A stretch of DNA of 38,462 nt from positions 1-38,462 of the forward strand of contig JABSRN010000122.1 of assembly GCA_013214025.1 (NCBI GenBank), given 5' to 3'. The notes under the pieces were generated by a model. The model did no database searches. It worked only from the letters and a program-made list of their open reading frames with translations, and was not told the DNA's origin. Shown here piece after piece: positions 1 through 38,462 of the stretch. Position numbers and translations under genes: made by a program. The DNA comes from Polyangiaceae bacterium (GTDB lineage: Bacteria > Myxococcota_A > Polyangia > Polyangiales > Polyangiaceae). The first letter of the stretch is position 1, and every line of letters starts with the position of its first letter.

Positions 1-1751
1 CGAGTTGACTGTTGGACTTTGCAGATCTCGGTGCGCATGGCTTCGGAGACCTTGATGCTGCGCAACAGATTCTGTTCCTTGCCTCGGGACAACACGATTC
101 CTTCGCGTTTAAGAACGCGTTGGTAAATGCTCATGCCGAGTGCCCGAGTGGCCACCAAAGTGCTGAGGATACAAGCCACCAGTAGCGGCAAGATGATGTT
201 GTAGTCGTTACATAGCTCAAACACCATGACGACGGCCGTCAGCGGCGCGTGCTGAACGGCGGTGAGCACAGCTCCCATGCCGACGATGGCATACGAGGCG
301 GGACTAGCGATTCGGTCGCCGAGGAGTTGCTGGGCGCCCGCACCGAAAAGGCTGCCTGCGCTGGCGCCGATCATGAGGCTCGGAAAAAACACCCCCCCGA
401 CACCGCCCGATGCCAGCGTGAGGGAAGTCGCGGCAATTTTGGCTATCAGGATGACGCCGACCACTGTCGCGGTGAGCCGGTTGTTGAGTAGGTTCTGAAG
501 CGTATCGTATCCAGAGCCGAGCACCTCGTATCGACCCAAAGCTACCGCCATCAGACAGATGGCGAGCAATCCGATGGCGGGCTGAAGAAAGTTGGGAACG
601 CCGGACGTCAGGCGCTGAAAGCGAGAGCTGATGCTCTCGACGCTGCGAACGAACAAAGTTCCGACGGCGCCACACAAGAGGCCGAGGGGGATGTAGAGCC
701 AGATCTCGTAGCTGGACTTCATGACGAAATCCACGCCGGCAAACACGGGGAAGTCCCCCTCAATCGAACGGTGCACGACCGTCCCGACGACGCTCGCGAT
801 CACCACCGGCGAGAAAGTGGCGAGGGCGAAGTCACCGACGACGATTTCCAGTGCGAAAAGTGCTCCTGCGATGGGCGCGTTGAAGCCAGCCGAAATGCCC
901 GCGGCAGCCCCTGCTGCTACCAACACCCGGAGCCGGTCTCGAGACAGTCCGAGCGCTTGTCCCAGACCGGACGCGCTGGCAGCGCCGAAGACCAAAACGG
1001 GACCTTCGAGTCCGACAGAGCCCATGCTGGCAACCGTAAGCCCAGCCGTACCGGCAAAAATCGGCCCCGACCGAGTTCGCATGGCGCCGCTCTTGAGCGC
1101 GACGGATTTCATGACGATGGGCACTCCCTCGCCGCGCGCATCCGTTAGATAGTGGGCCAGTACGCCCACTGCGACACCGCCCACCAAGGCGACTCCGCAA
1201 AGGCCCCACCAGGGAGTGTGTTGGAAGACCGATAACAGTCCCGAGTGCCCGGGCGTCACGGCATCGGCCGCTGCCACGAGAACTTGAAGAACGCCGTGGG
1301 CGAGGGCAGCGGCGCCCACGGCGATGCCGAGTTGGTGGCTACGGCTCCGGTGCCCTTCCGGCACTCCGTTCCGGTGGTCTCGGTAGTACCCCCAAGCGAA
1401 CATGAGCAGTGCCGTCGAGAGCCCGACGACCATGAAGTGGGTGTCGACTTTCGGCCACTCGGCGTCGAAGCGCTGGCTCATGGGAGAGCCGCGGTCCGTG
1501 GCGAGCTCCCAAAGGGAGCCTGGGCTGAACATCAACACACCGAAGAGGCGGACGAGCACGCGTAGCAGTTCGGCAGCCAGTCCAGCCAGCAACCCCGTCA
1601 GCGCTGCCAGGCTGACCAGGGTGATGTGGTCCTGGCTGGGCAACAGGGGAATATCTTCGGCTGCACGGCGTGTCAGCTCCAAGGGCGCGCGGGTCCAGGC
1701 GGTCACGTTGCTCGGCAGGAGTGAGCCGCCATTGCCTTTTCCTTGCGTCAT
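1..1751 (-). CDS. ClC-family chloride channel/transporter, C-terminus cut by window edge
   Basis: Reading the minus strand from ATG at 1751 gives an open frame with no stop before the left edge (about 583 residues seen). It is a polytopic membrane protein of the ClC family, which moves chloride through the inner membrane, often in exchange for protons. Family landmarks are a GEGVP motif (about residues 207-211, the GxGIP selectivity loop), a GLEGP motif (247-251) carrying the gating glutamate E249, and a GGVGGVFFPS stretch further on. After the last membrane helices the frame enters a CBS-type regulatory domain (starting with VSEAMRTE) that is truncated by the edge. The start has AGGCGG six bases upstream; an in-frame ATG at 1778 is an alternative. 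Whether it is a channel or an antiporter cannot be decided from sequence alone. Confidence 0.9.
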   Translation of the reverse strand, partial: MTQGKGNGGSLLPSNVTAWTRAPLELTRRAAEDIPLLPSQDHITLVSLAALTGLLAGLAAELLRVLVRLFGVLMFSPGSLWELATDRGSPMSQRFDAEWPKVDTHFMVVGLSTALLMFAWGYYRDHRNGVPEGHRSRSHQLGIAVGAAALAHGVLQVLVAAADAVTPGHSGLLSVFQHTPWWGLCGVALVGGVAVGVLAHYLTDARGEGVPIVMKSVALKSGAMRTRSGPIFAGTAGLTVASMGSVGLEGPVLVFGAASASGLGQALGLSRDRLRVLVAAGAAAGISAGFNAPIAGALFALEIVVGDFALATFSPVVIASVVGTVVHRSIEGDFPVFAGVDFVMKSSYEIWLYIPLGLLCGAVGTLFVRSVESISSRFQRLTSGVPNFLQPAIGLLAICLMAVALGRYEVLGSGYDTLQNLLNNRLTATVVGVILIAKIAATSLTLASGGVGGVFFPSLMIGASAGSLFGAGAQQLLGDRIASPASYAIVGMGAVLTAVQHAPLTAVVMVFELCNDYNIILPLLVACILSTLVATRALGMSIYQRVLKREGIVLSRGKEQNLLRSIKVSEAMRTEICKVQQST

Positions 1752-1873
1752 GGGGGGCCGCCTGCGGAGTGCTGGCATCTCGTTGCTGGGGGCTGGGCAT
1801 CACCGAGAGTCATTACGGAAGGCGCTCCTCATGCCGGAAGCCCAACCAATGCGCAAGCACTACGGCCCGATCA

Positions 1874-1898
1874 GGGGCTGGGGGCTCAGCCCAGCCCC
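1874..1898 (-). terminator. Hairpin, candidate terminator of the lipoprotein gene
   Basis: A perfect 9-bp inverted repeat (GGGGCTGGG / CCCAGCCCC, 7-base loop) lies 26 bases past the stop of the minus-strand lipoprotein gene and before the ClC gene. No T-run follows on the minus strand, so an intrinsic terminator is plausible but not canonical. Confidence 0.45.
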
Positions 1899-1924
1899 CA
1901 GGGGCCAACTCCCAACTGCGAGGC

Positions 1925-2695
1925 TCACTCGTCGCCGGAGAGCACGCCGCACTGGGCGTCGTTGGCTGCGCGCCCCGCGCAGTCCACGAATTTATCGTAA
2001 CCAACCCCACACTCGTTCAACACGCAATTTTGGCAGTTGTCGCCCGAGGCGTTGATGATGCATTCACGCGCGCAAAAATCGGCCGAGCATGTGATCAGTA
2101 AGGCATAACAGTCTGTGCAGGCTTTGGTGGGTCGCGGAGCATCGCCGCCTGCCATATCGGCTTGGCGGTTTAGCTCATCAATCATGCACTGGGAGACGCA
2201 AGGCTCGTCGACGATTGCGGAAAATCCGGAGATGCTCACGCATTCGTTACGCACTTTGCCGCACTCGTTAGCGGCTTCGCCAAGACCGCAGTCGATCGCT
2301 AGATCCCCATCGTTGATACAGGCGCCTACATCGTAGAGGTCGGGTCGCGAGGGATCTGACTGGGGTGGCGGAGTCCAGGCAACCGGGCCAGTGCCGCCCG
2401 TGCTGCTGACGCTGCCGCCTGTGCTATTGCTGACGCTGCCGCCCGTGCTCGAGCCTGTGCCGGCGGTTCCCGTTACGGTGCCTGTGCCGGCGGTTCCCGT
2501 TACGGTGCCTCCCGTGCTGGTTCCGGCGCCCGCGGTGCCAGTTGCGGCCCCACCGGTGCCTGATGAGCCTCCTAGCCCACCTTCACCGCTGCCAGCGGTA
2601 TTGAACAGGGCGTCCGGGGCGGCGTTTCCGCAGGCTAAGGCAACGCCTCCGGAAAGAAATAAGTAGGCAGGCGGAAGCCAAAAGCGTTGATTCAT
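1925..2695 (-). CDS. Gly/Thr-rich cysteine-containing lipoprotein of unknown function
   Basis: Start chosen at ATG 2695 because it begins a lipoprotein signal peptide: MNQRF, a hydrophobic stretch, then the lipobox ALAC. An in-frame start at 2710 adds only five residues. After the lipid-anchored Cys comes a linker of about 80 residues built from GTAGTGTVT- and STGGSVS-like units, typical of myxobacterial surface lipoproteins. The C-terminal half, about 130 residues, is rich in cysteines (CTDCYALLITC, CARECI, CQNCVLNEC, C near the end), suggesting a small disulfide-stabilised extracellular domain. I recognise no enzymatic motif. The linker DNA contains an exact 27-bp tandem repeat. It is followed by a hairpin and then by the ClC gene on the same strand. 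Confidence 0.8.
   Translation of the reverse strand: MNQRFWLPPAYLFLSGGVALACGNAAPDALFNTAGSGEGGLGGSSGTGGAATGTAGAGTSTGGTVTGTAGTGTVTGTAGTGSSTGGSVSNSTGGSVSSTGGTGPVAWTPPPQSDPSRPDLYDVGACINDGDLAIDCGLGEAANECGKVRNECVSISGFSAIVDEPCVSQCMIDELNRQADMAGGDAPRPTKACTDCYALLITCSADFCARECIINASGDNCQNCVLNECGVGYDKFVDCAGRAANDAQCGVLSGDE
2456..2509 (-). repeat. Exact 27-bp tandem repeat inside the lipoprotein linker
   Basis: Two identical adjacent 27-base units (2456-2482 and 2483-2509) encode the repeated GTVTGTAGT-type linker segment. The length is a multiple of three, so copy-number change would lengthen or shorten the linker by nine residues without a frameshift. Confidence 0.9.
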
Positions 2696-2823
2696 GGCGC
2701 TAGTGTACACGCGAATTCCGTGTAGTCATTACGCACGTTGGCCGGCGGCAGTGCCGCAGTGCGGCGAGGAGCTCCGAAACCGCTGCAGTTTTGCGCTACA
2801 TAACTGAACAATATGTCAGATTG

Positions 2824-3585
2824 TCAGATATCGTCGGGGGCCAAGAACGCTTGGGAACCGCCGTCAGCGTAGAGCATGACGCCGTGAACGTAACTGGCGT
2901 CCGGTCCCAGCAAAAAACACACAGTTCCGGCGATGGCATCCGCTGAGCCGACCCGATTGAGGGGCACGGGCAGGGAACGAATTCCGGCTGCGTGTTTCTC
3001 TTCCGACATCAGCCGATCAAGCATTGGTGTCTGCATTGTTCCTGGGCCGACCGCATTGAGCCGAATTCCTAGCTGCCCCCATTCGGTTGCCCGTCTCCGG
3101 ACGGCCTGGGCGAGCGCTCTTTTGGCAGTGATGTAGGCCGGATTGCCGTCCTGCTCCTTCATAATTTCACGCGCTTTAGCTTCGTCATCGTCGAGGCAGG
3201 CCGCCAAACATTCGGAGACCACCATGGGTTTCACCGCGGCTGCCAAGGATGAGATCGCTACGGCGGCGGGGTTGTGCCCGCGACTCAAGGCGTCTTTGAG
3301 TCCGTCGAGAATCGCCACAGCGCCGAAGTAGTTGACGCTCATGATGGCTTGGCTTTCATCGTAAGGCCCGAGTCCAGCGCAGGACACCACGCCATCGAGC
3401 ACACCATCCGCGAGGGACAGTGCGTGTTCCACGGCTTCGTCTCGACCGGTGGCTTGGCTTAGGTCCGCCGCGATTTCGGCATCGTGTCGATCGATACCGA
3501 TGACCCGAGCCCCCTGTTGCAGCAATCGACCAGCGATGGCTGCGCCCAGACCCGATGCACTTCCCGTAACGACAACGTTCTTCAT
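2824..3585 (-). CDS. NAD(P)-dependent short-chain dehydrogenase/reductase
   Basis: A classical SDR of 253 residues when started at ATG 3585 (MKNVVVTG), which puts the nucleotide-binding motif TGSASGLG at residues 7-14 as in most SDRs. A longer open frame to 3753 adds 56 residues of non-SDR sequence and is less likely. Catalytic residues are visible: Ser112/113, Tyr151 and Lys155 (YITAK). The arrangement, including a short loop region and a C-terminal MLYADGGSQAF segment, resembles 3-alpha-hydroxysteroid dehydrogenase/carbonyl reductase-type SDRs, but the substrate cannot be inferred securely. It is transcribed away from the substrate-binding-protein gene that starts at 3904. Confidence 0.88.
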   Translation of the reverse strand: MKNVVVTGSASGLGAAIAGRLLQQGARVIGIDRHDAEIAADLSQATGRDEAVEHALSLADGVLDGVVSCAGLGPYDESQAIMSVNYFGAVAILDGLKDALSRGHNPAAVAISSLAAAVKPMVVSECLAACLDDDEAKAREIMKEQDGNPAYITAKRALAQAVRRRATEWGQLGIRLNAVGPGTMQTPMLDRLMSEEKHAAGIRSLPVPLNRVGSADAIAGTVCFLLGPDASYVHGVMLYADGGSQAFLAPDDI

Positions 3586-3903
3586 GACCGGGATTCTATT
3601 GCGAAGCTGAGCGAATGAAAGGGGGCATTGCTCGCCCGGACACGGTTGTGATGCGCTCTGCCGAATGGATCGCTTGCAGGGGTTGGTGGACGCCACGAAC
3701 AACGCAACAATGACACCGGTGAGTGTCTTTGGGAGCCCAGTTATATTGGGCATCTGACGGCATCACCACGGCTTCTTCCGGCCGCGCATGTCGGCAGCGG
3801 AGGGTAGTCCCCGGTCCCGTGCGCGGCTAAGTCGGCCTGGCGCGGGAGCAGAACGCTTACTTTGCGCCGCCTCGCGGGATACAACGGCGGCGTGTCACCG
3901 GTT
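3586..3903. other. Divergent intergenic region
   Basis: About 320 bases between two divergent genes. It should hold both promoters. I see no convincing riboswitch: the conserved boxes of the cobalamin riboswitch, which would have suited the following gene, were not found. A long frame open through this stretch on the minus strand is probably non-coding. Confidence 0.5.
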
Positions 3904-4713
3904 ATGCCTCGAGGTCCTCGACGAATTATTTGTCTGACGGAAGAACCCACGGAAATCTTGTACGCCTTGGGGGAGCAGGAACGAATCGTTGGCATCAGTG
4001 CCTATACCGAACGTCCCGCAGAAGCCCGTCGTGACAAACCGGTGGTGTCGGCTTTCATCGGTGGTAGCGTTTCGAAGATCTGCGCGCTGAAGCCGGATCT
4101 GGTCATCGGCTTCTCGGACATACAAGCCGATCTCGCTTCCAAGTTGATCGCCGCGGGATTGCAGGTGCTGATATTCAATCAGCGCTCCCTCGACGAGATA
4201 TTGGAAGTCATTCTTACGATGGGCCGTCTGGTGGGCGAACCGGTTGTGGCCGAGAAACTAGTGGGGCAGTATCTACGGAGCATCGAGATCGTACGCCAGC
4301 GTTACGCGGGGCGCTCCTATCGGCCGCGCGTGTATTTCGAAGAGTGGAATGATCCGATCATCAGCGGTATCGCTTGGGTGAGCGAGTTGATCGATATCGC
4401 CGGAGGACGCGACGTCTTCGCCAAGGAAGCGATGCTGCCCATGGCCAAAGACCGGGTGCTGAGCTTGCAGCAAGTGGTGGACGCGGATCCCGAAGTGTAT
4501 ATCGGCTGTTGGTGCGGAAAAGCCTTTGATTCAGAGGCGGCCCTTTCGCGTCCCGGCATGCGGGATGTCGCGGCAGTGCGGGACGGTCGAGTCTACGAGA
4601 TGGACCCGTGCATCATCTTGCAACCCGGGCCGGCGTGCCTGACCGATGGTCTGACCGAGCTGGAACGACTCATCTGGCTCGAGCCGGCAGCGGAGTCGGG
4701 ATCGCAGTGCTAG
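3904..4713 (+). CDS. Cobalamin/Fe3+-siderophore-type substrate-binding domain protein, apparently cytosolic
   Basis: About 269 residues with the fold of BtuF/FhuD-like ABC substrate-binding proteins: an N-terminal ICLTEEPTEILYALGE segment, then GISAYTERP, LKPDLVIGF, and the characteristic FEEWNDPIISG and ELIDIAGGRDVF stretches, which I recall from a group annotated as cobalamin-binding proteins. Unlike true BtuF it has no signal peptide or lipobox, so a periplasmic role is not supported. ATG 3904 is preferred; GTG 3892 and TTG 3862 are in frame upstream, and none has a strong Shine-Dalgarno. No ABC permease or ATPase gene is adjacent. It ends 18 bases before the convergent next gene. Binding of a corrinoid is inference from family resemblance. 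Confidence 0.82.
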   Translation: MPRGPRRIICLTEEPTEILYALGEQERIVGISAYTERPAEARRDKPVVSAFIGGSVSKICALKPDLVIGFSDIQADLASKLIAAGLQVLIFNQRSLDEILEVILTMGRLVGEPVVAEKLVGQYLRSIEIVRQRYAGRSYRPRVYFEEWNDPIISGIAWVSELIDIAGGRDVFAKEAMLPMAKDRVLSLQQVVDADPEVYIGCWCGKAFDSEAALSRPGMRDVAAVRDGRVYEMDPCIILQPGPACLTDGLTELERLIWLEPAAESGSQC

Positions 4714-4731
4714 TTGGGACCCTAGTCAGGC

Positions 4732-5622
4732 CTAGGCGCCGAGCTGCGGCTTCCAGTTAGCAGAGGTCCAGACCACCCAGCGATCCACCAATTCACGGGT
4801 GGCGATCAAGCTGACCAAGTCGCTGGCGGCACCGTGAAGGTCGGCTGGGTCGTCATGTAAGGGCGCCAGTCGTTCTGGCTCCTCGCAATACCAAGCCGCA
4901 AAGGCGCGCATGCGTGCGAGGCACGCCTGGTTGCCTAGGGGGAGACGCCACTCGCGAGCAATGTCGGTGGGCAAGTCTTCGATGTTGCTTATCCACCAAC
5001 AGCGAAGCTCATCCGAGCTGGCCAACAGATAACTGAAATTGGCGTCTGCGGGCGCGACACACTGGTCGAGAATCAGCAAGTCGTGCTCGCCACTGCATTC
5101 CCAGAGCCCCGCGAAGTGATTGCGCAGAGCGTCTTGCCACTCGGCCTGCCAGACCTTGCGCTCGGGCGCGTGGGGCGCGAGCCAAATAGTGCATAGTTGT
5201 TGCAGCAGCAGGCCCAGCTGCATGCTGAAGCATCGGGCCTCGGGGGTGGCGCGCTGCAGATCGCGTACGTGCACATCGTCGGTGCGACGCTGAGCGAGCA
5301 GCTGTCGCAGACGCGCGGAGTCTCGAACGTTGATCAGTTCTACGATGTTTCGAAAGTGCTCGGTGGGACCTCGCCCCTGGGTTTGCCGGGCGATCTTTTC
5401 GATGGGTTCCTGCAAATCCAAGGCGGCGTATCGGACACGTTGCTGTTGCAGGTTCCGTCTGGCCGGCGCGTCTAGATCTTGAATCGGCGCTGGATCCCAG
5501 CTCCTCGACAAATAGCCCATAAGTGATGAGAGAGCGCTCGGCCCTAGTTCGTCGAGCTGTCGTAACCCCTGATGTGCCTGATCGGAGGCAATGCCGCATG
5601 CGGCGCTTCCAACGTTGTCCAT
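4732..5622 (-). CDS. Trp-rich protein of unknown function
   Basis: I do not recognise this 296-residue protein. It is probably real: the ATG at 5622 is preceded by a strong GAGGGGG Shine-Dalgarno with normal spacing, and the frame ends just short of the convergent upstream gene. The protein has no signal peptide or membrane segment. It is unusually rich in tryptophan (for example RCWWIS, KVWQAEWQ, RWVVWTSANW) and in charged residues, with a mainly helical look. It contains several scattered cysteines but no CxxC pair. The N-terminal third (APARRNLQQQRVRYAALDL) could be a helical linker. Confidence 0.65.
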   Translation of the reverse strand: MDNVGSAACGIASDQAHQGLRQLDELGPSALSSLMGYLSRSWDPAPIQDLDAPARRNLQQQRVRYAALDLQEPIEKIARQTQGRGPTEHFRNIVELINVRDSARLRQLLAQRRTDDVHVRDLQRATPEARCFSMQLGLLLQQLCTIWLAPHAPERKVWQAEWQDALRNHFAGLWECSGEHDLLILDQCVAPADANFSYLLASSDELRCWWISNIEDLPTDIAREWRLPLGNQACLARMRAFAAWYCEEPERLAPLHDDPADLHGAASDLVSLIATRELVDRWVVWTSANWKPQLGA

Positions 5623-6514
5623 CGTTTCCCCCTCGATGAAGGTGACACTTCAGCCACCAGTGATGAGCGTGCCACAGAAGCTGAAGTCTTGCACTGCCCG
5701 AGTCGGAAAGTTGCGACGGCCCTGTGCCGAGGCTTTCCTACGACAGTGTGTTTCCCCGTTTCCCAACCGTTCGGTTTGTCGAAATTCGTTAACGTCTTCG
5801 AGATGGAGTGCAGCGGCTCGGGTGTCACGGGACGAAGGACGGGTCAGCTGAGCGGAGCGACATGTGGGTTGCGGCGTTCTTGCCCATCGAACGCTCAGCG
5901 ATTCGCCTGGGTTCAGACACGAAGATTGAGCGCTCGCGTCGGGGGCGTTCAACCTCATTCAAGATCGGTTGATGACCGATTCTTGATGGGCTAGGCATCG
6001 CTTGCTTGGGCATAAACCTTGGAGGGATGGGCACTATTCGAGGGGCGGGCGCCCGGCCGGAACAGCTGGGTATTTGCCGCACCACTGCTCCGGTTGTCCT
6101 GGGTCTAATTGGTAGCAGTCGGGCGAAATCTTGCCGATCCGACAGTCTCGGCTCACTGGCTCGCGTATTCACCGCGGGTTAGCTGTATCCTAAGCTGTGG
6201 ATGTGTCTTTCGAGGCGTCGGGAGTGACCGCTCAGTCCGGACCGCTGGCTTGTCCACAGGGGGCAATTTGAGCAGCTTGACGAGGCGCGAAATATCACGA
6301 CGCCCTCTGCCGCATAGACTGAACGGCCACTCGCCGTTTGAGAGCTGTCGCGCCTCGCCGCGCATCGGGCCGACAGTGTTCTCCCCTTTTGTCGAATGAT
6401 TCAGGAATAGACGCGCTGGCGTCTCTCGTTCACGCTGTTGTGAATGGCTCGCCAACTCCACGAAGCTTCACCACTGTACGGCGCTTGGCGACGGTGTGGA
6501 GCCTACGCAGGGTG
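5623..6514. other. Gene-poor stretch of about 890 bases
   Basis: Several overlapping open frames exist on both strands, but none has a recognisable domain, a consistent ribosome binding site or protein-like composition. The only structure I can point to is an imperfect palindrome at 5959-5986. The region must contain the promoter of the minus-strand Trp-rich gene on the left and of the SanA-like gene on the right. Confidence 0.5.
5959..5986. promoter_or_regulatory. Imperfect palindrome, possible operator
   Basis: Arms TCAAGATCGGT and ACCGATTCTTGA pair over 11 positions with a single extra base, around a 5-base loop TGATG. It sits in a long non-coding stretch and could be an operator or a transcript hairpin; nothing shows which. 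Confidence 0.35.
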
Positions 6515-7114
6515 ATGAGCCGTGCCCTGTTTGTGGGTGCTATGGGACTGCTAGCGAGTCACCGCCGTGTGGCACAGGAGCATGTTCGAAGCTTCAACCA
6601 CAGCTCTGATATCAGCGCGGGGCGAGTCGCGTTGGTTCTGGGCTGCACCGCCCGGCTCAAGGACGGGCGCCCGAACCTCTACTTTCGATACCGCATGGAG
6701 GCGGCCGCTCGTCTGTACTTCGAGGGCAGGGTGCGGCTTTTCTTGCTGAGTGGCGACGATGACGGGCGGGGCTACGACGAGCCGACGGACATGTTCAACG
6801 CCTTGATACAGGCGGGCGTTCCTGAGCAAAGTCTGATGAAAGATCCCGCTGGCTTCCGAACGCTGGACTCATTGATTCGAGCGCGCCGAGTATTCGGCGT
6901 AGGATCAGTGGTCATCGTGTCCCAGCGATTTCACAATGAGCGAGCCCTCTATATCGCCCAGCATTTTGGCTACGATGCCATCGCCTACAACGCTCTTACA
7001 CCCGACGTCAGTCGATGGAAGAACGATGCTCGTGAGGTCTTGGCGCGAGCGCGGGTCATGCTCGATCTCCATGTTCTGGACACGCAGCCTCGCTCGCTCG
7101 AACCTGCGTCCTAG
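6515..7114 (+). CDS. sanA: SanA/YdcF-like (DUF218) membrane protein
   Basis: A 199-residue protein from ATG 6515, matching the SanA family of envelope-associated proteins linked to barrier integrity and vancomycin exclusion in enterobacteria. A short N-terminal hydrophobic segment (ALFVGAMGLLA) would anchor it. Family hallmarks follow: LVLGCTARLKDG, LYFRYRMEAAARLY, LLSGDDDGRGYDEP, DPAGFRTLDSLIRAR, VVSQRFHNERALYIA and a C-terminal LDLHVLDTQPRSLEP. The frame is open upstream to 6338, but that extension is unlike SanA; in-frame GTG codons at 6494 and 6512 are alternative starts. A weak AGGGTG precedes the ATG. It lies 45 bases upstream of the next gene on the same strand and may be cotranscribed with it. 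Confidence 0.87.
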   Translation: MSRALFVGAMGLLASHRRVAQEHVRSFNHSSDISAGRVALVLGCTARLKDGRPNLYFRYRMEAAARLYFEGRVRLFLLSGDDDGRGYDEPTDMFNALIQAGVPEQSLMKDPAGFRTLDSLIRARRVFGVGSVVIVSQRFHNERALYIAQHFGYDAIAYNALTPDVSRWKNDAREVLARARVMLDLHVLDTQPRSLEPAS

Positions 7115-7159
7115 GGTAGATAGTGCGACGCGGGGGCATGGCTTTGCTAGGCTGTGGGC

Positions 7160-8014
7160 ATGCTGGATGCCGACAATTTTGAGAGTGCGTTTCGTTCGGC
7201 GGATAAACGCCGATTTCAGCTGAACAGGCCCGAGATTTCTTCTGTAATGATTCTGAGCGATCTGGAGGGGAGTGAGCTGGAGGAATTCGGCATTGGCCTC
7301 AAGCGATTTCTTGGCGTGCTGGGCAAAGGCGTTCGTTGGGGCTCCGTAGGGGGCGACCAGCACCAAGATATTTCGGAAGCCGTCCAGCTCGTAGAGCGCA
7401 GCCAACCGGATCTCATCTGTACCTATCGCAACATGAAGAGCGACGCCTGGAAGTGGCCGTTCAGCTTGGGCGGATACGTGAACGTGCTCACTCGCGCCAC
7501 AGAGCTACCGATTCTCGTTGTGCCGCATCCCTTGGAGGTCTCGCCGAAGCTCTGGCAAGACTCCGACACGGACAGTGTGCTGGTCGCGACAGACCATCTG
7601 GCTGGAGACGACGCGATGGTGAACTGGGGGGCGCGCTTAACTCGGGAACAGGGAGTCTTGCATCTCGCCCACATCGAAGATGATGGCGTATTCGAACGCT
7701 ATCTGGACGCCATCTCCAAGATCGAAGGCATCAACACGGAGTTTGCCCGTAACGCGATCATGGAGCAGCTGCACAAAGAACCCCGCGAATATACAGCGAC
7801 TTGCCAGGAGGCCTTAGCCGCCGCTGGACATGGCTTCGGAGTCGAGCCCCAAATTCGCAACGGCAGAAGCCTGCAGGATTATCAAAACCTCATCGCAGAG
7901 CACGAAATCGATCTGTTGATTCTCCGCGCGACCGAAGGGGGCCAACTCGCTATGCATGGCGCTTCCTATTTGTTGGCGGTAGAGCTGCGCCAAACTCCGC
8001 TGTTGATGATCTGA
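7160..8014 (+). CDS. Universal-stress-protein-like protein, double domain
   Basis: About 284 residues from ATG 7160 (GTG 7154 also possible). The sequence has the alternating hydrophobic-strand pattern of a universal stress protein: an N-terminal half ending in an LPILVVPHP strand, and a second half starting with SVLVATDHLAGDDAMVNWG and ending LLILRATEGG ... TPLLMI. The classical ATP-binding GxxGxxxxxxGS motif at the C-terminus is not evident, so nucleotide binding is doubtful. The stop at 8014 is three bases before the start of an ion transporter gene, so the pair is almost certainly cotranslated. A regulatory or sensing role for the transporter is inference. Confidence 0.75.
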   Translation: MLDADNFESAFRSADKRRFQLNRPEISSVMILSDLEGSELEEFGIGLKRFLGVLGKGVRWGSVGGDQHQDISEAVQLVERSQPDLICTYRNMKSDAWKWPFSLGGYVNVLTRATELPILVVPHPLEVSPKLWQDSDTDSVLVATDHLAGDDAMVNWGARLTREQGVLHLAHIEDDGVFERYLDAISKIEGINTEFARNAIMEQLHKEPREYTATCQEALAAAGHGFGVEPQIRNGRSLQDYQNLIAEHEIDLLILRATEGGQLAMHGASYLLAVELRQTPLLMI

Positions 8015-8017
8015 GTC

Positions 8018-9406
8018 ATGACAGAACACACGCATCATTCGGTCCCGTTCTCCGTGACGCTGATCTGCGCCGCGATCTTGGTAGCCATGGTTCTGTCGCT
8101 TGCCCTCGAAGAAAAGATTCACGCCAAAAAGAGTCTCATCACTGGGGTCTTTGCCGCGATATCCCTCTTCGTGGGGTCATATTTTCATCTCTTGCCCTTT
8201 GGACCCCTGCTCAACGTCTTCGGCGAAGAGATGGCGGTGCCGGTATTCATCGCTGCCGTGGACTGGGGGGTGATTACCATCATCTTCGGATCCAGCTTGT
8301 TCATCGATGTGACCGCTAAGAGCGGTCTGTTTACTTGGATCGCGATCAAGCTCACCAAGGCGTCACGCGGCGATCCGCTCATTCTCCTGAGCTACTACGG
8401 CGTCATGACTGTGGTGTTCTCTGCGGTGCTCAACAACGTGACGGCGATGATTATCGTGGGCGCCTTGAGTGCGGTCTCTCTCGCGAAGCTGAAACGCAGC
8501 CACAAGTTGCTCGGTTTCTTGCTGGTAGAAGGCCTGCTCACCAATATCGGTGGCTTGCTTACGCTGATCAGCTCGGTGCCGAACATAATCGTCGGAACGG
8601 CAGCCGGTATCAGTTTTGTGGAGTTCTTCATCAAGGCCGCGCCCTACGTCGTGGTGGCCACCGCCTTGACCATCGTCATGGGGGCCAAGACCTTCGGGAT
8701 TCAGCGACTCGCCAGCGACCAAGAGAGAGAGGAAGCCACTGCCCTTGTTGCCGGCTTCGACGAAAATGACGGCATCGTCAGTCAGGCGTTCTTCGTCGGC
8801 AGTTGCATCATGACCTGCCTGTTTATCGTGTGTATCGCTACCGCTTCAGTTCTCCCGGTCGTGGCTCCGCTGGGCATGGGCTTTGTGGCGATGGCATTTG
8901 CCGCAGTCATGTTGGTCCGTTTCAAACATGAGGTGGACCAGTTTTATAAGGCGCTGGATTGGGACCTGCTGCTGTTTTTTGTTTTTCTGTTCGTCGTCAT
9001 CAACGTGATGGAGCATGCGCAGGTACTCGCTCTCATTGGCCAAGGTCTGGCTCAATTGATAGCCCTGGGACCTCAGCTTGGCGTCGCATCCACACTGGTC
9101 AGCTCGGCGCTGTTCAGCGCAGTGACCGACAACATTCCTTTGGCGGCGATGCTCGCAAGAATACTAGAAGGGCTGGGCACACATGGGGAATCGGGACTGT
9201 GGTGGGCCGTGATCTTTGGTGCCAATCTGGGGGGCAATATCACGCCCATCGGTTCCGCCAGCACAGTGGTGGCGGTGACCATCATGCACAAACACAAACT
9301 CGACATGAGCTTCATCGCGTTCGTGAAGGCTGCCGTTCCCTTCGCGGCGATTCAGATTGTGCTCGCGACGCTTCACGTCGTGTACATCCTGCCGCACCTC
9401 GGCTGA
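8018..9406 (+). CDS. ArsB/NhaD-type ion transporter
   Basis: A 462-residue inner membrane protein with about 11-12 hydrophobic segments. It belongs to the ion transporter superfamily that includes ArsB, the Na+/H+ antiporter NhaD and the P protein. The two inverted halves each carry the signature: VFSAVLNNVTAMIIVG and NIGGLLTLISSVPNIIVG in the first half, ALFSAVTDNIPLAAML and GANLGGNITPIGSAST in the second. The charged loop RLASDQEREEATALVAGFDEND separates the halves. The Asn/Thr-rich re-entrant motifs favour a sodium/proton antiporter or anion exporter; the ion cannot be named. It is embedded in a tight operon, with 3 bases to each neighbour. Confidence 0.87.
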   Translation: MTEHTHHSVPFSVTLICAAILVAMVLSLALEEKIHAKKSLITGVFAAISLFVGSYFHLLPFGPLLNVFGEEMAVPVFIAAVDWGVITIIFGSSLFIDVTAKSGLFTWIAIKLTKASRGDPLILLSYYGVMTVVFSAVLNNVTAMIIVGALSAVSLAKLKRSHKLLGFLLVEGLLTNIGGLLTLISSVPNIIVGTAAGISFVEFFIKAAPYVVVATALTIVMGAKTFGIQRLASDQEREEATALVAGFDENDGIVSQAFFVGSCIMTCLFIVCIATASVLPVVAPLGMGFVAMAFAAVMLVRFKHEVDQFYKALDWDLLLFFVFLFVVINVMEHAQVLALIGQGLAQLIALGPQLGVASTLVSSALFSAVTDNIPLAAMLARILEGLGTHGESGLWWAVIFGANLGGNITPIGSASTVVAVTIMHKHKLDMSFIAFVKAAVPFAAIQIVLATLHVVYILPHLG

Positions 9407-9409
9407 GCT

Positions 9410-10693
9410 ATGACTCTTCGGCATCGCTTGGAGAAGGCCAGCCCCGCTTGGTTCTCTGCCTACAGCATGATCGCTGCCTTTGCGGCGTACTTTTGCATGT
9501 ACGCCTTTCGAAAACCTTTCGCGGCGTTGTCCTACGAAGGCCAGACGGTATGGGCGGGAGCTCTGGGGCTCAAGACGGCCCTCGTGACCAGCCAGATCAT
9601 TGGGTACATGATCTCCAAGTATCTCGGCGTGAAGCTCTGTTCGGAGTTGGACCGAAATAGCAGAGGTCGCTGGTTGGTGTCCTTGATTGTAATCGCCGAA
9701 TTGGCCCTACTTCTGTTCGCGGTGGTTCCTGCCCGGTACAAGATGGCGGCTATCTTCTTGAACGGCCTGCCGCTGGGGATGGTGTGGGGGATCGTCGTGA
9801 GCTACTTGGAAGGGCGATGCGTTTCGGAGCTGTTGCTCGCGGGATTGAGTTGTTCGTTCATCGTTGCCAGCGGTGTCGTCAAAGATATCGGCCGTAGCCT
9901 CGTTACCGATGGCTGGGTGGCCCCGGAGTGGATGCCGGTGAGCACTGGGCTACTCTTCTTGCCGGCTTTTGTTCTCAGTATCTGGCTGTTGGAACAAATG
10001 CCGGTTCCGACAGCTGGGGATGAGGTAGCCCGGGCCAAACGAACGCCCATGGGCTGGCCGGAGCGAAAGGCCTTCCTCATGAAGTTCTTGCCCGGCCTGG
10101 TTCCCTTGTTGGTATTTTACCTACTTCTGACGGCCTTTCGCGATTTTCGCGACAACTACGGGGTGGAGCTATTTCGTAGCTTAGGGCTAGGCGACAAACC
10201 GGCGCTGTTTTCTCAGACCGAGATCCCCGTCGCCGTTCTTGTGGTCCTATCGATGGCGGGATTGGCGCTGATCCGGAACAATCGTCAGGCCCTGCTTGGA
10301 GTATTCGGCGTGATGATCACGGGATCGGCGCTGCTCGTGGGAGCTACCTTGCTGCTAGATGCCGGTCTCATCGGCGGAATCGGGTGGATGTTTCTGTTGG
10401 GCCTCGGTTCCTATCTCGCCTATGTGCCGTTCGGCTCGGTGCTCTTCGATCGAGTCATGGCGCATACCCGAGCTACAGGGAACGCCGTGTTCGCCATCTA
10501 CATCGCGGATTCCTTGGGCTACACCGGATCTGTGGCCCTCCAGCTTGTCAAGGACCTAGGTGCGGCGGAGTCCGGCCATCTCGAGTTTTTTCGGATCTAC
10601 TGCTACGCGACGGGCGGACTGGGTGTGATTCTGCTCAGTCTCGGAGGGAGCTATTTCGTCCGGAGCCCCGTTGCCGCAACCGGGGAGGCGTAG
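9410..10693 (+). CDS. DUF5690/MFS-type multipass membrane protein
   Basis: A 427-residue protein with about 12 hydrophobic segments, starting with a cytoplasmic tail and then AYFCMYAFRKPFAAL, which I associate with the DUF5690 family and the sugar-phosphate antiporter branch of the major facilitator superfamily. Other marks are GYMISKYLGVKLC, GLPLGMVWGIVVSYLEGR and FRDFRDNYGVELF. The substrate is unknown. It begins 4 bases after the transporter stop and its own stop is within the ribosome binding region of the next gene, indicating a single transcript. Confidence 0.75.
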   Translation: MTLRHRLEKASPAWFSAYSMIAAFAAYFCMYAFRKPFAALSYEGQTVWAGALGLKTALVTSQIIGYMISKYLGVKLCSELDRNSRGRWLVSLIVIAELALLLFAVVPARYKMAAIFLNGLPLGMVWGIVVSYLEGRCVSELLLAGLSCSFIVASGVVKDIGRSLVTDGWVAPEWMPVSTGLLFLPAFVLSIWLLEQMPVPTAGDEVARAKRTPMGWPERKAFLMKFLPGLVPLLVFYLLLTAFRDFRDNYGVELFRSLGLGDKPALFSQTEIPVAVLVVLSMAGLALIRNNRQALLGVFGVMITGSALLVGATLLLDAGLIGGIGWMFLLGLGSYLAYVPFGSVLFDRVMAHTRATGNAVFAIYIADSLGYTGSVALQLVKDLGAAESGHLEFFRIYCYATGGLGVILLSLGGSYFVRSPVAATGEA

Positions 10694-10697
10694 CCCG

Positions 10698-11054
10698 GTG
10701 CACTGCATCGAATGTGGAGCCTGTTGCTTCTCTGATTCTGACCGCTACGTGACCGTCAGCGAAAGCGACTGTGAGCGCCTCGGGCCGCGTCGGGCGGCCG
10801 TGGTGTGTGAGTTTCCCGACGGCCGCTACTTGCGCATGGCGGAGGGGCGCTGCGCGTCGTTGAAATACTCCAACGGTTGGGTTTGCAGTATATATTCGGT
10901 CCGACCGGATGCCTGCCGAGAGTTAGATCGCGGCTCGCCTGAGTGCCTCGAAGAGCGGAAGTGGAAGCGGCGTCGCGTTACAAAAGCGCTGCGCTTGCTC
11001 ACGGATGAGCCGGCTGGGGCGGACCTGCCGCGTGAGCCAAAAATTCGGGAATAA
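10698..11054 (+). CDS. YkgJ-type CxxCxxCC cysteine-cluster protein
   Basis: A 118-residue protein starting at GTG 10698, chosen because GGGGAGG lies nine bases upstream and because the predicted N-terminus (VHCIECGACC) then starts directly at the first cysteine pair. It matches the YkgJ/Fli-B-type zinc- or iron-chelating family (PF03692): an N-terminal CxxCGxCC cluster, a central GRCASLKY, and C-terminal CSIYSVRPDAC. These cysteines are expected to bind a metal. The tail is basic (KWKRRRVTKAL). It is the last gene of the four-gene run that begins at 7160. Confidence 0.83.
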   Translation: MHCIECGACCFSDSDRYVTVSESDCERLGPRRAAVVCEFPDGRYLRMAEGRCASLKYSNGWVCSIYSVRPDACRELDRGSPECLEERKWKRRRVTKALRLLTDEPAGADLPREPKIRE

Positions 11055-11083
11055 ATCTCGTCCTCGAGTAGTTGTTCACCGGA

Positions 11084-11123
11084 CGGCCAGTGCTCTCTGA
11101 AGCCGGCCAGTGCTCTCTGAAGC
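11084..11123. repeat. Exact 20-bp tandem duplication
   Basis: Two identical adjacent 20-base units (11084-11103, 11104-11123) in the leader of the HtrA gene, 44 bases before its start. It is directly followed by abutting GCGGCCGC (11130-11137), GAATTC (11138-11143) and CAGCTG sequences. Confidence 0.95.
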
Positions 11124-11166
11124 GGCCCCGCGGCCGCGAATTCAGCTGTCGCGAAGGAAGTCTAGA

Positions 11167-12684
11167 GTGAATCGCAAGAATCGAATGTTCGAGAAATCGT
11201 TGACGTTGTTGGCCGGGATCCTGATGGGCGGGTTATGGGCCCTCGCTTGTGCTCAGCCTCAGGTTCTTGAGGTGGCAGTGGGCAAGCTGACTCCCGGCAG
11301 CTTACAAGCAGAACCGTCGAAGGTCGCTCTCGGGGTGTTACCCCACCCGGCCTTTGCTCACGCTGCTGGTGCAAGCACCGGCAAGAGCATTGCCGACATC
11401 GCCCAGCAGACGATCAAGAGCGTGGTGAGTGTGGCATCTACGAAGATGGTCCTCAGCAAGGGCACGGCCATGAGCCCCTTTCGTGAGGAGCCCATGCTGC
11501 GTCGCTTCTTTGGCCCCCCCGGTCCCTCCGGACCGAGACAACAACGAGGGCTCGGTTCGGGCGTGCTGGTGACGGACGACGGAATTGTATTGACGAACAA
11601 TCACGTCGTGGAAGGTGCAGAGAAGATCCGCGTCACGACTTCCGACGGTCGCGAGCTAGATGCTGAAATCGTGGGGACCGATCCCAAGAGCGATCTGGCC
11701 GTTCTTCGCCTCAAGGGAGACTTGAAGGGGTTGGTGCCGCTTCCGTTCGGAGACTCAGCTCGTCTTCGCTTGGGCGATGTCGTCCTCGCCGTGGGCAACC
11801 CTTTTGGGATCGGTCAAACGGTGACGATGGGAATCGTGTCCGCGAAGGGCCGTGCTGACGTCGGCATCACCCACTACGAAGATTTCATTCAAACGGATGC
11901 GGCCATCAACCCCGGCAACTCCGGGGGAGCGCTGGTGGACATGGAAGGGCGTTTGGTGGGCATCAACACGGCGATTCTGTCCCGCACGGGCGGCAATCAA
12001 GGCATCGGTTTCGCCATCCCGTCGAATATGGCGCGTCCAATTCAAGATGCGCTGTTGAAGCACGGCAGGGTGGCACGCGGCTGGCTCGGTATTGCGATCC
12101 AGCCGATCACCGCTGAACTCGTTAAGGCGATGGGTCTGGACAGCAAGCGGGGCGTATTGGTATCGCAGGTTTCGCCCGAGTCGCCGGCTAGTCGCGGAGG
12201 GATGAAGTCGGGGGATGTCGTGACCTCCGTGGGTGGCACCGCGACCGACACGGTGGGTCAGCTGCAAAATCGGGTAGCGGCCACGGGGGCGGGCAAAACC
12301 GTAAGCATATCGGTGCTGCGAGGCGGCAAGACCCAACGCTTGTCGGTCTCTTTGGGGGAACTAAAAGCGGAAAAGCCGAGCCTGTCATCGGTGCGGCAGG
12401 GGCCGGCCGGTGAGGGACTTCGATTGGGAGCGCTGGGTGCCAAAGCACGCCAACGCTTCAGCATCCCGGATAGCGTTCAGCGCGGTCTAGTAGTGGAAGC
12501 GGTGCAACCCGGCTCACTCGCTTCGAAGGCGGGCCTTCGAAGCGGGGATGTGATCGTGAAGATCAATCGAAAAGCAGTGGGGAGTGTGTCGCGTTTTCGA
12601 GCGGCTCTGCACGCTGCAGGCGGAAAAGCCTTGCTGCTTATCCGGCGAGGGCGAGAGTCACGGTTCGTGGCTTTCGGCTACTAG
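11167..12684 (+). CDS. htrA: HtrA/DegP-family serine protease with two PDZ domains
   Basis: A 505-residue envelope protease that degrades or refolds damaged periplasmic proteins. GTG 11167 is preferred: an AAGGAAG lies about seven bases upstream and the frame then opens with a basic N-terminus and hydrophobic signal (LTLLAGILMGGLWALAC). That segment ends in a lipobox-like LAC, so membrane anchoring as a lipoprotein is possible. The trypsin-like domain shows the full catalytic triad: His146 in TNNHVVEGA, Asp176 in DPKSDLAVL and Ser252 in GNSGGAL. A Gly/Pro/Gln-rich linker (FFGPPGPSGPRQQ) precedes it, in the place of the DegP LA loop. Two PDZ domains follow, each with a carboxylate-binding-type strand (GWLGIAIQ..., GLRLGAL...) and a SPASRGGMKSGDVV or SLASKAGLRSGDVI signature. 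It converges on the kinase gene. Confidence 0.93.
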   Translation: MNRKNRMFEKSLTLLAGILMGGLWALACAQPQVLEVAVGKLTPGSLQAEPSKVALGVLPHPAFAHAAGASTGKSIADIAQQTIKSVVSVASTKMVLSKGTAMSPFREEPMLRRFFGPPGPSGPRQQRGLGSGVLVTDDGIVLTNNHVVEGAEKIRVTTSDGRELDAEIVGTDPKSDLAVLRLKGDLKGLVPLPFGDSARLRLGDVVLAVGNPFGIGQTVTMGIVSAKGRADVGITHYEDFIQTDAAINPGNSGGALVDMEGRLVGINTAILSRTGGNQGIGFAIPSNMARPIQDALLKHGRVARGWLGIAIQPITAELVKAMGLDSKRGVLVSQVSPESPASRGGMKSGDVVTSVGGTATDTVGQLQNRVAATGAGKTVSISVLRGGKTQRLSVSLGELKAEKPSLSSVRQGPAGEGLRLGALGAKARQRFSIPDSVQRGLVVEAVQPGSLASKAGLRSGDVIVKINRKAVGSVSRFRAALHAAGGKALLLIRRGRESRFVAFGY

Positions 12685-12749
12685 CGACGCCAATCGATGC
12701 GCGCGTCACCAACAGGAGTGCCATCGGAGCCTTGGGCGCCCGTTGAGCC

Positions 12750-12779
12750 AATGTCGGTGGGTCTAATGTCGGTGGGTCA
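12750..12779. repeat. 15-bp tandem duplication over a stop codon
   Basis: Units 12750-12764 and 12765-12779 are identical except for the last base. The TAG stop of the minus-strand kinase gene falls at the junction, and the residues THRH are encoded both before and after the stop. Confidence 0.9.
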
Positions 12780-14676
12780 GGAGACTTGCTGAATCGTCCA
12801 GGATCCGTCGTACGCGGTCCAATAAGACGTTGGGCCGGTAGGGCTTTTCTAGCAGGTCGGCATCGTCCGGGATGCCGCGCTCGGAGTTGCTGCTGCTGGT
12901 GTAACCGCTGCAGAACAACACCGGGATCTCCGGCTTGATTTCGCGCATGCTGATCATGGCTTCGGCCCCGGACAGCTTGGGCATGACGATATCGAGCAGC
13001 AGCAGCTGGATGTCATCGGCATGTTCTTTGAAAAGCGCGACCGCCGCTTCGCCGTCGGCCGCGGCGCGCACGAGATAGCCCGCTTGCTCCAGGATTTTGG
13101 TGGTGATGCCTCGAACGGATTCTTCATCTTCAGCGAAGAGGATGGTTTCACGCCCGCCATCGGTGACCCGCGCATTCGATACAGAACTGGCGATCGCAGC
13201 CGAGGTAGCGGTGCGTAAATATACTTTAAACGTCGTGCCGCGCCCCAGTGAGGAGTCCACCTCGACCCAGCCGCCGTGGCGATCGATGATCCCATAAACA
13301 GTGGCCAGACCCAAGCCGGTGCCAAAGCCGACCTTTTTCGTCGTGAAGAAGGGTTCGAAGATGCGTTCGGCGACGACGGAATCCATTCCGGTGCCGTTAT
13401 CTGAGATCGTGAGCTCTACGAACTCCGCCTTGGCTGCATTCTCGGATTCCGCTGAAAGGTCGCGAGTGAGCTTGGTTGTCTGGATTCGGATTTGCCCGCC
13501 ATTGGGCATGGCGTCCCGTGCGTTGACGCAAAAATTGACAAGGACTTGTTCGAGCTGCCCACTATTGGCTTCGATCACAAGCGATTCGGTAACATGACTC
13601 GTGTCGAGCTCGATGTTGGCGGGAATCAGCCGTCGAATGAACGGCTGAAAGTCTCGGATCAGCTGATTGATACAAATCGCAGCCGTTCGGAGAGGCTCCC
13701 GGCGACTGAAGGCCAACAGTTGGCGAGTGAGCCCTGCGGCACGCTCGCCTGCGTTGATGATCTGTTCTAGTTGGGCGGAGACTGGGTGATCGGCGCCGAG
13801 GCTCGTCTGAGCGAGATCGGCGTTCATGAGAACCGCTAGGGTCAGGTTGTTAAAATCGTGAGCGACGCCGCCAGCGAGCTGGCCGATGGCTTCCATTTTT
13901 TGCGACTGACGGAGCTGTTCCTCTAGCGCATGGTGTTCCGTAACGTCTCGCCCGGCACCGTATATCTGGCGCGTGTGGTGGTCGTGGATAGCCTGCCAGG
14001 CGATGCGTCGGTAGCCTCCCTCCTTGTGCTGATAGCGGTTCTCAAAGTCTCGCAGCGGGTGTCCGTCGGCGAGGAGTTGGTAGGCCTCCGCGCTGCGCTC
14101 TAGATCATCGGGATGGATGAACTTGTGGGCGGGCTGGGCGAGCATCTCCGCACTGGTGAAACCCAGAATTCGCTCAAAGGCGGGATTGACGCGCTTGAAG
14201 AAACCGTCTTGGCCCGTCACGCAGACCAGATCCAACGAGAGCGCAAAGAAGCGATCGCGATCCGCAGCGGCATCTTGGCGCTCGGTTACGTTTCTTGAGA
14301 TGACGAGGAATCCCGTCAATTCGCCCGACTGCAATACGGGGCCGACGCGGGATTCAAAATGTAGCGCGGAGCCGTCTTCTTGAAAGTAGACGTTGTCGTA
14401 GGAGTCGGGTTTGTGGCTGTTTGCGACTCGCTCGAAACAGGAGAGCATGATGCCGTGCTGATCTTCGGGCACGTAGTTGTAGACCGAAGTGCCGATCACT
14501 TGATCGACTGTCAGGTCCGGAACGGTTTCGTTGATGTAGCGAATCAAGCCGTCCTGATCGAGCAACATGATGTTGTCCGCCGTGTGAGCCATGATCGAGT
14601 TGAAGATTTCGTCGAAACCAGCTTGCATGCTGTCGCGGTCGCGCGGCTCGTCGGAGTTGGGTTCGGTCTTGTCCAT
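12763..14676 (-). CDS. PAS-PAS hybrid sensor histidine kinase with receiver domain
   Basis: A 637-residue soluble kinase without membrane segments. Two PAS sensor domains (about residues 20-135 and 140-255) precede a HisKA helix with phosphoacceptor His273 (GGVAHDFNN), an HATPase domain with N-box NFCVNARDAMPNGG, G1 SDNGTGM and G2 GFGTGLGLATVYGII, and a C-terminal receiver domain with acidic pair EDEE, phosphoacceptor Asp562 (LLLLDIVMP) and Lys611 (LLEKPY). The design, with the receiver on the C-terminal side and the HDFNN-type H box, is common in myxobacteria. ATG 14676 has CGAGG nine bases upstream. A 15-bp tandem duplication lies on its stop codon. Confidence 0.93.
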   Translation of the reverse strand: MDKTEPNSDEPRDRDSMQAGFDEIFNSIMAHTADNIMLLDQDGLIRYINETVPDLTVDQVIGTSVYNYVPEDQHGIMLSCFERVANSHKPDSYDNVYFQEDGSALHFESRVGPVLQSGELTGFLVISRNVTERQDAAADRDRFFALSLDLVCVTGQDGFFKRVNPAFERILGFTSAEMLAQPAHKFIHPDDLERSAEAYQLLADGHPLRDFENRYQHKEGGYRRIAWQAIHDHHTRQIYGAGRDVTEHHALEEQLRQSQKMEAIGQLAGGVAHDFNNLTLAVLMNADLAQTSLGADHPVSAQLEQIINAGERAAGLTRQLLAFSRREPLRTAAICINQLIRDFQPFIRRLIPANIELDTSHVTESLVIEANSGQLEQVLVNFCVNARDAMPNGGQIRIQTTKLTRDLSAESENAAKAEFVELTISDNGTGMDSVVAERIFEPFFTTKKVGFGTGLGLATVYGIIDRHGGWVEVDSSLGRGTTFKVYLRTATSAAIASSVSNARVTDGGRETILFAEDEESVRGITTKILEQAGYLVRAAADGEAAVALFKEHADDIQLLLLDIVMPKLSGAEAMISMREIKPEIPVLFCSGYTSSSNSERGIPDDADLLEKPYRPNVLLDRVRRILDDSASLLTHRH

Positions 14677-15264
14677 AGTCGTAGGCCTCGGGGCCTCGAC
14701 CCCGCTGGCGCAATAGTACGTTACTCCGCTGTGCCTGAGTACCTTCGACGAGCAGCGATGGGTGTGCCGGTAAACCTGTGTCGGTCTGGTACCGTCAAAG
14801 AATTCGCGCCGTTCGCCATGACGAGGTTTCGAGCTTGTGTCGTGCTTCAGGGGGAATCAAAGCGCGTCCCCTGTTGCTAGCGTTGCACGCAGTAACCATC
14901 GAGCACGAGCACTTTGGGCGGGAGGCGAGGTTGGCGGCGCGCAGGCTGAGCGGTGCACTAGGGGGCCTTACTGAGTGGCGTGCTAATCGGCGAAGCTTGT
15001 TGGTCGGCTCGGCGCAGCACTCGGCGAGCGGTCTGTTCCGACTCCGGGCAAGCAGTCGGAGGCTGCCCGCTCTCCGAGAGAATCCTTTACTTGGTGAATC
15101 GATAGGGCTATGTAGGGCGCGCTTCTTCTCCGAAGCACCACTTCGCCGGCGATCCTCCCCAGCGCAGTGTTCATCCCCTGACACAACAAGTTGTTCAGTG
15201 CTCTGGCGCGGACCCAGTCCCGTAGACCCAGTCCCGCAGATCGAGCGGGAATCGAAGAGAACCT
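14677..15264. other. Long intergenic region before the acyl-CoA cluster
   Basis: About 590 bases. Frames running through it on both strands have no recognisable domain, and one on the plus strand overlaps the next real gene in another frame. It should carry the kinase promoter on the left and the promoter of the acyl-CoA cluster on the right. A 14-bp tandem duplication ends 26 bases before the CoA-transferase start. Confidence 0.5.
15211..15238. repeat. 14-bp tandem duplication in a leader
   Basis: Units GACCCAGTCCCGTA and GACCCAGTCCCGCA are adjacent (15211-15224, 15225-15238), with one mismatch, just upstream of the CoA-transferase start codon. Confidence 0.9.
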
Positions 15265-16455
15265 ATGTCGAATCAGAAACCCCAAGCCCTAGCAGGCATC
15301 AAGATCCTCGACCTGGCGCGCCTAGGTCCCGGCCCCCACAGCTCCCAGATTTTGGGAGACTTCGGCGCCGAAGTGATCACCGTCGAACCGCCCATTTCCA
15401 AGAAGGGCGTTGCACTCAAGATCCCGCGTGGAGCGCCGATTCGTCGGAACACCCGAAGCATTCGACTCAATCTAAAGAACGGTCGCGGCCAAGAAATTTT
15501 GAAAAAGCTTGTCGAGCAGTCGGACGTCGTCGTCGAAGGCTTCCGCCCCGGCGTGGCGAAACGCCTGAACATCGACTACGAGAGTCTCAAGGCGATTAAG
15601 GAGGACATCATCGTCGCCTCCTTGTCTGGCTTTGGCCAGGACGGCCCCTACAACAAGGTGGTCGGACACGACATCAACTACCAGGGAATCGCTGGATTCT
15701 TGGACATGACCGGTGGCCCCGATGGGAAGCCGGGTCTTCCCGGTAACCCGATCGCTGACAACGCGGGCGGCATCGGAGCGGCCCTCGCCATTACAACAGC
15801 CATCATCGCGAAACAGCGGACCGGTCAAGGGCAGTATATTGACTTTTCGATGGTCGATACGTTGATGACCATGATGTTCCTCAGCGTGAACGCCTACGCC
15901 GACTCGGGCAAGGCGCCGACGCGGGGCAGCAGCTTTTTGACGGGCGCCTTCCCCTGGTACTCGATCTACGAGTGCAGTGACGGAAAGTACGTCACGGTGG
16001 GCTGCGTCGAGCCGTGGTTTTACGAGAACCTCTGCCGCCTGCTAGGTCGCGAAGACTTTATCGAGAACCAGCGAGTGGAAGGCGAAGAGCGGGAAAAACG
16101 ATTCCGCGTCTTCCGCGAGATCTTCAAGACCAAGACTCGTGACGAGTGGGTGAAGGAGCTCATGTTCGAAGAGACATGCGTTGGCCCGGTCTACTCCGTC
16201 GATGAGGTCGTGAAAGATCCCCATCTTCGAGAGCGCGGCATCGTGCTGGAGTCTCCGGATCCGGACAAGGGCGAGAAGACCCAGGTCGGTCCCATGTTCC
16301 ACCTCCCAAGCATGCCGGGTCGCATTCGTCACCCGGCCCCTGAAATGGGCGCCGACACTCCGGCCGTCATGGCGGAAATCGGCTACAGCGACGCTGACAC
16401 CAAGGATCTTGCAGAGTGCGGTGCCATTTCCCTCAATGAATCAACCAGCGCCTAG
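15265..16455 (+). CDS. CoA-transferase family III enzyme, alpha-methylacyl-CoA racemase-like
   Basis: A 396-residue family III enzyme. The residues that act in M. tuberculosis alpha-methylacyl-CoA racemase have equivalents here: His135 in GHDINYQ, Asp165 in NPIADNAGG and Glu249 in GCVEPWF. This favours epimerisation of an alpha-methyl acyl-CoA over a transferase reaction, where an aspartate nucleophile would be expected. The segment FPWYSIYECSDGKYVTVG is also typical. It opens the cluster and precedes two acyl-CoA dehydrogenase genes and a dehydratase, consistent with shuttling a 2-methylacyl-CoA into beta-oxidation. The spacing to the next gene is 96 bases. Start ATG 15265 gives the standard N-terminus (LAGIKILDLARLGPGP). 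Confidence 0.87.
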   Translation: MSNQKPQALAGIKILDLARLGPGPHSSQILGDFGAEVITVEPPISKKGVALKIPRGAPIRRNTRSIRLNLKNGRGQEILKKLVEQSDVVVEGFRPGVAKRLNIDYESLKAIKEDIIVASLSGFGQDGPYNKVVGHDINYQGIAGFLDMTGGPDGKPGLPGNPIADNAGGIGAALAITTAIIAKQRTGQGQYIDFSMVDTLMTMMFLSVNAYADSGKAPTRGSSFLTGAFPWYSIYECSDGKYVTVGCVEPWFYENLCRLLGREDFIENQRVEGEEREKRFRVFREIFKTKTRDEWVKELMFEETCVGPVYSVDEVVKDPHLRERGIVLESPDPDKGEKTQVGPMFHLPSMPGRIRHPAPEMGADTPAVMAEIGYSDADTKDLAECGAISLNESTSA

Positions 16456-16551
16456 GCGTCAAGACGATTATCTCGCGGCTGACTGCGCGGCGTTCTCCGT
16501 CCCCAGTGTTGCCCTGAAAAACTCAGAACAAACCAAAGAAAGCAGACTCCC

Positions 16552-17751
16552 ATGGAATTTGATCTAAGCCTGGAAGAGGCAGGGTTTCGAGACGAAGTAA
16601 AAGCGTTTCTCGAAGCAGAACTTACGGAAGAGGTCCGTGGTGGCATGTTCGTGGATACCCCCGCGCGTGTCGCCTTTGTGGACAAGCTGGCGGCCAAAGG
16701 CTGGCTCGGAATGGGCTTCCCCGAGAAATACGGCGGATCCAAGAAGCCCATCGCTCTCGCTCAGTTCATCTTGAACGTAGAGTTGGAACTCGCTCACGCA
16801 CCCATCGTCGGCAAGAACGTCGGCGTGATTGCCAACACGATCTTCCACAACGGTTCGGAAGAGATGAAGGACGAGTTCCTTCCGAAGGTCTTCAAGAACG
16901 AGTGCCAGTGGGCGCTGTCCTACACCGAGCCCCAGGCGGGCACGGACTTGGCGGCTCTGCAGTGTAAATGTGAAGACAAGGGCGACCACTGGTTGGTCAA
17001 CGGAACCAAACGCTTCATTACCTCCGCGCACTTTGCGGATTATCACTGGGTTGCCGTCCGAACGGACCCGGACGCGCAGAAGCACAAGGGCGTCAGCATC
17101 ATCATCATGGATGCCGATGCCGAAGGCCTCACCTACACGCCCCAGTGGTGCGTCGGCTCTACCGGTGCTGAGCGTACCAACGAAGTATTCTACGACAATG
17201 TCAAGGTGCCGAAAAACCGACTCGTCGGTGAGATTAACAAGGGTTTCATCTACCTCATGCAGGCGCTGGACTACGAGCGTTTCGCGATCATCTCCTTTGC
17301 CGCTCGTGTGCGTCGTTTTAACAAGGTCGCCGAGTGGGTCAAAGAGGCCGAGTTTGGTGGCAAGAAGCTCTCGGACGATCCTGCCATCCGTTCCAAGTTC
17401 GCCACCTTGGCCACTCGCGTCGAGATTGGGACGATGTTGGAGAAGATGTGCATCTGTGTGGCAGCCGAGAGGGTGCCGAACACGGAAGCTGCTATGAATA
17501 AGGCCTGGGCCTCCACCATTGGTACCGAGATCGCGAACCTCGCCCTTGATGCCATGGGTCCCTACGGATATCTTTGGGACGGCTCCGAGCACGCGCCTTT
17601 GGAAGGCGAGATGGTCGACCAGTACCTGATGCACGGTCATTCCCGAGTGGCAGCCGCTGGCGTCGACACTTCAAAAACGATTATTGCGCGCCGATTGCTC
17701 GGCCTTCCGGACCCCCTGGGCAAGCCCTTCTTGCCCAACCAGGCCAAGTAA
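16552..17751 (+). CDS. Acyl-CoA dehydrogenase, subunit with catalytic glutamate
   Basis: A 399-residue acyl-CoA dehydrogenase family flavoprotein that would introduce the alpha,beta double bond into an acyl-CoA. It has the usual segments: an N-terminal helical part with GLG-like MGFPEKYGG, a middle strand domain (YTEPQAGTDL, VNGTKRFITSA, WVAVRTDP), and a helical C-terminal part. In the position used by isovaleryl-CoA dehydrogenase there is Glu242 (LDYERFAI), the likely catalytic base. It lacks the RxxFG...Q segment that normally holds the FAD pyrophosphate across the dimer. The gene is followed 31 bases later by a second acyl-CoA dehydrogenase that shows the reverse pattern, suggesting a heteromer. 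Confidence 0.9.
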   Translation: MEFDLSLEEAGFRDEVKAFLEAELTEEVRGGMFVDTPARVAFVDKLAAKGWLGMGFPEKYGGSKKPIALAQFILNVELELAHAPIVGKNVGVIANTIFHNGSEEMKDEFLPKVFKNECQWALSYTEPQAGTDLAALQCKCEDKGDHWLVNGTKRFITSAHFADYHWVAVRTDPDAQKHKGVSIIIMDADAEGLTYTPQWCVGSTGAERTNEVFYDNVKVPKNRLVGEINKGFIYLMQALDYERFAIISFAARVRRFNKVAEWVKEAEFGGKKLSDDPAIRSKFATLATRVEIGTMLEKMCICVAAERVPNTEAAMNKAWASTIGTEIANLALDAMGPYGYLWDGSEHAPLEGEMVDQYLMHGHSRVAAAGVDTSKTIIARRLLGLPDPLGKPFLPNQAK

Positions 17752-17782
17752 CCGCGAACTTTTAAGGATTAGGTAAATCATC

Positions 17783-18934
17783 ATGGACATGAAATACACA
17801 GAGGAGCAAAAGCAGCTCCAAGATCTCGCGCGTCGCTACCTAGAGAAGGAATGCACCATCGATTTCGTTCGTAACCTCGAGAAAAAAGACGAAGAAATCG
17901 GCTTCTCCAAAGAGATGTGGGCCTCCTTCGCCGAAATGGGCTGGCTGGGTCTAGCGATTCCGGAAGAGCATGACGGCATGGGCTGGGGTCTGGTTGACCA
18001 AGCCATTCTCGCTATGCAGATGGGCCGTTCGATTTGCCCGAGCCCCTATCTCTCCACGGCTGTCATTGCAGCGGAAGCCATCGTGCTCGGCGGCACCGAC
18101 GATCAAAAGTCGGAGTTGCTCGAAGAGATCATCGGCGGCGAAGCCGTCTACGCCTTCTGCTTTCAGGAGAACACCCGGGAATTTGGTCCCAAGACAGTGG
18201 CGCTTGAGGCGAAAGCCGACGGCGATAACTACGTCATCAACGGCAGCAAGATGTTCGTTGAGTTCTCCAAGGGCGCCGACAAGTTACTAGTGGTCACCCG
18301 TACCGCCGGCAAGGTGGGGGAGGAGTCCGGTCTCACCATGTTCATCATGGATTCGGACACCAAGGGCATCACCCACACTCACTTGCCCACCATGGCGCGG
18401 GATCGTCAGTACGAGGTCAAGTTCGAGAACGTGACCGTTCCGAAGTCGGCGGTGCTCGGTCCTGTCGGAGACGGCTGGACCATCCTCAATAAGGTCGTCC
18501 AGAAGGCAGCTGTGATCTTCTCGGCATACTGCGCCGGCACCGCCGAAGTCATGCACGAATACGCCCTTGAATTCTCCAAAGAGAGAGTTCAGTTCGGTCG
18601 TATCATCGGGCAGATGCAGGTCATCCAGCAGTACCTCGCCACCTGTACCATCGAAATCTACGGAGCTCGGACCATCGTGCTCTACACAGCTTGGCATATG
18701 GATCAGGGCCGCGACATGCTCGATTACGTGGCGAAGACCAAGGCCTTCACCAGTCACTGTGTCGAGCACATTTGCGACCGAGGTTCTCAAATCTTCGGCG
18801 GCATGGGCTACATCGAAGAGACCCCGACCACGCTGCACCTGCGTCGTGGCAAGCAGTACCAGCTCAGCATGGGCGGTATGGCGTACTGGGAAGACATCGT
18901 CGCCGAAAAGATGTTCGGCCCGGTCACTGCCTAG
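17783..18934 (+). CDS. Acyl-CoA dehydrogenase, subunit lacking the catalytic glutamate
   Basis: A 383-residue partner of the preceding gene. It keeps the RVQFGR segment (Arg268, with GQMQVIQQ) that contacts FAD, yet I find no Glu at either known base position: the helix position reads KAAVI rather than ER, and the C-terminal loop reads QLSMGG where the usual motif is YEG. The frame starts at ATG 17783 with AGG eleven bases upstream. Family resemblance is clear (YAFCFQENTREFG, VINGSKMFVE, GSQIFGGMGYIEETPT). Such a pair of adjacent genes resembles the alpha2beta2 acyl-CoA dehydrogenases of steroid side-chain degradation (FadE28/FadE29-type), which need both subunits. Confidence 0.89.
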   Translation: MDMKYTEEQKQLQDLARRYLEKECTIDFVRNLEKKDEEIGFSKEMWASFAEMGWLGLAIPEEHDGMGWGLVDQAILAMQMGRSICPSPYLSTAVIAAEAIVLGGTDDQKSELLEEIIGGEAVYAFCFQENTREFGPKTVALEAKADGDNYVINGSKMFVEFSKGADKLLVVTRTAGKVGEESGLTMFIMDSDTKGITHTHLPTMARDRQYEVKFENVTVPKSAVLGPVGDGWTILNKVVQKAAVIFSAYCAGTAEVMHEYALEFSKERVQFGRIIGQMQVIQQYLATCTIEIYGARTIVLYTAWHMDQGRDMLDYVAKTKAFTSHCVEHICDRGSQIFGGMGYIEETPTTLHLRRGKQYQLSMGGMAYWEDIVAEKMFGPVTA

Positions 18935-18954
18935 CATTCGCTGATAAACCCAAA

Positions 18955-18982
18955 GTCAGCGTCGCCATTCAGCGGCGCTGAC
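18955..18982 (+). terminator. Hairpin after the dehydrogenase pair
   Basis: GTCAGC-GTC-GCC pairs with GGCGCTGAC over nine base pairs with a three-base bulge, 21 bases past the stop. No T-run follows. It may attenuate transcription before the dehydratase gene. Confidence 0.35.
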
Positions 18983-19103
18983 CACGGGCGGCGTATGCAA
19001 CGCTGCCCGGCCACGGTTGTCGTTGAGCACTAGCCTCCAGAACCGCGTGCCCTAGGCGAGCCACTCGCCATTCCTGAACTAATCGAATTCCCGAAGAGGT
19101 CCC

Positions 19104-20255
19104 ATGTCCATCGCCGATCAAATTCCGTCCCACGTATCGACAGCCAACCGCAATAAGATCCTCGAGCTCGCTGAGCCGGGCCCGCTCGAGCTATCGGATG
19201 TCACGTGTTGCGAGTACTTGATTCGCCACTGGTGCGAGACCGTCGAAGACGGCAACCCTCTGTACTTGGATGAGGAATACGCCAAGAGCCAAGGCTACGA
19301 CGGCATCATTGCCCAGGCAGGTATGCTCATTTGCACACTCACGCTGCCCTACCGCTGGCCCTACGTCGAAGGCCGCAAGTCCCGCCGCCTCATGCACTTT
19401 CAGTTGAAGGAACTGCTTGAGCTGCCGGTGGGCATTCTCGCCAGCTACGAGAGCTTCTTCAAGTTGCCGGTACAGTTGGGCGACCGCCTGACCACGACGG
19501 CACGTTTGCTTTCTATCTCGGATTTCAAGCGCACGCGCCTCGGTGAGGGTTACTTCACTAAGATCCAGACGCTCTACACAAATCAGCGTGAGGAGACGGT
19601 CTGCGAGACCATCACGAACTTGTTCTCCTACGGCGGAGCCAACCAGCTCGGGAAAGAGGTGAGCGAGGAAGAGAAGAAGACCCTGGCTGCCAAGCGTGCC
19701 CAGCCCAGCACGGAAGCAGATCAGGCACCGGCAGATCCCCCGAGCCCTGAGGCGATTCGCGGTGGTTGGCACAACGGTACCGAAGAGTGCCTGGAGTCGT
19801 GGCGCACTGGTTGGAACCCGAAGCCGCCGAACAAGTTGTTCTTCGACGACGTCAAGGTCGGCGACGAACTGCCCGAGCTACTGATGCCCATTACGGTGAC
19901 CCGCTGTTCTTTTATGGCGTCGGGTAGCCGTGACTTTGCCCCGCAGCACCACAACAGCTGGTACGCGCACAACAAGAGCAAGTCCCGCGACATGTTCCTC
20001 GGTACTCACTTCAATCTGGGCATGATGTCCCGTTTCATGACGGACTGGGGTGGCCCGACCAGCACCGTGCGTCGGATCATGCTCAAGATGCGCCGTACTA
20101 TTTGCGCTGGCGAGGACATGTTCATTACGGGGCGCGTGGTGAAGAAGTTCGAAAAAGACGGCGAGTGTTGCGTCGATCTGGAGGTCGAGATCAAGACCGA
20201 TCGTGGTCCGGCTTACCAGGCCGGCGGCACTTTGGTCTTGGCGAAGCGCTCCTAG
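19104..20255 (+). CDS. Double-hotdog MaoC/FAS1-like acyl dehydratase
   Basis: A 383-residue fused enoyl-CoA hydratase-type protein. The N-terminal hotdog (residues about 30-180) has the FAS1-like dehydratase look: HWCETVEDGNPLYLDEEYA and AQAGMLICTLTLPYRW. A Pro/Ala/Glu-rich linker (about 186-220) leads to a C-terminal hotdog with SRDFAPQHHN, where Asp277 and His282 form the hydratase D-x4-H pair, followed by FLGTHFNLGMMSRFM. It would hydrate the double bond made by the dehydrogenase pair. GAAGAGG lies just before ATG 19104. Together with the three genes before it, this supports one degradative pathway, although the substrate is not shown by the sequence. Confidence 0.85.
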   Translation: MSIADQIPSHVSTANRNKILELAEPGPLELSDVTCCEYLIRHWCETVEDGNPLYLDEEYAKSQGYDGIIAQAGMLICTLTLPYRWPYVEGRKSRRLMHFQLKELLELPVGILASYESFFKLPVQLGDRLTTTARLLSISDFKRTRLGEGYFTKIQTLYTNQREETVCETITNLFSYGGANQLGKEVSEEEKKTLAAKRAQPSTEADQAPADPPSPEAIRGGWHNGTEECLESWRTGWNPKPPNKLFFDDVKVGDELPELLMPITVTRCSFMASGSRDFAPQHHNSWYAHNKSKSRDMFLGTHFNLGMMSRFMTDWGGPTSTVRRIMLKMRRTICAGEDMFITGRVVKKFEKDGECCVDLEVEIKTDRGPAYQAGGTLVLAKRS

Positions 20256-20265
20256 TTCTGGAACG

Positions 20266-21573
20266 ATGGCTCGGGTGAGAACCAGGGCCATCTACCTCCG
20301 CTTCTGCGGGAGCCTGGCTGTTGCGCTGTTCGTCATCGTCCATGGGACGACAGCGTGCCGATCGGCGAAGTCTGAGGATCCGGCGGCGGTTCCGTCGGCA
20401 GCGGTGGCGGTTCCAGTAGAGAGTGGGCGAGCGGCGCGAGCGGTGCGATCTCCACTTGAGCCGCCGTGGACCATTCTTGTCAAACGCGTTCAGGTCCCGG
20501 CGGGCAAGCTGGCGATTCAGAACAATGTTCAAGCATTAGCTCTGCCCAAAGGCTGTCGGCTAACGGAATTCGCGACTGTCCCATGGTCCTCCGAACTACA
20601 AGTTGAGGGAACCACCGGTGCGTCAACGGAGCTGCTGTTCTCCCGAGCTGCCGTGGATCGCTTAGAATATGGGATCTGGAAGACGGAACTGGGACTTGTT
20701 CTGCCGGTACCGGCAACCGCCACAGGCGGTCTCCCTCGACTTAGCTATGGTGCGGCTGATCCTTTGGTCTTGGTGCAGCGTGCCGTCGGGCAGTCGTCTG
20801 AAATCGGCCTGTGGCGCCTCGACGAAAACGTTCGCCGAGTGGGACGGGGGCAGTCGTTGGCGGGTGTCGATCTGCAATGCGGCGGCGGGCGCTGCGTATT
20901 GCTCGCGACGCGACCCGGAGTCCCGGGGCGTGGCGCGGCGGTGTTCATGCGGGACCTGGCAGCCAGGCAGTGGGGCCAAACCAGCATTGAAGCTGAGGGG
21001 GAGCCCTTTGCCGTTGTGCAGGCTGGTGGAGGGCGGCCGTGGGTGGCGATGATTGCGGAGAGCCGACTGGAGATTTGGGCTATCGGCGACAAGGCCGAAC
21101 GGAGCACCACGCTCTCCACGCCTCACGGCACTTTCGCCGTGGGGAGTCCAGGGGTCGGTCCCAGCGGCGTGCGCCGGGCCGTAGCGATCGTTCCCGAACG
21201 AGATCGGAAGGCGCCCTGCGATCCTCAGGGGTTTCCAGTTTCCGTGTTGGTGACGACCCCAGACCAAGAAGAAAAAGTATATGCCTTGACGCTGTCGGCC
21301 GCCCCGAAGGGGCTAGTGATTCGTGAGCTCACGCAAGGGAGCGTCGTCAGTTGGATCGCGCCGGAATCGTGTGAGGCCGGAGCGCCGAAGTTTGCTTACG
21401 CGCTAACCCTCGACGCTTCCGGCAAACCACGTGGGCGTCCCGCGATCTTGCAGAGGGCGAGTCGCCTGGCGCTCGCGGTGAGCGGGAGGGGGGGCAGGGC
21501 TTCCTGGTGGCTGCAACGAGAAAACAAGCTAACGCGTGTGCGCGCGGGTTGCTCAACGCCAACATCACACTGA
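20266..21573 (+). CDS. Lipoprotein of unknown function
   Basis: A 435-residue protein from ATG 20266, just 11 bases past the dehydratase stop. The N-terminus has basic residues, a hydrophobic segment (GSLAVALFVIVHG) and a lipobox-like TTAC with Cys31, so export and lipidation are likely. The rest is Gly/Val-rich with repeated short strand-turn patterns (LWRLDENVRRV, CVLLATRPG, WVAMIAESRLEIWAI), which suggests a beta-propeller-like fold, but I recognise no named family. Its place directly after the acyl-CoA cluster may only reflect read-through. Confidence 0.7.
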   Translation: MARVRTRAIYLRFCGSLAVALFVIVHGTTACRSAKSEDPAAVPSAAVAVPVESGRAARAVRSPLEPPWTILVKRVQVPAGKLAIQNNVQALALPKGCRLTEFATVPWSSELQVEGTTGASTELLFSRAAVDRLEYGIWKTELGLVLPVPATATGGLPRLSYGAADPLVLVQRAVGQSSEIGLWRLDENVRRVGRGQSLAGVDLQCGGGRCVLLATRPGVPGRGAAVFMRDLAARQWGQTSIEAEGEPFAVVQAGGGRPWVAMIAESRLEIWAIGDKAERSTTLSTPHGTFAVGSPGVGPSGVRRAVAIVPERDRKAPCDPQGFPVSVLVTTPDQEEKVYALTLSAAPKGLVIRELTQGSVVSWIAPESCEAGAPKFAYALTLDASGKPRGRPAILQRASRLALAVSGRGGRASWWLQRENKLTRVRAGCSTPTSH

Positions 21574-21595
21574 GCGGTTCTCGCCGACGGCCGGT

Positions 21596-22138
21596 CTACT
21601 CGTCGTCGTCGTTGTGGTAGCGGCCGAATTCTTGCAGGAAGGCGAACTGGGTCGGATCCTTCAGTTTGTCGGTGTAGAGGACGCCGCTTAGGTGATCGAG
21701 CTCGTGCTGCAATACCGTGGCGAAGAAACCATCGGCTTTGAGCCTCTGCCGTTCGCCGTTGATGTCGGTAAAATCAACCTGGATACCCGCTGGGCGCTCC
21801 ACATAACCCCGTAGCTCGGGCACGGAGAGACAACCTTCCCAAAATCCCGAAAGCGTCGGATCGGTAATGCTCAGTTTCGGGTTGAGCACGACCACCAAGG
21901 GCACTCCTTTTTCGACGAAATAGCGTTCATTCTCTTCGCCGACCTCGATGATGGCGAGCTGCACGCTCTCGTGTACTTGGGGCGCTGCCAAGCCAACGCC
22001 GCCGTAGTCTTCCATCGTTTGCAGCATGTCGTTGACGAGCTGCCGGGTCTCAACTGAGGTAATTTCGTCGCTCTCAAAGGCGCGAGCTGCTTGCCGCAGC
22101 ACGGGGTGACCGAGCCGGGCGACTTTTCGGATTGCCAT
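21596..22138 (-). CDS. def: Peptide deformylase
   Basis: A 180-residue enzyme that removes the formyl group from the N-terminal methionine of new proteins. All three family motifs are present: GVGLAAPQ (residues 47-54), EGCLSVP (101-107, metal-ligand Cys103) and QHELDH (144-149, metal ligands His145 and His149, catalytic Glu146). An acidic tail (YHNDDDE) ends the protein. The start ATG 22138 has AAGGA seven bases upstream; that sequence lies in one copy of a tandem duplication. It follows the IMP dehydrogenase gene by 37 bases on the same strand. Confidence 0.96.
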   Translation of the reverse strand: MAIRKVARLGHPVLRQAARAFESDEITSVETRQLVNDMLQTMEDYGGVGLAAPQVHESVQLAIIEVGEENERYFVEKGVPLVVVLNPKLSITDPTLSGFWEGCLSVPELRGYVERPAGIQVDFTDINGERQRLKADGFFATVLQHELDHLSGVLYTDKLKDPTQFAFLQEFGRYHNDDDE

Positions 22139-22142
22139 ATTG

Positions 22143-22181
22143 TGATCCTTAGGGGGTCAGCTTGATCCTAGGGGGTCAGCT
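22143..22181. repeat. 19/20-bp tandem duplication between guaB and def
   Basis: Units 22143-22162 and 22163-22181 differ by a single base insertion (CTTAGG versus CTAGG). One copy carries the TGA stop of the IMP dehydrogenase gene; the other carries the AAGGA Shine-Dalgarno of the deformylase gene. Confidence 0.92.
22146..22150 (-). promoter_or_regulatory. Shine-Dalgarno of def
   Basis: AAGGA on the minus strand, seven bases before the deformylase ATG. The paralogous copy in the duplicated unit has lost one base of it (CTAGGA). Confidence 0.7.
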
Positions 22182-23711
22182 GTCGGAAGTGGTGCCGCGT
22201 GTTTCTTTGAGAATCACGTCGTGGGCGCCGCCCTCGTGAATGCTGACGGCGGACGCGACCGTGAGACGCGCTCGTTCTTGGAGTTCGGTGATGGTGGTCG
22301 AGCCACAGTTGCACATGGTGGAGCGGGTTTTTGACAGAGTCAGACCGAGGTTGTCTTGGAGCTTGCCGGCGTAGGGCACGTAGCTGTCGACGCCTTCCTC
22401 GAACTCCAGGTTGTTGCGTTTTTTTTCGCCCTCGCCGTGGTCGTAGCGCTGCCAGTTGCGAGCGCGGTTGCTACCTTCGCCCCAGTACTCTTTGACGAAG
22501 TTGTTGTTCACCCGCAGCTTGCGACCGGGGGCCTCGTCGAAGCGAGCAAAGTATCGCCCCATCATGACGAAGTTGGCGCCCATCGCGAGGGCGACGGTGA
22601 TGTGATAATCCTGAGTGATACCGCCGTCGGAACAGATGGGCACATAGATACCGGTGCGTCGGTGGTACTCGTCCCGAGCGGCGGCCACGTCCATGAGCGC
22701 TGAGGCTTGGCCACGGCCGATGCCCTTTTGTTCGCGCGTGATGCAGATGGACCCACCGCCCACGCCGACTTTGACGAAATCGGCTCCCGCTTCCGCGAGG
22801 TACAAGAAACCTTCGGCGTCCACCACGTTGCCGGCGCCCACAAACACCTTGTCGCCGAACTTTTCCTTGATGTGGCTGAGCGCATCTTTTTGCCACTCCG
22901 AGTAGCCATCCGAAGAATCGATGCACAAGACGTCTGCACCGGCCTCAATCAGCGCTGGAACCCGCTCCGCGTAGTCTCGCGAATTGATGCCAGCCCCGGC
23001 AATCAAACGTTTCTCGGCGTCCACGTTTTCGAGCGGGTGGTCCTTGTGGTCATCGTGATCTTTGCGAAACACTAGGTGCACCAGCTTGTCGTCGTTGTCG
23101 ACGATGGGCAAACAGTTGAGGCGGTGCTCCCAGATCAGCTCGTTGGCGGTGGCTAAATCGAGCCCGGCCTTGCCGCAGTTCAGACGAGCGAAGGGGGTCA
23201 TCAACTGGCTCACGGGCGTTCGGGGACCGTGCACATCGGGGCGGTAGTCACGGTTGGTGATCATCCCCAGTAGCTTTCCGCGGGGGGAGCCGTCATCCGT
23301 GACAGCGATTGTGGAGTGACCGCTGTTCTCGGTGAGCTCGAGCACGTCGTCGAGGGTGGCGTCTGCCTTCAAGTTGGAGTCGCTGACGACAAAGCCTGCT
23401 TTGTACTTCTTGACCCGAGCCACCATGGCGGCCTGGTTCTCGATAGATTGGGAACAATAGATAAATGCGATGCCCCCCTGCCGGGCCAAGGCGATGGCGA
23501 GTTTGTCATCGCTGACGGATTGCATGAGCGCTGACGAGACGGGCGCGTTGAGCGACAAGGGCGCCAAGGCCGGATCGTTCGCGCTACCCTTGTACCGCAC
23601 GAGAGGAGTCGTCAGACTCACCCGGCTTGGGATGCACTGTTTCGTCGTGAGATTCGGGATGAGCAGGTATTCGCTGAAAGTCCTGCTCGGTTCCGGGTAA
23701 ACGAATGCCAT
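22176..23711 (-). CDS. guaB: IMP dehydrogenase
   Basis: A 511-residue enzyme of guanine nucleotide synthesis that oxidises IMP to XMP. The catalytic Cys (about residue 323) sits in [17 protein letters not shown], followed by ICSDGGI and the flap/tail [12 protein letters not shown]. Two CBS domains (about 105-215) interrupt the barrel. The sequence is of the clostridial-style type ([52 protein letters not shown]), which differs from the usual proteobacterial GuaB (GIGPGSICTTR). ATG 23711 matches that type's N-terminus; a GTG lies two codons upstream. No clear Shine-Dalgarno precedes it. It lies upstream of def on the same strand. Confidence 0.93.
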
Positions 23712-24007
23712 GCGCACACGTAATTCGAGTGCGAAAGCACGTCAAGAGCGGCCCGGAGAGGCGTGTCACCACAGCGAGATCTCGCCGAAAAACCCATGGG
23801 TGGCCTCTGATCGCGCTGGGGATCGGGGAGAAGCACAGATGAGTGTGGCGCCGACTCCGCCTATCGGCCCGCCTTCCAGCCCGACCTGAGCGCGCGGTCT
23901 GACAGCTGGCGTGGGCCCGCTCGGAGCGCTGTGACCGAGTCGTGCGGCTCTGAGCTGATCCAAAACGGATGCTCGGCCCCGGCCCTGTTCACGACTACCT
24001 TAGCGCC

Positions 24008-25000
24008 ATGTACCAGCCGCCCCTTTCGTTCTCGCCAGTTCATCGACGTTGGAGTCGGCGTCTGGCGCTTTTGTGGTGGATCTGTTGTCTCTGGTTCGCG
24101 GGCTGTACATCGCCCCCGCCTCCCGAGACTCCGACCGCGCCGGACCCCGCTGTGGGCACTCCGCCGTCCGTCCCGGCCTCGGAAAAAGAACTGCTTCATT
24201 TTTTATGGCGCGTCACCTCCGACACGACGGAAGTCTTTTTACTGGGCTCCGTGCACGTAGCACGCGCTGATCTCTACCCCCTTGATGAGGTCATTGAAAA
24301 ATCATTTGAGGCATCGGAAGTTCTCGTGACAGAAGTCCCGATGACGCCGGGCGCCGAAGAGGCGGCGGCACAGTCTTTGGTTCAGGCGGCACTGTATCCC
24401 CAGGGCGACGCGCTCCAGCAGCACATATCGGCAAAAACGTTAGAGTTACTCACGGCCCACCTGGTTCAGTCCGGTGGAAATTTGGCGGGCCTGAGTCGCT
24501 TGCGCCCGTGGTTCGTGAGCATCGCGCTAACGATGGGGGAGCTGGCACAACTCAAGTACGACCCGCGGGCGGGCATTGATCAACACTTCGTGCGGCGCGC
24601 CATGAAACTCGAAAAGGAGACCGGCGCCCTGGAGACCATCGGAGAGCAGGTGGCGATCTTCGCCAATCTGTCTGACGCGCTCCAGGAGCTGATGCTTCGC
24701 CAGACTCTCGAGGAGCTGGACGAGCTCGGACCCACCATGCAGACCGTGTTTGAGGCTTGGCTGGCGGGCAATGCGGACCTGCTCAGCGAGACGCTGATGG
24801 CCGGCATGAAACAGCCGGAGTACGCGGAGCTGCATCGCACCATGTTCCTCGAACGCAACGTTCGCATGGCCGACAAGATCGAAGCGTACTTGATGGGAAC
24901 CAAGAAACACTTCGTCGTCGTCGGCAGTGGTCACCTGATCGGTGAAGGTGGAATTGTTGATTTGCTCCAGAAGGCGGGGCACACGCCCACCCAACTCTAA
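24008..25000 (+). CDS. TraB/GumN-family lipoprotein
   Basis: A 330-residue protein from ATG 24008 (an in-frame TTG start at 23969 adds 13 residues). A Trp/Cys-rich hydrophobic segment ends in the lipobox WFAGC (Cys33), followed by a proline-rich linker. The family signature is present at both ends: LLGSVHVARADLYPL near the start of the domain and VVGSGHLIGEGGIVDLL near the end; the GxxH motifs are thought to bind a metal in the TIKI/TraB superfamily of proteases. Helical segments lie between. About 300 bases before it, up to the guaB start, hold no gene that I can support. Proteolytic function is inference from family. Confidence 0.85.
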   Translation: MYQPPLSFSPVHRRWSRRLALLWWICCLWFAGCTSPPPPETPTAPDPAVGTPPSVPASEKELLHFLWRVTSDTTEVFLLGSVHVARADLYPLDEVIEKSFEASEVLVTEVPMTPGAEEAAAQSLVQAALYPQGDALQQHISAKTLELLTAHLVQSGGNLAGLSRLRPWFVSIALTMGELAQLKYDPRAGIDQHFVRRAMKLEKETGALETIGEQVAIFANLSDALQELMLRQTLEELDELGPTMQTVFEAWLAGNADLLSETLMAGMKQPEYAELHRTMFLERNVRMADKIEAYLMGTKKHFVVVGSGHLIGEGGIVDLLQKAGHTPTQL

Positions 25001-25043
25001 GCTGTAGCCGGCGTTAGCCGAGCGCCTCTGATCTCGTCGTGCC

Positions 25044-26573
25044 TCAAGAACCTAGGCAGCCAAAGTCGATACTGATGCTCGCGTTGTCGTCGCTCTTGAC
25101 CAAGTTACACGCGGCGGGACACAGGTGGATCTGAGTCGGCGTTGTGGGATTGTCGTAATACACATCGCTGCCACTACAACTGCCGGAGTCGGTGACAAGC
25201 GGAAAGGCAATCACATCGCCGCCGGAGCCAGGCTGATAGTTGATGGTGACGGATTCGTAGTCGATGATGCCAGTAGCAGTAGGCATGTCGAAATGGCAGG
25301 GCACCGCGGCCCCTTCGATCACTCCCTGGGCGACAGCCCGGAAGACCTCGTCGAAATTGTCGTTGAGGCAGCTGGGGTAGCGGAGGCCTCCGGTCATCTT
25401 GCTGAGTTGTTGGTGGCCGGTGCCATTGCCGTCGGCTCCGCTGCAGCGAGAGGTCTGGATGTCCTCCTCCGGCTCATAGGGGGTGGTCGGCTCGAGGAAG
25501 GGAGCCACACTGGGGTCGTGGGGAGACAGCCCGACCAGACTGTAATAAACGTAGTTACGGTTGGCGTCAGGATCTCCTGAATCGTAGGCACCAAAATGTT
25601 GCGGCGCGAGTGTGCGCAGCGCTTCGTCGAAGTCTTGGGCTGCCGTGAGCCCATAGGCCTCGTCGTCGTTATCGTCGTAGGGTCCGCAATCGATACCGTC
25701 GTCGGTGATGGCGACGATGATCTTGAAGGCATCCGTCCGCAACCAATCTTGGTACCCGTTTGGTGCTAGCACGGGCCAGGTCGCGGCCCAAGCCTCGGGG
25801 CGTGTCGGGTTTTGCCCGAGTTGGTCGCTGATCTCGTCCGACGTATCGTAGGCGTCCAGTATCTTGCACCACATGTCGTGGCTTTCGATATCGGTACTGT
25901 GGTGGAAGAAGCGTGAACCGTTCACCAGCGGCGGCACGTTGTCTTTGTCGGTGCAAGCCGTCAGCCCGAGCCCGGCAATACCGGCGTCGCTGGGGGCCGG
26001 TCCGATACAAACGGGGTTGTCGCTCTCGTCAATGCGGGAATCGACGTGTCCATATCGACTGACCAGGATGACCCGGTAGTCGATTCCGCTCTCCTCGATA
26101 ATGCGCGCCAAATCGTCGTTGACTCGCGTTTGCACCGCCTTGATCTCGCCGTTCATACTGCTTGAGTTGTCGATGGACACGATGATGTCGATGGGGCGAG
26201 TCACAGTGGTCGCGACACCACTGACGCTGGCGCAGGCGTTCGGTTCCCGGGGGACACCGGGATTGTAGGTGAAGGAACCGTCAGGGAAATCAGCGACGAA
26301 GCCACTGTTGCCGGCACTGCCGGCGGTGCCGCTGCTCGCTCCGGTGCCGCTGCTCGCTCCCGTTCCGCCGCTGGTGGTTCCGCCACTGCCGCCGGTGTTG
26401 GCGCTGCCGTCTGTGTTGCCCCCATCTCCCGATGCGCTGGTAGGACTGTTTTGCCCGGAGTCCTCACCTCCGCCGCCCACCAAATTCCCGTCAACGGAGG
26501 TGGACGCGTTACAGGCGAAAAAGAGCAGGGTTAGGCTGCTAAGATATAGGCTGTTACGACAGAGTGTTCTCAA
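25044..26573 (-). CDS. von Willebrand factor A-domain lipoprotein
   Basis: A 509-residue surface protein. TTG 26573 is chosen because GGAG lies five bases upstream and the frame then starts with a short signal ending in the lipobox FFAC (Cys21). A Gly/Ser/Thr-rich linker (to about residue 95) leads to a vWA domain whose MIDAS metal site DxSxS is Asp135, Ser137 and Ser139 (SIDNSSSM); IVAITDDGIDCG is the other acidic strand. Several Cys pairs and a C-terminal beta-rich part follow (YESVTINYQPGSGG). Such vWA lipoproteins are abundant in Myxococcota and may bind ligands or matrix; the partner is unknown. It converges on the TraB gene, 43 bases away. Confidence 0.88.
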   Translation of the reverse strand: MRTLCRNSLYLSSLTLLFFACNASTSVDGNLVGGGGEDSGQNSPTSASGDGGNTDGSANTGGSGGTTSGGTGASSGTGASSGTAGSAGNSGFVADFPDGSFTYNPGVPREPNACASVSGVATTVTRPIDIIVSIDNSSSMNGEIKAVQTRVNDDLARIIEESGIDYRVILVSRYGHVDSRIDESDNPVCIGPAPSDAGIAGLGLTACTDKDNVPPLVNGSRFFHHSTDIESHDMWCKILDAYDTSDEISDQLGQNPTRPEAWAATWPVLAPNGYQDWLRTDAFKIIVAITDDGIDCGPYDDNDDEAYGLTAAQDFDEALRTLAPQHFGAYDSGDPDANRNYVYYSLVGLSPHDPSVAPFLEPTTPYEPEEDIQTSRCSGADGNGTGHQQLSKMTGGLRYPSCLNDNFDEVFRAVAQGVIEGAAVPCHFDMPTATGIIDYESVTINYQPGSGGDVIAFPLVTDSGSCSGSDVYYDNPTTPTQIHLCPAACNLVKSDDNASISIDFGCLGS

Positions 26574-26738
26574 TGGTGCTCCAGGGCTGAACGGCGAACG
26601 ACGTCACTACTGCTCATTGTGATGCCTTGTTGTAGAGCCGTCCAACATCGACGGTCGGCACCCGAATCGCGCGGACACCCGAAACCGCCGCACCTACATG
26701 TGGGCACCGGCTACCCCTGATTCGCAGCTTCCTGTCGG

Positions 26739-26772
26739 CAGGGTCTCGATCTGCACAGGGTCTCGATCCGCA
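26739..26772. repeat. 17-bp tandem duplication
   Basis: Units 26739-26755 and 26756-26772 (CAGGGTCTCGATCTGCA / CAGGGTCTCGATCCGCA) are adjacent with one mismatch. The flanking sequence is not repeated. Confidence 0.9.
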
Positions 26773-26866
26773 TGCCGTCTCTGCAACGCACTCGCGCCGG
26801 GCTCATCCGGCAGCACGGCCACTGGGCGTGCTTGTGGCGCAACGGAGCGGGCGAAACGGAACGGCC

Positions 26867-26892
26867 GTCACGCTAGATCACGGTCACGCTAG
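26867..26892. repeat. Degenerate 16-bp-period duplication
   Basis: GTCACGCTAG occurs at 26867-26876 and 26883-26892 with a 16-base period; the bases between are only partly conserved, so this is a weaker example of the pattern. Confidence 0.6.
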
Positions 26893-27022
26893 GGGAGTCG
26901 TGTCGCAGCCGTGAGGGCCGGGTTTGTCGTTGGCAGGCTCAGCCTGCGGACGGTTGCAATACCGGGTTGCAGTGCTCAGATGCAGTACGAAGCACCCGCG
27001 AGCACTGGTGGAAGCAGCGGGT

Positions 27023-27343
27023 TTAGACCAGTTTCAATTTGGAGAGCGTTCCGACGAGCGGTGTGGTGCGAGAGTGCACGGCTTCGATATTCGGCAACCT
27101 GGCCGGTTTGGGAGGTGAAGGATTGAGCAGTGCTTGGTCGCCGGGAGCATCAGCGCGGAGTGTGTCTCTGCGCATCACCCCGGACGGTGGACGTCGACTG
27201 CCGTTGGGCCGGGTGTCTTCTTCTTCCCAGGACAATTCGGTGATGTCCGTGTCTCGTTCTTCGAGATCAACAGCTTCGGCGCCGCCGGTCTTGGCTGCGC
27301 TTCGCGCGAGGTCCCGATCGGTATCGTGTGATCGTCGATTCAT
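27023..27343 (-). CDS. Possible small acidic protein
   Basis: A 106-residue frame starting at ATG 27343 (MNRRSHDTDRDLARS). It is hydrophilic, first basic then acidic (DLEERDTDITELSWEEEDT), with a Pro/Arg-rich tail. It has no signal peptide or recognised domain. The upstream region has only a weak CGGGAAC. Composition is protein-like but support is thin; it could be an unexpressed frame. Confidence 0.42.
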   Translation of the reverse strand: MNRRSHDTDRDLARSAAKTGGAEAVDLEERDTDITELSWEEEDTRPNGSRRPPSGVMRRDTLRADAPGDQALLNPSPPKPARLPNIEAVHSRTTPLVGTLSKLKLV

Positions 27344-27369
27344 ACTGTGTTCCCGTCTAAGCCAACGAA

Positions 27370-28065
27370 TTAGAGTTCGGCCGTCGTTTGGGGCACTATG
27401 TGCCCTACGCGCGTACACCCGAATAAGTGGCGTCCCCGGGGGATGATTATCATATCGATGCTGCATTGAGCAGCAATACCTAGCCCGAACCTCGGCTTCG
27501 GCGTTCGATAAAGGGAGAAAATTCGGCAATTTTTGGCCGCAAGTTCGCGAAGCGTATTCGGTTTTAGATTACGTCTCTGACCGTATTGGCCTGCTCTTAT
27601 GTACGAAGTAATTCCGTCAGCCGGCCCTCGGACACCACTCTTGCAGCGTGAGGGGGGGGGGATGCGATTCGCGGTAGCCTGCAAAATTATGACGCAGTGG
27701 TCAATGGCGTGCTGCTGCTTGGTGAATGCTGCGATGGCGTGGGACGCGGGGCGCAGCCAATGGCCGAATCGCCAAGCCTGGCGCTGAGTCACTGACCGCC
27801 GGACGACGGCCTCGACGACACAAAGGACCTCGCCTAACGCCCGATTATTGAGCCGCCATTCAGTCGGGGTGGCGAGCTGGCTGGCCGATAGCCACTGGGT
27901 CACAGAACTCGCATCGACTAGCAAGGGGGGACGCCCTCTGTTCGTCATCTTGTCTAGGGCGAAAATCAGCTGCTCAACACCCTGGCCTGTCAGCACCGGA
28001 CCCGCCAGATCGATTCGGACCAGAGGAAAGAGCGAAATGTCGAGGGTCACGGTGGAGTGCCCCAT
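27370..28065 (-). CDS. STAS-like/DUF protein with a ten-C tract; C-terminus probably frame-altered
   Basis: The first 120-odd residues have the layout of a small alpha/beta domain common in myxobacteria (VRIDLAGPVLTGQGVEQLIF, PPLLVDASSVTQWLSASQ, a helix AVVRRSVTQRQAWRFGHW, then AFTKQQHAIDHC), like STAS-type or similar anti-sigma-antagonist folds. It is followed by a run of ten C (coding strand), encoding PPP. After it, the 231-residue frame becomes Arg/Lys/Ile-rich and unlike the start. One base less would end the protein at 27597 (155 residues, tail ending RLTELLRT); one more would end it at 27617. The shorter product looks more natural. Start ATG 28065 has no strong ribosome binding site. 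Sequencing error in the homopolymer cannot be excluded. Confidence 0.6.
   Translation of the reverse strand: MGHSTVTLDISLFPLVRIDLAGPVLTGQGVEQLIFALDKMTNRGRPPLLVDASSVTQWLSASQLATPTEWRLNNRALGEVLCVVEAVVRRSVTQRQAWRFGHWLRPASHAIAAFTKQQHAIDHCVIILQATANRIPPPSRCKSGVRGPADGITSYIRAGQYGQRRNLKPNTLRELAAKNCRIFSLYRTPKPRFGLGIAAQCSIDMIIIPRGRHLFGCTRVGHIVPQTTAEL
27652..27661. repeat. G10 homopolymer inside a coding frame
   Basis: Ten consecutive G on the plus strand (C on the minus strand) near codon 135 of the STAS-like gene. It is the longest mononucleotide run I noticed in the window and sits where a slip would change the C-terminal tail. Confidence 0.9.
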
Positions 28066-28205
28066 GGCTAGTTTACGGTCAGACGCCGCGACCTGCGCCC
28101 GGGCAAGTGGGGCGGTATCGGCAAATGTGTTGGGGGTTTCCCGATTTGGGGCGTGTTCCCGGGCGCAGGTCTTCTACCGCTGGAGGCCGTGCTATCGCTC
28201 GCGCC

Positions 28206-29825
28206 GTGAGCCCTACGGATCCCCCGTCGTCCAGCGATCATGAAGAGAACTCCGAGCTCGATTCAGCGGTCCCCAAGGAGGTGACGGCCCAGGTCGCCGC
28301 TGCTGCCGACTTGCTGGAGAGCTTGATCGCCGATCGCGCGTTGTTAGCGGGGTTGGAGCCGCAACTCGTGCGCCGTCTGCTGATCGCTGCGGGTCAGGTG
28401 TCGCGACCGGAGCGTAGCGAACAGCGTCGATTGTCCCGCGAGCGCCGGCGTCAAAATAAGACTTCGAAGCGAGAGAAGTATCGCGAGGTAGTCGCAACGG
28501 CGGGCATCCGTGCCTCGCGTCGGCAGTCGCGACTCATGCTCAGCGATCAAATGCCGCCCCTTGCCTTCGGGAGCGATGATGCGGAGCTGCCGGATTCGAT
28601 CCCAAGCGAGTCCCGCCCGCTCCCTCAATCGCGCAACTGCTACATCTGCAAGGTTGACTACGATTCCTTGCATCACTTCTACGACGCCCTGTGCCCCGAA
28701 TGTGCGGAGTTCAATTGGGCCAAACGTTCCTACCAGGCCGATCTCTCAGGGCGCGTCGCGATCCTCACCGGTGCTCGCGTCAAGATCGGCTACGAAACAG
28801 GGCTCAAGTTGCTGCGCGCCGGAGCGACTCTGGTGGCGACTACACGTTTCCCTCGAGACGCGGCCTTGCGATATGCTGCCGAGGCGGACTTCGCCGACTG
28901 GGGAGGGAGCCTCGAAATTTACGGCCTGGATCTGCGGCATACGCCGAGCGTGGAAGCCTTTTGTCGACACATGGCCGACCGCCACGAGCGACTCGACTTT
29001 ATCTTGAACAACGCGTGCCAGACGGTGCGGCGACCGCCCGGCTTCTATTCGCATCTGATCGAAGACGAAGCGCTCTCTCTCGAATCCCTGCCGGCAGGTT
29101 GTGCTCCGCTGCTCCAAAACTTCGATCGTCTTCGTCAGAGCCATCGCGACGAAACTCAAAATATTCTGGGATCTACTTCGGAGCTGGCTTTGGGACGAGA
29201 GCACCAAGGCCTAGTCGGCCTGGCTCATGCACCGGAGCTGTCACAGCTTCCTTTGATCGAGGGGGATCTGGATGCTGGAGCCCAGCTATTCCCCAAGGGG
29301 CAGCTGGACGATGACCTTCAGCAAGTAGACTTGCGCGGCATCAACAGCTGGCGGCTTCCTTTGGACGAGGTGTCCGCTGTGGAATTGCTCGAGGTTCACC
29401 TGGTCAACGCGGTGGCGCCTTTTGTGCTCAACGCACGGCTTAAGTCCTTGATGTCGCGTACGGACGCTCGGGACAAACACATTGTGAACGTGTCCGCTAT
29501 GGAGGGTCAGTTTTATCGCTCGTTCAAGACCGACAAACATCCCCACACGAATATGGCGAAGGCGGCGCTCAACATGATGACGCGCACATCCGCTGTGGAC
29601 TACATCAAAGCCGGCATTCACATGAACTCCGTCGACACCGGCTGGATCACTGATGAGGATCCTGCGCAGATCGCCGAAGAGAAGCGCCGAAGTCAGGACT
29701 TTCATCCGCCGCTGGACTCCATCGATGCGGCCGCTCGGATCTGTGATCCGATTTTTAGTGGAATCGAGACTGGCGAGCATGTCTGGGGACAGTTCCTGAA
29801 GGACTATCGGCCCACTCGCTGGTAG
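28206..29825 (+). CDS. SDR-type Rossmann protein with zinc ribbon, catalytic Tyr absent
   Basis: A 539-residue protein (GTG 28206 preferred; a GTG at 28107 is in frame but gives an atypical N-terminus). After a disordered start and a Arg/Lys-rich helix region comes a CxxC...CxxC zinc ribbon (Cys145, 148, 163, 166: CYIC, CPEC), immediately followed by an SDR-type Rossmann fold: TGARVKIG (188-195), NNA (268-270) and a serine at 430 (NVSAMEG). The usual YxxxK reads T-N-M-A-K: Thr448 stands in place of Tyr, with Lys452 kept. An insert of about 120 residues lies between the NNA strand and the catalytic region. Canonical oxidoreductase chemistry is therefore doubtful. I recall similar zinc-ribbon SDRs from oomycetes and algae. 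Confidence 0.83.
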   Translation: MSPTDPPSSSDHEENSELDSAVPKEVTAQVAAAADLLESLIADRALLAGLEPQLVRRLLIAAGQVSRPERSEQRRLSRERRRQNKTSKREKYREVVATAGIRASRRQSRLMLSDQMPPLAFGSDDAELPDSIPSESRPLPQSRNCYICKVDYDSLHHFYDALCPECAEFNWAKRSYQADLSGRVAILTGARVKIGYETGLKLLRAGATLVATTRFPRDAALRYAAEADFADWGGSLEIYGLDLRHTPSVEAFCRHMADRHERLDFILNNACQTVRRPPGFYSHLIEDEALSLESLPAGCAPLLQNFDRLRQSHRDETQNILGSTSELALGREHQGLVGLAHAPELSQLPLIEGDLDAGAQLFPKGQLDDDLQQVDLRGINSWRLPLDEVSAVELLEVHLVNAVAPFVLNARLKSLMSRTDARDKHIVNVSAMEGQFYRSFKTDKHPHTNMAKAALNMMTRTSAVDYIKAGIHMNSVDTGWITDEDPAQIAEEKRRSQDFHPPLDSIDAAARICDPIFSGIETGEHVWGQFLKDYRPTRW

Positions 29826-30419
29826 TCATGAGCCGCGGGCTCCGGCAGGGCTCACTAATCTGCAGGCTGGGGAGGGCATGGCTTTCCCTGGGGGGATCCG
29901 GACAGCCGCGTAGGAGCAAGACCACACCCGCTTACGTGTGCAACCATGTAGGCGCCGCCTGTGGGCGCGATTGAATTGTGACTGGATAGTTTCTGCAGGG
30001 TGCAATTGGTTTCCCGGGGGTCAACTGTGCCCACGGCGGTGGAGGCCCGTGGTCACGCGTGCGGCAGCTTAGGTTTGGAGAGATTCGCCTCAAGCACCCG
30101 CGCAACGCGCCGGAATTAGCTGGTTGGCGACCGCGGGCGGGGCAACCGGAAAACGCTGGCGCCCCTGTCTCTGTTGGTTGGCTGCCTCGAACAGAAATTC
30201 TCCCGGATAGCGGCTGGTGCGGGCCGGTTTTGCAACCCCCGTCGGGGGCGGCAATGCCCTTTGGGGAAAGCGTATTTCGGTCGCTAGAATGCGGACGAGG
30301 TAGGGGCCGTCTGCTATTATGCGAGAGCAGAGTTGCCCGTTCCCCAGACGCTCGCGAATGGCGTGGCGACGTCTGGCGAATGTCCTCAACTTTACTTTCT
30401 TATTTAATCAGAGGTCCCC
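29826..30419. other. Long leader/intergenic region of the lipoprotein pair
   Basis: About 590 bases without a gene that I can support; a plus-strand frame that overlaps the next gene has no protein-like features. There is a small hairpin after the SDR stop (GAGCC-GCG-GGCTC at 29830-29842) and a CCCCC-GTC-GGGGG hairpin at 30236-30248. The last 40 bases are AT-rich (TTTACTTTCTTATTTAATC), unlike the rest, and lead into an AGAGG Shine-Dalgarno. A structured RNA is possible but I could not match one. Confidence 0.45.
30236..30248. repeat. Short G/C hairpin upstream of lipoprotein pair
   Basis: CCCCC-GTC-GGGGG, a five-pair stem with a three-base loop. It may be part of the 5' leader transcript or a terminator fragment; no T-run follows. 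Confidence 0.4.
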
Positions 30420-32438
30420 GTGCGATTTTCACAGCTTTTTCTGCCGCTCCCCGTAGCGCTTTGTTTCGGCGCTTGTGCTGAGGCCGGAGATCTTCCGGGT
30501 GTAACTACTGCCGCATCTACTGGCGGTACCAGTTCGGGAGGAACATCCACTTCGGGGGGGGCCGGCGGCTCCGGCGCAGTCCCGTCCACCGGCGGTGTGT
30601 CGAGTGGAACTGGCGGAGGCTCGACCGGAACTGGCGGCAACGTCGCCAGCGGTGACGCCTCGGTGGATTCTGGCCAGACCGACGTGGATGCCGGTACCCC
30701 CTGGGCGGGCTGCAGCTCCCACGCCGAGTGCGATGATAGCGACGTCTGCACGGACGATATTTGTCGAGGAGACGGCGTCTGTTTTTACCAGCCGCAGAAC
30801 GTCGGAACCCCTTGCGACGATGGCTTGGCGTGCACCAGCGGCGACCTCTGTGTGGCTGGTGCTTGTAAGGGCAGCAACAACTGCACGGACGGCCGCGGCT
30901 GCAGCACGACAAGTGGTGAGTGCATCACCTGCAGCAGCGATGCCGACTGCGATGACTCAGACCAATGCACCACTGACTTCTGCGGTGGCAACGGCTGCGA
31001 GAATATCAAGATGAACAGCGGCTCCTGCGACGACGGCTTTGCCTGTACGACCGACGATACCTGTTCAAACGGCGAATGTGTCGCCACCGTGGCAGACGCA
31101 TCCAAGTGCAACGACACTCTCGACTGCACGATCGACACCTGCGATTTGGTGACGGGTTGTGCCAATACCCCTGCCGATCCGTTATGTGACGACGGAAATC
31201 CGTGCACCTCAGGCAGTTGCCTAGTGAACGGCGACGGCGGTGGCGGCTGCGAGCAAGCCAATACATCGGGCGATTGCAGCCTGACCTCAGTGTGCTTCGA
31301 CAACCACCGCTGTGACCTCGGTGTCTGCATCGGGGACGACACCTGCAGCGGCGGTGAATACTGCTCCAGCCCCGACAATCGTTGCGTGGAATGTGTTGGC
31401 GACGGAGAGTGCGATGACGGTTTCGCTTGCACGGCAGACAGCTGCGTTAACTTTGCCTGCGTGTACGTGACGGACGACAGCGCCTGCGCCGACAGTGAGT
31501 TTTGTTCGACCGATACGTGTGTCGCCGGCCAAGGCTGTGTTTACACGAACAACAATGGACTTTGTGACGACGGCGCCACGTGCACTCCGAGCAGCTATTG
31601 CGAGAACCAAGTCTGTGTCGGAGACGGCGACCCCTGTTCCGCCAGTGGGGGAAGTTGTCGCGACGACAGCGATGGTTGTCGGCGGCCACTGTTCGTAGGC
31701 TTCGAGGCTGACTACGGTAACTTCGTGGCCAACGACCACGAAGAAGAGGACGTCGTAGAACTGCTCATTGAACTTGAGTTCCTGACAGCTGAAAAAGCGG
31801 TCACCGAGACGCGCTACTTTGATGGCGATTCCCACTTTTCCGGCGAAGAAAAAATCAGCGCTTTTTACAAGTTCTCCGACGGCCGTATTGTTCTGAGCAC
31901 TACTAGTGACGGTTCTATTGCGGGGCTCTCTTATCAGGCTAGGGACTTAGTCCTAGTGAGCGCTGACAGGACTAGCGCCAGTATTCTGTTCGATGGCAGC
32001 GTGGTGTTCAAGGACTGTGGAGCTTTCGGCTGTAGCCGCCCAGGCAGCGTGGACGCCGTGCACATGATCGATGCCGATACCTTCGTATTTTCGGCCAACG
32101 ACGATGGGGAATTTGTGTCACCTAACATTACGTTTAACGACGGTGACATCTTGCTGTCCGACGCCGGCGTGGTGAGTGTGCTGTACAGCGACGGCACGAT
32201 TGGTAATACAGGGGACATCGACGCGATAACCGTGAATCCCGACACGCAACACTGGGCGTTGTCCTACACGTCTGACAGCGGCGGCTTCAGCGGCGGTTCA
32301 AGCTTCAAGGAAGAAGACTTGATCGAGCTCGCCTACGGACCCGGCGATGCCACTCCGACCGGAGTCTACAAACGCATATTTCAAGGGGCCCAGATGACGG
32401 ATTTTGGAACCGATCTTGTAGCGGCTCACATCGACTAG
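30420..32438 (+). CDS. Cys-rich CDDG-repeat lipoprotein, first of a tandem pair
   Basis: A 672-residue surface protein starting with GTG 30420 (AGAGG upstream). A signal ends in the lipobox FGAC (Cys19). A Gly/Thr/Ser linker follows, then about 340 residues of repeats of the form CDDGxxCTxDxC (such as CDDGLACTSGDLC, CDDSDQCTTDFC), each with several Cys likely forming disulfides. The last 250 residues form repeated beta units of 50-60 residues with signatures IDAITV...DG..LS....GLSY..RDL and a terminal FQGAQMTDFG. No catalytic motif is visible. It lies 26 bases before its paralog, with similar domain order, so the two are probably one transcript. Confidence 0.88.
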   Translation: MRFSQLFLPLPVALCFGACAEAGDLPGVTTAASTGGTSSGGTSTSGGAGGSGAVPSTGGVSSGTGGGSTGTGGNVASGDASVDSGQTDVDAGTPWAGCSSHAECDDSDVCTDDICRGDGVCFYQPQNVGTPCDDGLACTSGDLCVAGACKGSNNCTDGRGCSTTSGECITCSSDADCDDSDQCTTDFCGGNGCENIKMNSGSCDDGFACTTDDTCSNGECVATVADASKCNDTLDCTIDTCDLVTGCANTPADPLCDDGNPCTSGSCLVNGDGGGGCEQANTSGDCSLTSVCFDNHRCDLGVCIGDDTCSGGEYCSSPDNRCVECVGDGECDDGFACTADSCVNFACVYVTDDSACADSEFCSTDTCVAGQGCVYTNNNGLCDDGATCTPSSYCENQVCVGDGDPCSASGGSCRDDSDGCRRPLFVGFEADYGNFVANDHEEEDVVELLIELEFLTAEKAVTETRYFDGDSHFSGEEKISAFYKFSDGRIVLSTTSDGSIAGLSYQARDLVLVSADRTSASILFDGSVVFKDCGAFGCSRPGSVDAVHMIDADTFVFSANDDGEFVSPNITFNDGDILLSDAGVVSVLYSDGTIGNTGDIDAITVNPDTQHWALSYTSDSGGFSGGSSFKEEDLIELAYGPGDATPTGVYKRIFQGAQMTDFGTDLVAAHID

Positions 32439-32464
32439 CCTTTCCTGCACCTCGGGAGGATCTC

Positions 32465-34363
32465 GTGCGCAATTCTTTACTTAGTTGTTCAATCTTGTTG
32501 GCGGCCTGCGTTTATGGCTGCACGGAATCGCCTGATTTGGCCGGTGACGATGCGGGCGGAGCCGGAGGCGGCTCTTCGACGGGTGCGAGCTCGGCGGGGG
32601 GAGCCACGTCGGGAGCGGCGACATCCACCGGAGGCGTCGGTAGCGGAGGAACTGGCGGCGCCAATACCGAACCCGTGTTCGTACCGTGTACGGCTCATGA
32701 GGACTGCGAAGACAACGACATCTGTACCGACGACATTTGTCGAGGGGACGGGGTCTGTTTCTACCAACCTCAGAACGACGGAACGGCGTGCGATGACGGC
32801 CGGGCGTGTTCCGATGGGGACCTGTGTTTTAACCAGGTGTGTCGCGGGAGCAGTACCTGCGCCGAGGGCCAGGGTTGCAGCTGGGTCACTGGTGAGTGTA
32901 TTTCCTGCGTCAACGATTCCGACTGCGACGACGGCAATCAGTGCACCACCGACTTTTGCGGCGGCGAAGGTTGCGAGAACATCAACCACACGGAGCCTTG
33001 TGATGATGGCATCGAATGCACTACGGGCGACATCTGCGCCGCAGGAGATTGCAATGGGCAACTGGCGGACAACGGTCTGTGCGATGACTCGGTCGATTGC
33101 ACGATGGACGTCTGCGACTTGGCGAGCGGCTGTTCAAACACCGAGGCGGATCCTTTCTGCGACGATGGCAACAATTGCACCACCGGCCGCTGCGAGGCCA
33201 TCAGTGGCTGCAGTCAGGAGCCCACCTCCGGCTCTTGTGGCGTCGGAGTGGATTGCCTGACGGACCCTCGTTGCGCAGACGGGGTGTGTATCGGTACCGA
33301 TACTTGCGATGTTGGAAACGGCATGTACTGCGCTGTCAGTGCCGCCCAATGCGTCGCTTGCCTGGACGCGTCCGAGTGCGATGACGGCGTTCCCTGCACG
33401 GAAGATCTCTGCGTCAATTATGCGTGCGAGAACAACGCGAACAATGCTCTGTGCGAGGACGGCGACCCCTGCACGACCAACACCTGCAATGGGACCACTT
33501 GCGAGGTGGCTCCGAACACGGGCTCTTGTGACGACGGCGCCAGTTGTACCACGGGGGACACCTGCACCGCCTCAGTCTGCGGTGGCACGGACAATGGCTC
33601 CTGCAGCCATTCTTTGTTCTTAAGTTACGTCGACGGGTTTGGATTATCGGCGGCGGACACCTTCGAAGATGGTGACGTTGTCGAATTTGTTGTTCCGCTT
33701 CTTTATGGGGATACCGCCAGTAGTGAGAGTGAGTTCTTCAGCGAAGATGGCTTCAGCGGCAATGAAGACATCAACGCGCTGCACGTATTTGCTGATGGTC
33801 GGATGATCCTATCCACCGACTCCGACGCGAATGTGTCGGGCTTGGGCTTTCAACATGAGGACTTGGTCGAAGTGGCTGCAGATGGTGGCAGCGCTACGGT
33901 GTTCATGAACGGTAATTCCACGCTGGACTGCAGCGGGATGATGTGCAGCGCACCAAGTGTTGATGCCGTACATGTCGTTGACGGTACGACTTTTGTGTTT
34001 TCGGTGACCGGCAGCGGGCGATTTTCTTCACCCAACATCAGCATCGCGGATGGCGACATCCTGCAATCCAAAGACGGTGTCTTCAGCGTGTTGCTCTCCG
34101 AAAGCGCCATCGGCTACGGCGGTAATATTGATGCCATCACTGTGAACCCGAGGAACGGCCACTGGATGCTCTCCTACTCCAATAGTGGGGAATTGGCATT
34201 CAATGGCGGACCGACGTTTTCCAATGAAGATATGATTGAATTGCCATTCGGGCCGAGCGGTGTCCCGTTCTCCGGGCCGTACCGACTCGTGTTTGACGGC
34301 AGCGCAATGACCGATCTGGGCGGCGATCTGTCCGGTGATCTAAACGCAGCGAGCGCCCGCTAG
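32465..34363 (+). CDS. Cys-rich CDDG-repeat lipoprotein, second of a tandem pair
   Basis: A 632-residue paralog of the preceding gene. GTG 32465 has GGGAGGA five bases upstream. The lipobox is probably LAAC (Cys15); VYGC (Cys19) also fits. It repeats the layout: Gly/Ser/Thr linker, CDDG-repeat Cys-rich region, then the same C-terminal repeated beta module with INALHVFADGRMILST, VDAVHVVDGTTFVFS and IDAITVNPRNGHWMLS units. A stretch around CRGDGVCFYQPQN is identical in both proteins and strongly similar in DNA, while other parts differ more, which points to local gene conversion or selection. Function unknown; an adhesin-like or matrix role is inference. Confidence 0.88.
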   Translation: MRNSLLSCSILLAACVYGCTESPDLAGDDAGGAGGGSSTGASSAGGATSGAATSTGGVGSGGTGGANTEPVFVPCTAHEDCEDNDICTDDICRGDGVCFYQPQNDGTACDDGRACSDGDLCFNQVCRGSSTCAEGQGCSWVTGECISCVNDSDCDDGNQCTTDFCGGEGCENINHTEPCDDGIECTTGDICAAGDCNGQLADNGLCDDSVDCTMDVCDLASGCSNTEADPFCDDGNNCTTGRCEAISGCSQEPTSGSCGVGVDCLTDPRCADGVCIGTDTCDVGNGMYCAVSAAQCVACLDASECDDGVPCTEDLCVNYACENNANNALCEDGDPCTTNTCNGTTCEVAPNTGSCDDGASCTTGDTCTASVCGGTDNGSCSHSLFLSYVDGFGLSAADTFEDGDVVEFVVPLLYGDTASSESEFFSEDGFSGNEDINALHVFADGRMILSTDSDANVSGLGFQHEDLVEVAADGGSATVFMNGNSTLDCSGMMCSAPSVDAVHVVDGTTFVFSVTGSGRFSSPNISIADGDILQSKDGVFSVLLSESAIGYGGNIDAITVNPRNGHWMLSYSNSGELAFNGGPTFSNEDMIELPFGPSGVPFSGPYRLVFDGSAMTDLGGDLSGDLNAASAR

Positions 34364-34420
34364 TCCTTTGCTGTACTCGCTGACGCTCATTGGTTGAACT
34401 GGGGCCGCGCATCGGGTGAC

Positions 34421-34448
34421 GCTGGCTCCGGAGGGCGCTGGGGCCAGC
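34421..34448 (+). terminator. Hairpin after the lipoprotein pair
   Basis: GCTGGCTCC pairs with GGGGCCAGC (nine pairs including one G-U) around a ten-base loop, about 58 bases past the stop. No T-run follows. Confidence 0.4.
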
Positions 34449-34578
34449 AGCTAGCTGCATAAGTGCTTAGTTGGCTAGCGCGGAGCCGGGCAGAAAGCGG
34501 AGTCTCCCGCAGCGCCCGTTGCCGATTCCGGTCGCCATGGGACCCAGCTGAGAATCGGAGTAAGCTCACCGATGATTC

Positions 34579-36813
34579 ATGTCTCGGCTGACCGCTATCA
34601 TCAATTCCGGCGCTGACCCGGCCGCTGTCAGTCAGCTCCACCTGCGGCGACTGCGGGTCGTCAACATCGCGTCCCTGGGCATGGTGGCGGTGGGTGTCGC
34701 GCTCACGGCTCAATACTATCTGCTGGGTTTGGCGGCGATGGCTGTAGCGGTGTTGGGGACCATCGCGGTCACCGGGCTGAACATGCTGTGGATGCGCCGC
34801 ACGCTGGAGCCGGCACGCCACGGCATGGTGGCGACCTTTGCGCTGTGGTTGCTGCTCGTGCTTAGCTGTCTGTATTCCGGAGGTTTCTACGACCCCAACA
34901 TGGCCTGGCTGTGTGTGTTGCCTGTGGTGGGCACTCTCGTGGGCACCGCTCGGGTCGGGTGGGCATTCACGGCGGTTGTGCTGCTCACGGTGATCGCCTT
35001 TTGGATGGCACCGACTTGGGGTTATGAGATCCGGAACCTGATTCCAGAGGAGAACCGCCCTCAGTATGCGTTGGCGAATCGTTTGTTGGTCGTATTTGGG
35101 ATCGGGGTACTGATGGCAGCCCTGACCGACGCGCAGCGGGTAGCGGAGGCGCATCTATTGCAGGCGAACGTCGAGCTGAAGGCCTTCGCTGAGGCGAAGA
35201 CCGCGGCGGAACACCGGGCCCAGCAGGCGAGCCGCGCCAAGAGTGATTTTGTCTCGAATATGAGCCACGAAATTCGCACACCCCTAACGGGCATGATGGC
35301 CGCGAACGATCTCATGATGAAGAGCGGGCTCGGCGAGGAGCAACGAGTGCTGGCTCTGACGATGCGCTCATCTGCGGAGGTGTTGCTGAGCCTGGTCAAC
35401 GATGTTTTGGATTTTTCGAAGATCGAAGCCGGTAAGCTCGAGATCGAATCTCGGGTGTTCGATGTGCATCGGCTAGTCAAAGACGTGACGGCTCGTTTCG
35501 CCCCCGTTGCTGAGGCCAAGGAGCTGAGGCTGGGCTACAAGATCGAATCCGACGTGCCCCGTTGGCTGGTAGGGGATTCCCTGCGCATCCAGCAGGTGCT
35601 GTCGAACATCGTCAACAATGCCGTGAAATTTACGGCATCGGGCAAGGTCACGCTGGCTGCCGCCGTTAGTGGCAATGACGGGGACGTCGTGACCGTACGT
35701 TTTGATGTCAAGGATACGGGCGTGGGCATCTCGGAGGAGGCGCGGGAGCGATTGTTCAAGTTTTTTACTCAGGTGGATGCATCGACGTCGCGGCAATTTG
35801 GCGGCACGGGCCTGGGTCTCGCCATCAGCCAGCAGCTTGCACAGCTGATGGGTGGGGGCATCTCCGTGGATAGCGAACCCGGTACGGGCAGTTGTTTCCA
35901 CGTGGCATTGCCTTTCGCCATTCCTTGTGCAGCCGACGCTCACTCGATTCGCCCGAACACGCGCGATCACGATATCAAGCGTGTGGCGACGGAGGACTCC
36001 CCGGCGGTGTTGTTGGCAGACGACAATGCGACCAACCTCAATCTATCTGCGGCGCTCATCCGCTCCATGGGATATCGCGTTACCGGTGTCGGCGGCGGTG
36101 TGTCGGCGGTCGCGGCTCTGAGCGGGGGGCATGACTATTCCGCGGTACTACTGGACTGGCAAATGCCGGACCTAGATGGGCTCAGCGCCGCTCGACAAAT
36201 CCGACAGGCGGAGGAGCAGGCGAATTCAGCTCGGGTCCCGATCATTGTGGTGACGGCTCGCGCGCTCAAGGGAGACCGTGAGGAGGCGATGCATGCCGGC
36301 ATGGACGACTATCTGACGCGTCCGTTTCGCCAGGAGCAACTGTTCGATGTGCTGCAGCGCTGGGCGCCCTTGGAATTGGAGGACCGCGATTCAGCTACCC
36401 TAGTTAGCCCTCAACGCTCCCCGGGGAAGCAAGAGGAGCCCCCACCGAGCTCCGAGGGGTGGCCCGTGATCGATAGCGTTATCATGGGAGAGCTGAAGCA
36501 ACTAGATGCGGAGAACGGCCATACCTTTCTCGGGACATTCGCGAAGAACTTCTTGGACGACGCCGAGCGTGAGCTTCGTTTGTTGCACGAGGCTGTGAAA
36601 AATCAGGACATGTCCGAAATCGAGTCCATGGCTCACAAGATCGCCGGCTCTAGTGGGACCATCGGAGCGATGAGCTTGCACAAGAAAAGCAAGGCATTGG
36701 AGGAGGGGGCTCGCGGCGGGCAGTTGAACAATGCGGAAGAACTGGCCACCGGTCTCGACGGCGAATTTGCGGCCGTACGGCAGGCATTGGCCCGGGAAGT
36801 CAGCCTCGACTAG
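34579..36813 (+). CDS. Membrane hybrid histidine kinase with receiver and HPt domains
   Basis: A 744-residue kinase with about six N-terminal membrane helices (residues 25-180) in place of a periplasmic sensor. A coiled-coil segment leads to HisKA with phosphoacceptor His230 (SNMSHEIRTPL), an HATPase with NNAVKF, DTGVGI and GGTGLGLAIS, a receiver domain with phosphoacceptor Asp526 (VLLDWQMP), and a C-terminal HPt domain with His686 (AHKIAGSSGTIGA). In the receiver the conserved lysine near the C-terminus is replaced by arginine (DYLTRPF, Arg581). The chain of His-Asp-His domains implies an internal phosphorelay that would pass to a separate regulator. The single-receiver gene that follows on the opposite strand is a candidate but not shown. 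Confidence 0.93.
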   Translation: MSRLTAIINSGADPAAVSQLHLRRLRVVNIASLGMVAVGVALTAQYYLLGLAAMAVAVLGTIAVTGLNMLWMRRTLEPARHGMVATFALWLLLVLSCLYSGGFYDPNMAWLCVLPVVGTLVGTARVGWAFTAVVLLTVIAFWMAPTWGYEIRNLIPEENRPQYALANRLLVVFGIGVLMAALTDAQRVAEAHLLQANVELKAFAEAKTAAEHRAQQASRAKSDFVSNMSHEIRTPLTGMMAANDLMMKSGLGEEQRVLALTMRSSAEVLLSLVNDVLDFSKIEAGKLEIESRVFDVHRLVKDVTARFAPVAEAKELRLGYKIESDVPRWLVGDSLRIQQVLSNIVNNAVKFTASGKVTLAAAVSGNDGDVVTVRFDVKDTGVGISEEARERLFKFFTQVDASTSRQFGGTGLGLAISQQLAQLMGGGISVDSEPGTGSCFHVALPFAIPCAADAHSIRPNTRDHDIKRVATEDSPAVLLADDNATNLNLSAALIRSMGYRVTGVGGGVSAVAALSGGHDYSAVLLDWQMPDLDGLSAARQIRQAEEQANSARVPIIVVTARALKGDREEAMHAGMDDYLTRPFRQEQLFDVLQRWAPLELEDRDSATLVSPQRSPGKQEEPPPSSEGWPVIDSVIMGELKQLDAENGHTFLGTFAKNFLDDAERELRLLHEAVKNQDMSEIESMAHKIAGSSGTIGAMSLHKKSKALEEGARGGQLNNAEELATGLDGEFAAVRQALAREVSLD

Positions 36814-36851
36814 TTGCCTGGCTAGGCGGGGAAACCCGCTGATTCGTACGA

Positions 36852-37226
36852 TCAAGTGGGGGGCGGATACAGTGCTTTTCGCACGCTGTCCCGAAGCATG
36901 GCGATGCGGATTGGCTTTTTCAAGTAGTTCACGGCCTTCAGCGCGATGGCGGCTTTCACGTCGTCAGGAGTTCCGCGAGTTGTGAGAAATATCACTGGAA
37001 TTCGTTCCCGGCCGGGCGTTTTGCGGAGGAGCTCTACCATCTCGATGCCGGTCTTTTTCGGCATCATGATGTCGCAGATGATCAACTGGATGTCGCCATC
37101 TCGTCTGGCTATTTCGAGGGCCTCGTCGCCGTCGCTTGCCGTGACGATCAGGTACGTCGCCTGCAGAGCGGTACGGATCAGCGTCTGGGTCGTCGTATCG
37201 TCTTCGGCTACGAGGATCCTTTTCAC
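36852..37226 (-). CDS. Single-domain response regulator
   Basis: A 124-residue CheY-like receiver without an output domain. Start GTG 37226. The acidic pair is EDD (8-10), the phosphoacceptor is Asp52 (ICDIMMPKK), the Thr is in LTTRG and the Lys in YLKKPI (103/104). It is convergent with the hybrid kinase, 38 bases away, and upstream of the desaturase gene on the same strand, 46 bases before it. It may receive phosphate from that kinase. Confidence 0.9.
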   Translation of the reverse strand: MKRILVAEDDTTTQTLIRTALQATYLIVTASDGDEALEIARRDGDIQLIICDIMMPKKTGIEMVELLRKTPGRERIPVIFLTTRGTPDDVKAAIALKAVNYLKKPIRIAMLRDSVRKALYPPPT

Positions 37227-37272
37227 GATCTTCAGATCCTAAGGGCATTGCCTCAGGCGGGCAAGCCGTGAA

Positions 37273-38304
37273 TCAACCGACGGCGATGAACTCGTCGTGC
37301 TTGAGGCAGCGGTAGATTTCGACGTAGCTCTGCCAAGGCGTGACCTCGTAGTAGGGCAGCTCGTACTTTTGGCAGACAGCTTTGAGGGCGACTTCGATTT
37401 TTCGCCAATGATGGCGGGGAACGGTGGGGAATACGTGGTGTTCCACCTGCCGGTTGAGACCGCCGTAGAACCAAAACGCGAATGCGCCGCCGCTGAGATT
37501 TCGGCTCGACCGTAGTTGGCGCTCCAGCCAAGACATGTCCTTTTCCTCTTCGGCCGTGAAGGGTTTCAGGCCGAAATGGTTGGGCATGAAGATCATGTGA
37601 ACGAAGAAGCCTGACACGGAGAGCTGAATCGCCCAAAACAGCAATCCGGGACCCCAACCGAAGACAGACACCAGGTAGCTAGGCCAGATAAGCAGAGTGG
37701 CTTTTCTCACTACCGCCAGTGCCCGGTCTTGTGGCCCCATCTTCTTCCAGATCATCTCCAGCGAGTCCTTGATGAACACGGGAATGATGAACGGGAACAG
37801 CACCCAATAGTAGATGTGTTGAAACTTCATCACCGCGGCCGGCCAGGTCTTCACCGGTGAAAAGGCGCCGCCGGCAGTTTGGATGTCGAGATCGGTGCCC
37901 ACGGTGAAAGTGTGCATGTGATGCAGACGGTCGTGAAACTGGTGCCAGTAATAGCTGCCTACCCCGCCCCAGACGTCCATCAGGAGCACGGCGAATAACT
38001 TGTTGATCTTGTCGCTCTTGAAAAAGTATCCGTGGGAGGCGTCGTGTCCCAGGATCCCGCATTTGTGGACGAGAAAGCCCATGAGAACTGCCGCCAAATA
38101 GAAAGGCAGATCCTGCAGATAGTAAATGGTCGCGGTCAGTCCAACGGCTAGGGGGATGCCATCCAGCCAGAAACCGAGGGAGCTGCGCTTGAGCAGCCCC
38201 TGGTCGCTGAGATCTTTTCGCAATTCCTTGAACGCCAGCCGATAGGGATCGACCGTGTCCGCGCCGTCAGTTTGAGGGGGCATATTCGCGGCGAAACCTA
38301 GCAT
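37273..38304 (-). CDS. Fatty acid desaturase, front-end-like
   Basis: A 343-residue integral membrane di-iron desaturase. The three histidine boxes are HDASH (87-91), HDRLHH (124-129) and QVEHH (286-290). The Gln in the third box is the hallmark of front-end (delta-5/delta-6-type) desaturases, which act on polyunsaturated or long acyl chains, though the N-terminal cytochrome b5 domain of the eukaryotic enzymes is absent. Four or more hydrophobic segments are visible. Start ATG 38304 is taken; ATG 38283 is in frame and gives a cleaner N-terminus. Regiospecificity cannot be told from sequence. Confidence 0.9.
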   Translation of the reverse strand: MLGFAANMPPQTDGADTVDPYRLAFKELRKDLSDQGLLKRSSLGFWLDGIPLAVGLTATIYYLQDLPFYLAAVLMGFLVHKCGILGHDASHGYFFKSDKINKLFAVLLMDVWGGVGSYYWHQFHDRLHHMHTFTVGTDLDIQTAGGAFSPVKTWPAAVMKFQHIYYWVLFPFIIPVFIKDSLEMIWKKMGPQDRALAVVRKATLLIWPSYLVSVFGWGPGLLFWAIQLSVSGFFVHMIFMPNHFGLKPFTAEEEKDMSWLERQLRSSRNLSGGAFAFWFYGGLNRQVEHHVFPTVPRHHWRKIEVALKAVCQKYELPYYEVTPWQSYVEIYRCLKHDEFIAVG

Positions 38305-38462
38305 AGCTACTGGCTGCGAGCGGGCTAAAGCGGTCTGCGCTCTCGATCACCCGCGGCTGTTGGAGGCGTGGAGGGTGTTTGGAAAGACAATAATGATGTA
38401 TGGGGGAGAAGTGAGTGTGGGACACACAGGAAGTGCAAAATGGACTGGAGAGGGTGCAGAAG
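38305..38462. other. Window end, purine-rich, no gene
   Basis: The final roughly 100 bases are rich in G and A with few C, unlike the balanced composition upstream, and carry no frame that I can support. They would hold the desaturase promoter, unless the end is not contiguous genome sequence. Confidence 0.5.

Follow-up and report, generated by a model that had tools for sequence, protein, structure and literature searches.

Natural propellers with just four blades are few, and in one such fold, the hemopexin-like domain (PF00045, SCOP b.66), examples of which are the C-terminal domains of MMPs and plant seed albumins, a disulfide joins the first and last blades (I-IV). Cys-rich modules stand beside an extracellular propeller in the LDL receptor and LRP. 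A propeller survey names the hemopexin-like family as a 4-bladed cluster (PMC3797127); another source gives six blades for the LDL-receptor-type YWTD propeller and describes the VCBS group as prokaryotic and carrying signal sequences (PMC8023676). Among myxobacteria, TraA of Myxococcus xanthus combines a PA14 domain, nine Cys-rich repeat elements (TIGR04201) and MYXO-CTERM (PMC3325183).

Here, we analyzed two adjacent genes in a 38,462-nucleotide stretch of DNA from a Polyangiaceae bacterium (the window, in its full length). Their products, P0001 and P0002, appear to be secreted and probably lipid-anchored proteins in which a disulfide-rich stalk carries a predicted four-bladed propeller head that most likely binds an extracellular ligand, a reading to which we assign a probability of roughly 0.6.

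Gene pair and domain organization

Both open reading frames lie on the forward strand, exactly at the coordinates of the original prediction: P0001 (30420..32438) encodes a Cys-rich putative surface protein of 672 residues with a C-terminal propeller module, and P0002 (32465..34363) encodes its 632-residue paralog, each from a GTG start and with a gap of 26 nt between them. Pairwise protein comparison gave 281 identical residues out of 576 (49%, E 4e-165), and nucleotide differences were largest at third codon positions. AGAGG at 30410..30414, 5 nt before the GTG of P0001, and GGGAGG at 32454..32459, within the gap before P0002, were read from the sequence as likely ribosome-binding sites. Scans of the window returned one promoter-like site (2.0 in shuffles) and six terminator-like sites (4.0 in shuffles, sd 2.3), and Rfam gave no match within it at gathering threshold.

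The computed domain order is the same in both proteins: the signal sequence is followed by a Gly/Ser/Thr linker, then by 9-10 Cys repeats and finally by a C-terminal module of about 250 residues. The signal sequence of P0002 (32465..32509) ends in LLAA-Cys15, which fits the strict form of a PROSITE PS51257-type lipobox pattern, and that of P0001 (30420..30476) ends in a candidate lipobox, FGA-Cys19, which fits only the relaxed form; both proteins are probably lipid-anchored, as had been proposed, with the strict motif present in P0002 alone. The linkers, rich in Gly/Ser/Thr in P0001 (30477..30710; 63% of residues 20-95) and in Gly/Ser/Thr/Ala in P0002 (32510..32686, as read from the protein sequence), lead into Cys-rich regions with about 9-10 CDDGxxCT-type repeats in P0001 (30711..31676) and nine in P0002 (32687..33601). 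These repeats and the total of 56 and 55 cysteines, respectively, agree with the disulfide-rich region originally described, in which the cysteines would be paired.

Two families were tried for the stalk and rejected. Dicty_CTDC (PF00526) stayed below its cut-off of 27 bits when the Cys-rich regions were scanned (21.9 in P0001 and 19.8 in P0002), and Myxo_Cys_RPT (TIGR04201) gave no match in either protein, nor when the Cys regions were re-scanned. A related copy on another contig of this genome (C172) passes the PF00526 cut-off, with 27.7 against 27 bits. P0001 and P0002 matched neither MYXO-CTERM nor, at E <= 1, PA14. The TIGR04201 and MYXO-CTERM families are both present elsewhere in the same genome.

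A C-terminal module with a split repeat

The C-terminal module spans 31677..32435 in P0001, where it was delimited by alignment and a blade profile and its fold is predicted via the paralog, and 33602..34360 in P0002, where AlphaFold2 (first 252 module residues) and the blade profile were used. Each module comprises three complete repeats and a fourth that is split, the last strand of the protein providing the missing start of the first repeat, and the same layout recurs in relatives. The earlier estimate of about three repeats therefore holds for the complete ones but missed the fourth, which is divided between the module ends. In P0001, the N-terminal part of the split blade (31677..31850, alignment A4) is followed by blade 1 (31851..32045), with a CxxxxC pair (Cys533/Cys538), blade 2 (32046..32213) and blade 3 (32214..32411), all three placed by the blade profile, and by the closing strand DLVAAHID (32412..32435, alignment A4), which would complete the split blade by reference to the P0002 model. 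The corresponding segments of P0002, supported by both the blade profile and AlphaFold2, are the N-terminal part of the split blade (33602..33766), blade 1 (33767..33955) with the pair Cys489/Cys494, blade 2 (33956..34123) and blade 3 (34124..34336), which of the full blades is modeled as the least regular; the closing strand DLNAAS.. (34337..34360), modeled as a strand at module residues 247-251, is predicted to complete the split blade. The blades are 56-71 residues long, and the two modules contain no Cys after the CxxxxC pair. The arrangement corresponds to a predicted velcro closure, in which the N-terminal partial blade lacks its first strand and the motif of that strand sits on the last C-terminal strand.

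The one-blade profile, trained only on blades 1-3 of 32 modules from outside the window, scored 63.0 bits on P0002, where it found three full blades and a partial one, and 29.3 bits on P0001, where it found three blades and, at less than 1 bit, two further stretches; among 2000 shuffles of the two modules, of which 1863 gave a hit at E <= 10, the highest score was 11.8 bits. The tandem Cys-rich paralogs with a repeated beta module are confirmed, with blade scores far above the shuffles. Self-comparison of the repeats, which had been suggested as a check, was weak when blades were compared pairwise within each protein (for 4 of the 12 pairs, a score as high as the observed one arose in fewer than 25 of 500 shuffles), so the repeat is clear only with a profile. 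Among 85 clusters of at least two repeats, 38 had three full repeats and one partial, 33 had three full, five had four (the first starting at profile position 7-8, without the first strand) and nine had fewer; none of the 85 in the loci scanned had more than four, although these counts are not independent, since the loci overlap and the profile had been trained on many of these modules.

Across the 34 modules of alignment A4, two polar sites recur in all four blades. The Ser that ends strand 2 is found in 94, 85, 97 and 64% of modules, blade by blade, with Thr in a further 32% in the last blade, and the Asp that starts strand 3 in 88, 100, 97 and 100%. The Asp of the IDA start is distributed asymmetrically, being present in 97% in blade 2 and in 32-55% in the other blades.

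Predicted fold

AlphaFold2 models of the P0002 module (first 252 residues; pLDDT 85.5, pTM 0.86) and of the module of a Chloroflexi relative, L064 (pLDDT 96.9, pTM 0.92), are both compact, with repeated strands and the last strand at the C-terminus. In the P0002 model, the regular blades are 1 and 2; strands are fewer or shorter in blade 3 and in the split blade, and pLDDT is lower in some blocks. Of the matches listed in the VIA-align structure comparison, hemopexin-type four-bladed domains stood at ranks 1-6 for the P0002 model (Z 10.8-9.7, 160-182 of 252 residues, rmsd 3.6-3.8) and at ranks 1-5 for the L064 model (Z 11.4-9.6, 164-169 of 250 residues, rmsd 3.7-4.0). Directly below, at a distance of no more than 1 Z from the last hemopexin entries, follow six-bladed propellers or other proteins, including the near-ties 8jxb (Z 9.6, P0002 model) and 3qqz (Z 9.6, L064 model), and thus blade number is not fixed by structure comparison alone. 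Foldseek placed the LDL receptor and megalin, along with designed SAKe and Kelch propellers, at the top, with low TM (0.17-0.44 relative to the query among the rows listed), and a viral structure library gave generic propeller matches.

The computed three-plus-one repeats, the confident models and the hemopexin-type domains at the top of the structure comparisons together led us to predict that the module forms a closed four-bladed beta-propeller and not a solenoid, the two folds between which structure prediction had originally been expected to decide. Beta-solenoids are common on bacterial surfaces, and a long secreted protein with short repeats of beta-strands could also form an open solenoid or a fibre, either polymerising or lengthening the stalk; nevertheless, with at most four repeats in any cluster, complementary first and last pieces and two compact models that match propellers, we consider such a structure highly improbable. 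The fibres of the original prediction are likewise disfavored, as no sign of polymerisation was seen.

A bacterial family unnamed in the libraries searched

No Pfam family exceeded its cut-off in any of the 34 modules, and all matches listed at E <= 0.1 lay under their cut-offs. Rejected candidates include DUF4984 (5 of 34 modules; best 20.0 against 25 bits, E 6.1e-4), Sial-lect-inser (one of 34; 20.5 against 25.8 bits, E 4.3e-4) and AbrB_C (both modules of the window; 15.9 against 22.8 bits). NCBIfam families each reached at most four of the 34 modules (best E 4.1e-4, RnaseHI_Halo, two members), PDB chain sequences gave nothing significant (best E 0.029 for the P0002 module, 0.26 for alignment A1 and 0.34 for A4), and a word search of open-access full text found no paper describing the module. 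The module belongs to a widespread bacterial family without a name in the searched domain libraries.

The module could belong to the hemopexin-repeat family and have diverged so far that the fold was retained but the sequence similarity was lost: hemopexin-type domains head both VIA-align lists, and an [IVL]DA motif also opens the blades of bacterial hemopexin repeats, which 5 of 140 genomes in the phylum contain. We regard this origin as rather unlikely, in view of the absence of PF00045 from the matches of all 34 modules at E <= 1, the different arrangement of the ends, with a split blade and closing strand, and the lack in the window modules of a C-terminal-end Cys for a blade I-IV disulfide. 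In HHalign, the blade profile reached 4.2% probability against 16 bacterial hemopexin blades, compared with 98.8% when the new family was divided in two and its halves were aligned with each other, but this test is weak, as undisputed propeller families score only 0.1-15.7% mutually (WD40-Kelch 15.7%, Kelch-NHL 14.9%). The same weak test, with thin controls taken from matched segments (WD40, 7 rows; Kelch, 7; NHL, 6), did not connect the module to the blades of hemopexin, WD40, Kelch or NHL; when sub-groups were run, the probability rose at most to 23.7% for Myxococcota-type blades against Kelch and to 17.6% for Chloroflexi-type blades against WD40, with hemopexin at 4.9-5.7%. A match to a well-described domain, which had been named as evidence against the original prediction, was thus found at the level of the fold only and not as a sequence family.

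Distribution and partner domains

The search for the module in other proteins, also suggested at the outset, identified relatives in six bacterial phyla. Profile searches with alignment A1 found no relative in the first search of genome contigs, nor in viral contigs; with A2, the viral contigs yielded one locus, L045, which is cut by the contig end and was left out of A4. The genome studied here contains five intact copies, three of them besides the window pair on three contigs (C101, C172 and C11). In a tree of 37 modules, the five copies form one clade (100/99), within which the window pair are sisters (99/95). Across 108 genomes of the same family, including its own, the module occurs in this genome only, and it is therefore not a core trait.

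P0001 and P0002 might act jointly, as a dedicated heteromer or receptor pair: the genes are adjacent on one strand, with a Shine-Dalgarno-like sequence in the short gap, and their products are close paralogs and sisters in the module tree. Since adjacency is equally explained by divergence after tandem duplication, and the other three intact copies lie on separate contigs, we view a dedicated pair as doubtful.

In ten related proteins scanned, the partner domains were Laminin_G_3, CBM96, cadherin, Calx-beta and TSP3, and in two proteins of this genome a C-type lectin lies beside the module, at ends that were missed in the whole-protein scan and detected when scanned alone. These extracellular partners suggest an extracellular binding role, and they render the receptor function first put forward plausible. 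One relative carries the module on either side of a metallophosphoesterase domain, which indicates that some copies need not be binding heads. Together with gluconolactonases, a propeller lactonase and nucleotidases among the structural matches, and with the asymmetric Asp of the IDA start, this protein could point to a head that is an enzyme or enzyme accessory, such as a lactonase or phosphoesterase; we find this improbable, as the other best-conserved polar residues recur in every blade, which suggests structural or ion-holding roles.

Proposed function

For a binding head, we propose that each secreted protein would extend from its probable lipid anchor through a flexible Gly/Ser/Thr spacer into a stalk of 9-10 short Cys repeats, presumably disulfide-rich, which may hold the head away from the membrane. 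The head would be a four-bladed beta-propeller whose fourth blade, built from both module ends, may lock the ring, and it would most likely bind a glycan or protein outside the cell, either on another cell or in the matrix.

More broadly, the odds seem to us even that the module represents a separate, unnamed four-bladed superfamily whose sequence is unrelated to that of hemopexin, whose split-blade closure is fixed and whose Ser/Asp sites recur in all blades. On this reading, it would serve bacteria of at least six phyla as a general binding module outside the cell and, in this myxobacterium, would sit on Cys-rich stalks and have been amplified into a small recognition set, with two members in one putative operon. 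If so, library searches would set it apart as a second bacterial four-bladed group, with no Pfam family and the same number of blades in all six phyla; many secreted proteins now labeled "hypothetical" could then be named, and the group would offer a new case for the fixing of blade number during propeller evolution.

Comparison with known systems

The hemopexin-like domain shares the predicted four-bladed propeller with the module, provides its top VIA-align matches (Z 9.7-10.8 and 9.6-11.4) and, like the module, starts its blades with an [IV]DA-type inner strand. However, the module has no Pfam match and no profile similarity to hemopexin was detected in the weak test available, the hemopexin profile has 45 positions against blades of 56-71 residues, and the module is predicted to close by a split blade (velcro), with no Cys near the C-terminal end of the window modules that could form the blade I-IV disulfide. 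Alignment A4 contains no invariant or nearly invariant His, which speaks against heme binding but is no test of it. VCBS/integrin-type, WD40, Kelch and NHL propellers have the propeller fold in common with the module, which differs in its predicted four blades.

The LDL-receptor and LRP ectodomains, structural matches of the module at Z about 8-9.6, resemble P0001 and P0002, with their predicted propeller, in having a Cys-rich region beside an extracellular propeller, but they have six YWTD blades against at most four repeats per cluster here, their Cys repeats differ, and searches of Pfam domains and PDB chains found no sequence relation. The stalks share the CDDG..CT..C spacing with Dicty_CTDC (PF00526).

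TraA differs in its PA14 head, as opposed to the predicted C-terminal propeller of P0001 and P0002, and in its MYXO-CTERM, in place of which they have an N-terminal candidate lipid anchor. TraA couples a recognition head to Cys-rich repeats (PMC3325183), so that such an arrangement does occur in this phylum. P0001 and P0002, with a comparable layout, would most likely present a ligand-binding head on a Cys-rich stalk, which suggests that myxobacteria may possess, in addition to TraA, another type of Cys-repeat-borne recognition head.

Architecture of the Gene Pair

The paralogous genes P0001 (30420-32438, 672 aa) and P0002 (32465-34363, 632 aa) lie head to tail on the forward strand with a gap of 26 nt, and both ORFs start with GTG, preceded at a distance of 5 nt by AGAGG in P0001 and, within the gap, by GGGAGG in P0002. 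The two proteins share 49% identity over 576 aligned residues and the same order of parts: a hydrophobic N-terminus that carries a candidate lipobox (strict form in P0002, relaxed form in P0001), a Gly/Ser/Thr-rich linker, a Cys-rich region of 9-10 CDDGxxCT-type repeats and, at the C-terminus, a module about 250 residues long. The whole proteins contain 56 and 55 cysteines, respectively. This confirmed the original prediction of tandem Cys-rich proteins with a repeated C-terminal module; the accompanying reading as surface fibres or receptors is supported in part. Neither protein had a Pfam match above the cut-off or an NCBIfam match at E <= 1.

Downstream, a hybrid histidine kinase gene (HisKA, HATPase_c, receiver and Hpt domains; 34579-36813, forward strand) begins 215 nt past P0002 on the same strand and may be linked to the pair. 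A further gene at 28107-29825 carries a short-chain dehydrogenase domain, matched in two parts about 110 residues apart, behind some 215 unmatched residues at the N-terminus.

Repeat Unit and Number of Blades

Alignment with relatives revealed three complete repeats of 56-71 residues per module, all opening with an [IV]DA-like motif. An additional repeat, the first in the module, lacks that opening, and the missing piece is the C-terminal end of the protein (DLVAAHID in P0001, DLNAAS in P0002). Of the predicted "about three repeats of 50-60 residues", the number holds for the complete repeats, to which a split first repeat was added. A profile of a single blade, derived from blades 1-3 of 32 modules with the window modules left out, scored 63.0 bits with P0002 and 29.3 bits with P0001, against a maximum of 11.8 bits for 2000 shuffled modules. 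Pairwise comparison of blades within one protein was much weaker (4 of 12 pairs had fewer than 25 of 500 shuffles at or above their score), so that the earlier remark that the repeat was recognised only loosely was fair.

Among 85 clusters of at least two repeats, which are not independent since loci overlap and many modules trained the profile, 38 comprised three full repeats and a partial one on the N-terminal side, 33 the three full repeats alone, 5 four repeats with the first lacking its start, and 9 fewer repeats, some being cut by locus ends; no cluster of five was present in the loci at hand. Proteins with two modules (L051, L058, L067 and L069) are built from two distinct units, both with three full repeats; the partial repeat was detected in some units and not in others. 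A closed propeller requires a constant repeat number and a repeat shared between the first and last positions, whereas a solenoid requires neither; of the two folds originally proposed, the propeller is thus supported and the solenoid is not. The module is very probably a four-bladed propeller. Propellers in the PDB have four to twelve blades (PMC6805158), and a propeller-blade survey describes velcro closure and places the four-bladed hemopexin-like family beside the main hub (PMC3797127).

Predicted Structure and Relation to Known Families

AlphaFold2 modeled the P0002 module from the 34-row module alignment with pLDDT 85.5 and pTM 0.86, and a Chloroflexi module (L064) leading the same sequences with pLDDT 96.9 and pTM 0.92. 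By DSSP, the strand pattern of the L064 model is regular across repeats, and in both models the last strand lies at the C-terminus; in the P0002 model, strands are regular in blades 1 and 2 but fewer or shorter, and partly of lower confidence, in blade 3 and the split blade. When candidates from Foldseek were run in VIA-align, hemopexin-type four-bladed domains took ranks 1-6 for P0002 (Z 10.8-9.7) and 1-5 for L064 (Z 11.4-9.6), over 160-182 residues at 3.6-4.0 A. Six-bladed or other proteins followed within 1 Z of the lowest hemopexin-type rows, and the count of four blades is therefore drawn mainly from the sequence repeats. Foldseek's own ranking placed LDL-receptor, designed SAKe and Kelch propellers on top with low TM scores, and a viral structure library gave generic propeller matches.

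None of the 34 modules matched a Pfam family above its cut-off: the strongest matches below it were DUF4984 in 5 (best 20.0 against 25 bits) and Sial-lect-inser in 1 (20.5 against 25.8 bits), and PF00045 was absent from all 34 at E <= 1. NCBIfam matches were weak and scattered (at most 4 of 34 modules per family), a profile search of PDB sequences gave nothing significant (best E 0.34), and a word search of open-access full text found no description of the module. Profile-profile comparison yielded 4.2% with 16 bacterial hemopexin blades, 13.2% with WD40, 2.5% with Kelch and 6.8% with NHL, in a weak test: its control alignments hold few sequences, and scores among known propeller families themselves lie at just 0.1-15.7%. 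Between the Myxococcota-type half and the Chloroflexi-type half of the module family, the value was 98.8%. The case for separating the module from hemopexin therefore comes from the Pfam search and the differing ends, and the two may share a remote origin. Two genomes of the phylum encode hemopexin-repeat proteins (L073, L074), with four blades by eye and a long extra C-terminal region.

Copies and Distribution

Three further intact modules, each beside Cys-rich repeats, are encoded in the same genome on contigs C101, C11 and C172. A tree of 37 modules groups the five intact copies in a single clade (100/99), with the window pair as sisters (99/95). The proteins on C101 and C11 (L008 and L010) are large: long runs of a different Cys repeat (of the type xxDxDCGGxC) are accompanied by a propeller module in the interior, further Cys repeats and, at the C-terminus, a C-type lectin domain (E 1.8e-9 and 7.3e-7, respectively). 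A sixth, incomplete copy (C175:526-974; L130, L131) is interrupted by a stop codon. The genome has 5 MYXO-CTERM and 2 Myxo_Cys_RPT matches, and a myxobacterial host is therefore credible.

Counting this genome, the module occurs in 1 of 108 genomes within its own family and, within the phylum, in 19 of 282 by a five-row profile and 32 of 377 by the 34-row profile. Named genomes contributed 27 loci, from Myxococcota, Zixibacteria, many Chloroflexota, Pseudomonadota, Acidimicrobiales (Actinomycetota) and one Tolypothrix (Cyanobacteriota), and labels of the module tree give six phyla; most of these genomes are metagenome-assembled, and single placements may reflect binning errors. The Tolypothrix sp. 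FACHB-123 locus (L072), a cyanobacterial record not marked as metagenome-assembled, has two reading frames with one module apiece in 4.6 kb.

Probable Function

All four blades retain a Ser at the end of strand 2 and an Asp at the start of strand 3; because these sites recur in every blade, a structural or ion-holding role seems likelier for them than a catalytic one. An exception is the Asp in the IDA start, at 97% in blade 2 and 32-55% elsewhere. Partner domains in related proteins (C-type lectin, Laminin_G_3, CBM96, cadherin, Calx-beta and TSP3) are the company of extracellular binding domains. In one related protein the partner is a metallophosphoesterase domain: this 1104-aa frame (G050, contig C31; L017/L035) has a module on either side of that domain, and a second module-bearing frame adjoins on the opposite strand.

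We propose, with a probability of roughly 0.6, that the pair encodes putative surface-binding proteins with a propeller head. The window proteins fall outside the family of TraA (PMC6626042), the Myxococcus xanthus recognition protein with a PA14 head and Cys-rich repeats, yet they may work in a similar way.
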